From positions 1-36,770 of the IMG/VR virus record IMGVR_UViG_3300011114_000176: DNA of 36,770 nt; one strand, written 5' to 3'. The translations under genes were made by a program, and so were the position numbers. Below the pieces are notes generated by a model. It saw only the letters and a list, made by a program, of their open reading frames with translations, was not told the origin of the DNA and made no database searches. The DNA comes from a virus. Positions 1-36,770 of the stretch are shown one piece after another (position 1 is the stretch's first letter; each line of letters begins with the position of its first letter).

Positions 1-126
1 CAAGAGAGCAAAGGAAATGGGAACGGGAACAAGCGCAACGCGCTGCGGAAACGCAGACGTTAAGAGCCGCGCCGGTTCAGTCTGTTGATCAATTTGAAAG
101 CACGGAGGCTTACGCCGACGCGCTGG
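1..126. repeat. Terminal direct repeat, left copy (circular-assembly overlap)
   Basis: Bases 1-126 are identical to 36645-36770. The repeat lies inside the scaffolding gene and keeps its frame, so it is most simply an assembly overlap of a circular or circularly permuted molecule rather than a biological terminal repeat. Headful packaging of a P22-type phage would give this result. Unique length is 36,644 bp. Confidence 0.95.
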
Positions 127-617
127 CCTATCAAAAGGCCGAGCAGTTGATCGCACAGCGTGAAGCGGCAAAGCAACAAACGCAAGTTCTTGAAAGCTAT
201 CACGAACGGGAAGAAGAAGCACGGAGCAAGTACGAGGACTTTGAACAGGTCGCGTACAACCCCAAACTTCCAATTACTACCGTGATGGCAGAAGCGATCC
301 AATCTTCGGATATTGGGCCTGAGTTGGCTTACCATCTCGGCACAAACCCCAAGGAAGCAGACCGCATTTCCAAACTGTCGCCACTCGCCCAGGCTAAAGA
401 GATTGGACGGATTGAGGCCAAATTGGCATCAGACCCGCCCGTGAAACGTACATCGTCAGCGCCAGCACCTATTTCGCCTGTCTCTGCCCGATCCACTGGA
501 TCACCGGCCTATGACACTACGGATCCACGGTCTATCAAGACCATGACCGATTCGCAGTGGATTGAAGCCGAACGGGCACGACAACGTAAGAAGTGGGAAG
601 CGCAGGCTAACCGCTAA
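1..617 (+). CDS. Scaffolding protein, C-terminal part (gene continues from 36476)
   Basis: This is the 3' part of a gene that starts at 36476 and crosses the circular junction; joined, it encodes about 261 residues. The reading frame is open from base 1 with no start needed, and the methionine at 147 is internal. The protein is highly charged, rich in Glu, Gln, Ala and Arg, with a predicted helical centre (runs such as REAAKQQTQ and YHEREEEARSKYEDF) and a basic C-terminus ending RQRKKWEAQANR. Internal scaffolds of tailed phages are typically helical, with a basic C-terminal coat-binding segment. It lies between the portal region and the coat gene, the usual scaffold place in P22-like phages (P22 gp8 is 303 aa). 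The role rests on position and composition, not on a recognised motif. Confidence 0.75.
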   Translation, partial: REQRKWEREQAQRAAETQTLRAAPVQSVDQFESTEAYADALAYQKAEQLIAQREAAKQQTQVLESYHEREEEARSKYEDFEQVAYNPKLPITTVMAEAIQSSDIGPELAYHLGTNPKEADRISKLSPLAQAKEIGRIEAKLASDPPVKRTSSAPAPISPVSARSTGSPAYDTTDPRSIKTMTDSQWIEAERARQRKKWEAQANR

Positions 618-637
618 TTTTTTTAAGGACTTTTTTT

Positions 638-1837
638 ATGGCTAATAGCATCCTAACAATTGACATGATTACCCGGAAGGCGCTCGAAATTCTCGAGAAC
701 AACCTGGTACTCACCCGTAACGTGAACCGTCAGTACGACGACAGCTTTGCTGTCGAAGGTGCGAAGATTGGTTCTACCCTGCGTATTCGTCTGCCTGACC
801 GCGCCCTGGTCACCGACGGCGCTGCCTTGCAAGTGCAGGACGATAACGAGCAGTACACAACCCTGTCCGTTGCCAGCCAAAAGCACATTGGCGTGAACTT
901 CACATCTGCTGAATTGACCATGCAATTGGACGATTTCGCAGAGCGTGTTCTCAAGCCGCGTATCAGCCAGTTGGCCTCCAGCATTGATGCTGACGTTGCC
1001 AATGCTTACAAAACCATCGGCCAATCGGTTGGCACTCCTGGCACTACCCCGTCCACTTCTTTGGTGCTGTTGCAAGCCCAGCAGAAGCTGAACGAGTCTG
1101 CTGCTGTGATGTCGCCGCGCTACGCAACGGTTAACCCCGCTGCCAACGCTGGCTTGGTTGAAGGCATGAAAGGTCTGTTTAATCCCACCGACACTATCAG
1201 CAAGCAGTTTAAAAACGGCATGATGGGTACTGGCGTGCTGGGCTTTGATGAGGTCAATATGTCTCAGTCCATCAAGCAACACACCACCGGCACTCGCGCT
1301 GCTACCGGTAACACTACCGGCGCTGCTGTGACAACTGAAGGTTCGTCTACCCTGACTCTGACTGTTGGCTCTGGTGAACTGCTTGCGGTTGGTGATGTGT
1401 TTACAATTGCTGATTGCTACGCTGTGAACCCACAAACCCGTGAATCCACCGGTTCGTTGTTCCAGTTTGTGGTCTTGGCATCTTCGACTAGCACCACCAC
1501 CGCTACTGTGACCGTGGCTCCTATGTACTCCGCTGCTAGCGCACTGGCGACCATGTTGACTTTGCCTGCTAACAGCAAAGCCGTCGTGTTTATCGGAACT
1601 GCAAGCACTCAGTACCCACAGAACTTGATCTACCACAAGGACGCAATCACTTTTGCTACTGCTGACCTGTTGCTGCCCCAGGGCGTTGACATGGCCGCAC
1701 GTTCCGTCCACAACGGTATCAGCTTGCGCGTTGTTCGTCAGTACGACATCAACAATGACCGTATGCCTTGCCGTATTGACGTTCTGTATGGCTACAGCAC
1801 TATTCGTCCTCAGATGGCTTGCCGTCTGTGGGGCTAA
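638..1837 (+). CDS. Major capsid protein, P22 coat type
   Basis: The 399-residue product has the layout of P22 gp5-type coat proteins (P22: 430 aa). It has an N-terminal helical arm (MANSILTIDMITRKALEIL), then a segment moving from GAKIGSTLRIRLPD to TLSVASQKHIGVNF, like the N-arm and early HK97-fold strands of that family. A helix with DDFAERVLKPRISQLASSID follows. A Thr/Ser/Gly-rich middle part (about residues 215-290) resembles the inserted I-domain region, and the end, YGYSTIRPQMACRLWG, resembles the family ending with Arg-Pro followed by a basic or Trp motif. Translation starts at ATG 638 behind an AAGGA site in a T-rich stretch. It lies just after the scaffold gene. The family call is from recollection of the P22 coat pattern; the high-copy role is well supported by context. 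Confidence 0.88.
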   Translation: MANSILTIDMITRKALEILENNLVLTRNVNRQYDDSFAVEGAKIGSTLRIRLPDRALVTDGAALQVQDDNEQYTTLSVASQKHIGVNFTSAELTMQLDDFAERVLKPRISQLASSIDADVANAYKTIGQSVGTPGTTPSTSLVLLQAQQKLNESAAVMSPRYATVNPAANAGLVEGMKGLFNPTDTISKQFKNGMMGTGVLGFDEVNMSQSIKQHTTGTRAATGNTTGAAVTTEGSSTLTLTVGSGELLAVGDVFTIADCYAVNPQTRESTGSLFQFVVLASSTSTTTATVTVAPMYSAASALATMLTLPANSKAVVFIGTASTQYPQNLIYHKDAITFATADLLLPQGVDMAARSVHNGISLRVVRQYDINNDRMPCRIDVLYGYSTIRPQMACRLWG

Positions 1838-1863
1838 TCAACTCTTTCTGAAGGAAAAATATC

Positions 1864-2286
1864 ATGGCTCTACCTAATGGCGCAGGCGGTTACCAACTTG
1901 GTGACGGCAACCTGAACGAAATTCAAATTCGTACCCAAGCTACTCCAGCAACGGCAACTGTCACGGCAACGCTGACAACTGCTCAACTGCTGAACGGTAT
2001 TCTTTTGGGCACTCCCACCACAACCGCAGCAGCTTACACTCTGCCTTTGGCTACTGATCTTGATGCAGCAGTGTCTAGCGCCAAAGTCAATAGCTGCTTT
2101 GATTTCACGGTGGTTAATACCAACGGTTCCGGCGGCGGCGTGATTACCATCACGACCAACACCGGCTGGACGATTGGTTCGTCAGGCTCACAAGGCTTGA
2201 TGACCGTCACCACCGCTGGTACTGCTCAAAGCTATCGCGCAGTAAAAACTGGCGACGGCGCTTGGTCTTTGTACCGTATTGCCTAA
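1864..2286 (+). CDS. Probable head decoration or surface protein
   Basis: A 140-residue, Thr/Ala/Gly-rich, cysteine-poor protein with no charged helices. It is predicted mostly beta, with segments such as YTLPLATDLDAAV, FDFTVVNTNGSGGG and a closing YRAVKTGDGAWSLYRIA. It starts at ATG 1864 behind GAAGGAA, 26 nt after the coat gene, and is followed directly by a strong terminator, so coat and this gene would be the most abundant products of one transcript segment. The C-terminal pattern recurs in many uncultured phages next to coat genes, as far as I recall. A decoration or head-fibre role is inferred from position, size and composition; no motif proves it. Confidence 0.6.
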   Translation: MALPNGAGGYQLGDGNLNEIQIRTQATPATATVTATLTTAQLLNGILLGTPTTTAAAYTLPLATDLDAAVSSAKVNSCFDFTVVNTNGSGGGVITITTNTGWTIGSSGSQGLMTVTTAGTAQSYRAVKTGDGAWSLYRIA

Positions 2287-2293
2287 ACCTAAT

Positions 2294-2316
2294 GGGGGCT
2301 TCGGCCCCTGTTTTTT
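2294..2316 (+). terminator. Rho-independent terminator after coat and decoration genes
   Basis: GGGGGC, a TTCG tetraloop and GCCCCT form a stem at 2294-2309 (the first pair is G-T), followed by G and T6 at 2311-2316. This is a textbook intrinsic terminator with an exceptionally stable UUCG loop. It begins eight bases after the stop codon at 2286. Because more late genes follow in the same direction, it probably works as a partial terminator that raises coat over tail expression. Confidence 0.9.
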
Positions 2317-2328
2317 AAGGAAACAATC

Positions 2329-2745
2329 ATGGCATCAAATACCCAAGCAGTAGGTGTCGCGTATAGCGATCCCGAATTTACTACTTGCTACGCAAGCCAA
2401 GAAATTGGCTACTCTACCGCCGCACAAGGCGCTGTGACGCAGTTGACAGACAAAGGCACAGGGGTAACTCTGAACAAGTCTGCTGGCCGCATCACCATGA
2501 ACAACGCAGCGTTGGCGGGCGGCGCAGCCGTTTCATTTACGCTGACTAACAGCTTGATTTCTAGCAATGACACAATCATTGTGTGCGTTTCTAGCAATAC
2601 TACGGGCAGCGCGGCTGGTGCTTACACCACCTACGTTTCCTATCTTGCTGCTGGTTCTGCGCTAATCACGTTGCGTAACCTAAGTGCAACTTCGTACTCC
2701 GAAGCTGTCATCATCAATTTTTCCATCATCCACGGCGCATCTTAA
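2329..2745 (+). CDS. Second probable virion surface protein
   Basis: A 138-residue protein rich in Ser, Thr, Ala and small residues, with beta-type alternation (VSFTLTNSLISSNDTIIVCVSS, split over residues about 68-90) and almost no charge after residue 60. It starts at ATG 2329 behind AAGGAAAC, just after the terminator at 2294-2316. Its size and composition resemble the preceding gene but I see no convincing alignment. Candidates are a head fibre, a decoration protein or a minor tail component. The function is unknown and the gene itself is well supported by its ribosome site, frame and position. Confidence 0.6.
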   Translation: MASNTQAVGVAYSDPEFTTCYASQEIGYSTAAQGAVTQLTDKGTGVTLNKSAGRITMNNAALAGGAAVSFTLTNSLISSNDTIIVCVSSNTTGSAAGAYTTYVSYLAAGSALITLRNLSATSYSEAVIINFSIIHGAS

Positions 2746-2750
2746 AAAGG

Positions 2751-2773
2751 AGGGGGCAACAAGCCCCCTTTCT
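2751..2773 (+). terminator. GC hairpin, possible weak terminator or leader structure
   Basis: AGGGGGC (2751-2757) and GCCCCCT (2763-2769) form a perfect 7-bp stem with loop AACAA. The tail after it is TTCTC, too poor in T for a confident terminator. A strong AAGGAGG (2747-2753) overlaps the left arm, while the next start codon (2779) is on the far side of the hairpin. Confidence 0.55.
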
Positions 2774-2778
2774 CACTT

Positions 2779-2964
2779 ATGGTTATATACCTAAAGCATC
2801 CCATCCACGGCGCTAAAGTGGCGACTATGGAACTTGAAGCAATTGCCGACGAGAAAAACGGCTGGGTGAGATATACTTTGGACACGCCCGATTTTGAGTT
2901 GGCGGCTCCCGTGAACGTCCTGGAAGTAAAGCGACGTAGAAAAGTTGAACTAGAAGGAGTCTAG
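2779..2964 (+). CDS. Small conserved-type phage protein, unknown function
   Basis: A 61-residue protein with an initial beta-like segment (MVIYLKHPIHGAKVATM), an acidic middle and a basic cluster, EVKRRRKVELEGV, at the end. The start at ATG 2779 has no Shine-Dalgarno sequence within 15 nt; the only good one is on the other side of a 7-bp hairpin. It lies between the surface-protein gene and the gp4-like gene, three bases before the latter, whose AAGGAG ribosome site is inside the 3' end of this gene. It may be a small connector component. I do not recognise the family. Confidence 0.6.
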   Translation: MVIYLKHPIHGAKVATMELEAIADEKNGWVRYTLDTPDFELAAPVNVLEVKRRRKVELEGV

Positions 2965-2966
2965 CT

Positions 2967-3683
2967 ATGGCGACCTATACAGCGGGTGACCAGATCAATA
3001 GGGCACTGCGGTTGCTTGGCGTCCTTGCTGAAGGTGAGACTCCTGCCGCGTCAGTATCGCAAGATTCACTGATGGCGCTCAATCAGATGATTGATTCATG
3101 GAACACCGAGCGTTTGGCGGTGTTCAGCACTCAAGATCAGATTTTTACTTGGCCTGCCGGTTTTATCAACCGCACTCTTGGCCCAACAGGTGATTTTTCT
3201 GGCAACCGTCCCATTTTGCTGGATGACGCGACCTATTACCGCGACCCAGGCACAAATGTCAGTTTTGGCATAAAAATGATTAACCAACAGCAATACGACG
3301 GGATTGCTGTTAAGACGGTGACATCCACCTACCCGCAAGTGCTTTTTATCAACATGACATATCCCAATGTTGATATGTACATTTACCCAAAGCCCACGCG
3401 GGATTTGGAATGGCACTTTATTAGCGTTGAAGAACTTGACCGGCCAGCTACGCTTACAACCGACATCCTATTCCCACCAGGCTATTTGCGGGCGTTCACC
3501 TACAACTTGGCGATGGAAATTGCGCCAGAGTTTGGCGTTGAACCCAGCCCACAAGTGACCCGTATTGCCATGACCAGCAAGCGCAATCTGAAGCGCATCA
3601 ACAACCCTGATGATGTGATGTCGATGCCTTATGCGATAGTGGCAAGCCGCCAGCGGTTCAACATCTACGCAGGAAACTACTGA
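2967..3683 (+). CDS. Head-to-tail connector, P22 gp4-like
   Basis: The 238-residue product begins with the pattern of the P22 gp4 family: a helical N-terminal domain (DQINRALRLLGVLAEGE), a serine/aspartate turn, then SLMALNQMIDSWNTERL. In P22, gp4 binds beneath the portal, seals the packaged DNA and receives gp10; it also has peptidoglycan-hydrolase activity. Here the protein is longer than P22 gp4 (166 aa), with a beta-rich middle and an end containing RAFTYNLAMEIAPEFGVEPS, a helical motif common in this family in other podophages. The ATG at 2967 is preceded by AAGGAG. The stop overlaps the start of the next gene as TGATG, which suggests translational coupling with the gp10-like gene. Confidence 0.85.
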   Translation: MATYTAGDQINRALRLLGVLAEGETPAASVSQDSLMALNQMIDSWNTERLAVFSTQDQIFTWPAGFINRTLGPTGDFSGNRPILLDDATYYRDPGTNVSFGIKMINQQQYDGIAVKTVTSTYPQVLFINMTYPNVDMYIYPKPTRDLEWHFISVEELDRPATLTTDILFPPGYLRAFTYNLAMEIAPEFGVEPSPQVTRIAMTSKRNLKRINNPDDVMSMPYAIVASRQRFNIYAGNY

Positions 3684-5125
3684 TGCAGACCCCGATACTC
3701 GGCGCGTCCTATGTCGCCCGCAGTATCAATGCTGCGGACAACCGGATGGTCAATCTGTTTCCGGAGATGACTCCAGACAACGGACAGACCGCCGCCTACC
3801 TTAATCGAGCGCCTGGGCTTGAATTCCTACAGACTGTGGGCACAGGCCCAATCCGCGCTTTGTGGGCGCACCAAACCAACGGCAGCGACTTCTATGTAGT
3901 GTCTGGTGGTGAGGTCTACAAGTTAAACAGCATGACCGGCACGCCTACCTTGCTGGGTACGGTGTCAGGCACAGGGCCGGTGTCAATTGCGGACAACGGA
4001 ACGCAGATATTTTTTGCCTGCAACCCCGACAGTTACATTTACAACGAAGTCACCAACGTATTTGCCCAGATCACCGATCCTGATTTTCCAGGCGCGGTGA
4101 CGGTTGGTTACTTGGACGGGTACTTTGTATTTAATGAGCCAGACAGCCAGCGCGTATGGGTGACATCTTTGCTAGACGGCTTATCGGTTGACCCATTAGA
4201 TTTTGCAAGCGCAGAGGGTTCACCTGACGGGTTGGTGGGCCTGATTGTTGACCACCGCGAAGCCTGGTTGTTTGGTACTGACTCAGTGGAAGTTTGGTAC
4301 GACGCCGGTTTGCCTGATTTCCCGCTTACTCGCATTCAAGGCGCGTTTAACGAAATTGGTTGCGTTGCAGCATTTTCTATTGCCAAGCTAGACAATGGAT
4401 TGTTTTGGCTGGGAACCGACGCTCGCGGTCAGGGCATTGTGTACCGCGCCAATGGTTACACCGGCCAACGCATCTCTACGCACGCAATTGAGTACGCAAT
4501 AGCCCAATACGGCAACATTTCCGACGCTATTGCTTACACCTACCAGCAAGAGGGCCACGCTTTTTATGTGCTGACATTTCCTACCGGTAACGCAACCTGG
4601 GTGTATGACGTATCCACCCAAGCATGGCATGAGCGTGCTGGATGGGTTAACGGCGTGTTCACCCGCCACCGCAGCAATTGCCAATGCAATTTTGTCGGCA
4701 ACACGATTGTGGGCGACTTTGAAAATGGCAACATCTACAAACTAAGCCTTGATGTTTACGCGGACAACGGCGGCATTCAGAAGTGGCTGCGCTCATGGCG
4801 GGCGCTGCCCACAGGGCAAAACAATCTCAAGCGCACCGCGCACCACAGCTTGCAATTGAATTGCGAGTCTGGCGTTGGCCTTAATGACGGCCAAGGCTCA
4901 GACCCGCAAGCTATGTTGCGTTGGTCGGATGACGGCGGTCACACTTGGAGCAGTGAGCATTGGGCGACAATGGGTAAGATTGGTGCGTACTACCAGCGCG
5001 TCTTTTGGCGGCGGCTGGGCATGACGCTAAAGCTGCGGGATAGGGTTTACGAGGTGTCTGGCACTGACCCCGTAAAGATTGCCGTAATGGGCGCTGAACT
5101 GATATTGAGTCCGACAAATGCCTAA
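3683..5125 (+). CDS. Tail hub, packaged-DNA stabilisation protein, P22 gp10-like
   Basis: At 480 residues it matches P22 gp10 in length (472). It opens with the family signature: an S-Y-x-A-R-S-x-N-A-D-N-R-M-V-N-L-F-P-E series (residues 9-28) and APGLEFLQTVGTGPIR (residues 44-59). The remainder is a repeated beta pattern of propeller type, with FYVVSGGEVYKL and similar blades and a DGLVGLIVDHREAWLFGT segment. In P22, gp10 forms the hexameric hub that joins the gp4 ring to the needle and tailspikes. The start ATG overlaps the previous stop. The 3' end overlaps the next gene by 8 bp. Confidence 0.88.
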   Translation: MQTPILGASYVARSINAADNRMVNLFPEMTPDNGQTAAYLNRAPGLEFLQTVGTGPIRALWAHQTNGSDFYVVSGGEVYKLNSMTGTPTLLGTVSGTGPVSIADNGTQIFFACNPDSYIYNEVTNVFAQITDPDFPGAVTVGYLDGYFVFNEPDSQRVWVTSLLDGLSVDPLDFASAEGSPDGLVGLIVDHREAWLFGTDSVEVWYDAGLPDFPLTRIQGAFNEIGCVAAFSIAKLDNGLFWLGTDARGQGIVYRANGYTGQRISTHAIEYAIAQYGNISDAIAYTYQQEGHAFYVLTFPTGNATWVYDVSTQAWHERAGWVNGVFTRHRSNCQCNFVGNTIVGDFENGNIYKLSLDVYADNGGIQKWLRSWRALPTGQNNLKRTAHHSLQLNCESGVGLNDGQGSDPQAMLRWSDDGGHTWSSEHWATMGKIGAYYQRVFWRRLGMTLKLRDRVYEVSGTDPVKIAVMGAELILSPTNA

Positions 5126-5366
5126 TCCAATGAATGTCACCAATATTCCGTCATCACGGGTTGATTTCATTGACCCCCGCACGGGTCTGATGTCGCGTGA
5201 GTGGTATCGGTTTTTTCTTAACTTGTTCACTTTGACGGGCGGCGGCGGCAATCAGACTTCGTTGGATGATTTGCAGCTTTCCCCGCCTGCGGTTCCAAGT
5301 ATCACTACAACTTCTACAAATTCTAGTGGCCCTGCCATTTATGCTTTTGCTGCGGCGCATGGGTAA
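5118..5366 (+). CDS. Small tail protein, possible tail-needle or fibre adaptor
   Basis: An 82-residue protein beginning with an N-terminal block of the form SSRVDFIDPRTGLMSREWYRF, which recurs at the front of small proteins or fibres beside podophage tail genes. It is followed by a short helix (FLNLFTLTGG), a glycine linker and a Ser/Thr-rich end. It is encoded between the gp10-like hub and the large fibre gene, where P22 encodes its needle (gp26), but it is far shorter than gp26 (233 aa) and I see no heptad repeat. It could be an adaptor anchoring the fibre of 5370-7409. The start at ATG 5118 lies within the last codons of the hub gene. Confidence 0.65.
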   Translation: MPNPMNVTNIPSSRVDFIDPRTGLMSREWYRFFLNLFTLTGGGGNQTSLDDLQLSPPAVPSITTTSTNSSGPAIYAFAAAHG

Positions 5367-5369
5367 ATT

Positions 5370-7409
5370 ATGATAAGACTTGACACGGTAAACAGATCGT
5401 TAACTCTTGTTCTTGGCGGGGCGCAAGTCACTGCGCCTTTGCAGATCGTTGTTTCCTATTCTGACCAAACGTCGTCCACTTATCTAGGTTCCACCCAGCT
5501 TGCAAATTCCAATGGCACGACGCCGGTAACCATTTGTTCTGCTCCTGTTGCGTCTGTCATTCGTGACATTGACATGGTGACCGTGCTGAATACGGATTCA
5601 GCAACGCAAACCGTCACGATCCAATTGCTGGACACGGCGACTACTTACAAGATCATTACGGTCACTTTGTTAGTAGGCGACAAGCTGACCTACACACACG
5701 GAAGCGCTTGGCAAGTTGTCAACAACTCCGGCAACATTAAGTACACCGTTCTAGCTACAACGGGCGTTGATTCATTTAGCGGCGGTTCTACGGGCCTTAC
5801 GCCTGCGACAGCTACAACCGGCGCTGTTACCCTTGGCGGTACGCTTGCGGTGGCTAGCGGCGGCACTGGCACGGCCACACCGGCTTTGGTGGCGGGAACC
5901 AACGTCACTATCACCGGAACTTGGCCTAACCAGACAATCAATTCCAGCAATACCGGCGGCACGGTCACTAGCGTTGCGGCGCTTACGCTAGGAACTACGG
6001 GAACGGATGTTTCTTCTACCGTTGCAAATTCCACCACCACGCCGGTCATTACGCTGAATTTGCCTACCGCATCAGCAACCAATCGAGGCGCATTGAGCGC
6101 AACGGATTGGACTACCTTTAACAACAAGGGTTCCGGAACAGTCACCAGCGTAACAGGCACTGCCCCTGTTGTATCGTCTGGCGGTACAACACCTGCCATT
6201 TCAATGGCGGCGGCTACTACAAGCACCAATGGCTACTTAACCAGCACGGATTGGAACACCTTTAACGGCAAAGGGTCCGGCACAGTTACGTCGGTATCCG
6301 GCACTACAGGCCGCATCACAAGCACGGGTGGCACTACGCCAGTTCTTGACCTAACAAGCGGCATTGCAACGCCTGGCACAACCGGGTCCGCGTCTTTGAT
6401 TCCTGTGGTGACTATTGACACTTACGGGCGCGTCACCAGCATTACGACAGCGGCCAATCCGCAAGGCACTGTCACTAGCGTAACTGGCACTTCGCCAGTT
6501 GTCTCAAGTGGCGGCGCAACCCCAGCGATTAGCATGGCGGCAGCTACTGCATCGGTAGATGGGTATCTGACTTCTGCCGATTGGACTACTTTTAACGGCA
6601 AGGGGTCTGGCTCTGTAACCAGCGTTGCGGCCACCGTCCCTGCTTTTTTATCGGTGACCGGCAGTCCAATCACTACATCGGGCACTTTGGCGATTAGCTA
6701 TTCGGGCACGGCGTTGCCGCTTGCCAATGGTGGTTCCGGTCAGACTACAGCGCAAGCCGCTATGAACGCTTTTGCTGGCGCGGTCACTAGCGGCTCATAT
6801 TTGCGCGGTAACGGCACAAATGTCGTGATGGCGGCCATTCAAGCGGGCGACGTTCCAACGCTCAATCAGAACACTACGGGCACTGCGTCCAATGTGACCG
6901 GCACAGTGGCAATAGCAAACGGCGGTACAGGGCAAATCACAGCGTCCGCAGCTTTTAATGCTTTGTCGCCAATCACCACTACCGGCGACCTAATTATTGG
7001 CAATGGCACAAACAGCGCAACCAGGTTGGCTATTGGCGCTAATACCTATGTGCTGACATCTAACGGCACAACAGCTACATGGGCGGCTGGCGGTGGTGGT
7101 GGCACTTCAATCACTATCAGCAACGACACAACCACCGCGTCCAATCTGTACCCCGCGTTTTTTTCTGCTACATCGGGCACTGCATCCACGGTCTACACCA
7201 GCAACGCCAAGCTGCTTTACAAACCATCTACAGGTGAATTGCAAGCGTCTGAAGTTACGGCGAGCAATGGATTGCTATTGAACGCCACAACAATTTCCGC
7301 AAGCTACACAATTGGTACTGGCTACAACGCCATGTCTGTTGGCCCTGTTACTGTGGCATCGGGGCAGTCGGTCACCGTGTCTAGCGGTCAACGCTGGTTG
7401 GTCTTTTAA
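5370..7409 (+). CDS. Large repetitive tail fibre protein
   Basis: A 679-residue Gly/Thr/Ser-rich protein. Residues 1-125 form a non-repetitive N-terminal domain (VNRSLTLVLGGAQVTAPLQ, later YKIITVTLLVGDKLTY), likely the virion anchor. The remainder is made of beta modules: TVTSVTGTAPVVSSGGTTPA blocks followed by a helix-turn motif of the type GYLTSTDWNTFNGKG (two good copies plus one diverged copy), and ANGGSGQTTAQAAMNAF-type motifs (three variants). The last about 130 residues (from TSITISNDTTTASNLYP) are non-repetitive and end in VTVSSGQRWLVF, a probable tip domain. Such modular proteins are trimeric shafts and receptor-binding fibres in many phages from water metagenomes. Receptor specificity cannot be read from the sequence. 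Confidence 0.8.
   Translation: MIRLDTVNRSLTLVLGGAQVTAPLQIVVSYSDQTSSTYLGSTQLANSNGTTPVTICSAPVASVIRDIDMVTVLNTDSATQTVTIQLLDTATTYKIITVTLLVGDKLTYTHGSAWQVVNNSGNIKYTVLATTGVDSFSGGSTGLTPATATTGAVTLGGTLAVASGGTGTATPALVAGTNVTITGTWPNQTINSSNTGGTVTSVAALTLGTTGTDVSSTVANSTTTPVITLNLPTASATNRGALSATDWTTFNNKGSGTVTSVTGTAPVVSSGGTTPAISMAAATTSTNGYLTSTDWNTFNGKGSGTVTSVSGTTGRITSTGGTTPVLDLTSGIATPGTTGSASLIPVVTIDTYGRVTSITTAANPQGTVTSVTGTSPVVSSGGATPAISMAAATASVDGYLTSADWTTFNGKGSGSVTSVAATVPAFLSVTGSPITTSGTLAISYSGTALPLANGGSGQTTAQAAMNAFAGAVTSGSYLRGNGTNVVMAAIQAGDVPTLNQNTTGTASNVTGTVAIANGGTGQITASAAFNALSPITTTGDLIIGNGTNSATRLAIGANTYVLTSNGTTATWAAGGGGGTSITISNDTTTASNLYPAFFSATSGTASTVYTSNAKLLYKPSTGELQASEVTASNGLLLNATTISASYTIGTGYNAMSVGPVTVASGQSVTVSSGQRWLVF
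6127..6625 (+). repeat. Diverged tandem modules within the fibre gene
   Basis: Two copies of a roughly 52-codon unit at about 6127-6282 and 6466-6621 share GTVTSVTGT, PVVSSGG, PAISMAAAT and YLTS.DW.TFNGKGSG; a third, more diverged unit lies at about 5957-6130. DNA identity is moderate, with many synonymous changes, so the duplication is old or maintained under selection on the protein. Confidence 0.75.
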
Positions 7410-7418
7410 GGGTAGAAC

Positions 7419-8087
7419 ATGGCATCAAGCATTTCCGCAGGAACCACATCCAGCACCGCGCTGGTTGCCACAGCCGACACATCTGGCTCACTGGTATTGC
7501 AGACTAACAACGGCACGACTGCGCTCACTCTTAGCACCGCACAGAACGCCACCTTTGCTGGAACACTTACAACAGCGGCAAAAGGAATCACCGCAGCATC
7601 TTTGCCAACGGGTGCAGTATTGCAAGTAGCACAAGGATTTAAAACTAACACATTTTCTACCACAAGTACAAGCTTACAAGATGTTTCTGGATTAAGTGTA
7701 ACAATTACTCCTACTTCTTCGTCTAGCAAATTTTTAATAATGGTTAATATGACATACCTCAATACGTATTTTGTAGGTCGTGTTGTTTTATTAAGAAATG
7801 CTACCGAAATTGGTAAGGCTGATGCTGCTGGCAACAGACCAATAGATTTTTTATACTACTCAAATTCAACTAATGGGGGGGCTGATGGTCAATGGGTTAG
7901 AGAAAGTATGGATTATTTGGATTCTCCAGCAACATCAAGTTCTATCACTTATAAAATACAAGCCTGCGCTAGAACCGACGGTCAAGGCGGTACGATGTAT
8001 ATAAACAGGTCTAATACAGACCGAGACACAGTTAGTTACGATGCCCGAGGCGTATCATCAATAGTCGTTATGGAGGTAGCAGCATGA
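7419..8087 (+). CDS. Tail fibre or adhesin with exchangeable C-terminal domain
   Basis: A 222-residue protein. The first about 60 residues (ISAGTTSSTALVATADTSG, LVLQTNNGTTALTLS) resemble the N-terminus of the glycine-rich fibre at 8348, so both probably share a docking domain. From about residue 67 (QVAQGFKTNTFSTTSTSLQD) the protein becomes a compact beta domain ending GGTMYINRSNTDRDTVSYDA and VSSIVVMEVAA, a pattern I recall at the tips of fibres in many aquatic phages. DNA from about 7630 onward is visibly more AT-rich than the surrounding genes, with codons such as TTA, AAA and ATA that neighbours avoid, consistent with a swapped tip domain. Its last 4 bases overlap the next gene (ATGA). 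Confidence 0.75.
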   Translation: MASSISAGTTSSTALVATADTSGSLVLQTNNGTTALTLSTAQNATFAGTLTTAAKGITAASLPTGAVLQVAQGFKTNTFSTTSTSLQDVSGLSVTITPTSSSSKFLIMVNMTYLNTYFVGRVVLLRNATEIGKADAAGNRPIDFLYYSNSTNGGADGQWVRESMDYLDSPATSSSITYKIQACARTDGQGGTMYINRSNTDRDTVSYDARGVSSIVVMEVAA

Positions 8088-8344
8088 ACCACAATGCAAT
8101 TTATGCGCTTTACCCAAATGTAGTATGTGTTGACGATACTGCTGGAGCAATGGACAAAGATGGCAACAAAGTAGAAATTGACCTTGCCGCAGTTGCTGCT
8201 TGGGTAGACCCAAACGCATATAAAAGCAAACGCGCTGCTGAATACCCATCCATTGTTGACCAGCTTGACTTGATGTACCACGGCGGTATGGATGCATGGA
8301 AGACCGCCATCCAAGCTGTCAAAGACAAGTACCCAAAGGGCTAA
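8084..8344 (+). CDS. Tail-fibre-associated small protein, possible assembly chaperone
   Basis: An 86-residue protein translationally coupled to the fibre gene by ATGA overlap at 8084. Its C-terminal half, YPSIVDQLDLMYHGGMDAW followed by KTAIQAVKDKYPKG, has the YP-hydrophobic-DQLD-x-(L/I) helix typical of small phage tail assembly chaperones or XkdW-like domains. The N-terminal part (residues 5-45) looks like a short beta domain. The position directly behind an exchangeable fibre tip suggests it helps fold or trimerise that fibre, as Tfa-type proteins do, but it is not Tfa itself. The role is inferred from motif memory and context. Confidence 0.6.
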   Translation: MNHNAIYALYPNVVCVDDTAGAMDKDGNKVEIDLAAVAAWVDPNAYKSKRAAEYPSIVDQLDLMYHGGMDAWKTAIQAVKDKYPKG

Positions 8345-8347
8345 CCC

Positions 8348-9394
8348 ATGACCACAACAATCAACGCCAGCAATTCGGGGTCAGGCGGCTTAATCCAAAC
8401 CGCAGATGCCTCGGGAGTCCTTGCCCTGCAAACAGCAGGAACCACAGCGGTTACTATCAACGCAAGTCAGAATGTCACTCTAAATAGCACAGGCGCATTG
8501 ACATTACCCAGCGGTACTACTGCACAACAGCCCACAGCAGTGGCTGGGATGATTCGCTACAACTCCACAACGTCTCTTATTGAAGAATATAACGGGACAG
8601 CTTGGGTTGTGCTTATAACGGGTTATTCGGTTAATTATTTAGTAGTCGGTGGTGGCGGAGCAGGGGGTGGGGGATATGCGGGTGGTGGTGGCGCAGGCGG
8701 CTTATTAGCTGGCTCGGGGGTTTCTGTAGTTTCCGGTAGTCCTTATGCCATTACTGTTGGCGCGGGCGGCACTGGAGGCACTGATGTAAATGGAACAAAC
8801 GGAGGAAATTCTGTTTTTTCAGTATATACAGCGACTGGTGGCGGTGGCGGCGGTGGTAGCGGAAACAATGGTTTATCTGGTGGTTCTGGTGGCGGTGGCG
8901 CAGCTAATGGTGGCGGCTCTTCAACTGGCGGGTCGGGAACGTCTGGGCAAGGTTATGCGGGTGGCTCGACCAGCGGTACTTTGGTTACTGGTGGAGGCGG
9001 GGGCGCTGGCGCTGTTGGTGGAAACGGAGTCAGTAGAACTGGTGGAGCAGGTGGTATAGGCGTTTCATCAAGTATTTCCGGTACGGCAACCTATTACGGC
9101 GGTGGTGGTGGAGGTGGCGGGTATACCGGGGCAGGCGGTTATTCTGCTGGTGCTGGTGGTTCTGGTGGCGGTGGAGCAGGCGCACAAAATGCAGTTGGAA
9201 ATGCGGCTACGGCAAATACTGGCGGCGGCGGCGGTGGCGGTGGTGGTGGTTTGTCTACTGCTGGCGGTGCTGGCGGCTCAGGTATTGTCATCATCAGCTA
9301 TGCAGGTAGCCAGCGTGGTACAGGCGGGACCGTGACATCTTCTGGTGGAAACACAATCCACACCTTTACCTCCAGCGGTACATATTCAGCGTAA
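8348..9394 (+). CDS. Glycine-rich tail fibre protein
   Basis: A 348-residue protein. Residues 1-60 match the docking-type N-terminus of the fibre at 7419. Residues about 60-95 contain PTAVAGMIRYNSTTSLIEEY and NGTAWVVL, a widespread phage fibre motif. From YLVVGGGGAGGGGYAGGGG (about residue 97) to about residue 325 the chain is a glycine-rich domain with GGGGxGG runs, typical of the polyglycine type II sandwich found in some phage adhesins and of glycine-rich domains in aquatic phage fibres. It ends with GNTIHTFTSSGTYSA, also typical for the family. Such domains can be hypervariable host-range determinants, as polyglycine adhesins are in T4-like phages (different fold context). The stop at 9394 is followed by AAGGAC for the next gene. 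Confidence 0.8.
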   Translation: MTTTINASNSGSGGLIQTADASGVLALQTAGTTAVTINASQNVTLNSTGALTLPSGTTAQQPTAVAGMIRYNSTTSLIEEYNGTAWVVLITGYSVNYLVVGGGGAGGGGYAGGGGAGGLLAGSGVSVVSGSPYAITVGAGGTGGTDVNGTNGGNSVFSVYTATGGGGGGGSGNNGLSGGSGGGGAANGGGSSTGGSGTSGQGYAGGSTSGTLVTGGGGGAGAVGGNGVSRTGGAGGIGVSSSISGTATYYGGGGGGGGYTGAGGYSAGAGGSGGGGAGAQNAVGNAATANTGGGGGGGGGGLSTAGGAGGSGIVIISYAGSQRGTGGTVTSSGGNTIHTFTSSGTYSA

Positions 9395-9402
9395 GGACAA
9401 AC

Positions 9403-9744
9403 ATGGCACATTTTGCAAAAGTATCAAACGGCGTAGTGGTTCAAGTCATCGTGGCTGAACCCGAATTCTTCCAGACGTTCGTGGACACAAGCCCCGGCGA
9501 ATGGATTCAGACTAGCTACAACACCCACGGCGGTGTTCATGCTAACGGCGGTACTCCATTGCGCAAGAACTACGCAGGTATCGGGTTTACCTATGACCGT
9601 ACCCGCGATGCTTTCATTCCTCCAAAGCCGTATGCAAGTTGGACGCTGAACGACAACACTTGCCTATGGGATGCGCCCATTCCCATGCCAACCGATGGCG
9701 TTTACACTTGGAATGAAACAACTCAGTCTTGGGCCGCCGTATGA
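9403..9744 (+). CDS. Conserved tail-region protein, unknown function
   Basis: A 113-residue protein beginning MAHFAKVSNGVVVQVIVAEP, continuing with GTPLRKNYAGIGFTYDRTRD and IPPKPYASWTLNDNTCLWDA. This is a widespread small protein of aquatic phages, including T4-like cyanophages, where it lies beside tail-fibre genes; the biochemical role is not known to me. The C-terminal part (PTDGVYTWNETTQSWAAV) repeats an aromatic TW pattern. The ribosome site AAGGAC precedes ATG 9403, and the stop overlaps the next start as ATGA at 9741. Confidence 0.7.
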   Translation: MAHFAKVSNGVVVQVIVAEPEFFQTFVDTSPGEWIQTSYNTHGGVHANGGTPLRKNYAGIGFTYDRTRDAFIPPKPYASWTLNDNTCLWDAPIPMPTDGVYTWNETTQSWAAV

Positions 9745-10076
9745 CCGTAACCGCCAAAACGCTAGTGCCAGCCAAATTTGTGGAAACGGCGCAAACCACG
9801 CAATACACTGCGACCAATGTCACGGCTATCATTGACAAGTTCACGGCCACCAACATCAGCGGATCGTCGGCGACCATCAGCGTCAACCTGGTGACTCAGA
9901 CCTATTCGCCGGACAACAGCAATTTGATTGTCAAGGACAAGCTACTTGCCGCCAGTGAAACTTACATCTTTCCCGAGTTGGTAGGCCAAATCTTAGGATC
10001 CGGCGCGTTCATCTCAACCACAGCCAGCACGGCAAGCGCCATCAATATGCGCGTCAGCGGAAGGGAAGTGACGTGA
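9741..10076 (+). CDS. Small beta-rich tail-region protein, unknown
   Basis: The start is placed at ATG 9741 because it overlaps the preceding TGA (ATGA), giving 111 residues; an upstream in-frame codon at 9729 lacks that logic. The protein begins MTVTAKTLVPAKFVETAQTT and is Thr/Ser-rich with alternating hydrophobics, e.g. TYSPDNSNLIVKDKLL and YIFPELVGQILGSGAFIS. It resembles small phage proteins that coat or cap virion structures, but I do not recognise it specifically. Its stop overlaps the cupin start (GTGATCA at 10073-10079). Confidence 0.6.
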   Translation: MTVTAKTLVPAKFVETAQTTQYTATNVTAIIDKFTATNISGSSATISVNLVTQTYSPDNSNLIVKDKLLAASETYIFPELVGQILGSGAFISTTASTASAINMRVSGREVT

Positions 10077-10417
10077 TCAAGCATCATTTTTCCAGCGGCG
10101 TGTACGCCAAAGAAACCCGCATTCCCGCTAATAGCTGGTTGGTTCAGCATATCCACAAGCACAGCCATTTGTCCATTTTGGCCAGCGGCTCTATTGAATT
10201 GGTGGTTGACGGCGAAAAATCCGTTCTGCACGCCCCTGCGTGCCTTAGTATTGCCGCAGGCAAGCATCACGGCGTAAAATCGCTCACAGACGTAGTTTGG
10301 TACTGCATCCATGCGACAGACTGCACGGATGAAGATGAAGTAGATGAAGTTCTTATAGTGCCTGCAAATGGCGCTCAGATTCAAAATATTGCTCAAATTA
10401 TGAGCGAAGGAGTTTGA
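10073..10417 (+). CDS. Cupin-fold protein
   Basis: A 114-residue protein starting at GTG 10073, overlapping the previous stop. Cupin motif 1 is visible as HIHKHSHLSILASGSIEL (about residues 24-41), with three histidines and the Gly before the turn, and motif 2 as APACLSIAAGKHHGVKSL (about 52-69). Further conserved-looking residues are WYCIHATD. These His residues could bind a metal. Small cupins often bind sugars, sugar nucleotides or small carboxylates. It lies between tail-fibre and ejection genes, so it might be a virion or carbohydrate-related component or simply an accessory enzyme. The substrate is not predictable. Confidence 0.7.
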   Translation: MIKHHFSSGVYAKETRIPANSWLVQHIHKHSHLSILASGSIELVVDGEKSVLHAPACLSIAAGKHHGVKSLTDVVWYCIHATDCTDEDEVDEVLIVPANGAQIQNIAQIMSEGV

Positions 10418-10418
10418 T

Positions 10419-11198
10419 ATGCCATGGGTAGCAGCAGCCATTGGAGGAAGCGCGTTACTTGGCGCGTACTCTGCCGATAAAGCGGCGAATGCACAAGCGG
10501 ACGCCGCAACACGCGCCGCTGAAACGCAATCCGCTGCGGCCCGTTATGCGGCAGACTTGCAACAACAGCAATACAACCAAAACGTAGCCCGCCAGCAACC
10601 GTTCTATGAGGCAGGCGTTAACGCATTGCCTGCGCTGGTAAAAGCGTCTACTTACACGCCGTTTGGCATGGATCAGTTCCAACAAGACCCAGGCTACGCT
10701 TTTCGGTTGTCGGAAGGTCAGAAGGCATTGGATCGGTCTGCGGCTGCACGCGGTGGATTGATTTCTGGCGGTGCGTTGAAAGCTGCTGCTACTTACGGCC
10801 AAAACATGGGTTCTCAGGAATACCAAAACGCTTTTAATCGTTACCAAACCGAGCGCCAAGCAACATTAAGCCCATTGCAAGCGCTTACCGGCATGGGTGG
10901 AACTACCGCGTCCAATCTAGGCGCTGCGGGGCAAACAAATGCCACCAATATAGGCAACTTAGGCATGGCAGGCGCGGCGGCTACAGGCGAAGGCTACATG
11001 GGTGCGGCCAACGCCCGCGCATCGGGTTACATGGGCGTGTCTAACGCTCTTACCAGCGGCTTGGGCACAGGGTTGAACTATTACAACCAATCAAATTTAT
11101 TGTCCGCAATTAAAGGCGGCGGCGCTGGCACTAGCGGAGCGGGGTACTACAACACAAACAACGCGCTTAACGCCGGTACTAATATGTACACCCCATAA
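10419..11198 (+). CDS. DNA ejection (pilot) protein 1
   Basis: A 259-residue protein with the typical start of short podophage ejection proteins: a hydrophobic Gly/Ala segment (WVAAAIGGSALLGAYSADKA, residues 3-22), then an Ala/Gln-rich helix (AATRAAETQSAAARYAADLQ). The middle has FQQDPGYAFRLSEGQKALDR followed by AAARGGLISGGALKA, a signature of internal virion proteins in P22- and T7-like phages. The C-terminal half is low-complexity Ala/Gly/Asn. In P22, gp7, gp20 and gp16 are ejected and form a trans-envelope conduit; this is the first of three such genes in order. The start is ATG 10419, 2 nt after the cupin stop. Confidence 0.75.
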   Translation: MPWVAAAIGGSALLGAYSADKAANAQADAATRAAETQSAAARYAADLQQQQYNQNVARQQPFYEAGVNALPALVKASTYTPFGMDQFQQDPGYAFRLSEGQKALDRSAAARGGLISGGALKAAATYGQNMGSQEYQNAFNRYQTERQATLSPLQALTGMGGTTASNLGAAGQTNATNIGNLGMAGAAATGEGYMGAANARASGYMGVSNALTSGLGTGLNYYNQSNLLSAIKGGGAGTSGAGYYNTNNALNAGTNMYTP

Positions 11199-11210
11199 AT
11201 CGGAGACATC

Positions 11211-13520
11211 ATGCCACTTGATACACGGATCGCGTTAGGCGCGCAACCTCTCCAGCTTGAAAGCCCATTGGCTCAATACGGCCAAGCTGTCGGCATTCAG
11301 AACGCCATGCAGCAAAACCAACTTGGGCAAATGCAGATGTCTGCCGCCCAGCGGGCTGCCGAAGAAGAGATGGGGATTAGGAACTATTTAACTGACCCAA
11401 AAACGGATTTAAGCACCGCAGAAGGTCAGCAAGGATTGATGCGATTTGGCGCTAAAGGCCAAATGATGCTTAAAAATGTCGCAGAACAGAAAAAACTTAG
11501 CCTAGAAGGACAAAAATTATCCACCGAAATTTTTGGCTTGACGCAAAAGCATTTTCTTGAGGCTAACTCTCCAATCGCCGCAGCGGCTAACGGTGAAAAA
11601 GGCGTTGAAAATTTTATCCGAGCAACGTATGCACATCCAGTTTTGGGCGCATTGGCAAAAGAAATTAAACCGTTAGACCAAGCAATCGCTGAAAACGTAG
11701 CGATGTTCAAAAAAGACCCAGATCAATGGACTACGGCGCATCTTAATTTAGACCCCAAAAGCGCTGTTGACGCAGTAGCAGCAGCCCGCGAAAGAGCAAA
11801 TGAAGCTGCACGCATCGCATCGTTGCCGCCGCTTCCTACGGCTGTTGGCGCAGTTGGAATGCCTAACGCCACCGGCGCGGGGCTGGTTACGCCTGGGGCG
11901 GCTGCTGTAGTGCCTGCGGCGGCTGTAGCGCCTGTAACTGCGGTAACAATTGCACCAGATTTGAGAGTTTCAAGCGTGCTTATTGCCGAAGCCGCTAAAA
12001 ATCCAAATTCGCCTGCTGCTAGATTGCTTCCTAAAATGAAAGCAGACCCTAGCAAATGGGAGCTAAGTCTTGCGCCTAATTCTTTTTACGACATAGGGCC
12101 TAGCGGGCAAATTGTTACGGTTCGTATGCCAGAGAGCCAATTGACTAGCGGCGCTAACGCTTTGGCCCCCGCTGCTGCTGTTAATGTCAATGCTTTGGCT
12201 GCACCAACAGGCAACGACGCCACGCTTCAAGCAATTGCTGCGGCGCGTAAACCAATAGAAGATCGTTTAGCCGCTTTGAATAGGCAACCGTATTCAAAAG
12301 GCAAAGAAAACGAAGAGAAAAATCTTCAAGCGCAATTGAAAGAACTCAACACGCCTATCAATTTACGCGAAGCAGGTACAGCAATCACGCCGTATGGCAC
12401 TGTAACCGCCGCGCCTGCGCCGACTGAATTGGCTAGATTGCAAAAAGAAAAACTTGCTGCGGTTGCAGCGGGCGATAAAACGGCTGCTGCTCAAATAGAC
12501 TCCAAGATTGCGGTTATGACTCAGTTGCAAGACCACCGCTCTGAAGTTGAAAAAATGTTGGCTATTACTGCTGATCCAAACGCAAGCAAAGAAGCAAAAG
12601 ACGCCGCTAATGGACGAATTGCAAATTTAACCCATGTAGCAAAAGAAGCTACGCCCGCGCACATTCAAGAATACGAATACGCGAAAAAGAACAACGGTTA
12701 CGCCGGAACGCTTGCTGAGTTCTTGCATCCTGTCCAAGAACCCGCATTGATTCAAGAATACAACTTTGCCGTGAAAAACGGATTCAAAGGCTCTATTTAC
12801 GCATTTAAGAGCGCGCCTGAACACGCGCCTGCGCTGGTGCAAGAATTTGAATACGCGAAAAAGAACGGTTACACGGGGTCTATTGCTGACTTTAAGGCGC
12901 TTACCGCGCCGCGCGTTGCGGTGGAAGATGTAAACCGACCGGGCAATGTTGTTTTGGTTTCGCCAAGCGCGTCAGAAGGAAGAACCCCTGCAAAAGACAT
13001 TACGGGGCTTGCGCCAAAAGAAATTCAAGCCCGTGAGGCTAAGTACCCGCAAGCTATGCAAGCGGTCAAAACGCTGGAATCTAAAACGGAAAGTTTGGCC
13101 AAAGATATTGAAACTTTGGCTAACCACCCTGGCTTGACCGGGATTTCCGGTTTGGTCTACGGCCGCACTCCAGCGGTCACTAAAGATGCGCGCGCTGCCC
13201 AAGCGTTGTACGATTCTATTGTGGCGCGCGGAGGGTTTTCGGAACTGCAAAGTATGCGGGCCGCATCTCCGACTGGCGGCGCGCTGGGCAACGTATCGAA
13301 TCAAGAAGGTCAATATTTGCGCGATGCGTGGGCGGCTATCAACCGCACACAAGACACAGCAGATTTGAAAGCAAATCTGCTCAAAGCCGCAGGCCAAGCC
13401 CGCGACTCTAAAGACCGCATAAAAGAAGCATTTGATGCAACATATGACTATCGCGCGAATAAAGACGCTGCGGCTGCGCCGCAAGGAACTGGTGGGTTCA
13501 AATATTTAGGTAAAGAATAA
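11211..13520 (+). CDS. DNA ejection (internal virion) protein 2
   Basis: A 769-residue protein behind a CGGAG ribosome site. It is rich in Ala, Lys, Glu and Gln with long amphipathic helices. Residues about 1-60 (LQLESPLAQYGQAVGIQNAM, then QAAEEE-type helices) look like the N-terminus of internal virion proteins. Residues about 483-563 contain three tandem imperfect repeats of the form (I/V)QE(Y/F)x(Y/F)A(K/V)KNG(Y/F)xGS(I/L)x(A/D)F. The C-terminal 170 residues (from LESKTESLAKDIETLANHPG) form a separate helical domain. Its position matches the second of three P22-type ejection genes. The stop overlaps the next start (TAATG). Function inferred from order, size and composition. Confidence 0.72.
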   Translation: MPLDTRIALGAQPLQLESPLAQYGQAVGIQNAMQQNQLGQMQMSAAQRAAEEEMGIRNYLTDPKTDLSTAEGQQGLMRFGAKGQMMLKNVAEQKKLSLEGQKLSTEIFGLTQKHFLEANSPIAAAANGEKGVENFIRATYAHPVLGALAKEIKPLDQAIAENVAMFKKDPDQWTTAHLNLDPKSAVDAVAAARERANEAARIASLPPLPTAVGAVGMPNATGAGLVTPGAAAVVPAAAVAPVTAVTIAPDLRVSSVLIAEAAKNPNSPAARLLPKMKADPSKWELSLAPNSFYDIGPSGQIVTVRMPESQLTSGANALAPAAAVNVNALAAPTGNDATLQAIAAARKPIEDRLAALNRQPYSKGKENEEKNLQAQLKELNTPINLREAGTAITPYGTVTAAPAPTELARLQKEKLAAVAAGDKTAAAQIDSKIAVMTQLQDHRSEVEKMLAITADPNASKEAKDAANGRIANLTHVAKEATPAHIQEYEYAKKNNGYAGTLAEFLHPVQEPALIQEYNFAVKNGFKGSIYAFKSAPEHAPALVQEFEYAKKNGYTGSIADFKALTAPRVAVEDVNRPGNVVLVSPSASEGRTPAKDITGLAPKEIQAREAKYPQAMQAVKTLESKTESLAKDIETLANHPGLTGISGLVYGRTPAVTKDARAAQALYDSIVARGGFSELQSMRAASPTGGALGNVSNQEGQYLRDAWAAINRTQDTADLKANLLKAAGQARDSKDRIKEAFDATYDYRANKDAAAAPQGTGGFKYLGKE
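12655..12900 (+). repeat. Three protein-level tandem repeats in the ejection protein
   Basis: Units of about 25-28 codons begin at about 12664 (IQEYEYAKKNNGYAGTLAEF), 12748 (IQEYNFAVKNGFKGSIYAF) and 12838 (VQEFEYAKKNGYTGSIADF). They are diverged in DNA but clearly aligned in protein. Confidence 0.8.
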
Positions 13521-15610
13521 TGGCTACCAAATACCGTGTTCAAGGCCCAGACGGCGCGGTGCACGTCTTTGAAGGGCCAGATGGCGCAACGCCTGCCCAA
13601 GTAGAAGCGTTTGCGGCTCAAACTTTTGGCGCAGCGCCTACGCCAACAGCGATTGCGCCCGCGCCCGCCACCGAAGGAATGCCTGCGTCGCGTCAAGAAT
13701 TGACGCCGGGGCAACAAACTTACCAAACAGTAAGCAAGTACGCCGCGCCTACTTTAGAAGCAATGTCTGCGGTAATTGGTGCTGGGGCTGGAGCGCCACT
13801 TGGCCCTGCTGGTATGGTTGGTGGGGCTGGGTTGGCCTATGGCATAGCCAGAGAACTTGTGTCTGGTGGAAATCGAATGATGGGGCTAGAGCCGCCGCGC
13901 CAAGGGTTGGCAGTCGCCGCCGAGCCAACCCAAAACGTCCTTGAAGGCGCTACTATGGAAGCCGGAGGGCGCGTAGTTGCTCAAGGCCTAAGCAAAGTGG
14001 CAGGTAAAGTCATGGATGTGTTCCGCTCACCAGAACTCAAAGCGGCAACCATCGCCCGCGAAGCGCTTCAGCAAGACGCGCCCGCTGTTCTAAACGCGCT
14101 GCGGGCTGCGCCAGCAAACCAGACCGCCGCACAAGCCACAGCAGGCATTACCAATCCAACATGGCAAGCGTTGATTGAACGCCGGTTGGCCGCTGACCCT
14201 AAGTTCACCCTGACACTCAAAAACATGAACGAGCAGGATGCGGTGAACGAGTTGGCCAAGATAGCTAACGGCGTCACTGAAACCGAAATTCGCGCGGCCG
14301 CAAAAGTTAAAAAAGACAACATCACCGCCGTCACCACGCCCATGCGCGACACCGCGCTGGCCCGCGCCAATCTTGGCAAAGATGTGGCCGCTTTGGAAGC
14401 TAGGTCAGCCGATATGAGCCAGCAAGCGGCGGCTGAAGTGCAAAGAGTGCGCGATCTGGTCAACGCAGGCAAAATTGCTGAAGCGGCGGCGCGGCTTGAC
14501 TTAGTCAAAAAAGGTTTGCCAGTTGGTTTTTCTGAAATTGGTAAAGGTCTGCCAGTTGGTATGGCTAAATTTACATACCCAGGACAATTAGCGGTTATGG
14601 CCGACGAATGGGCCACCCAAGCAGCCAATGGCTCCCTTGACTTGGGTCAGGGCGCTCGGATGGCGCAAGGGGCCGCAGACAGCCTGCGCTCGGCAGGAAT
14701 CAAGCCGTTGAACGCGCCAGCGCTTGTGACCAAAATCAAGTCTGTTGCAACCAACCCTGAATTTGCAGGCAACGATGTAATGTCCACCGCCGTCAAAAAC
14801 GTCGCGGATGACATCGCCAAGTGGACTACAAGCGGCGGTTTGATTGACGCTGTTGCCTTGGACGCTATCCGCAAGAATTCGGTCAACGCCGCTATTCGAC
14901 AATTGAACCCTGGCGCAGACGCTACTACGCAGCGCAATCTGGCAGCAGGTGTGTTGACCAAGTTGAAACCAATTATTAACGACGCCATCGAAAGCGCGGG
15001 CGGCGTGGGCTACACAGACTATTTGACCAAATACTCCGAAGGCATGGCGTCTATTGCCGAACAAAAGTTGGCCGGTAAAGCGCTGGAATTGTTCCGCACC
15101 AACAAGAAAGAATTTTTGAATTTGGTTGAAGGCAACGCGCCAGATCAAGTCGAAAAGATTCTTGGCCCTGGCAGCTACAACATTGCCAAAGATGTAAGCA
15201 GCAAAACGCTTGACGTGTTGCGCGAACAAGCCGCCAAAGTGGCGCGCGACATGAACATAACCGGCCAAGCTGCCGAAGGCAAAGAAGCCTTGGCGGCGTT
15301 GCTCATGCAACAGCAATCCGGCTTGCGGTTGCCAGCTTGGTTTAATCCAAAAGTCACCGCCGCCAACGCGGCTATGGACGTGTTGGAGCGCAAAGTCGGC
15401 AATAAATCCATGAGGATATTGACTGAGGCATTTAAGACGCCCCAAGGCGCTGCCGACTTGTTAAAGACATTGCCCGCTGCCGAAAGCAACCGAGTGCTGA
15501 AAGTTCTTTCTGACCCATCTAGTTGGTATCCTGGTACTGGCGCGGCTACCGTGTCTAATGTCAGAAACGCTCTTGCCCCCGAAAACCAAAACGCACTGAA
15601 CGCCCAATAA
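13520..15610 (+). CDS. DNA ejection (internal virion) protein 3
   Basis: A 696-residue protein whose start overlaps the preceding stop (TAATG). It begins with a small domain, YRVQGPDGAVHVFEGPDG followed by ATPAQVEAFAAQTFG, commonly found at the N-terminus of large internal virion proteins of podophages. A Gly/Ala hydrophobic segment follows (about residues 86-113, AVIGAGAGAPLGPAGMVGGA), a candidate membrane-inserting region. The rest is helical and Ala/Lys/Asn-rich. The position is that of P22 gp16, the ejected protein that enters the host. No lysozyme or transglycosylase motif is visible. Confidence 0.72.
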   Translation: MATKYRVQGPDGAVHVFEGPDGATPAQVEAFAAQTFGAAPTPTAIAPAPATEGMPASRQELTPGQQTYQTVSKYAAPTLEAMSAVIGAGAGAPLGPAGMVGGAGLAYGIARELVSGGNRMMGLEPPRQGLAVAAEPTQNVLEGATMEAGGRVVAQGLSKVAGKVMDVFRSPELKAATIAREALQQDAPAVLNALRAAPANQTAAQATAGITNPTWQALIERRLAADPKFTLTLKNMNEQDAVNELAKIANGVTETEIRAAAKVKKDNITAVTTPMRDTALARANLGKDVAALEARSADMSQQAAAEVQRVRDLVNAGKIAEAAARLDLVKKGLPVGFSEIGKGLPVGMAKFTYPGQLAVMADEWATQAANGSLDLGQGARMAQGAADSLRSAGIKPLNAPALVTKIKSVATNPEFAGNDVMSTAVKNVADDIAKWTTSGGLIDAVALDAIRKNSVNAAIRQLNPGADATTQRNLAAGVLTKLKPIINDAIESAGGVGYTDYLTKYSEGMASIAEQKLAGKALELFRTNKKEFLNLVEGNAPDQVEKILGPGSYNIAKDVSSKTLDVLREQAAKVARDMNITGQAAEGKEALAALLMQQQSGLRLPAWFNPKVTAANAAMDVLERKVGNKSMRILTEAFKTPQGAADLLKTLPAAESNRVLKVLSDPSSWYPGTGAATVSNVRNALAPENQNALNAQ

Positions 15611-15834
15611 TGGATCAACATCTACTCAACATCCTATTTGGCGCTGCTTTGACGGTGGCCGGATGGTTTGCCCGCGAACTGTGGACGGCGGTGCAAGAAC
15701 TAAAAACAGACCTTAGTAAGCTACCATTGGTCTACGTTGCGCGGCAGGATTACCGCGACGACATGAAAGAGATCAAAGAAATGCTGAGTAAGATTTTTGA
15801 CCGTTTGGACAACAAACAAGACAAGGACAAATGA
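15610..15834 (+). CDS. Small membrane-anchored coiled-coil protein
   Basis: A 74-residue protein with one N-terminal hydrophobic segment (LNILFGAALTVAGWFARELW, residues 5-24) and a charged helical tail (VQELKTDLSKL; YRDDMKEIKEMLSKIFDRLD) with heptad-like spacing. Proteins of this type lie near podophage ejection or lysis genes; a membrane-tethered helper such as an XhlA-like haemolysin component is one possibility. It is joined on both sides by tight coupling: its ATG overlaps the previous TAA, and its TGA is one base before the next ATG. I cannot name the family with confidence. Confidence 0.65.
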   Translation: MDQHLLNILFGAALTVAGWFARELWTAVQELKTDLSKLPLVYVARQDYRDDMKEIKEMLSKIFDRLDNKQDKDK

Positions 15835-15835
15835 T

Positions 15836-16825
15836 ATGGCCGGACTATCACCTACCCCCAAGCAGCAAATCTTTGGCTCGGACGGCGCTCCGCTAGTCGG
15901 CGGGAAGATTTACACCTACGCTGCGGGTACAACGACACCAGCGGCGACCTACACCGATTCTTCGGCTGGCACGGCCAACACCAACCCCATCATCTTGGAC
16001 TCTTACGGCCAGGCCAACATTTGGCTGCTGTCTAGCACTAGCTACAAGTTTGTGGTCAAGACCGCGACTGACACGTTGCTGTACACGGTGGACAACATCT
16101 CCACGCCGTTGGACATCAGCGCGTTGGCGTCGCCTCCACCCATCGGTAACACCACGCCCAACACTGGCGCATTCACCACGCTGACGGCGTCCGGCGCATT
16201 TACGCTGACCGGCCTGGGCGCTATGAAATTGAACGCTGGCACTACCGCAGAGCGCCCCACGCCGTCCAACGGAATGCTGCGCTACAACACCAGCACGGCG
16301 CTGTTTGAAGGCTACAAAGGCGGTGCATGGCAGAACATTGGCACGGTCACATCGGTTGACGCCACCGTGCCTGCATTTTTAGCTGTAACAGGCAACCCTG
16401 TCACCACCAGCGGGACGTTGGCAATTGCCTACTCAGGAACCGCGCTACCCGCAGCTAACGGTGGAACTGGCATAACTGCTGCCGGTACATCCGGCAATGT
16501 CCTGACTAGCACTGGCACAGCCTGGGTTAGCAGCACAAATTTGGCAATTGGCGTAGGCCAAACATGGCAAAACGTAACGTCATCCAGAACTGCTGGTTCT
16601 ACTTATTACAACACCACCGGCAAACCCATTATGGTGAATGCGTATCTTAGCGACGGTGAAAGCCGAACTGGGTCTTTGACAGTTGATAGTATAGTTGTTG
16701 CGGTCGCTATTTCTCACGGCGCTGGCGGCAGTTCGGCCACCATGTCTGCAATAGTGCCAAATAGTTCTTCTTACATTGTCAACGCAAGTGGCGGGTCTAT
16801 AGCAATGTGGGCTGAGTTGCGTTGA
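15836..16825 (+). CDS. Second large tail fibre or adhesin
   Basis: The start is set at ATG 15836 (330 residues); a GTG or ATG farther upstream would overlap the previous gene for 38 bp. The N-terminus, LSPTPKQQIFGSDGAPLVGG then KIYTYAAGTTTPAATYTDSS, is a widespread phage fibre docking domain with the continuation NTNPIILDSYGQANIWLLSS. The middle contains a module (TVPAFLAVTGNPVTTSGTLA, then YSGTALPAANGGTG) nearly repeated in the fibre at 5370. The end, GVGQTWQNVTSSRTAGSTYY to SIAMWAELR, is a typical fibre tip. It lies between ejection and lysis genes, away from the main fibre cluster. Confidence 0.8.
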   Translation: MAGLSPTPKQQIFGSDGAPLVGGKIYTYAAGTTTPAATYTDSSAGTANTNPIILDSYGQANIWLLSSTSYKFVVKTATDTLLYTVDNISTPLDISALASPPPIGNTTPNTGAFTTLTASGAFTLTGLGAMKLNAGTTAERPTPSNGMLRYNTSTALFEGYKGGAWQNIGTVTSVDATVPAFLAVTGNPVTTSGTLAIAYSGTALPAANGGTGITAAGTSGNVLTSTGTAWVSSTNLAIGVGQTWQNVTSSRTAGSTYYNTTGKPIMVNAYLSDGESRTGSLTVDSIVVAVAISHGAGGSSATMSAIVPNSSSYIVNASGGSIAMWAELR

Positions 16826-16829
16826 CAAT

Positions 16830-17105
16830 GTGCGTTGGCTTGTACCAATCGTCTTGCTGTCGTTCGTCTACGGCGCGACAGTCAAGCGCGAGTGCAGCGT
16901 CAGCGACTTCGTAAACATTGCGTACAGCAACAACAACCCAAAGGAACGCCATGATCGAATTGTTGAATGGTTGGATGACTCGGGCCAGGTCTGCACTAAG
17001 GAGCAGTTGGTACTCATTTACACGAATCTGGCGCAAGTCTTAGGCGCAGCGGATACCATGCGCGTCAGAACAAAGATTGAAAAACTTTATGAACGAGCAA
17101 AATGA
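16830..17105 (+). CDS. Small exported protein of the lysis region
   Basis: A 91-residue protein from GTG 16830, five bases after the fibre stop. Residues 1-15 (MRWLVPIVLLSFVYG) form a short basic-hydrophobic signal-like segment, followed by a soluble region with two cysteines (REC at about 20-22, QVCTKEQ near residue 54) that could form a disulphide in the periplasm. The C-terminal half is helical (YTNLAQVLGAADTMRVRTKI). Position just before the holin-type genes suggests a role in lysis or a periplasmic factor; no spanin lipobox is visible. No clear Shine-Dalgarno sequence precedes the GTG. Confidence 0.55.
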   Translation: MRWLVPIVLLSFVYGATVKRECSVSDFVNIAYSNNNPKERHDRIVEWLDDSGQVCTKEQLVLIYTNLAQVLGAADTMRVRTKIEKLYERAK

Positions 17106-17325
17106 ATCTTGGTTAGCTAAGAACATCCAGCCCGTAACGGTTGCGTTTTTGCTGTTCTCCTACTTTTTCTTTGCGTTGCTGTCGGTTTTCAATTTAGAAA
17201 CACGGGGCGCGTATGTGGACTTACTGGGTCAGGCCATGATTATTGTTATCACAGCCATCTTTGCCGGTAAGACCGCAGAAAAGATTGTAGACATCCGCAC
17301 CAACAAAGGAGCCACAAATGGCTGA
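17089..17325 (+). CDS. Small two-segment membrane protein, holin-like
   Basis: The start is placed at ATG 17089 (78 residues, MNEQNESWLAKNIQPV), with an alternative TTG at 17077. Two hydrophobic segments are visible: VTVAFLLFSYFFFALLSVF (about residues 16-34) and AMIIVITAIFAGKTAEKI (about 48-65). The hydrophilic N-terminus, short loop and polar C-terminus resemble small phage holins or holin-associated proteins. It overlaps the preceding gene by 17 bp and the next by 8 bp. It precedes a 3TM-holin-type gene, so it may be an antiholin or a second holin. Confidence 0.65.
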   Translation: MNEQNESWLAKNIQPVTVAFLLFSYFFFALLSVFNLETRGAYVDLLGQAMIIVITAIFAGKTAEKIVDIRTNKGATNG

Positions 17326-17743
17326 TGACTTCTTATCCTCTCTCAATCCCGTCAATGCGCTATTCAAAATTGGCAGTCAAGTAATTGACCGTGTATGGCC
17401 TGACCCCGAGAAAGCTGCGGCGGCAAAGCTGGAACTGTTCAAAATGCAACAGAACGGTGAGCTTGCAGTCATTGCGGGGCAAATGGAAATCAACAAAGTT
17501 GAAGCTGCCAACCCATCGGTGTTTGTCAGCGGTTGGCGACCTGGTATTGGTTGGGTGTGCGGCGCAGGCTTTGCCGTGCAGTTTGTTGTTGGGCCGCTGG
17601 CTGAATGGGGCGCAGCGGTTTACGGCCACCCAATCAAGTTTCCGCAAATGGATATGGGAACCATGATGCCATTGCTGCTTGGGATGCTTGGCCTGGGCGG
17701 TATGCGTACCGCTGAGAAAATCAACGGGGTGGCAGCTAAATGA
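17318..17743 (+). CDS. Holin, 3TM type
   Basis: A 141-residue protein. Residues 1-60 are helical and soluble (DPEKAAAAKLELFKMQQNGE), followed by SGWRPGIGWVCGAGFAVQFV, a hydrophobic stretch with the WRP motif typical of the 3TM holin family first noted in gene transfer agents (Pfam Holin_3TM group). A second hydrophobic part (residues about 112-128, GTMMPLLLGMLGLGGMRT) follows. The known role is permeabilising or triggering release through the inner membrane. ATG 17318 overlaps the previous gene by 8 bp; the stop overlaps the next gene as ATGA. Confidence 0.82.
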   Translation: MADDFLSSLNPVNALFKIGSQVIDRVWPDPEKAAAAKLELFKMQQNGELAVIAGQMEINKVEAANPSVFVSGWRPGIGWVCGAGFAVQFVVGPLAEWGAAVYGHPIKFPQMDMGTMMPLLLGMLGLGGMRTAEKINGVAAK

Positions 17744-17946
17744 TCTGGGTCCCCGTCATGTACATCTGCGTGCTGGAAAAGTGCGAATTTCTCCAGCAGC
17801 AAACTGTCTACACCGACAGGGCGCTTTGCATAAAAACAATCAACGAAAAAGTGGATTGGTACAACAAGAACACTCACGCCCGCGCCGAAGGCATTTGCGT
17901 TGATGTCTATGTGGAAATGAAAAATGATCAATTCAAGAACTCTTGA
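17740..17946 (+). CDS. Small lysis-cassette protein, unknown
   Basis: A 68-residue protein coupled to the holin by ATGA overlap at 17740. It has a hydrophobic start (IWVPVMYICVLEKCEFLQ) and four cysteines in all (residues about 10, 15, 30 and 52), suggesting a secreted or membrane-tethered disulphide protein. Small proteins of this kind often lie between holin and endolysin in phages of aquatic beta- and alphaproteobacteria, as far as I recall, with no known function. A spanin role is possible but not supported by a lipobox or a long periplasmic helix. The 3' end overlaps the endolysin start by 23 bp. Confidence 0.6.
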   Translation: MIWVPVMYICVLEKCEFLQQQTVYTDRALCIKTINEKVDWYNKNTHARAEGICVDVYVEMKNDQFKNS

Positions 17947-18340
17947 CGACCTAGCCCCGCCCGTAAAAAAACGGGCGCAAGCGTTTGTGGACGCCGCCAA
18001 GGCCAAGGGCATTGATTTGCTGGTGACGTCTACTTACCGCGACAGCGAAAGCCAAGACGCGCTTTACGCCCAAGGCCGCACCGCGCCAGGCAACATAGTC
18101 ACTCGAGCCAAGGCCGGTCAGTCCTGGCACAACCACCGCTGCGCTCTTGATGTCGTGCCTTTGATCAATGGCAAAGCAATTTGGGACGATCAAGCTATGT
18201 GGAAACAAGTCGGCGAGATCGGCAAGGCTTGCGGTCTGGAATGGGCTGGCGATTGGAAGACGTTTAAGGAATATCCGCACTTCCAATATACCGGCGGCTT
18301 AACGATTGCCCAACTCCAAGCTGGCGCAGTAATCGTTTAG
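17924..18340 (+). CDS. Endolysin, M15-type peptidase
   Basis: A 138-residue protein of the M15 (VanY or L-Ala-D-Glu peptidase-like) family that cuts peptidoglycan peptides. The zinc motif SxHxxGxAxD appears as S67-W-H69-N-H-R72-C-A-L-D76, with Arg in place of the usual Gly. The C-terminal part WAGDWKTFKEYPHFQY supplies the third ligand, H119. S36-T-Y-R-D at residues 36-40 matches the conserved substrate-binding segment. There is no signal peptide, so it depends on the holin. ATG 17924 overlaps the previous gene. The last 42 bp overlap tail-to-tail with the leftward gene ending at 18299. Confidence 0.88.
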   Translation: MINSRTLDDLAPPVKKRAQAFVDAAKAKGIDLLVTSTYRDSESQDALYAQGRTAPGNIVTRAKAGQSWHNHRCALDVVPLINGKAIWDDQAMWKQVGEIGKACGLEWAGDWKTFKEYPHFQYTGGLTIAQLQAGAVIV

Positions 18341-18478
18341 CTTGCGTAGTTCAACCATTGCGTTTTTAAAATTGGCCGTGGCTTGCTCTAGCGCATCCTG
18401 CTGCTCCCTCATTCGGGTGTAGGACTCTTCTGCAAACTTGGCAAGGTTTTCGTGGCTCCACGCGGCGAAGTTGGGCAT
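18299..18478 (-). CDS. Small helical protein, unknown
   Basis: From ATG 18478 the product is 59 residues (MPNFAAWSHENLAKFAEES), helical throughout, with a coiled-coil-like part (RMREQQDALEQATANFKNAM). An in-frame GTG at 18523 would add 15 residues, but the added sequence lies within the zinc-ribbon gene and is of a different character. The N-terminal WSxENLxKFA pattern followed by an LEQxxxxFKxAM helix recalls small conserved phage proteins. It overlaps the zinc-ribbon gene upstream (70 bp, other frame) and the endolysin gene downstream (opposite strand). It is the last gene of the leftward block. Confidence 0.5.
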   Translation of the reverse strand: MPNFAAWSHENLAKFAEESYTRMREQQDALEQATANFKNAMVELRKLNDYCASLELGNR

Positions 18479-18606
18479 AATTTGACTGATTCCATAGTTG
18501 AAAAGCGGTGCGTATTGGCGCACTCATAGCGCCGGTAGACCTGATTATCGTATTTGTGCCTAGTCTCTAGCACGCGAGTCCACGCGGAACAAGTGGGGCA
18601 AATCAA
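18409..18606 (-). CDS. Zinc-ribbon protein (NrdR/Ogr-like small phage protein)
   Basis: A 65-residue protein starting at TTG 18606, overlapping the previous stop as TTGA. It has CPTC at residues 3-6 and the motif RRYECANTHRFST (about 26-38), which together make a small zinc-ribbon of the type seen in NrdR N-terminal domains and many small phage proteins; only three Cys and one His are in ligand positions (C3, C6, C30, H34). The C-terminus after residue 42 (LCPTSPRGATKT) is atypical and overlaps another gene in a different frame. A DNA- or nucleic-acid-binding role is plausible. Confidence 0.6.
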   Translation of the reverse strand: MICPTCSAWTRVLETRHKYDNQVYRRYECANTHRFSTMESVKLCPTSPRGATKTLPSLQKSPTPE

Positions 18607-19007
18607 AAATTCTTCTCCTTGAGCTTGGCAATGAGAGCAAGAGCAAATTGATACGTTTCACGGGTTTCGTTGTACCCAACCGTACCGTGTATCTCCTCAT
18701 CCGTCAGCCCTACCCATTCGCGCTGTGGTGGGGTGGTGTAGAGGGGTGTTTCTATCCAAAGCCCGCTATTGCTTTCTGCCCAATTAGTTTTGTGCCGCAA
18801 TAACACCGCCCCTGAGTTATCTGCGGTGCATTGATACATCCACGCCACAGGCTCCTGCTGCGCTGGCTGTGCCAAGGCTTCTTTGATGGCGGTGATGGCT
18901 TTAGGGGCGTTAAGCATTGCCTCTTTGCCGTCATCATTATGCCAATCACAAGTGCCATACAAATTTTCCAACGCCTCAAGCGCTAGCTTCAATGCTTCAC
19001 GTTCCAT
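18603..19007 (-). CDS. Accessory protein with WVGLTDEEI motif, unknown
   Basis: A 134-residue protein. Residues 1-45 form a helix (MEREALKLALEALENLYGTC, later AITAIKEALAQPAQQ), followed by EPVAWMYQC, then PLYTTPPQREWVGLTDEEI (about 90-108) and a C-terminal helix FALALIAKLKEKNF. This architecture (EPVAW core, LYTxPPQRxWVGLTDEEI, helical end) is a common accessory-gene family in phages of Burkholderiales and relatives, function unknown. The gene immediately upstream (18997-19363) is a diverged paralogue, so the pair looks like a tandem duplication. The start overlaps the paralogue's frame-restored end by 11 bp; the stop overlaps the next gene (TTGA). Confidence 0.7.
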   Translation of the reverse strand: MEREALKLALEALENLYGTCDWHNDDGKEAMLNAPKAITAIKEALAQPAQQEPVAWMYQCTADNSGAVLLRHKTNWAESNSGLWIETPLYTTPPQREWVGLTDEEIHGTVGYNETRETYQFALALIAKLKEKNF

Positions 19008-19363
19008 GATTGCGCTCCTTCAATTTAGCTTCAATGGCACGAGCAAAATCTTTAAATCCCGGTGGCAAGCGTCTTGTTTCTGCGTCAACAGAAATCAACG
19101 CATTTTTTTATTTCTTCATCCGTCAGCCCTACCCACGGGCGCTGTGGTGGTGCGGTGTAGAGAGGAATGTCTTTTGAATTTGGAATGCCATCTTCATCAA
19201 CACTTCGTGTCCACCATAGTTCGCCTTTACCTCCATTGGTGATAAACGCCACAGGCTCCTGCAACTTGTCCGCAGCCATTGCTTGCTTAGCCTTAAACCC
19301 ACCGCCCCAATCGCCCTGCCGCTTGGCAAGGTCATCAAAGGCTTCGTCTTCTTCAGTCTTCAT
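18997..19363 (-). pseudogene. Paralogue of the WVGLTDEEI protein, frameshifted at an A7 run
   Basis: The open frame from ATG 19363 to 19085 gives 92 residues ending PPQRPWVGLTDEEIKKCVDF then C and stop. The sequence just downstream, in another frame, continues as DAETRRLPPGFKDFARAIEA then KLKERNHGT, ending at 18997. Removal of one A from the A7 run (minus-strand; T7 at 19103-19109 on plus) fuses the two parts into a 121-residue protein that aligns from end to end with the 134-aa neighbour, including the final (F)AxAIxAKLKE(K/R)N helix. It may be a real pseudogene, a sequencing error in a homopolymer, or expression by slippage. The start overlaps the previous gene as ATGA. Confidence 0.8.
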
Positions 19364-19632
19364 GCTTTCTTCTCCAAGTAGTACTGCATCGCAGTGCGGT
19401 ATGCGTCAAAACACGGTATCAAAAGGCCACCGTTGTAGTAGTAATAAACCTTCGCTTCCCCTTCGGGTAGGTTGACAACTTTCCCATCAACAGAGTGCGC
19501 TCTATAGACCGGCTCGAGCCGGTCCTCGGTGATGGTGTGTCCCTCTGCTTTCGCTACAAGCAGCTTCAGTTCAATGCTCCCGATGGGTTGACCATTGGTA
19601 TAGGTTGATTGGTTTAGTGGGTGATAGTTCAT
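19360..19632 (-). CDS. Small accessory protein, unknown
   Basis: A 90-residue protein, coupled upstream and downstream by ATGA overlaps (19632 and 19363). It has mixed composition with an aromatic segment, EAKVYYYYNGGLLIPCFDAY (about residues 59-78), and a C-terminal helix YRTAMQYYLEKKA. No motif is recognised. Clean coupling, a full-length frame and codon use like its neighbours support it as a gene. Confidence 0.6.
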   Translation of the reverse strand: MNYHPLNQSTYTNGQPIGSIELKLLVAKAEGHTITEDRLEPVYRAHSVDGKVVNLPEGEAKVYYYYNGGLLIPCFDAYRTAMQYYLEKKA

Positions 19633-19844
19633 GGCCCGTACCTACACATCAAACGGCTGCCATCTAATTGGTAGCCGGGGAATTTTTGCTCCACGGTTTT
19701 GAATGTGAACGTCCAATCCTCTGCAATAAGTTCCAAACGCTTCACCCCTGCGTCTACGCCGCCACCCCAATACAACGTAGGCCAATGCGGGTTTGTATTC
19801 CATACCCCGCCTACGTTGGCTATCTTGCGTTCATCTAGTCTCAT
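19629..19844 (-). CDS. Small accessory protein, unknown
   Basis: The start is chosen at ATG 19844, where it overlaps the previous stop (ATGA), giving 71 residues; an upstream in-frame ATG at 19859 would add five. The sequence MRLDERKIANVGGVWNTNPH is followed by WPTLYWGGGVDAGVKRLELI and ends DGSRLMCRYGP. It is rich in Trp and Gly and is not recognised. It lies between a 42-aa membrane peptide and the 90-aa protein in the leftward chain. Confidence 0.55.
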   Translation of the reverse strand: MRLDERKIANVGGVWNTNPHWPTLYWGGGVDAGVKRLELIAEDWTFTFKTVEQKFPGYQLDGSRLMCRYGP

Positions 19845-19969
19845 GCTACAAATCTCCATACAACTGCGCCAATGGTGACCACTAACAACAGAAAAAAGCC
19901 AACGGCAATAGCAGTCTTAATCATGTCGATAAAGAAGTCACCACCGCTGTCGGTATCGTCATCGTTCAT
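19841..19969 (-). CDS. 42-aa single-span membrane peptide
   Basis: A short gene from ATG 19969: MNDDDTDSGGDFFIDMIKTA followed by the hydrophobic span IAVGFFLLLVVTIGAVVWRF and VA. The N-terminus is acidic and the C-terminus short and basic, so it is a small bitopic membrane protein. The start overlaps the stop of the upstream gene and its stop overlaps the downstream start, both as ATGA, which supports its reality despite its size. The function is unknown; small phage membrane peptides may inhibit host functions or protect against superinfection. Confidence 0.65.
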   Translation of the reverse strand: MNDDDTDSGGDFFIDMIKTAIAVGFFLLLVVTIGAVVWRFVA

Positions 19970-20154
19970 GCCGCATCCCTCCATGTCCAACCCAGCAGCG
20001 TGTAGGTGTTTTCAATCTGCTCAGGCGTTGGCTTGTGATACATGGCAAAACTTGTATGCGGGTTTGCTTGCGCGTACAGAATCCAATAACCCACAGGCGG
20101 GTGTGGTTCGTACATTTTGTATGAAATTGGGTTAGGTATGATGCCGCTAATCAT
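19966..20154 (-). CDS. Small accessory protein, unknown
   Basis: A 62-residue protein, MISGIIPNPISYKMYEPHPP then VGYWILYAQANPHTSFAMYH and TPEQIENTYTLLGWTWRDAA. It is Pro- and aromatic-rich with a short C-terminal helix. The start overlaps the upstream stop as ATGA at 20154 and the end overlaps the next start likewise. No family is recognised. Confidence 0.55.
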   Translation of the reverse strand: MISGIIPNPISYKMYEPHPPVGYWILYAQANPHTSFAMYHKPTPEQIENTYTLLGWTWRDAA

Positions 20155-20360
20155 TGCTCCCTCGCTTTCAGCATTGCGTCTGCCAACTCGTAAGCTGTTT
20201 TTGAAATTTTCTCCCCTGCAATCCAGTCATAGTCGGCGTTAGTAACAAGCCCTTGCATAGCCCGCCCAGCAAAGTGGTCACGCAGGGTCATGTCGCGGGC
20301 GAACCCCCCTGTTTTTTGCATCCATGTAGAAAAATCTTTTGCATATACTTCATCTTTCAT
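20151..20360 (-). CDS. Small phage protein of the MTLRDxFA type
   Basis: The start is put at ATG 20360, which overlaps the stop of the 46-aa gene upstream (ATGA) and has GGAG 10 nt before it; the frame is open to 20429 but that region belongs to the 46-aa gene. The 69-residue product contains DMTLRDHFAGRAMQGLVTN followed by helix SKTAYELADAMLKAREQ. This MTLRDxFAxxAMQG...YxxADAMLxARE pattern is a frequent small protein in beta- and gammaproteobacterial phages, function unknown to me. Confidence 0.7.
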   Translation of the reverse strand: MKDEVYAKDFSTWMQKTGGFARDMTLRDHFAGRAMQGLVTNADYDWIAGEKISKTAYELADAMLKAREQ

Positions 20361-20497
20361 TTGCAATGCTCCGTAAAGATCGCCAGCGCGTTGCCGCACG
20401 GCGGGCAATAGGTGGCGTAACCGATCCAAAAGAACAACACGGTGACGGTGCAGCTAAAGCCGATCAAAGCTAGGGTAGTTTCGATTAGTCTCATCAT
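20357..20497 (-). CDS. 46-aa membrane peptide with cysteines
   Basis: Starting at ATGATG (20497), the product is MMRLIETTLALIGFSCTVTV then LFFWIGYATYCPPCGNALAI and FTEHCK. One hydrophobic span (about residues 8-28) is followed by a CPPC motif and a final Cys, giving a small membrane protein with a possible exposed metal- or disulphide-forming CxxC. GGAG precedes the start; the start overlaps the upstream stop and its stop overlaps the downstream start (ATGA). Confidence 0.65.
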   Translation of the reverse strand: MMRLIETTLALIGFSCTVTVLFFWIGYATYCPPCGNALAIFTEHCK

Positions 20498-20706
20498 TTG
20501 AATGCTCCTGGTCTATAAGGTTGAACGTAAGACTTGTAAGGCGCGCCAATCGGCTCATGGTAGAACCGGCGCTGTTTTAACTCGGATTCACGCCAGAAGG
20601 CGTCGGGGTTTTCCCGCTGTAGTGAATCAACTACGTTGCGGACGTAGTCGCCACCAAATATGGCCGCAGAGCGTAGCTGGCGGCGCTGGCTATCTGTGAG
20701 TTTCAT
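20494..20706 (-). CDS. Small accessory protein, unknown
   Basis: A 70-residue protein, MKLTDSQRRQLRSAAIFGGD, then YVRNVVDSLQRENPDAFWRE and a basic aromatic tail (FYHEPIGAPYKSYVQPYRPG). It is helical and basic in the first half, with proline/tyrosine-rich ends. ATG 20706 overlaps the upstream stop as ATGA. A nucleic-acid-binding role is conceivable from charge but not shown. Confidence 0.6.
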   Translation of the reverse strand: MKLTDSQRRQLRSAAIFGGDYVRNVVDSLQRENPDAFWRESELKQRRFYHEPIGAPYKSYVQPYRPGAFK

Positions 20707-20861
20707 ACCTGTCGTGCCTCTCGTAAAATTTCAATTCGTTCCCGCGTAGTCCGCAGGCTGCTGTACCGCTGGTGCAGACGCTCCAGCATGGATACCCGTT
20801 TATGCGTAGATCGTTCCTCGTCTAGCATCCGCAACACCTCGTCTTCGGACAAGGTGTGCAA
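20703..20861 (-). CDS. Small helical protein, start uncertain
   Basis: The conserved-looking part reads LHTLSEDEVLRMLDEERSTH, then KRVSMLERLHQRYSSLRTTR and ERIEILREARQV, a basic-acidic helical protein of about 52 residues. The start is uncertain: TTG 20861 is the first start codon after the upstream stop at 20866, GTG 20969 would overlap most of the upstream gene, and the natural-looking beginning NDYLHTLSEDE is preceded by GTA, not ATG. The stop overlaps the next start (ATGA). Confidence 0.55.
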   Translation of the reverse strand: MHTLSEDEVLRMLDEERSTHKRVSMLERLHQRYSSLRTTRERIEILREARQV

Positions 20862-20865
20862 GTAG

Positions 20866-21024
20866 TCATTTACGCTTCGCCATGTAGATTTCAATTCTGT
20901 TCTCCAGTTTGGTGATGAGATCGCAGCAACGGTCGTACGCCTTGTAGGCGGCGTTGACGTTGCGCGCACGGACTTTCAGTTCGGCCTTGGCCGCCTTGAG
21001 TTGGGCTTTCAGTTTTTCTAGCAT
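20866..21024 (-). CDS. 52-aa coiled-coil protein
   Basis: A short gene from ATG 21024, whose start overlaps the helicase stop (ATGCTAG). The product MLEKLKAQLKAAKAELKVRA then RNVNAAYKAYDRCCDLITKL and ENRIEIYMAKRK is a single basic amphipathic helix with heptad-like Leu spacing. The function is unknown; coupling to the helicase gene suggests a partner or a simple accessory protein. Confidence 0.6.
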   Translation of the reverse strand: MLEKLKAQLKAAKAELKVRARNVNAAYKAYDRCCDLITKLENRIEIYMAKRK

Positions 21025-22325
21025 AGTTCTTCCATTGCAATATCAGAGATTGAGCGCTTGTCATGCAGCGCGGCCCAGATGCGCTCGTCCACGGTCTTGT
21101 TACTTAACATAACGTAGCACCACACGTCATGCCGCTGGCCGCTACGGTGCAGCCGCCCGATGGTCTGCTCGTACAGTTCGAGCGACCAGGGCAAGGACAA
21201 GAATACGATCCGGCAGCCGCCGTGCTGAAGGTTGAGTCCGTGGCCCGCTGACTTCGGATGGACAAGTAGCAATTCAATACGGCCTGCGTTCCAACGCTCA
21301 ATGGCCCGGTCGTCATCCAGTGTTTGCGCGTGAGGGTATCGCCGTCTAAGTTCGGCGAGTTCCTCTTGGTAGTTGTAGGCGATGATCGTGTTGGCACGCT
21401 GGTTCTCCTCAAGTAATTCATGCAGCCGGTCAAACTTGGCCGTGTCAAACCACACTGGCGTCTGGACTGTGATCCACTTACCGGGTATGTGCGATGGCGT
21501 CTGCGTCGTGTTATACGCAAACCCGCTGGCCAACTGCTGCAGTTTGCCGGTGGCCACCGCCGCGTTGACCGCTGTAATCTCCTCCAGCACAAAGTCTTTC
21601 TTCATGGTTTCGTAGGGCTTGCGGTCGTACAGATCGCAGCGCACCTCGACGGTGTGCAATGGCGGGAGCCGGTCGCTATACTCACCAGCGTCCAAGACGA
21701 AAGTGGCGGGCTTTATTACGGCCATGACTTTCTCCAGACTGCCCTTGCGCGGCATCCACTCGCCGAAGTCGGGGTTGATCAGGACGAAATACTGCTGCAT
21801 GAACGCGCCCTTGCTGCGGCCCAGCAGCGCTTGGTCAACGACCTTGCACTGGCCAAACACGTCCTCTAGGCCGTTGCTGGTGAACGAGCCGGTCAGCCCC
21901 CACCGGACGTTGATAGGCGTGAGAAATTTCAGCAGTTCCTTAAAGCGCTTGCCGCTGGGGTTCTTGAGCCGCGTCAGTTCATCGAACACCACCGCGTCAA
22001 AGTCGCCCTCGGGCAGATTCTCGTAGTTGGTCACAACCACCTGAGCGTTGGATGCAAACGCCGCCTTGCGCTGCTTGGCTGTACCCACGGCGGCGGCCAG
22101 CGTGACGCTAGGTGCCCACTTGGGCTGCTCGACCGGCCAGACGCTGGCGGCTACCCGCTTGGGGGCCAGCACGAGGAAGCGCTTGGCGTGGCCAGCTTGC
22201 AGCATATCCTGCATGGCTGTGAGCGTAATGGCCGTCTTGCCCGCGCCCACAGGGGCGAGGATCATCGCCCTGTCGCGCTCGAACAGGAAATCAGCCGCCT
22301 GCTCTTGGTATGGCCGCAAATTCAT
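21018..22325 (-). CDS. SNF2-type helicase / ATPase
   Basis: A 435-residue superfamily 2 protein. Motif I is APVGAGKT (residues 24-31) and the Q-like motif is LRPYQEQAADFL (3-14). Motif Ia is FLVLAPKRVA (50-59), motif II DELT (115-118) and motif III WGLTGSF. The C-terminal RecA lobe has motif V, LLLVHPKSAGHGLNLQHG, and motif VI, QTIGRLHRSGQ (387-397), which is diagnostic for the SNF2 group. Proteins of this length pair with a VRR-NUC nuclease in a replication cassette common in phages: nuclease, DUF2815, family A polymerase, VirE-type primase, VRR-NUC, SNF2. Here the VRR-NUC gene lies just upstream and overlaps by 35 bp. Confidence 0.9.
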   Translation of the reverse strand: MNLRPYQEQAADFLFERDRAMILAPVGAGKTAITLTAMQDMLQAGHAKRFLVLAPKRVAASVWPVEQPKWAPSVTLAAAVGTAKQRKAAFASNAQVVVTNYENLPEGDFDAVVFDELTRLKNPSGKRFKELLKFLTPINVRWGLTGSFTSNGLEDVFGQCKVVDQALLGRSKGAFMQQYFVLINPDFGEWMPRKGSLEKVMAVIKPATFVLDAGEYSDRLPPLHTVEVRCDLYDRKPYETMKKDFVLEEITAVNAAVATGKLQQLASGFAYNTTQTPSHIPGKWITVQTPVWFDTAKFDRLHELLEENQRANTIIAYNYQEELAELRRRYPHAQTLDDDRAIERWNAGRIELLLVHPKSAGHGLNLQHGGCRIVFLSLPWSLELYEQTIGRLHRSGQRHDVWCYVMLSNKTVDERIWAALHDKRSISDIAMEELC

Positions 22326-22572
22326 TTACTTGTTCCTTAGTCCACAAACACGCATACTTCTGGTTCAGCGCCGCCATGTCAGCGGCAAACATCTTCTGCA
22401 AGGGCGACAGCCGCCCGCCTTTGGTCTTGAGTTCCACAAACCACGTCGAACCGTCCGGCAGGCAGGCGATCCGGTCGGCCACGCCCTTGCGTCCTGGGCT
22501 GGTGAACTTGTAGGTGACGCCACCCATACGTTCCACCGTCCAGACGAAGTGCTTTTCTACGTCTCTTTCCAT
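22291..22572 (-). CDS. VRR-NUC domain nuclease
   Basis: A 93-residue single-domain protein of the PD-(D/E)XK superfamily. Visible motifs are the N-terminal ERDVEKHF helix with the conserved Glu, SPGRKGVADRIACLPDG with the GxxDR motif, WFVELKTKGGRLSPLQK with ExK followed by Gly and Gln, and a C-terminal (ACLWTKEQVNEF) segment. Such minimal VRR-NUC proteins act as structure-specific or Holliday-junction nucleases in phage replication. No Shine-Dalgarno sequence precedes ATG 22572, and a TATATT hexamer ends six bases before it, so the mRNA may be leaderless. It overlaps the helicase gene. Confidence 0.9.
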   Translation of the reverse strand: MERDVEKHFVWTVERMGGVTYKFTSPGRKGVADRIACLPDGSTWFVELKTKGGRLSPLQKMFAADMAALNQKYACLWTKEQVNEFAAIPRAGG

Positions 22573-22578
22573 GCCGCA

Positions 22579-22584
22579 AATATA
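22579..22584 (-). promoter_or_regulatory. Possible -10 element of leftward promoter
   Basis: On the minus strand, TATATT ends six bases before the ATG of the VRR-NUC gene (22572). The -35 candidate (TTCTGT, ending about 18 nt upstream) is poor. If used, transcription would start at or next to the start codon. The call rests on spacing and the -10 match only. Confidence 0.35.
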
Positions 22585-22599
22585 ACACTAAAAAAGTTC

Positions 22600-22626
22600 T
22601 TGACAGAATTTTTTTTGTGCTACACT
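22600..22626 (+). promoter_or_regulatory. Rightward sigma70-type promoter for the replication genes
   Basis: TTGACA (22600-22605, perfect -35), a 15-nt T-rich spacer and TACACT (22621-22626) preceded by TG at 22618-22619 (extended -10). Transcription would begin near 22633, upstream of AGGAGA and ATG 22656. It overlaps the leftward control region of the VRR-NUC gene, forming a compact divergent switch of 83 bp. The spacer is short of the usual 17, but the extended -10 compensates. Confidence 0.65.
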
Positions 22627-22655
22627 GAACGCCTCATCAACTACAGGAGAGTCAA

Positions 22656-22814
22656 ATGGAACTGAAAATCACGCTACCCGAGGCCGAGCGCCTTCTCTTG
22701 GAATGGGCGCAAGCCAAGTTTCCAGATATGTTCGATCAAGTAGAAACAGACCGATACAGCTACACCAAAACATTCACTTTCACTAAACAGGAGCCTAAAG
22801 ATGAATCACAGTAA
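22656..22814 (+). CDS. 52-aa protein at head of replication operon
   Basis: A short gene from ATG 22656 with AGGAGA before it. The product is MELKITLPEAERLLLEWAQA then KFPDMFDQVETDRYSYTKTF and TFTKQEPKDESQ, a small soluble protein with one helix and a beta-like end. Its stop lies inside the start of the nuclease gene (14-bp overlap), so the two are coupled. The first gene after an early promoter is often an anti-host or regulatory factor; that is only an inference. Confidence 0.6.
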   Translation: MELKITLPEAERLLLEWAQAKFPDMFDQVETDRYSYTKTFTFTKQEPKDESQ

Positions 22815-23925
22815 TATCGTCGGCGGTAGCACCGCCAAGCGCGTCATCAACTGCCCAGGCAGCGTGGCGCTGGTGGCCAAGATGCCACCCAAACCCTCAA
22901 GCAAGTACGCCGACGAGGGCACGCTGCTGCACAACGTTATCGCCGAGATCGTCATGTCGGGCAACAAGCCCGAGCATTACCTCGGAACCAAGTACGAAGA
23001 TCAGGTGCTTACCCAAGAATTGATCGACGACAAACTCAAGCCCGCGCTGGCGGCGCTGGATCAAATCGACCCCAACCAGGAGATGGAAATTGAAGCTGAG
23101 ACAAGCGTGGACTTTGGTGATCTACTTCCCGGTGTTTTTGGCTCTACTGACCTTATTGGCCGTCTGGGCAGCCGCGCTGTTGTTCTTGATTGGAAGTTCG
23201 GTGATGGTGTCGCTGTGGAAGTCGAGGAGAACCCGCAACTGATGTTCTACGCCGCTGCGGCCATGCGGACGCCCTCTGCCCAATGGGCCTTTGAGGGTGC
23301 GACCGAGATCGAAATGGTCATTGTCCAGCCGCCCGCTGTCAAACGATGGATTACAACGCCCGAGCGCATCGCAGCGTTCGAGTTGCAACTGGTGCAGGCC
23401 GTCAAGGCGTCCGAGAAGCCCAACGCCAAGCTGGAAGTGGGCGACCACTGCCGCTGGTGCGCCGCCAAGCCGGTGTGCCCTCAGATGACCGGCGCGGTCG
23501 ACCGTGCGCTACAGATCAAACTGCAAGCCATCGACACCCAGATGCTGGGGTCATATTTGGCCAACGCCGATATGCTGGAGCAGTGGATCACCGATCTGCG
23601 CGCGCTGGCGTTCGCTATGCTGGAGTCCGGCACGCCCGTGCCAGGGTACAAATTGGTGGCCAAGCGGGCCACACGTTCATGGACTGATGAGACCAAGGCC
23701 AAGGCCGAACTGCTCAAAAGTCTGCCAGAATCTGAAGTGGTGGAGATGTCTGTAATTTCTCCGGCCAAGGCTGAGAAGGCGCTCAAAAAGCGCAAGATCG
23801 GCCTGCCGGACGATTTGGTCGTCGCCATCTCGTCAGGTAACACCTTGGCCAGCGCGGATGACCCGCGCCCCGAGGTGATCTTGTTGGGCAAGCAATTAAC
23901 CGCTGCCCTTTCTAAACTGCAATAA
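22801..23925 (+). CDS. Cas4/RecB-like nuclease, DUF2800 type
   Basis: A 374-residue PD-(D/E)XK nuclease. The N-terminus contains GGSTAKRVINCPGSV (a CxGS motif like AddB/Cas4-type proteins), then YADEGTLLHNVIAE with the conserved Glu-Gly and His. The active site appears as LPGVFGSTDLIGR (Gly-x-x-Asp) and VVLDWKFGDGVAVE (Asp, Lys, about residues 128-141), followed by ENPQLMFYA with the Gln helix. A C-terminal Cys group, CRWCAAKPVCPQM (about 217-229), with the earlier Cys could bind an Fe-S cluster as in Cas4. In the common phage cassette this gene precedes a single-strand binding protein and a family A polymerase, as here. Confidence 0.85.
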   Translation: MNHSNIVGGSTAKRVINCPGSVALVAKMPPKPSSKYADEGTLLHNVIAEIVMSGNKPEHYLGTKYEDQVLTQELIDDKLKPALAALDQIDPNQEMEIEAETSVDFGDLLPGVFGSTDLIGRLGSRAVVLDWKFGDGVAVEVEENPQLMFYAAAAMRTPSAQWAFEGATEIEMVIVQPPAVKRWITTPERIAAFELQLVQAVKASEKPNAKLEVGDHCRWCAAKPVCPQMTGAVDRALQIKLQAIDTQMLGSYLANADMLEQWITDLRALAFAMLESGTPVPGYKLVAKRATRSWTDETKAKAELLKSLPESEVVEMSVISPAKAEKALKKRKIGLPDDLVVAISSGNTLASADDPRPEVILLGKQLTAALSKLQ

Positions 23926-23933
23926 GGACTATC

Positions 23934-24563
23934 ATGTCAAATCTAGTAGCGTTCTCGCAAGCGGGCTTGCCCGCAGTCTCCACCCTCGCAACTTCCCTGC
24001 GGGCAATCCAATCCGACGTAGGCCCAGCCGGTACTGTCATCCTCAAGATGGACAAGACCGGGCATTGGGTGTTTGGCGCGGATCAGACCGAAGTGGAAGA
24101 TGACAGCACCTGGGCGGTCAATCCTTTCTCGTTTGTCCACGGCTTTATTGCTTGGGGCGACGGTGAAGTGTTGGGCGAAAAGATGGTGCCTGTATCCCAA
24201 CCCCTGCCGGAACTGGACGGTGCGCCGCCAGCAGCCAAAAAGGGCTGGGAGACACAAGTGGGTATGTCGCTGAAGTGCATCAGCGGCGAAGACAAGGGCA
24301 TGGAAGCCCGCTTTACGACCACTTCGGTGGGCGGCAAGCGCAGCGTCCAAGCCCTTGCGGTGGCCTTGGCAGATCAGGTCGACAAAGACCAATCCAAACC
24401 CGTGCCGGTCGTGCACCTCAAAAAGGAGCATTACCAGCACAAGTCGTATGGCCGGATTTTTACCCCGGTCTTCGAGGTCGTGGATTGGGTTTCTCTCGAC
24501 GGTGAGCCAGAGCCACCTAAAATGGAAGCAGCCCCAAGTCGTCGTCGTCGCGTAGCGGCGTAA
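23934..24563 (+). CDS. Probable ssDNA-binding protein, by synteny
   Basis: A 209-residue protein behind AAGGAC at ATG 23934. It has a beta-rich part (GTVILKMDKTGHWVFGADQ; STWAVNPFSFVHGFIAWGDG), a helical section (SVQALAVALADQVD), and a beta segment SYGRIFTPVFEVVDWVSLDG, ending in a basic tail, SRRRRVAA. In the widespread DUF2800-DUF2815-PolA phage cassette this slot encodes a ssDNA-binding protein; here the sequence is not obviously DUF2815. The basic rather than acidic tail argues against a classical SSB C-terminus. The assignment rests mainly on gene order. Confidence 0.55.
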   Translation: MSNLVAFSQAGLPAVSTLATSLRAIQSDVGPAGTVILKMDKTGHWVFGADQTEVEDDSTWAVNPFSFVHGFIAWGDGEVLGEKMVPVSQPLPELDGAPPAAKKGWETQVGMSLKCISGEDKGMEARFTTTSVGGKRSVQALAVALADQVDKDQSKPVPVVHLKKEHYQHKSYGRIFTPVFEVVDWVSLDGEPEPPKMEAAPSRRRRVAA

Positions 24564-24569
24564 GAAATA

Positions 24570-24698
24570 GGGGGGGAAAGCGGATGCTGTGCCAGAGTCA
24601 GGTCAATCGGTGACATGACTATAGGTCGTCAAGGGCTGTCATGAGCAATGCTTGGCGATCCGTGAGTTCGAATCTCACCAGTGCAGCGAGTACCCCCC
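24570..24698 (+). other. Structured 5' leader of the DNA polymerase gene with tRNA-T-arm-like hairpin
   Basis: The 142 nt between the previous stop (24563) and ATG 24706 hold no convincing gene. G7 (24570-24576) could pair with C6 (24693-24698), closing the leader just before the start codon. Inside are CATGAC/GTCATG (24614-24619 with 24638-24643), several competing GTCA/TGAC arms, and GTGAG-TTCGAAT-CTCAC (24662-24678), which has exactly the form of a tRNA T-arm and loop. Flanking TGCTGTG (24585-24591) and CAGTGCA (24679-24685) give only a mismatched acceptor-like stem, and I cannot draw a proper anticodon arm, so I do not call a functional tRNA. Confidence 0.45.
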
Positions 24699-24705
24699 AC
24701 CTTTT

Positions 24706-26595
24706 ATGCTTTACTGCGATTTTGAAACCCGTAGCGCCTGCGACCTAAAAGTCGCAGGTGTCTATAACTACGCGCAGCACGGCAGCACCGAAGTGCTGTG
24801 TATGTCGTACGCTTTCGATGACGAGGACGTACAGACATGGTTGCCCGACCAGCCGTTCCCGCAATCGGTCGCAGACCATAAGGGCTTGATCTACGCCCAC
24901 AACGCCGCTTTCGAGCGCCTAATTTTTTGGTATGTTCTCCAACAGAACTACCGCCTAGAGCAGTTCTACTGCACCGCAGCACAGGCCCGCGCCAATTGCG
25001 CCCCTGGCTCCCTTGAGGACGTAGGCCGCTTCGCTGGCGCGTCCATGAAGAAAGACCATCGCGGCGCGCAACTGATCCGCAAGATGAGCGTGCCGCCCTA
25101 CGAAGAATCGCCCGAGTTGACCGCCGAGATGGTGGCGTACTGTGAGCAGGACGTGCGGGCCATGCGCGCCATCAGCAAGGCCATGCGGCCATTGTCGGCG
25201 CAGGAGCTACAGGACTACCACGTCAACGAGCGAATCAACGACCGGGGCGTCTTGGTCGACGTGGGCCTATGCCGCGCTGCGGTCAAGTACGCCAGCACCG
25301 AACTGGTTGAGATCCAAGACATCGTGGCCGAGGTCACCGAAGGCGCGATCACCAGCGTGCGCTCACCGAAGATGCGCGATTGGGTGTTCGAGCGCGTGGA
25401 CGACGAGGCCCGCAAGCTGATGCAGAAAGACGGCAAAGTCAGCATCGACAAGACCGTCCGGTTCAATTTACTTAACTGCGATGGAGTGCCCCCCGATGTA
25501 CAAGAAGTCATCCAATGCGCCGACGACCTATGGGCGTCTTCGGTTGCGAAGTTCAGCCGCCTTGCACAGCTATCAGATGAAGAGGATCGACGAGTTCGCG
25601 GCGCTTTTGTGTTCGCAGGGGGTTCCGCAACAGGTCGTGCATCAAGTTATGGCGCTCAAGTCCACAACTTCACCCGAAAATGTGCTGAGGCTCCTGAAGA
25701 TGTGCGCCATGCAATGGTACGTGGCCATGCAATCGTCCCTCGGTACGGCAAGCGAGTCACCGATGTCCTCAAAGGAATGCTCCGTCCTGCACTGATACCG
25801 GCTAAGGGTAAATACCTAGTCGTTGCCGATTGGGCTGCCATCGAAGCTAGGGTAAACCCTTGGTTGTCCGGCAAGGGCGACGCCAAGCTGGCGCTGTTCG
25901 CGTCCGGCGAGGATGTCTACAAAGTCAACGCCGCCGCGACGTTTGGCGTGGCTGTCGCTGCAGTCACTAAAGACCAGCGCCAGATCGGCAAGGTTCAAGA
26001 GTTAGCCTGCGGCTTTGCCGGTGGCGTGGGCGCGTTTGCCGCGATGGGCCGCATTTACGGGATTACCCTACCCGAGTCCGACGCCCGCCGGATGGTGGAC
26101 GGGTGGCGTAGGGCAAACCCTTGGTCTGTGCCCTATTGGCAAGACCTAGAATCCGCGTACACCCGCGCCATGCGGAACAAGGGCAAAGAATTTGGCGCAG
26201 GCCGCGTCACCTATATGTTCGACGGCCAGCACCTTTGGTACGCCCTCCCGTCTGGCCGCGTCTTGTGCTACCCCTACGCCCGTCTCGAATCTGAAGGTAT
26301 TTCTTATGCCAAGGCTGCATGGAAGCCCGCCGCTGACGCTACCGAATGGCCCCGCGCCCGCTTGTGGAAGGGTCTTGCCTGCGAGAACATCACCCAGGCC
26401 GTGGCCAATGACCTGCTGCGCCATTCGTTGCGCCAGCTTGATGACGTGGTTCTCCACGTCCACGATGAAATCGTGATCGAAACCGCAACGCCCGACCCTG
26501 ATGCGCTGCGCTCGATCATGTGCACCCCGCCCGACTGGGCCAAGGGTTTACCCCTAGACGCTGAAGTCTCAATCATGGAGCGATACGGAAAATGA
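24706..26595 (+). CDS. Family A DNA polymerase
   Basis: A 629-residue replicative polymerase from ATG 24706. The first part is a DnaQ-like 3'-5' exonuclease with DFET at residues 5-8 and further YAHNAAFERLIF and YCEQDVRAM motifs (ExoII, ExoIII). The polymerase domain has motif A VVADWAAIEARV (about 371-382), motif B RQIGKVQELACGFAGGVGAF (about 424-443) and motif C LHVHDEIVIE (about 582-591). The organisation matches phage PolA enzymes in the DUF2800-PolA-primase cassette. The frame stays open upstream to TTG 24652, but family members begin at M-L-Y-x-D-F-E-T-R. There is no Shine-Dalgarno sequence at 24706. The stop overlaps the next start (ATGA). Confidence 0.92.
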   Translation: MLYCDFETRSACDLKVAGVYNYAQHGSTEVLCMSYAFDDEDVQTWLPDQPFPQSVADHKGLIYAHNAAFERLIFWYVLQQNYRLEQFYCTAAQARANCAPGSLEDVGRFAGASMKKDHRGAQLIRKMSVPPYEESPELTAEMVAYCEQDVRAMRAISKAMRPLSAQELQDYHVNERINDRGVLVDVGLCRAAVKYASTELVEIQDIVAEVTEGAITSVRSPKMRDWVFERVDDEARKLMQKDGKVSIDKTVRFNLLNCDGVPPDVQEVIQCADDLWASSVAKFSRLAQLSDEEDRRVRGAFVFAGGSATGRASSYGAQVHNFTRKCAEAPEDVRHAMVRGHAIVPRYGKRVTDVLKGMLRPALIPAKGKYLVVADWAAIEARVNPWLSGKGDAKLALFASGEDVYKVNAAATFGVAVAAVTKDQRQIGKVQELACGFAGGVGAFAAMGRIYGITLPESDARRMVDGWRRANPWSVPYWQDLESAYTRAMRNKGKEFGAGRVTYMFDGQHLWYALPSGRVLCYPYARLESEGISYAKAAWKPAADATEWPRARLWKGLACENITQAVANDLLRHSLRQLDDVVLHVHDEIVIETATPDPDALRSIMCTPPDWAKGLPLDAEVSIMERYGK

Positions 26596-28880
26596 CATTT
26601 CTAGACTACTTGGCCAACATAGCGCCCGAGGGCGAGACCATCCTATTCGTGCGGCAGAAGCCAGCTAAGCCAGAGCAATTCCACGCGGACGGCGCGATCA
26701 AATGCTCATGGCCCGCGTACCTGCCCGACAAGTGGAAGGCCGACCAAGCGTGGTACTGCAACACCGGCTGTTTCATCATCGACCGATTCGAGGCCGGTCG
26801 CCCGTCGGCCCGCGCCGATAATTGTGAGCGTGTGGCGTTCCTCGTGCTGGACGACGTGGGCACAAAGGCCAAAGTGCCACCCATCGCCCCGACGTGGATC
26901 ATGGAGACTAGCCCAGACAATTACCAATACGGCTACACCTTCGCCCTAGACGACCAGCCCATGAAGGGCGACTTCGCCGCAGCCATCGTGGCCATTGCCG
27001 ACGCGGGCTACACCGACGGCGGGGCAATCAACCCCGTGCGTAACTTCAGACTCCCCGGCTCCATCAACCTCAAGCCTGGCCGCGACCGCTTTGCGTCCCG
27101 TCTGGTCGAGTTCCACGCCGACCGCGAATTTTCCCTTGACGCCATCTGCGACGCCCTTGGCGTGACCCCGAACCCCGCCGACACCGCGACCGTGCGCCCC
27201 ATCCGGCTTACCGACGACGGCGGCGACGACGTGCTGGCGTGGGCCGCGTCCCGTGGCGACCTGCTGGAGCGTGGCAACGCCGCCGGTTGGTGGGGCGTCG
27301 TGTGCCCCAACAGCGGCGAGCATTCGGACGGCAACCCGATGGGCCGCTATAACCCCGTCAACCGCGCCTATTGCTGCCTGCATGAGCATTGCTCCGAGTG
27401 GGACAGCGAGGCGTACCTCGACTGGGTCGAGCAGCAGGGCGGGCCGTCGCGCGCGCACGGCCTGCGTGACGAGTTGCTGGCCGCTGTCATGGACGGCGCG
27501 CTGTCCAAACTAGCCCCGACGCCCGATTATCCCGACGCCGCCGCCGAGGTTATCGCCGCCGTGGAGCAGCGCGAATTGGGCCGGATTGAGAAATCGCAGT
27601 GGTATGAGCGCTTTGCGTACATCCAAGACGACGACGCCTATTTCGATATGCAAGACCGCCGCGAGTTGTCCCGTGGCACGTTCAACGCCCTGTTCCGCCA
27701 TATCCGCTGCGTGTCCACCCGCGACCAAGGCGGTAAGCGCATGGTCGAGGCGTCGGTATCGTTCGACGAGAACCGGCAGGCCAAGGGCGCAAAAGCGCTG
27801 GTCGGCATCACCTTTGCCGCAGGCGGCTCGGTGCTGGTGGCTCGTGAAGGTTTGGTCTACGGCAACCGCTGGCGCGACGCCCGCCCCGAACCCGTGCCGG
27901 GTGACGTGACCCCGTGGATGCGCCACCTCGAGCGCATGGTGCCTATTGCGTTCGAGCGTGAGCACCTACTCAACGCCCTCGCCCATAAGGTGCAGTTCCC
28001 CGGCCATAAGATCAATCACGCGATCCTCATGGGCGGCGCGCCTGGTAGCGGTAAAGACACCCTTTTCGCCCCGTTCTTTTGGTCGATCGGCGGTAAGGGT
28101 AAGGCGAATTGCTCTCTTGTGAAATCCGAAGATCTGAGTTCACAATGGGGCTACGCCCTTGAATGCGAAGTGATGGAGATAGCCGAACTGCGCCAAACTG
28201 AGGCCCGCGACCGCAGGGCGCTGGAAAATGTCCTAAAACCCATCATTGCCGCCCCGCCCGAGTTGCTTCCCGTGAACCGCAAGGGTTTGCATCCCTACAT
28301 GGCCCTGAACCGCGTGTTTGTGGTGGCATTCTCAAACGAGCGCGCCGCCATATCAATCCCCAGCGAAGATCGCCGGTGGTTCTGCCTATGGGCGGAGGCC
28401 GACCGCCTGCCGGAGGCGGAGGCCGTGGCGCTTTGGAATTGGTACGAGCGCCAAGGCGGGTTCGCTGCGGTGGCCGCGTACCTTAGTTCGCGTGACGTGT
28501 CCGCGTGGAATCCGTCCGCCCCGCCGCCTATGACCGAAGCCAAAGCGATCATGGTCGAACATGGCATGAGCGGCGCAGAATCGTTCCTCGTGAACATGAT
28601 CAGGGGCCGCGCCCGCGCGTTTGCCGGTGGCGTGATCGGCGCGCCTTTTTTCGCGATCTGCGACGAACTACAGCATTTCGCCCCGCCTGGGGTTAAGATT
28701 GTCCCCGCAGCGCTTATGCACGCATTGAAGGAGGCCGGATGGATCGATATGGGCCGCCTCGCGTCTCGCGAGTATCAAACCAAAAAGCATATTTTTTGCG
28801 CGCCTGACATGGCCGACAGATGCACCCGCTCCGAACTGCGCCGCGCAATAGAAAAAGCCCCCGAAGGGGCTGGGCTATAA
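26592..28880 (+). CDS. Primase-polymerase fused to SF3-type helicase
   Basis: A 762-residue multidomain replication protein. The N-terminal 200 residues look like an archaeo-eukaryotic primase (AEP) domain: VAFLVLDDVG (about 81-90) as the metal-binding Asp motif and NFRLPGSINLKPGR (about 150-163), the Arg/PGSxNxK motif of RepB- and prim-pol-type AEPs. A Cys/His group follows (CPNSGEHSDG, YCCLHEHC, about 238-266), possibly a zinc site. The C-terminal half carries a P-loop GGAPGSGKDTLF (about 480-491), EVMEIAELR as Walker B-like, and FVVAFSNERAAISIPSEDRR as the SF3 sensor/arginine region, typical of DUF5906/NrS-1-type or VirE-type helicases. It is coupled to the polymerase gene. Confidence 0.85.
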   Translation: MTFLDYLANIAPEGETILFVRQKPAKPEQFHADGAIKCSWPAYLPDKWKADQAWYCNTGCFIIDRFEAGRPSARADNCERVAFLVLDDVGTKAKVPPIAPTWIMETSPDNYQYGYTFALDDQPMKGDFAAAIVAIADAGYTDGGAINPVRNFRLPGSINLKPGRDRFASRLVEFHADREFSLDAICDALGVTPNPADTATVRPIRLTDDGGDDVLAWAASRGDLLERGNAAGWWGVVCPNSGEHSDGNPMGRYNPVNRAYCCLHEHCSEWDSEAYLDWVEQQGGPSRAHGLRDELLAAVMDGALSKLAPTPDYPDAAAEVIAAVEQRELGRIEKSQWYERFAYIQDDDAYFDMQDRRELSRGTFNALFRHIRCVSTRDQGGKRMVEASVSFDENRQAKGAKALVGITFAAGGSVLVAREGLVYGNRWRDARPEPVPGDVTPWMRHLERMVPIAFEREHLLNALAHKVQFPGHKINHAILMGGAPGSGKDTLFAPFFWSIGGKGKANCSLVKSEDLSSQWGYALECEVMEIAELRQTEARDRRALENVLKPIIAAPPELLPVNRKGLHPYMALNRVFVVAFSNERAAISIPSEDRRWFCLWAEADRLPEAEAVALWNWYERQGGFAAVAAYLSSRDVSAWNPSAPPPMTEAKAIMVEHGMSGAESFLVNMIRGRARAFAGGVIGAPFFAICDELQHFAPPGVKIVPAALMHALKEAGWIDMGRLASREYQTKKHIFCAPDMADRCTRSELRRAIEKAPEGAGL
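28852..28871 (-). terminator. Rho-independent terminator of the leftward clamp operon
   Basis: On the minus strand AGCCCC-TTCG-GGGGCT is followed by T5 (plus-strand A5 at 28852-28856). The hairpin (28856-28871) lies within the last codons of the rightward primase gene and three bases beyond the stop of the last leftward peptide at 28875. It is a strong UUCG-loop terminator leftward; rightward it has no T-run. It separates the two convergent operons. Confidence 0.85.
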
Positions 28881-28934
28881 ATCCAAGATGATGGCTAGGA
28901 GCGCCGCCACTAGGGCGGCGACTAGGGCAATCAC
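28875..28934 (-). CDS. 19-aa hydrophobic peptide (putative)
   Basis: From GTG 28934, overlapping the preceding stop as GTGA, the peptide reads MIALVAALVAALLAIILDL. It is almost wholly hydrophobic, like a single membrane span. The longer open frame upstream in this phase (to 29084) overlaps two other genes and has a different, Arg/Cys-rich character. Coupling supports translation, but size makes the call tentative. It ends three bases before the terminator. Confidence 0.4.
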   Translation of the reverse strand: MIALVAALVAALLAIILDL

Positions 28935-29017
28935 GGCTTCATGTTGTAAAAGTACAGAGCCAGCGGGAAGGCTAGCACCGCCGCCACCGCGAGCGCTTCG
29001 AACGCGCGCCGGATCAT
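28931..29017 (-). CDS. 28-aa membrane peptide (putative)
   Basis: From ATG 29017, overlapping the preceding stop as ATGA, the peptide is MIRRAFEALAVAAVLAFPLA then LYFYNMKP. It has a positive N-terminus, one hydrophobic span and a short tail, typical of a small bitopic membrane peptide. It is followed by the 19-aa hydrophobic peptide through a GTGA overlap. The function is unknown. Confidence 0.5.
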   Translation of the reverse strand: MIRRAFEALAVAAVLAFPLALYFYNMKP

Positions 29018-29235
29018 GGCAGCATCTCCCGCACCGCGCCCAGCGCGTCAGCGTATTCGTCGCTATCGGCTCCGTACATATCAATAGCGTGCAACATCAC
29101 GCCTACCGCGTCCTCGAGCGCCTCAAGGCGCGCCAGTAGCATCTGGGTCGTGCGGTCGCCGGTCATGTAGGCGGCACGTTCGGATTCTCCGTGTGGCATA
29201 TAAGGGCGCAGGGCTGCTGCAATAGTTGGATGCAT
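29014..29235 (-). CDS. Small helical protein, unknown, with conserved leader module
   Basis: A 73-residue protein, MHPTIAAALRPYMPHGESER then a helical acidic C-terminal half (LLARLEALEDAVGVMLHAID, DEYADALGAVREMLP). ATG 29235 is preceded by the leader 12-mer CTAAACTGGAGT that contains GGAG and is shared with two other genes of the operon. The stop overlaps the 28-aa peptide start. No family is recognised. Confidence 0.65.
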   Translation of the reverse strand: MHPTIAAALRPYMPHGESERAAYMTGDRTTQMLLARLEALEDAVGVMLHAIDMYGADSDEYADALGAVREMLP

Positions 29236-29243
29236 GATAGGGT

Positions 29244-29301
29244 ACTCCAGTTTAGGTTTTGGCCAAGATTAGCCCGTAAGCGGCCTGTGCGGGCCGCTTA
29301 C
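29244..29301 (-). promoter_or_regulatory. Leader module A: hairpin plus CTAAACTGGAGT
   Basis: In minus orientation, GTAAGCGGCC-CGCACA-GGCCGCTTAC (29301-29276; perfect 10-bp stem) is followed 20 nt later by CTAAACTGGAGT (29255-29244), whose GGAG is the ribosome site for ATG 29235. The module recurs at 29639-29703 and 30296-30351. The hairpin lies just after the stop of the preceding gene and lacks a T-run, so it may act as an mRNA-processing or stabilising element rather than a terminator. Confidence 0.75.
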
Positions 29302-29309
29302 AGATAGCC

Positions 29310-29633
29310 CTAGAATTCTGAGTTATAGACTACGGCCCCGGCGTCGGTGACGCCAATAACCTGGGTTTTTTCGCCCAGGTATTCGAGCACGGCGTCGAGC
29401 ACGTCGTCGTGGTCGTCGTCGTCGCTGACGTCGATATCGTATTGATCGGCGATATAGCGCGGCGAATCTTCAGAAAACGCGCAGCATATGGCGATAACGT
29501 CGAGTTCATGATCCGGGTCGACGTCATCGAAGTAGTCGAAAAGCATGCCCAGGGCGTGATAACTGAATTGATCCGCGCGGCCAGCAGCGCGGAAAGCATC
29601 ACGGAAAGCGGACGGGGTGATTGTCTGATACAT
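29310..29633 (-). CDS. Acidic small phage protein, unknown
   Basis: A 107-residue protein, MYQTITPSAFRDAFRAAGRA, then QFSYHALGMLFDYFDDVDPD and HELDVIAICCAFSED. The F-x-Y-x-x-L-G-x-L-F-D-Y-x-D followed by ELDVIAxCCxFSE pattern is a frequent small phage protein, function unknown. It is strongly acidic (DVSDDDDHDDVLDAVLEYLG), with a final TQVIGVTDAGAVVYNSEF beta part. Acidic DNA-mimic anti-host proteins are one possibility, not shown. ATG 29633 lies behind the shared leader module. Confidence 0.7.
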   Translation of the reverse strand: MYQTITPSAFRDAFRAAGRADQFSYHALGMLFDYFDDVDPDHELDVIAICCAFSEDSPRYIADQYDIDVSDDDDHDDVLDAVLEYLGEKTQVIGVTDAGAVVYNSEF

Positions 29634-29638
29634 GGTGA

Positions 29639-29703
29639 ACTCCAGTTTAGTTTAGCGGCTGGCGACAATGCAAGCCCGCAAGCGGCCGCCGCTGGCCGCT
29701 TGC
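29639..29703 (-). promoter_or_regulatory. Leader module B: hairpin plus CTAAACTGGAGT
   Basis: In minus orientation, GCAAGCGGCC-AGCGGC-GGCCGCTTGC (29703-29678; perfect 10-bp stem) is followed by CTAAACTGGAGT (29650-29639), then TTCACC and ATG 29633. Compared with module A, the second bases of the stem differ in a compensating way (T-A pair versus C-G pair), which argues that the stem itself is conserved. Confidence 0.78.
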
Positions 29704-29714
29704 AGAATGCACTA

Positions 29715-30287
29715 TTAGCAGGTGCCGACCCAAGGCGCGACCGGATTAGACCCGCCGCCGCGCACGGGCATCACAAAAACTTGCAGATCATCATCTATCG
29801 CGCAATGCCCGACGCTAGTGCCGTTCTGCGCGACATGGTACAGGGCAGACTTGTTGCCGTGATATTCGCCCGCCGCTTTCTGCACGGTCGCCAAATAGTC
29901 AGGGTTGAAGTAAGCCTGTTCGCCAGTCTGAGGCGCGCGGATCACGCGACGCCAGTCCGGATAGCGGCCGTCGACGGCCTGGACCGTCACTTCGCTCGCG
30001 CCGGTCTTAATCGTCACCTTAGCGCCGTCGACATCGAGCGTTATGAAATCCAATTTGTTGCCCTTGATAGCGGCGCTCAAGTGATCCGATCCAACTATGA
30101 CGCTCGCCGGGGCTTGCGCCTGGGTGTTGATACGGGCGACGGCGAGAAAATGGCCGTTAGTGGCCACTGCAAAAGTGCCGGTCTCGCCCTGTTCGATATG
30201 CACGCCTTGCAGATAATAGCGAATGTCTTTCTTAGCGGCGAAGTGCAGCAGGGCCTTGATTGTTTTGATCTGAATTGATACTTGCAT
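29715..30287 (-). CDS. Half-size DNA polymerase beta-clamp-like protein
   Basis: A 190-residue protein from ATG 30287, placed directly behind the shared leader CTAAACTGGAGT; the in-frame ATG at 30317 lies upstream of that leader and is rejected. The features recall bacterial DnaN domains: RYYLQGVHIEQGETGTFAVA followed by TNGHFLAVARI, the ATDGHRLA-type motif, and VDGRYPDWRRVI, the GRFPDYxRVIP motif, then the helical FNPDYLATVQKA. Bacterial DnaN has about 366 residues in three domains; this length would hold about one and a half. It may form a higher-order ring or bind the phage polymerase. The call is from motif recognition. Confidence 0.72.
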   Translation of the reverse strand: MQVSIQIKTIKALLHFAAKKDIRYYLQGVHIEQGETGTFAVATNGHFLAVARINTQAQAPASVIVGSDHLSAAIKGNKLDFITLDVDGAKVTIKTGASEVTVQAVDGRYPDWRRVIRAPQTGEQAYFNPDYLATVQKAAGEYHGNKSALYHVAQNGTSVGHCAIDDDLQVFVMPVRGGGSNPVAPWVGTC

Positions 30288-30295
30288 GATAGTGA

Positions 30296-30351
30296 ACTCC
30301 AGTTTAGTAAACGCCATGTCAGCGCCCTTGCATTGTAAGCGATCTCCTTAC
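30296..30351 (-). promoter_or_regulatory. Leader module C: hairpin plus CTAAACTGGAGT
   Basis: In minus orientation, GTAAG-GAGATCG-CTTAC (30351-30335) is followed by CTAAACTGGAGT (30307-30296), then TTCACTATC and ATG 30287. The stem is shorter (5 bp) than in modules A and B but keeps the outer GTAAG/CTTAC. This is the first copy in the operon, near its promoter region. Confidence 0.68.
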
Positions 30352-30612
30352 AGTTGCACAAGCCCCTAAATACACTCTTTAGTTGCGATTTTCACTTATT
30401 TTTGTGGGTCATGCATAGCCAACAATAGCCAACAAATGCGGCCTGGTAGCCAACATGGCCAGCGCGCCAGTAAATTGGCGGCCAATTTGTTGGCGCTGTT
30501 GGCTATTGTGTTGGCGGTGATGTTGGCTATCTAGAAAATGCATTCCGCCATAGGGAAACCGGCCCGCTGTTGGCTATATTGTCATTGATTAGATAGTTTA
30601 TGAAAAATCTAA

Positions 30613-30639
30613 AATATACTGTATAAATATACAGGTAAA
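30613..30639 (-). promoter_or_regulatory. Candidate leftward promoter of the clamp operon overlapping the LexA-like box
   Basis: On the minus strand, TTTACC (30639-30634, four of six to -35) and TATATT (30618-30613, five of six to -10) are separated by 15 bp that are occupied by the LexA-like palindrome. The geometry fits an operator between -35 and -10. Spacing is short, so the promoter is tentative. Transcription would leave a leader of about 315 nt before ATG 30287, carrying the left iterons and module C. Confidence 0.4.
30617..30636. promoter_or_regulatory. LexA (SOS)-like operator
   Basis: TACTGTATAAATATACAGGT contains the perfect 16-bp palindrome CTGTATAAATATACAG (30619-30634), matching the E. 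coli LexA consensus CTGT-N8-ACAG with an all-A/T centre and the usual flanking TA on the left. It lies in the AT-rich core of the iteron region. No phage lexA or repressor gene is seen, so host LexA would be the binder. Confidence 0.7.
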
Positions 30640-30891
30640 TAGTTGTATGGGCCATGAGTGCGCGTTGGCACTGACAATTTAGCCAACATAGCCAACAGCA
30701 TCATGCAACATGGCCGCGCGCCAGGGCGCGCAGATGTTGGCAATGTTGGCTATCAAAAAACAATAGCCAACATAGCCAACATGATCGGAGCGCGCGGCCC
30801 TCTTCGGTTGGCATAGCCAACATGGCCAACATGGTTTGTTGCTTGCACGAACTAAGGATGCGGGCCGGTGGCCAGGCGGCGGATGGCTCGA

Positions 30892-30908
30892 GGGGGAGGG
30901 GGGGAGGG
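30892..30908 (+). other. G-run, possible G-quadruplex
   Basis: GGGGGAGGGGGGGAGGG offers four G-tracts of three with single-base or short loops on the plus strand. It is the only run of this type in the window and lies between the iteron region and the packaging genes. Confidence 0.5.
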
Positions 30909-30937
30909 CCGACGCAAGGGGCCAACGGAAACGGAGG

Positions 30938-30965
30938 CTTCACGCACAAATTTTTTTAATATAAA
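30938..30965 (+). promoter_or_regulatory. Weak candidate promoter for the packaging and late genes
   Basis: TATAAA (30960-30965) lies in an AT-rich stretch 34 nt before ATG 30999, with CTTCAC (30938-30943) as a poor -35. AGGAG at 30989-30993 is the ribosome site. The first gene of the late block must have a promoter upstream, and this is the best AT-rich site in the non-coding region near it; the match is weak. Confidence 0.3.
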
Positions 30966-30998
30966 ATTCATGTACACGCCCCCGGCGCAGGAGAACCA

Positions 30999-31436
30999 AT
31001 GTTCCAATCACTGCCACTGACCATACGCAAAGTCGAAGCGACTGAGTCGCGCTTGCAGTCCATCTACGACGCCGCCAAGCTAGGACTCAAAGGCGACACG
31101 CTTGCCCTGGCGTCAGGGATGCGACCCGATGAGTACCGCCAACTATGCCAACTTGACCCACTGGCCGAAATGGCCGCGATCAAAGGCAAAGCTGACGGCG
31201 AGCGCGAGATGGCCAACATCCTGCACAACGCTGCGCGCGAGGGCGACGCCAAGGCGGCGCTGGAAATCCTCAAGCATCAACACGGCTGGGTGGCCAAGCA
31301 ATCCATCTCAGTTGACATCGACCAACGCATATCCATCACGCAAGCGCTGCATGATGCAGAATTGCGGGTAATTGATGTTGAGGCTTTAGAATCCACGCAT
31401 TCTGTTAAGGATGTTGAACATGGCCGAATCCGCTAA
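30999..31436 (+). CDS. Probable terminase small subunit
   Basis: A 145-residue helical protein from ATG 30999 behind AGGAG. It begins MFQSLPLTIRKVEATESRLQ and has a helix-turn-helix-like part, AAKLGLKGDTLALASGMRPD followed by EYRQLCQLDPLAEMAAIKGK, then a helical segment AKAALEILKHQHGWVAKQ and an acidic end. The HTH near residues 25-55 and the position two genes before the large terminase subunit fit a small subunit that recognises pac-type DNA. In P22-like phages pac lies within this gene. The call is from order and motif; the family is not proved. Confidence 0.68.
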   Translation: MFQSLPLTIRKVEATESRLQSIYDAAKLGLKGDTLALASGMRPDEYRQLCQLDPLAEMAAIKGKADGEREMANILHNAAREGDAKAALEILKHQHGWVAKQSISVDIDQRISITQALHDAELRVIDVEALESTHSVKDVEHGRIR

Positions 31437-31941
31437 CGCTCTTGCTCCAAAAATGACTGGCGTCAATCGACTAATTGATTGGGCGGCTCAAAAAGTAAAC
31501 CCTACTTGGTTTCCCACATCCGCACGAACACTTTTTGAAACCGTGCAAGGTAACCGTGACCCTATTACAGAATCGCATTTTTCGCCCGCTGAATTAGATG
31601 TGATGCGCCAGCTAATTGAATCAACTGGCGATCGCGGCCATGTGCAATACGCTGACTACATTAACTTTATGAAAAAGCAGCAGCAAGAAAAAGGAACTAT
31701 TCCCGCGTCAATGACTCCATCTATGCTTTCAGTTTTAGACCCGATAGGAAACGTGCAAAATACATTGGGTCGTTTTACATATTCTCGTGATCCTCAAGGA
31801 AATTTAATAGTTGTAGATAGCTATGATTTTAATAAACAAGGCCCGTCTACCAGTTCTGTTATCGGCGCTATAAGAGATTACGCGAGCGAAAAAATACCGC
31901 CTGGATCAGGCAGACAAGTAAACATAAATTTAGGGCGCTGA
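31420..31941 (+). CDS. Conserved phage protein, unknown
   Basis: The start is put at ATG 31420, eight bases after AAGGA, giving 173 residues; ATG 31411 is the alternative. The product contains LIDWAAQKVNPTWFPTSART, FETVQGNRDPITESHFSPAE, and later IGNVQNTLGRFTYSRDPQGN and VVDSYDFN, ending IPPGSGRQVNINLGR. This order of motifs is a recurring protein next to terminase genes in uncultured phages as I recall, with no established role. A beta-type C-terminal domain and a helical start are apparent. It overlaps the preceding gene by 17 bp and the terminase start by one base. DNA at 31720-31930 is more AT-rich than the flanks. Confidence 0.65.
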   Translation: MAESANALAPKMTGVNRLIDWAAQKVNPTWFPTSARTLFETVQGNRDPITESHFSPAELDVMRQLIESTGDRGHVQYADYINFMKKQQQEKGTIPASMTPSMLSVLDPIGNVQNTLGRFTYSRDPQGNLIVVDSYDFNKQGPSTSSVIGAIRDYASEKIPPGSGRQVNINLGR

Positions 31942-33464
31942 TGCAGTCGACCAAATACAGCGCTGAAGACGAACAAGAACTGATGGCGCGTCTGTGGACG
32001 CCGCGCATCAAGGACGACCCGCTAGCGTTTGTAGCTTTAGTATTTCCATGGGGCGTCAAGGGCACGCCGTTGGAAAACTTCAAAGGGCCGCGCAAGTGGC
32101 AGCGCGAGGTGCTGCAAGACATCGCCGAACACATCAAGGCCAACAAAGGCCAAATGGACTACGCGGTACTGCAAGAGGCCATTTCGTCGGGGCGCGGTAT
32201 CGGCAAGTCGGCGTTAGTCTCATGGATCACAATCTGGATGTTGTCGACGCGGATTGGCTCGACGACCATCATCTCGGCCAACTCCGAAAGCCAACTCAGA
32301 TCAATCACCTGGGCCGAGATCACCAAGTGGCTGGCGATGGCGCTGAACAGTCACTGGTTTGAAGTCAGCGCCACCAGGCTAATGCCCGCCAAGTGGCTGA
32401 CCGAACTGGTCGAGCGCGACTTGAAGAAGGGCACGCGCTACTGGGGCGTGGAAGGCAGGCTGTGGTCGGCGGAGAACCCCGACGCTTACGCGGGTGTGCA
32501 TAACTTCGACGGGGTGCTGGTGGTGTTCGACGAGGCCAGCGGTATTGACGACAGCATATGGGCGGTGACTAGCGGGTTCTTCACGGAAAACACGCCCAAC
32601 CGGTTTTGGCTGGCGTTCAGCAACCCGCGCCGCAACACGGGGTATTTCTACGAGGCGTTCAACAGCAAACGGGATTTTTGGAAAACCAAGGTGGTCGACG
32701 CGCGGACGGTCGAGGGTACAGACAAGCAGGTATACGAGCGAATCATTCAGGAGTACGGGCCGGAATCAAGTCAAGCGCACGTCGAGGTGTACGGTATGTT
32801 TCCCAACGCGGGGGACGATCAGTTCATCGCCGCAGACATTGTGGACGAAGCGATGAAGCGTGAGAAGTACAAAGACCTGAGCGCGCCCATTATCATTGGC
32901 GTCGACCCGGCGCGGTTTGGCGCGGACGCCACGGTCATCGCCGTGCGGCAAGGGCGGGATATTGTCAACATAGCGCGGCATCGAGGCGACGACACGATGA
33001 CGGTGGTCGGGCACGTCATTGAGGCCATTGAGGAGTACAAGCCGACGCTGGTGGTCATCGACGAGGGCGGCCTGGGCGCGGGGATTGTGGATCGGCTCAA
33101 GGAGCAGCGGTACAAGATCAAGGGGGTTAACTTTGGCAACAAGGCTAAAAACCCCATCATGTACGGCAACATGAGGGCGCAGATGTGGGGTGAGATGAGG
33201 GAGTGGCTGAAATCTGCTAGTATCCCCAGCGACAGGTTCTTGAAGACGGACTTGATTTCGCCTATGATGAAGCCTGATTCACGTGGAACTATCTTCTTGG
33301 AGAGCAAGAAAGAAATGAAATCTCGCGGTCTTGCATCGCCCGACGCAGCAGACGCCATATGCGTGACGTTCGCGTTTCCTGTGGCGCACCGCGAGTATAC
33401 TGAGCCAACCCGCCGGATAAACGCGCAGGGTAGCAGCGTCTCAACTTCATGGATGGGGTCTTAA
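31941..33464 (+). CDS. Terminase large subunit
   Basis: A 507-residue packaging motor ATPase-nuclease (P22 gp2 is 499). The Walker A is SSGRGIGKSALVSW (GRGIGKS at residues 84-90) and the Walker B is GVLVVFDEAS (about 190-199). A motif III-like SNPRRNTGYFYEAF follows. The RNase H-like nuclease has IIIGVDPARFGADATVIAV with the first Asp (about 315-333), TLVVIDEGGLGAGI with the second acidic pair (about 366-380), and a late DAADAICVTFAFPV with the third Asp. It lies between the small-subunit region and the portal gene, as usual. The ATG overlaps the previous stop (TGATG). Confidence 0.93.
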   Translation: MQSTKYSAEDEQELMARLWTPRIKDDPLAFVALVFPWGVKGTPLENFKGPRKWQREVLQDIAEHIKANKGQMDYAVLQEAISSGRGIGKSALVSWITIWMLSTRIGSTTIISANSESQLRSITWAEITKWLAMALNSHWFEVSATRLMPAKWLTELVERDLKKGTRYWGVEGRLWSAENPDAYAGVHNFDGVLVVFDEASGIDDSIWAVTSGFFTENTPNRFWLAFSNPRRNTGYFYEAFNSKRDFWKTKVVDARTVEGTDKQVYERIIQEYGPESSQAHVEVYGMFPNAGDDQFIAADIVDEAMKREKYKDLSAPIIIGVDPARFGADATVIAVRQGRDIVNIARHRGDDTMTVVGHVIEAIEEYKPTLVVIDEGGLGAGIVDRLKEQRYKIKGVNFGNKAKNPIMYGNMRAQMWGEMREWLKSASIPSDRFLKTDLISPMMKPDSRGTIFLESKKEMKSRGLASPDAADAICVTFAFPVAHREYTEPTRRINAQGSSVSTSWMGS

Positions 33465-33465
33465 T

Positions 33466-33609
33466 ATGCCGCTCGTCAAATCAAAATCACCCGAGGCTTT
33501 TCGTAAAAACGTGAAAGCTGAAGTGGCCGCCGGTAAGCCGGTCAAGCAGGCAGTTGCGATTGCATACTCGGTCAAACGCAACGCCCCACCACCCAAGAGT
33601 AAGAAATAA
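33466..33609 (+). CDS. 47-aa basic protein between terminase and portal
   Basis: A short gene from ATG 33466, encoding MPLVKSKSPEAFRKNVKAEV then AAGKPVKQAVAIAYSVKRNA and PPPKSKK. The motif with GKPxKQAVAIAxSxKR is frequent in short phage proteins in head-gene regions; the role is unknown. The protein is very basic and helical, so nucleic acid or head binding is possible. It starts one base after the terminase stop; its stop overlaps the portal start (TAATG). Confidence 0.75.
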   Translation: MPLVKSKSPEAFRKNVKAEVAAGKPVKQAVAIAYSVKRNAPPPKSKK

Positions 33610-35795
33610 TGGCTGATTACACCGGCATAGCTGCCGCAGGCGCAGTATCCAACGGCGGCGGTCAGAAGGACACCACATCCAACATCTTGGCGACTGCCCG
33701 CAGCCGCTTGGATATGGCGATTGGGGCATTGTCCGAGTCCCGCGAAGATGAGATTGATGACCTGAAGTTTTACGCCGGTTCGCCTGACAACCATTGGCAG
33801 TGGCCTGCCGATGTGCTGGCGACTCGCGGCGCGGTGCAGGGGCAGACAATCAACGCCCGCCCGTGCCTGACAATCAACAAATTGCCGCAACACGTTCGGC
33901 AAGTGACCAATGACCAACGCCAAAACCGCCCAAGTGGCAAGGTTATTCCAGCCGACGACAAAGCCGACATCGACGTCGCCGAAATCTTCAACGGCATGGT
34001 CAGGCACATTGAGTACATCTCCGACGCTGATGTCGCTTACGACACCGCCTGCGAAAACCAAGTCTCCTACGGCGAAGGCTACATCCGAATCCTGACCGAG
34101 TATTGCGATGCGGACACCTTTGACCAAGACATCAAGATTGGGCGCATCCGCAACAGTTTCAGCGTCTACATGGATCCGACAATTCAAGACCCGTGCGGGT
34201 CTGACGCCAAATGGTGCTTTATTACCGAAGACGTCACCAAAGAAGACTATGAGCGTATGTATCCTGATTCGGCACCTATCACGACCTTGCAGTCGCTAGG
34301 CGTCGGCGACCAGAATCTGTCTCAATGGCTCAACGAAGATACGATCCGGATTGCGGACTACTACTACGTTGACTACGACCGCGCAACGCTGAATTTGTAC
34401 CCTGGGAATGTCACCGCGTTTGACGGTACACCCGAAGATAAGCTGCTAAAAGCGCATTTTGGCAAGCCAACCAAGTCACGCGAGTCTGACCGGCAAAAGA
34501 TCAAGTATTGCAAGATAAACGGGTACGAAATCTTGGAAGAGCGCGAGTGGGCGGGCAAATACATTCCCGTTGTGCGCATTGTCGGCAACGAATTTGAGGT
34601 TGATGGGCGTCTGTATGTGTCAGGAATTGTGCGAAATGCCAAAGACGCGCAACGGATGTACAACTATTGGGTGTCCCAAGAGGCAGAAATGCTGGCTTTG
34701 GCTCCAAAAGCGCCATTTATTGGCTACGGCGGCCAGTTTGAGGGCTACGAGAACCAATGGAAGACCGCAAATACGACAAATTGGCCGTATTTGGAGGTCA
34801 ATCCTGACGTAACTGACGGTTCCGGCAGCATTCTGCCCCTGCCGCAGCGTGCCCAGCCGCCAATGGCGTCTAGCGGGTTGCTGCAGGCCAAAGCTGGCGC
34901 GTCTGAGGACATCAAATCGTCAACTGGCCAATATAACGCCAGTTTGGGCATGGGTTCCAACGAACGCTCAGGAAAAGCGATTCTTGCGCGTCAGCGTGAG
35001 GGCGATGTAGGTACTTACCACTACGGCGACAACCTGGCGCGCGGCGTGCGGCACATCACCCGCCAGTTGGTTGACCTGATTCCGAAAATTTACGACACCC
35101 AGCGGGTGGCGCGAATCATTGGCGAGGACGGCGAAACCGATATGGTCAAGATTGACCCGACGCAAGCCGAGCCGGTGAAAAAGATTGTTGACCAGCAGGG
35201 CAACGTCATCGACAAGATTTACAACCCATCCGTCGGCAAGTACGACGTGGTGGTGACCACCGGCCCAGGTTATGCCACCAAGCGCCAAGAGGCTTTGGAA
35301 GCGATGGCGCAGTTGCTGCAAGGCAACCCGCAGCTATGGCAAGTGGCCGGTGACCTGTTTGTGAAGAACATGGATTGGCCTGGCGCACAAGAAATGGCTA
35401 AACGCTTTGCCAAGACCATTGATCCCAAGCTGATGCAAGACGGCGATAAGCCGCCTGAGTTGCAAGCCGCCGAGCAACAGATCCAAGCAATGGGTCATGA
35501 GATGGAGCAGATGCACCAGATGATCATCAATGCTGGCAAGTCGATTGAGATGCAGGATATGCATCGCAAGGATTTTGAGGCGCAAGTGAAAGCGTACCAG
35601 GCTGAGACTCAACGTATTTCTGCTGTGCAGGCGTCTATGTCGCCCGAGCAGATTCAAGACATTGTGCTGGGCACGGTGCATGGCATGATTACTTCCGGCG
35701 ATTTGGTGTCCGAGATGCCTGGGCGCGATATGGACACCGGCCCTGAAATGCCACAAGAAGGTATGGAACAACAACCTATGGGAATGCCCCAATGA
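33609..35795 (+). CDS. Portal protein, P22 type
   Basis: A 728-residue protein, almost exactly the length of P22 gp1 (725). It has an N-terminal helical part with AREDEIDDLKFYAGSPD-like sequence (SREDEIDDLKFYAGSPDN, about residues 43-60), then QTINARPCLTINKLPQHVRQ and VTNDQRQNRPSGKVIP, signatures of P22-type portals. Later segments include SYGEGYIRILTEYCDADTFD, YMDPTIQDPCGSDAKWCFIT and the stem/crown helices with SGKAILARQREGDVGTYHYG. The last 150 residues are Gln/Met-rich helical, as in the barrel of the P22 portal. It forms the dodecameric DNA channel and binds terminase. The start overlaps the previous TAA and the end overlaps the next ATG. Confidence 0.92.
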   Translation: MADYTGIAAAGAVSNGGGQKDTTSNILATARSRLDMAIGALSESREDEIDDLKFYAGSPDNHWQWPADVLATRGAVQGQTINARPCLTINKLPQHVRQVTNDQRQNRPSGKVIPADDKADIDVAEIFNGMVRHIEYISDADVAYDTACENQVSYGEGYIRILTEYCDADTFDQDIKIGRIRNSFSVYMDPTIQDPCGSDAKWCFITEDVTKEDYERMYPDSAPITTLQSLGVGDQNLSQWLNEDTIRIADYYYVDYDRATLNLYPGNVTAFDGTPEDKLLKAHFGKPTKSRESDRQKIKYCKINGYEILEEREWAGKYIPVVRIVGNEFEVDGRLYVSGIVRNAKDAQRMYNYWVSQEAEMLALAPKAPFIGYGGQFEGYENQWKTANTTNWPYLEVNPDVTDGSGSILPLPQRAQPPMASSGLLQAKAGASEDIKSSTGQYNASLGMGSNERSGKAILARQREGDVGTYHYGDNLARGVRHITRQLVDLIPKIYDTQRVARIIGEDGETDMVKIDPTQAEPVKKIVDQQGNVIDKIYNPSVGKYDVVVTTGPGYATKRQEALEAMAQLLQGNPQLWQVAGDLFVKNMDWPGAQEMAKRFAKTIDPKLMQDGDKPPELQAAEQQIQAMGHEMEQMHQMIINAGKSIEMQDMHRKDFEAQVKAYQAETQRISAVQASMSPEQIQDIVLGTVHGMITSGDLVSEMPGRDMDTGPEMPQEGMEQQPMGMPQ

Positions 35796-36160
35796 TGTAC
35801 AAAGCAGCAGATTTCGTAGGAATGCTATTCCTCGCCCGTGATGTGGCGCACAGCGTCCATCTGAATACGCGCAGCTATTCCAAGCACGTTGCGCTGAACA
35901 CTTTTTACGACGAAATCATTGACCACGCTGATGCGTTTGCCGAAGCCTACCAAGGTCGGCATGGCCTAATGGGGCCAATCACGCTGCACTCAGCCACCAA
36001 GACGGCCAACATCATTGATTTTCTGCAAGGTCAACTGGATGACATTGAGAAATGCCGATACGAGGTGGTAGACAAGTCAGATTCCTCGCTTCAGCAGTTG
36101 ATTGACAATATTGTCGAACTGTATCTATCAACCCTGTATAAACTACGCTTTTTGGCATAA
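35792..36160 (+). CDS. Helical protein of DUF5856 type
   Basis: A 122-residue all-helical protein, MMYKAADFVGMLFLARDVAH, SVHLNTRSYSKHVALNTFYD, then EIIDHADAFAEAYQGRHGLM. The pattern with His and acidic residues at helix ends (H-S-V-H-L, A-L-x-x-F-Y-D-E-I-I-D-x-A-D-x-F-x-E-A-Y-Q-G) recalls ferritin- or Dps-like four-helix proteins and the small phage family DUF5856. It is encoded between portal and scaffold, so it may be a head component. Starting at ATGATG 35792, it overlaps the portal stop. Confidence 0.7.
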   Translation: MMYKAADFVGMLFLARDVAHSVHLNTRSYSKHVALNTFYDEIIDHADAFAEAYQGRHGLMGPITLHSATKTANIIDFLQGQLDDIEKCRYEVVDKSDSSLQQLIDNIVELYLSTLYKLRFLA

Positions 36161-36169
36161 GGGAACATC

Positions 36170-36439
36170 ATGGCAAACTATACGCAACTAGCTGCTACCT
36201 CGCAAGTCAAAGTCGGCGCTGGCAAATTGTTTGGAATCTTTGTGTCGGCGTCTAGCAGCGGTACGCTTACCATCTATGACTCGCAAGCCTCTAGCACCAG
36301 CGACCCGAAAATTTCGGACACTTTTAGCGTGTCTGCGGGAACCACATATATGAACATTCCCTCGGGATTGTTTTTCAACAAGGGACTGTATATCGTTTTG
36401 GCCGGTACATCAGCCGCATTTACAGTCGCATACGAATAA
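36170..36439 (+). CDS. Small beta-rich virion-region protein
   Basis: An 89-residue Ser/Thr/Gly-rich protein behind AGGGAAC (start ATG 36170). Segments such as QVKVGAGKLFGIFVSASSSG and GTLTIYDSQASSTSDPKISD are followed by GLFFNKGLYIVLAGTSAAFT, a beta-sandwich-like pattern found in small decoration or minor head proteins. It lies between the DUF5856-type gene and the scaffold. The function is unknown. Confidence 0.62.
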   Translation: MANYTQLAATSQVKVGAGKLFGIFVSASSSGTLTIYDSQASSTSDPKISDTFSVSAGTTYMNIPSGLFFNKGLYIVLAGTSAAFTVAYE

Positions 36440-36452
36440 CCCAAAAAACGTA

Positions 36453-36468
36453 CTGGTGCGTTCACCAG
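36453..36468 (+). promoter_or_regulatory. Hairpin overlapping the scaffold ribosome site
   Basis: CTGGTG-CGTT-CACCAG (perfect 6-bp stem) ends at 36468, within the Shine-Dalgarno AGGGA (36467-36471) of the scaffold gene starting at ATG 36476. Folding would hide part of the ribosome site. It is not a plus-strand terminator because no T-run follows. Confidence 0.6.
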
Positions 36469-36475
36469 GGATTCT

Positions 36476-36770
36476 ATGGAATCAAAAATGTCAGAAGAAA
36501 ACCTAGCGGTAGTTGACCCCGCGCCGGAACCGATTGCAACGGCTGTATCGGAACCCGAAGTTAATGCGCCGGAAGTAGCTGAAGAACAGCAATCTAAGAC
36601 TTTCACTCAGGAAGAATTGGACGCTGCAATTGGCAAACGCTTGGCAAGAGAGCAAAGGAAATGGGAACGGGAACAAGCGCAACGCGCTGCGGAAACGCAG
36701 ACGTTAAGAGCCGCGCCGGTTCAGTCTGTTGATCAATTTGAAAGCACGGAGGCTTACGCCGACGCGCTGG
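36476..36770 (+). CDS. Scaffolding protein, N-terminal part (continues at base 1)
   Basis: From ATG 36476 (AGGGA six bases before it; a second in-frame ATG is at 36488) the first 98 codons read MESKMSEENLAVVDPAPEPI, an acidic Pro/Glu-rich lead, then FTQEELDAAIGKRLAREQRK and WEREQAQRAAETQ, a charged helix. This EExDAxIxxRLARERxKW motif is typical of phage scaffold proteins from many tailed phages. The sequence stops at the window edge in frame with base 3 of the window, giving about 261 residues in total. Confidence 0.8.
   Translation, partial: MESKMSEENLAVVDPAPEPIATAVSEPEVNAPEVAEEQQSKTFTQEELDAAIGKRLAREQRKWEREQAQRAAETQTLRAAPVQSVDQFESTEAYADAL
36645..36770. repeat. Terminal direct repeat, right copy
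   Basis: Identical to bases 1-126 and lies inside the scaffold gene. It marks closure of the circular assembly. Confidence 0.95.

Follow-up and report, generated by a model that had tools for sequence, protein, structure and literature searches.

Where does DNA replication begin in an uncultured tailed phage, and which of its proteins recognizes that site? The question is raised by a cluster of short repeats in a virus contig of 36,770 nt (IMG/VR record IMGVR_UViG_3300011114_000176; the whole stretch is referred to below as the window), which stems from an uncultured virus of bacteria, a self-sufficient tailed phage. The ends of the record are an exact 126-bp direct repeat (1-126 and 36645-36770), and the genome is therefore closed, or circular, in the assembly, with a length of 36,644 bp. 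An earlier note on this DNA had read the cluster as the phage origin. Comparison with relatives supports this proposal, in that the array has the appearance of an iteron origin, and we assign a probability of about 0.82 to the hypothesis that it is a replication origin, bound by the C-terminal wing of the phage primase-helicase and melted at an AT-rich core. Replication has not been mapped, and there are no replication or binding data.

The 8-mer AGCCAACA is found twelve times without mismatch within 406 bp, flanking the AT-rich core, with eight copies on the plus strand (30417, 30427, 30448, 30681, 30690, 30765, 30774 and 30815) and four on the minus strand (30497, 30521, 30568 and 30744), all at the positions given in the earlier note. 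Equal frequency elsewhere, which would have spoken against an origin, is not seen: outside the array there are just two copies (1363 and 12556), and the total of 14 in the window compares with 1.74 expected (sd 1.38) and a maximum of 6 among 100 shuffles. The relaxed word GCCAACA adds four copies (30488, 30509 and 30735 on the minus strand, 30825 on the plus strand), and 16 of its 29 copies in the window fall inside 30417-30831. The tandem pairs at 9-10 bp and the AT-rich stretch that had been described are likewise borne out; one pair has a spacing of 10 bp and several have 9 bp, and the GC content of the core compares with ~51-53% in the surrounding kilobase windows. A search of the window found one array in the genome. 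The region is organized as follows:

30417-30434, plus strand: left iteron pair, AGCCAACA at 30417 and 30427, 10-bp spacing
30448-30455, plus strand: iteron AGCCAACA
30488-30528, minus strand: four iterons, those at 30497 and 30521 exact, those at 30488 and 30509 GCCAACA variants
30568-30575, minus strand: innermost left iteron, at the edge of the AT core
30576-30650, no strand: AT-rich core, proposed unwinding element; the lowest 60-bp stretch between the iterons has 18% GC
30619-30634, no strand: LexA-box-like dyad CTGTATAAATATACAG, a perfect CTGTN8ACAG inside the AT core
30681-30697, plus strand: right iteron pair, 9-bp spacing
30735-30751, minus strand: iteron pair, forming a 20-nt inverted repeat (95%) with 30763-30782
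30765-30781, plus strand: right iteron pair, 9-bp spacing
30815-30831, plus strand: right-most iteron pair, exact at 30815, then GGCCAACA
30884-30968, plus strand: G-rich box, then an A/T run, immediately upstream of terS, conserved over the group

No credible gene overlaps the array, in agreement with the ~400 bp without a gene that had been claimed, and Rfam and tRNA scans were empty. To the left lies a clamp-like gene whose product has a DNA polymerase III beta-like domain (29715-30317; Pfam E 1.2e-10); it is on the minus strand, and the array thus lies between divergent genes. Further upstream, the plus strand encodes a PD-(D/E)XK nuclease, a family A (PolA-type) polymerase and a 762-aa protein. 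To the right, the array ends ~170 bp before the gene in the terS position, which is followed by terL and portal genes. The product of 30999-31436 is taken as TerS from its position and from the annotation of the gene at the same position in the relative DSL-LC05; the pairwise match is weak, and searches of this product against Pfam and PHROGs returned nothing. The location between a clamp-like operon and the packaging genes, as stated in the earlier note, therefore stands in position, with the refinement that the clamp-like gene is on the minus strand and accessory: it is present in 7 of 308 loci, and the array is conserved without it. GC skew was one of the checks that had been suggested, and it gave no support for an origin at the array. 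It was uninformative, with its clear extreme at 8.6 kb, within a glycine-rich gene (8348-9394), and was dropped as origin evidence. Elsewhere in the window, two adjacent small minus-strand genes (18603-19363) have the motif PLYT.PPQR.WVGLTDEEI in common, and 44 bp in this segment match the otherwise unrelated phage MW202879 at 95%.

Scans of viral contigs yielded several hundred relatives, and most of them carry an array at the same place, upstream of the terS-position gene. Between the end of the gene for the primase-polymerase (prim-pol, the 762-aa protein in the window) and the start of terS, the relatives have 1.7-4.2 kb, with minus-strand genes in between. Within 900 bp upstream of terS, tandem 9-bp pairs have a density of 3.03 per kb, compared with 0.17 per kb elsewhere (120 loci). 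Each array is built mainly from one 8-bp word, with 9 bp as the commonest spacing, and the word differs by lineage (AGCCAACA, TGTCCACA, AGCCCACA, TGCCGACA, TGACCCA(C/A)A, TGACTCACA, TGCTTACA and others). In all 122 dereplicated genomes whose array could be called, iterons are present on both sides of an AT-rich core, which has a median GC content of 25% in loci of 55% GC. The inner iterons are usually inverted: the nearest left copy is on the minus strand in 102 of the 122 genomes, and the nearest right copy on the plus strand in 112. The comparison of these loci demonstrates that position and architecture of the array are conserved and that the words are lineage-specific; the absence of an array at this place in relatives, which the earlier note had named as refuting, is not observed. 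A more distant relative, MW202483 (prim-pol 48.6% identical), has an array of the word GTTTACA at the same place. It also encodes a stand-alone DnaA C-terminal helix-turn-helix protein (L313:7083-7379; Pfam E 1.1e-17), and a protein of this type was not found in the window. In one clade (L030, L032, L039 and L041), a second palindromic family, TAAGTTAGT...ACTAACTTA, is present in ~10 copies beside the iterons upstream of terS.

Which protein changes along with the word was determined in 96 dereplicated genomes by predicting the word from the nearest neighbour in one protein segment, with close relatives excluded. Whole-protein distance correlations were dominated by shared ancestry and were replaced by this leave-out prediction and by independent pairs. 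Prim-pol windows within residues 681-762 gave the right word in 0.52-0.76 of cases, where chance is ~0.2. Other windows of the protein reached at most 0.63 (661-720), with lower values away from the C-terminus, and windows in the rest of prim-pol, TerS and TerL mostly gave 0.1-0.45 (TerS at most 0.40, TerL at most 0.35). Judged from this comparison, the word is predicted by the last ~80 residues of the 762-aa primase-helicase, and not by TerS or TerL. The protein encoded at 26592, which had been put forward as the initiator, is thus the most likely binder, with a word that tracks its C-terminal domain, in the absence of binding data. A small protein encoded between prim-pol and terS in all genomes was considered as the binder and rejected, because no such protein exists (the largest cluster has members in 51 of 106 genomes); among the small proteins scanned from this interval, no convincing Pfam match was found.

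The relevant parts of the proposed initiator are:

26592-28880, plus strand: initiator, 762 aa, with an AEP primase-polymerase domain (~2-190), an SF3/D5-type helicase (~410-660) and a C-terminal winged helix
28557-28877, plus strand: C-terminal winged-helix domain (codons 656-762), which tracks the iteron word
28743-28799, plus strand: wing hairpin (codons 718-736), with residues 723, 724, 726 and 729 strongly associated with the word

Column by column, residues 729 and 742 gave the strongest association with the word, and 724 and 727 were also high; among the prim-pol, TerS and TerL columns tested, the top seven are all in prim-pol 723-748. The residue for each column was picked on the same data, and the argument is the clustering of the matches rather than any single value. 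K724 together with D or E at 729 is found in 70 genomes, and 63 of these have a TGTCCACA-type word. All 63 TGTCCACA-type genomes carry the pair, and the word is absent from the 121 genomes without it. On a tree built from prim-pol residues 1-640, which leaves out the C-terminal domain, the word changed at least 32 times, and 12 phylogenetically independent pairs differ in the TGTCCACA word; the K/D combination agrees with the difference in 9-10 of them and opposes it in none (p ~0.004). In held-out genomes, fetched afterwards, the TGTCCACA word was present in 7 of 9 with K/D versus 0 of 14 others (Fisher p 1.5e-4). Two proteins that are 95% identical illustrate the switch, L153 having AGCCAACA with LASRGYQTKKH and L154 TGTCCACA with LKSRRYDTKKH. 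The pattern extends to an independent collection, where a contig binned with a Rhodoferax MAG (L443) combines a K + D wing with ten GTCC words, and L439 combines a TRKH wing with GCTT words, as in L125, L126 and L136. The association of word and wing is in this way demonstrated at the level of comparison, and exceptions exist. L090 and L095 have a C-terminal domain nearly that of L091, L100 and L103, yet other dominant words; ACCCAC is dominant in the held-out exceptions L325 and L332; and seven K724/D729 genomes were called with other words. In those of the seven that were inspected, a ACTAACTT family inflates the call while TGTCCAC sites persist. The pattern class used in word calling was defined after the arrays had been inspected, and the ACTAACTT repeats disturb the calling in one clade.

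The C-terminal 123 residues are predicted to form a winged helix (pLDDT 83). In the model, residues 724 and 729 belong to the loop connecting wing strands 718-723 and 732-736, which would place the word-linked residues 723, 724 and 729 in or beside the wing loop. The fold matches of this domain are generic winged helices with Z of ~4-5.5, including residues 617-718 of the NrS-1 polymerase, and a sequence search of the domain against solved structures gave nothing credible. The full-length model is weak (pLDDT 68, pTM 0.35). Its top structural match is the helicase and C-terminal region of NrS-1 (335-738, Z 15.6), and the SaPI primase-helicases SaPI5 (7ola, Z 11.3; 7om0) and PriRep1 (7pds, Z 9.5) are also among the matches. 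The N-terminal AEP domain, modelled with moderate confidence, matches the S-2L PrimPol (6zp9) over 2-190 with Z 14.0 (163 residues at 3.4 Å). Independently of the model, a sequence profile matches the NrS-1 helicase over 458-660 (E 1.3e-11), and the requirement that the protein contain a D5/SF3-type helicase related to the C-terminal region of NrS-1 is met.

Among known systems, the SaPI/PICI satellites resemble the phage in having an initiator helicase with C-terminal origin recognition and, as in SaPI5 Rep, a fused primase (PMC7581432), as well as two groups of several short iterons, one on either side of an AT-rich region (PMC7581432; PMC6092414); PICI origins always have two iteron sets around such a region (PMC6092414). 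The satellite origin lies directly 3' of rep, whereas the tailed phage, which is self-sufficient, has a leftward gene cluster in between and its proposed origin next to the terminase genes. The modelled likeness to the SaPI Rep family is structural only, and membership by sequence is not demonstrated. NrS-1, the best helicase match, has the same order of AEP domain, helicase and C-terminal region, and its 8-nt recognition site TTTGGTTA (PMC8718748) is identical at 6 of 8 positions to GTTGGCTA, the iteron complement, which may be chance. In contrast to the 16 iterons around an AT core in the phage, NrS-1 has two sites only, recognized on the template in primer synthesis (PMC7102993), and the phage additionally carries a PolA-type polymerase. 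The NrS-1-like start envisaged in the earlier note thus holds in that the same protein is the likely binder, but not in its mode of recognition, because specificity tracks the C-terminal winged helix and not template recognition by the prim-pol. In the satellite PLE of Vibrio cholerae, RepA and the origin covary, and replication is restricted to cognate pairs (PMC8263062). PLE has three semi-palindromic iterons of ~30 bp and an N-terminal RepA_N binding domain, whereas the 8-bp words of the phage change base by base along with wing residues. The alpha protein of the satellite phage P4, with ori1/crr, combines a primase, an SF3 helicase and a C-terminal winged-helix origin binder on short iterons; its domain is absent among the fold matches listed, which proves nothing.

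The place of the array also suggests a pac or cos site, to which the small terminase, the product of a gene just downstream, would bind. Packaging sites are frequently located next to terS, the array is near terS in the relatives as in the window, and the portal matches a family annotated as P22-like in a relative. We nevertheless consider this reading very unlikely. When close relatives are excluded, the word inferred from TerS similarity is correct in only 0.14-0.31 of cases (thresholds 0.10-0.25) against a base of ~0.2. Among distant genomes, the repeat thus covaries with TerS little more than expected by chance, and the top-ranked columns include none from TerS or TerL. Moreover, DSL-LC05 keeps TerL (68%) and portal (77%) with a different repeat at the place of the array, the palindrome CCCACTGGG instead of the words of the window group. 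A homologue of the window primase-helicase was not found there in the ~22 kb searched, which cover the annotated primase/polymerase. A separate conserved element, the G-rich box at 30884-30968, stands between array and terS and is a candidate packaging site or late promoter. DSL-LC05 has a similar box before terS despite its other replication module and other repeat. The region therefore seems to be divided, with the box belonging to the packaging or late functions and the array to the initiator. The DSL-LC05 locus (L449:3600-4130) has several palindromic ACCCACTGGGT-like copies, and the phage has a different primase/polymerase and a family B polymerase; its repeats may represent the origin of another replicon that occupies this genomic position.

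An operator, at which the winged helix of the initiator or another factor switches between leftward and rightward late transcription without any origin, would fit the divergent genes on either side and the promoter-like and LexA-like elements. Such a role is compatible with that of an origin; as the sole explanation it appears improbable, given that the covarying protein is a primase-helicase, that two iteron sets around an AT-rich core are the published layout of PICI origins (PMC6092414), and that the promoter-like matches barely exceed those in shuffles (3 versus 1.1). Hardly tenable are selfish or structural repeats (REP-like hairpins) with no cognate phage protein: several arms could form hairpins and some relatives have the further palindromic repeat ACTAACTT, but the fixed position, the preferred inner orientation and the link to one protein segment are unexpected for REP-like repeats, and the genome of the window has a single array. 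The origin, as we read the array, meets the expectations of repeats far above chance, an AT core flanked on both sides and a covarying DNA-binding domain in the initiator; a location immediately 3' of rep is the expectation that it does not meet.

The core dyad is not confined to the window. A perfect CTGTN8ACAG is present in 25 of 146 array regions (for instance L086, L174, L232 and L219), compared with 0.2% of control regions. This is the form of the LexA/SOS box of enterobacteria, and the dyad may link origin or promoter activity to the SOS response.

We hypothesize that copies of the primase-helicase bind the 8-bp iterons on either side of the core through the C-terminal winged helix, with the wing hairpin (718-736), above all residues 723, 724 and 729, reading those bases of the word that vary. 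The inner iterons, being inverted, would load a pair of helicase rings face to face, the AT core would melt, and the fused primase-polymerase domain would prime synthesis for extension by the PolA-type polymerase. Direct binding, ring loading, melting, priming and origin activity are all inferred. We further speculate, at somewhat short of even odds, that residues 723, 724 and 729 suffice to reprogramme origin specificity, that populations have switched many times, leaving a readable code of protein-DNA recognition and, within a single phage lineage, numerous origin types incompatible with one another, and that the LexA-box-like dyad in some lineages may tie firing to the host SOS response.

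The analysis identifies where replication probably starts in a common group of tailed phages and keeps this site apart from the packaging site. For hundreds of uncultured phages, sequence alone suffices to pair initiator and origin, and the independent switches are numerous enough to single out individual residues; the long-standing question of how initiators and origins change their specificity in concert is made directly testable. The driving force behind origin switching may be competitors or parasites with origins as their targets, as demonstrated for the satellite PLE and the phage nuclease Odn (PMC8263062).
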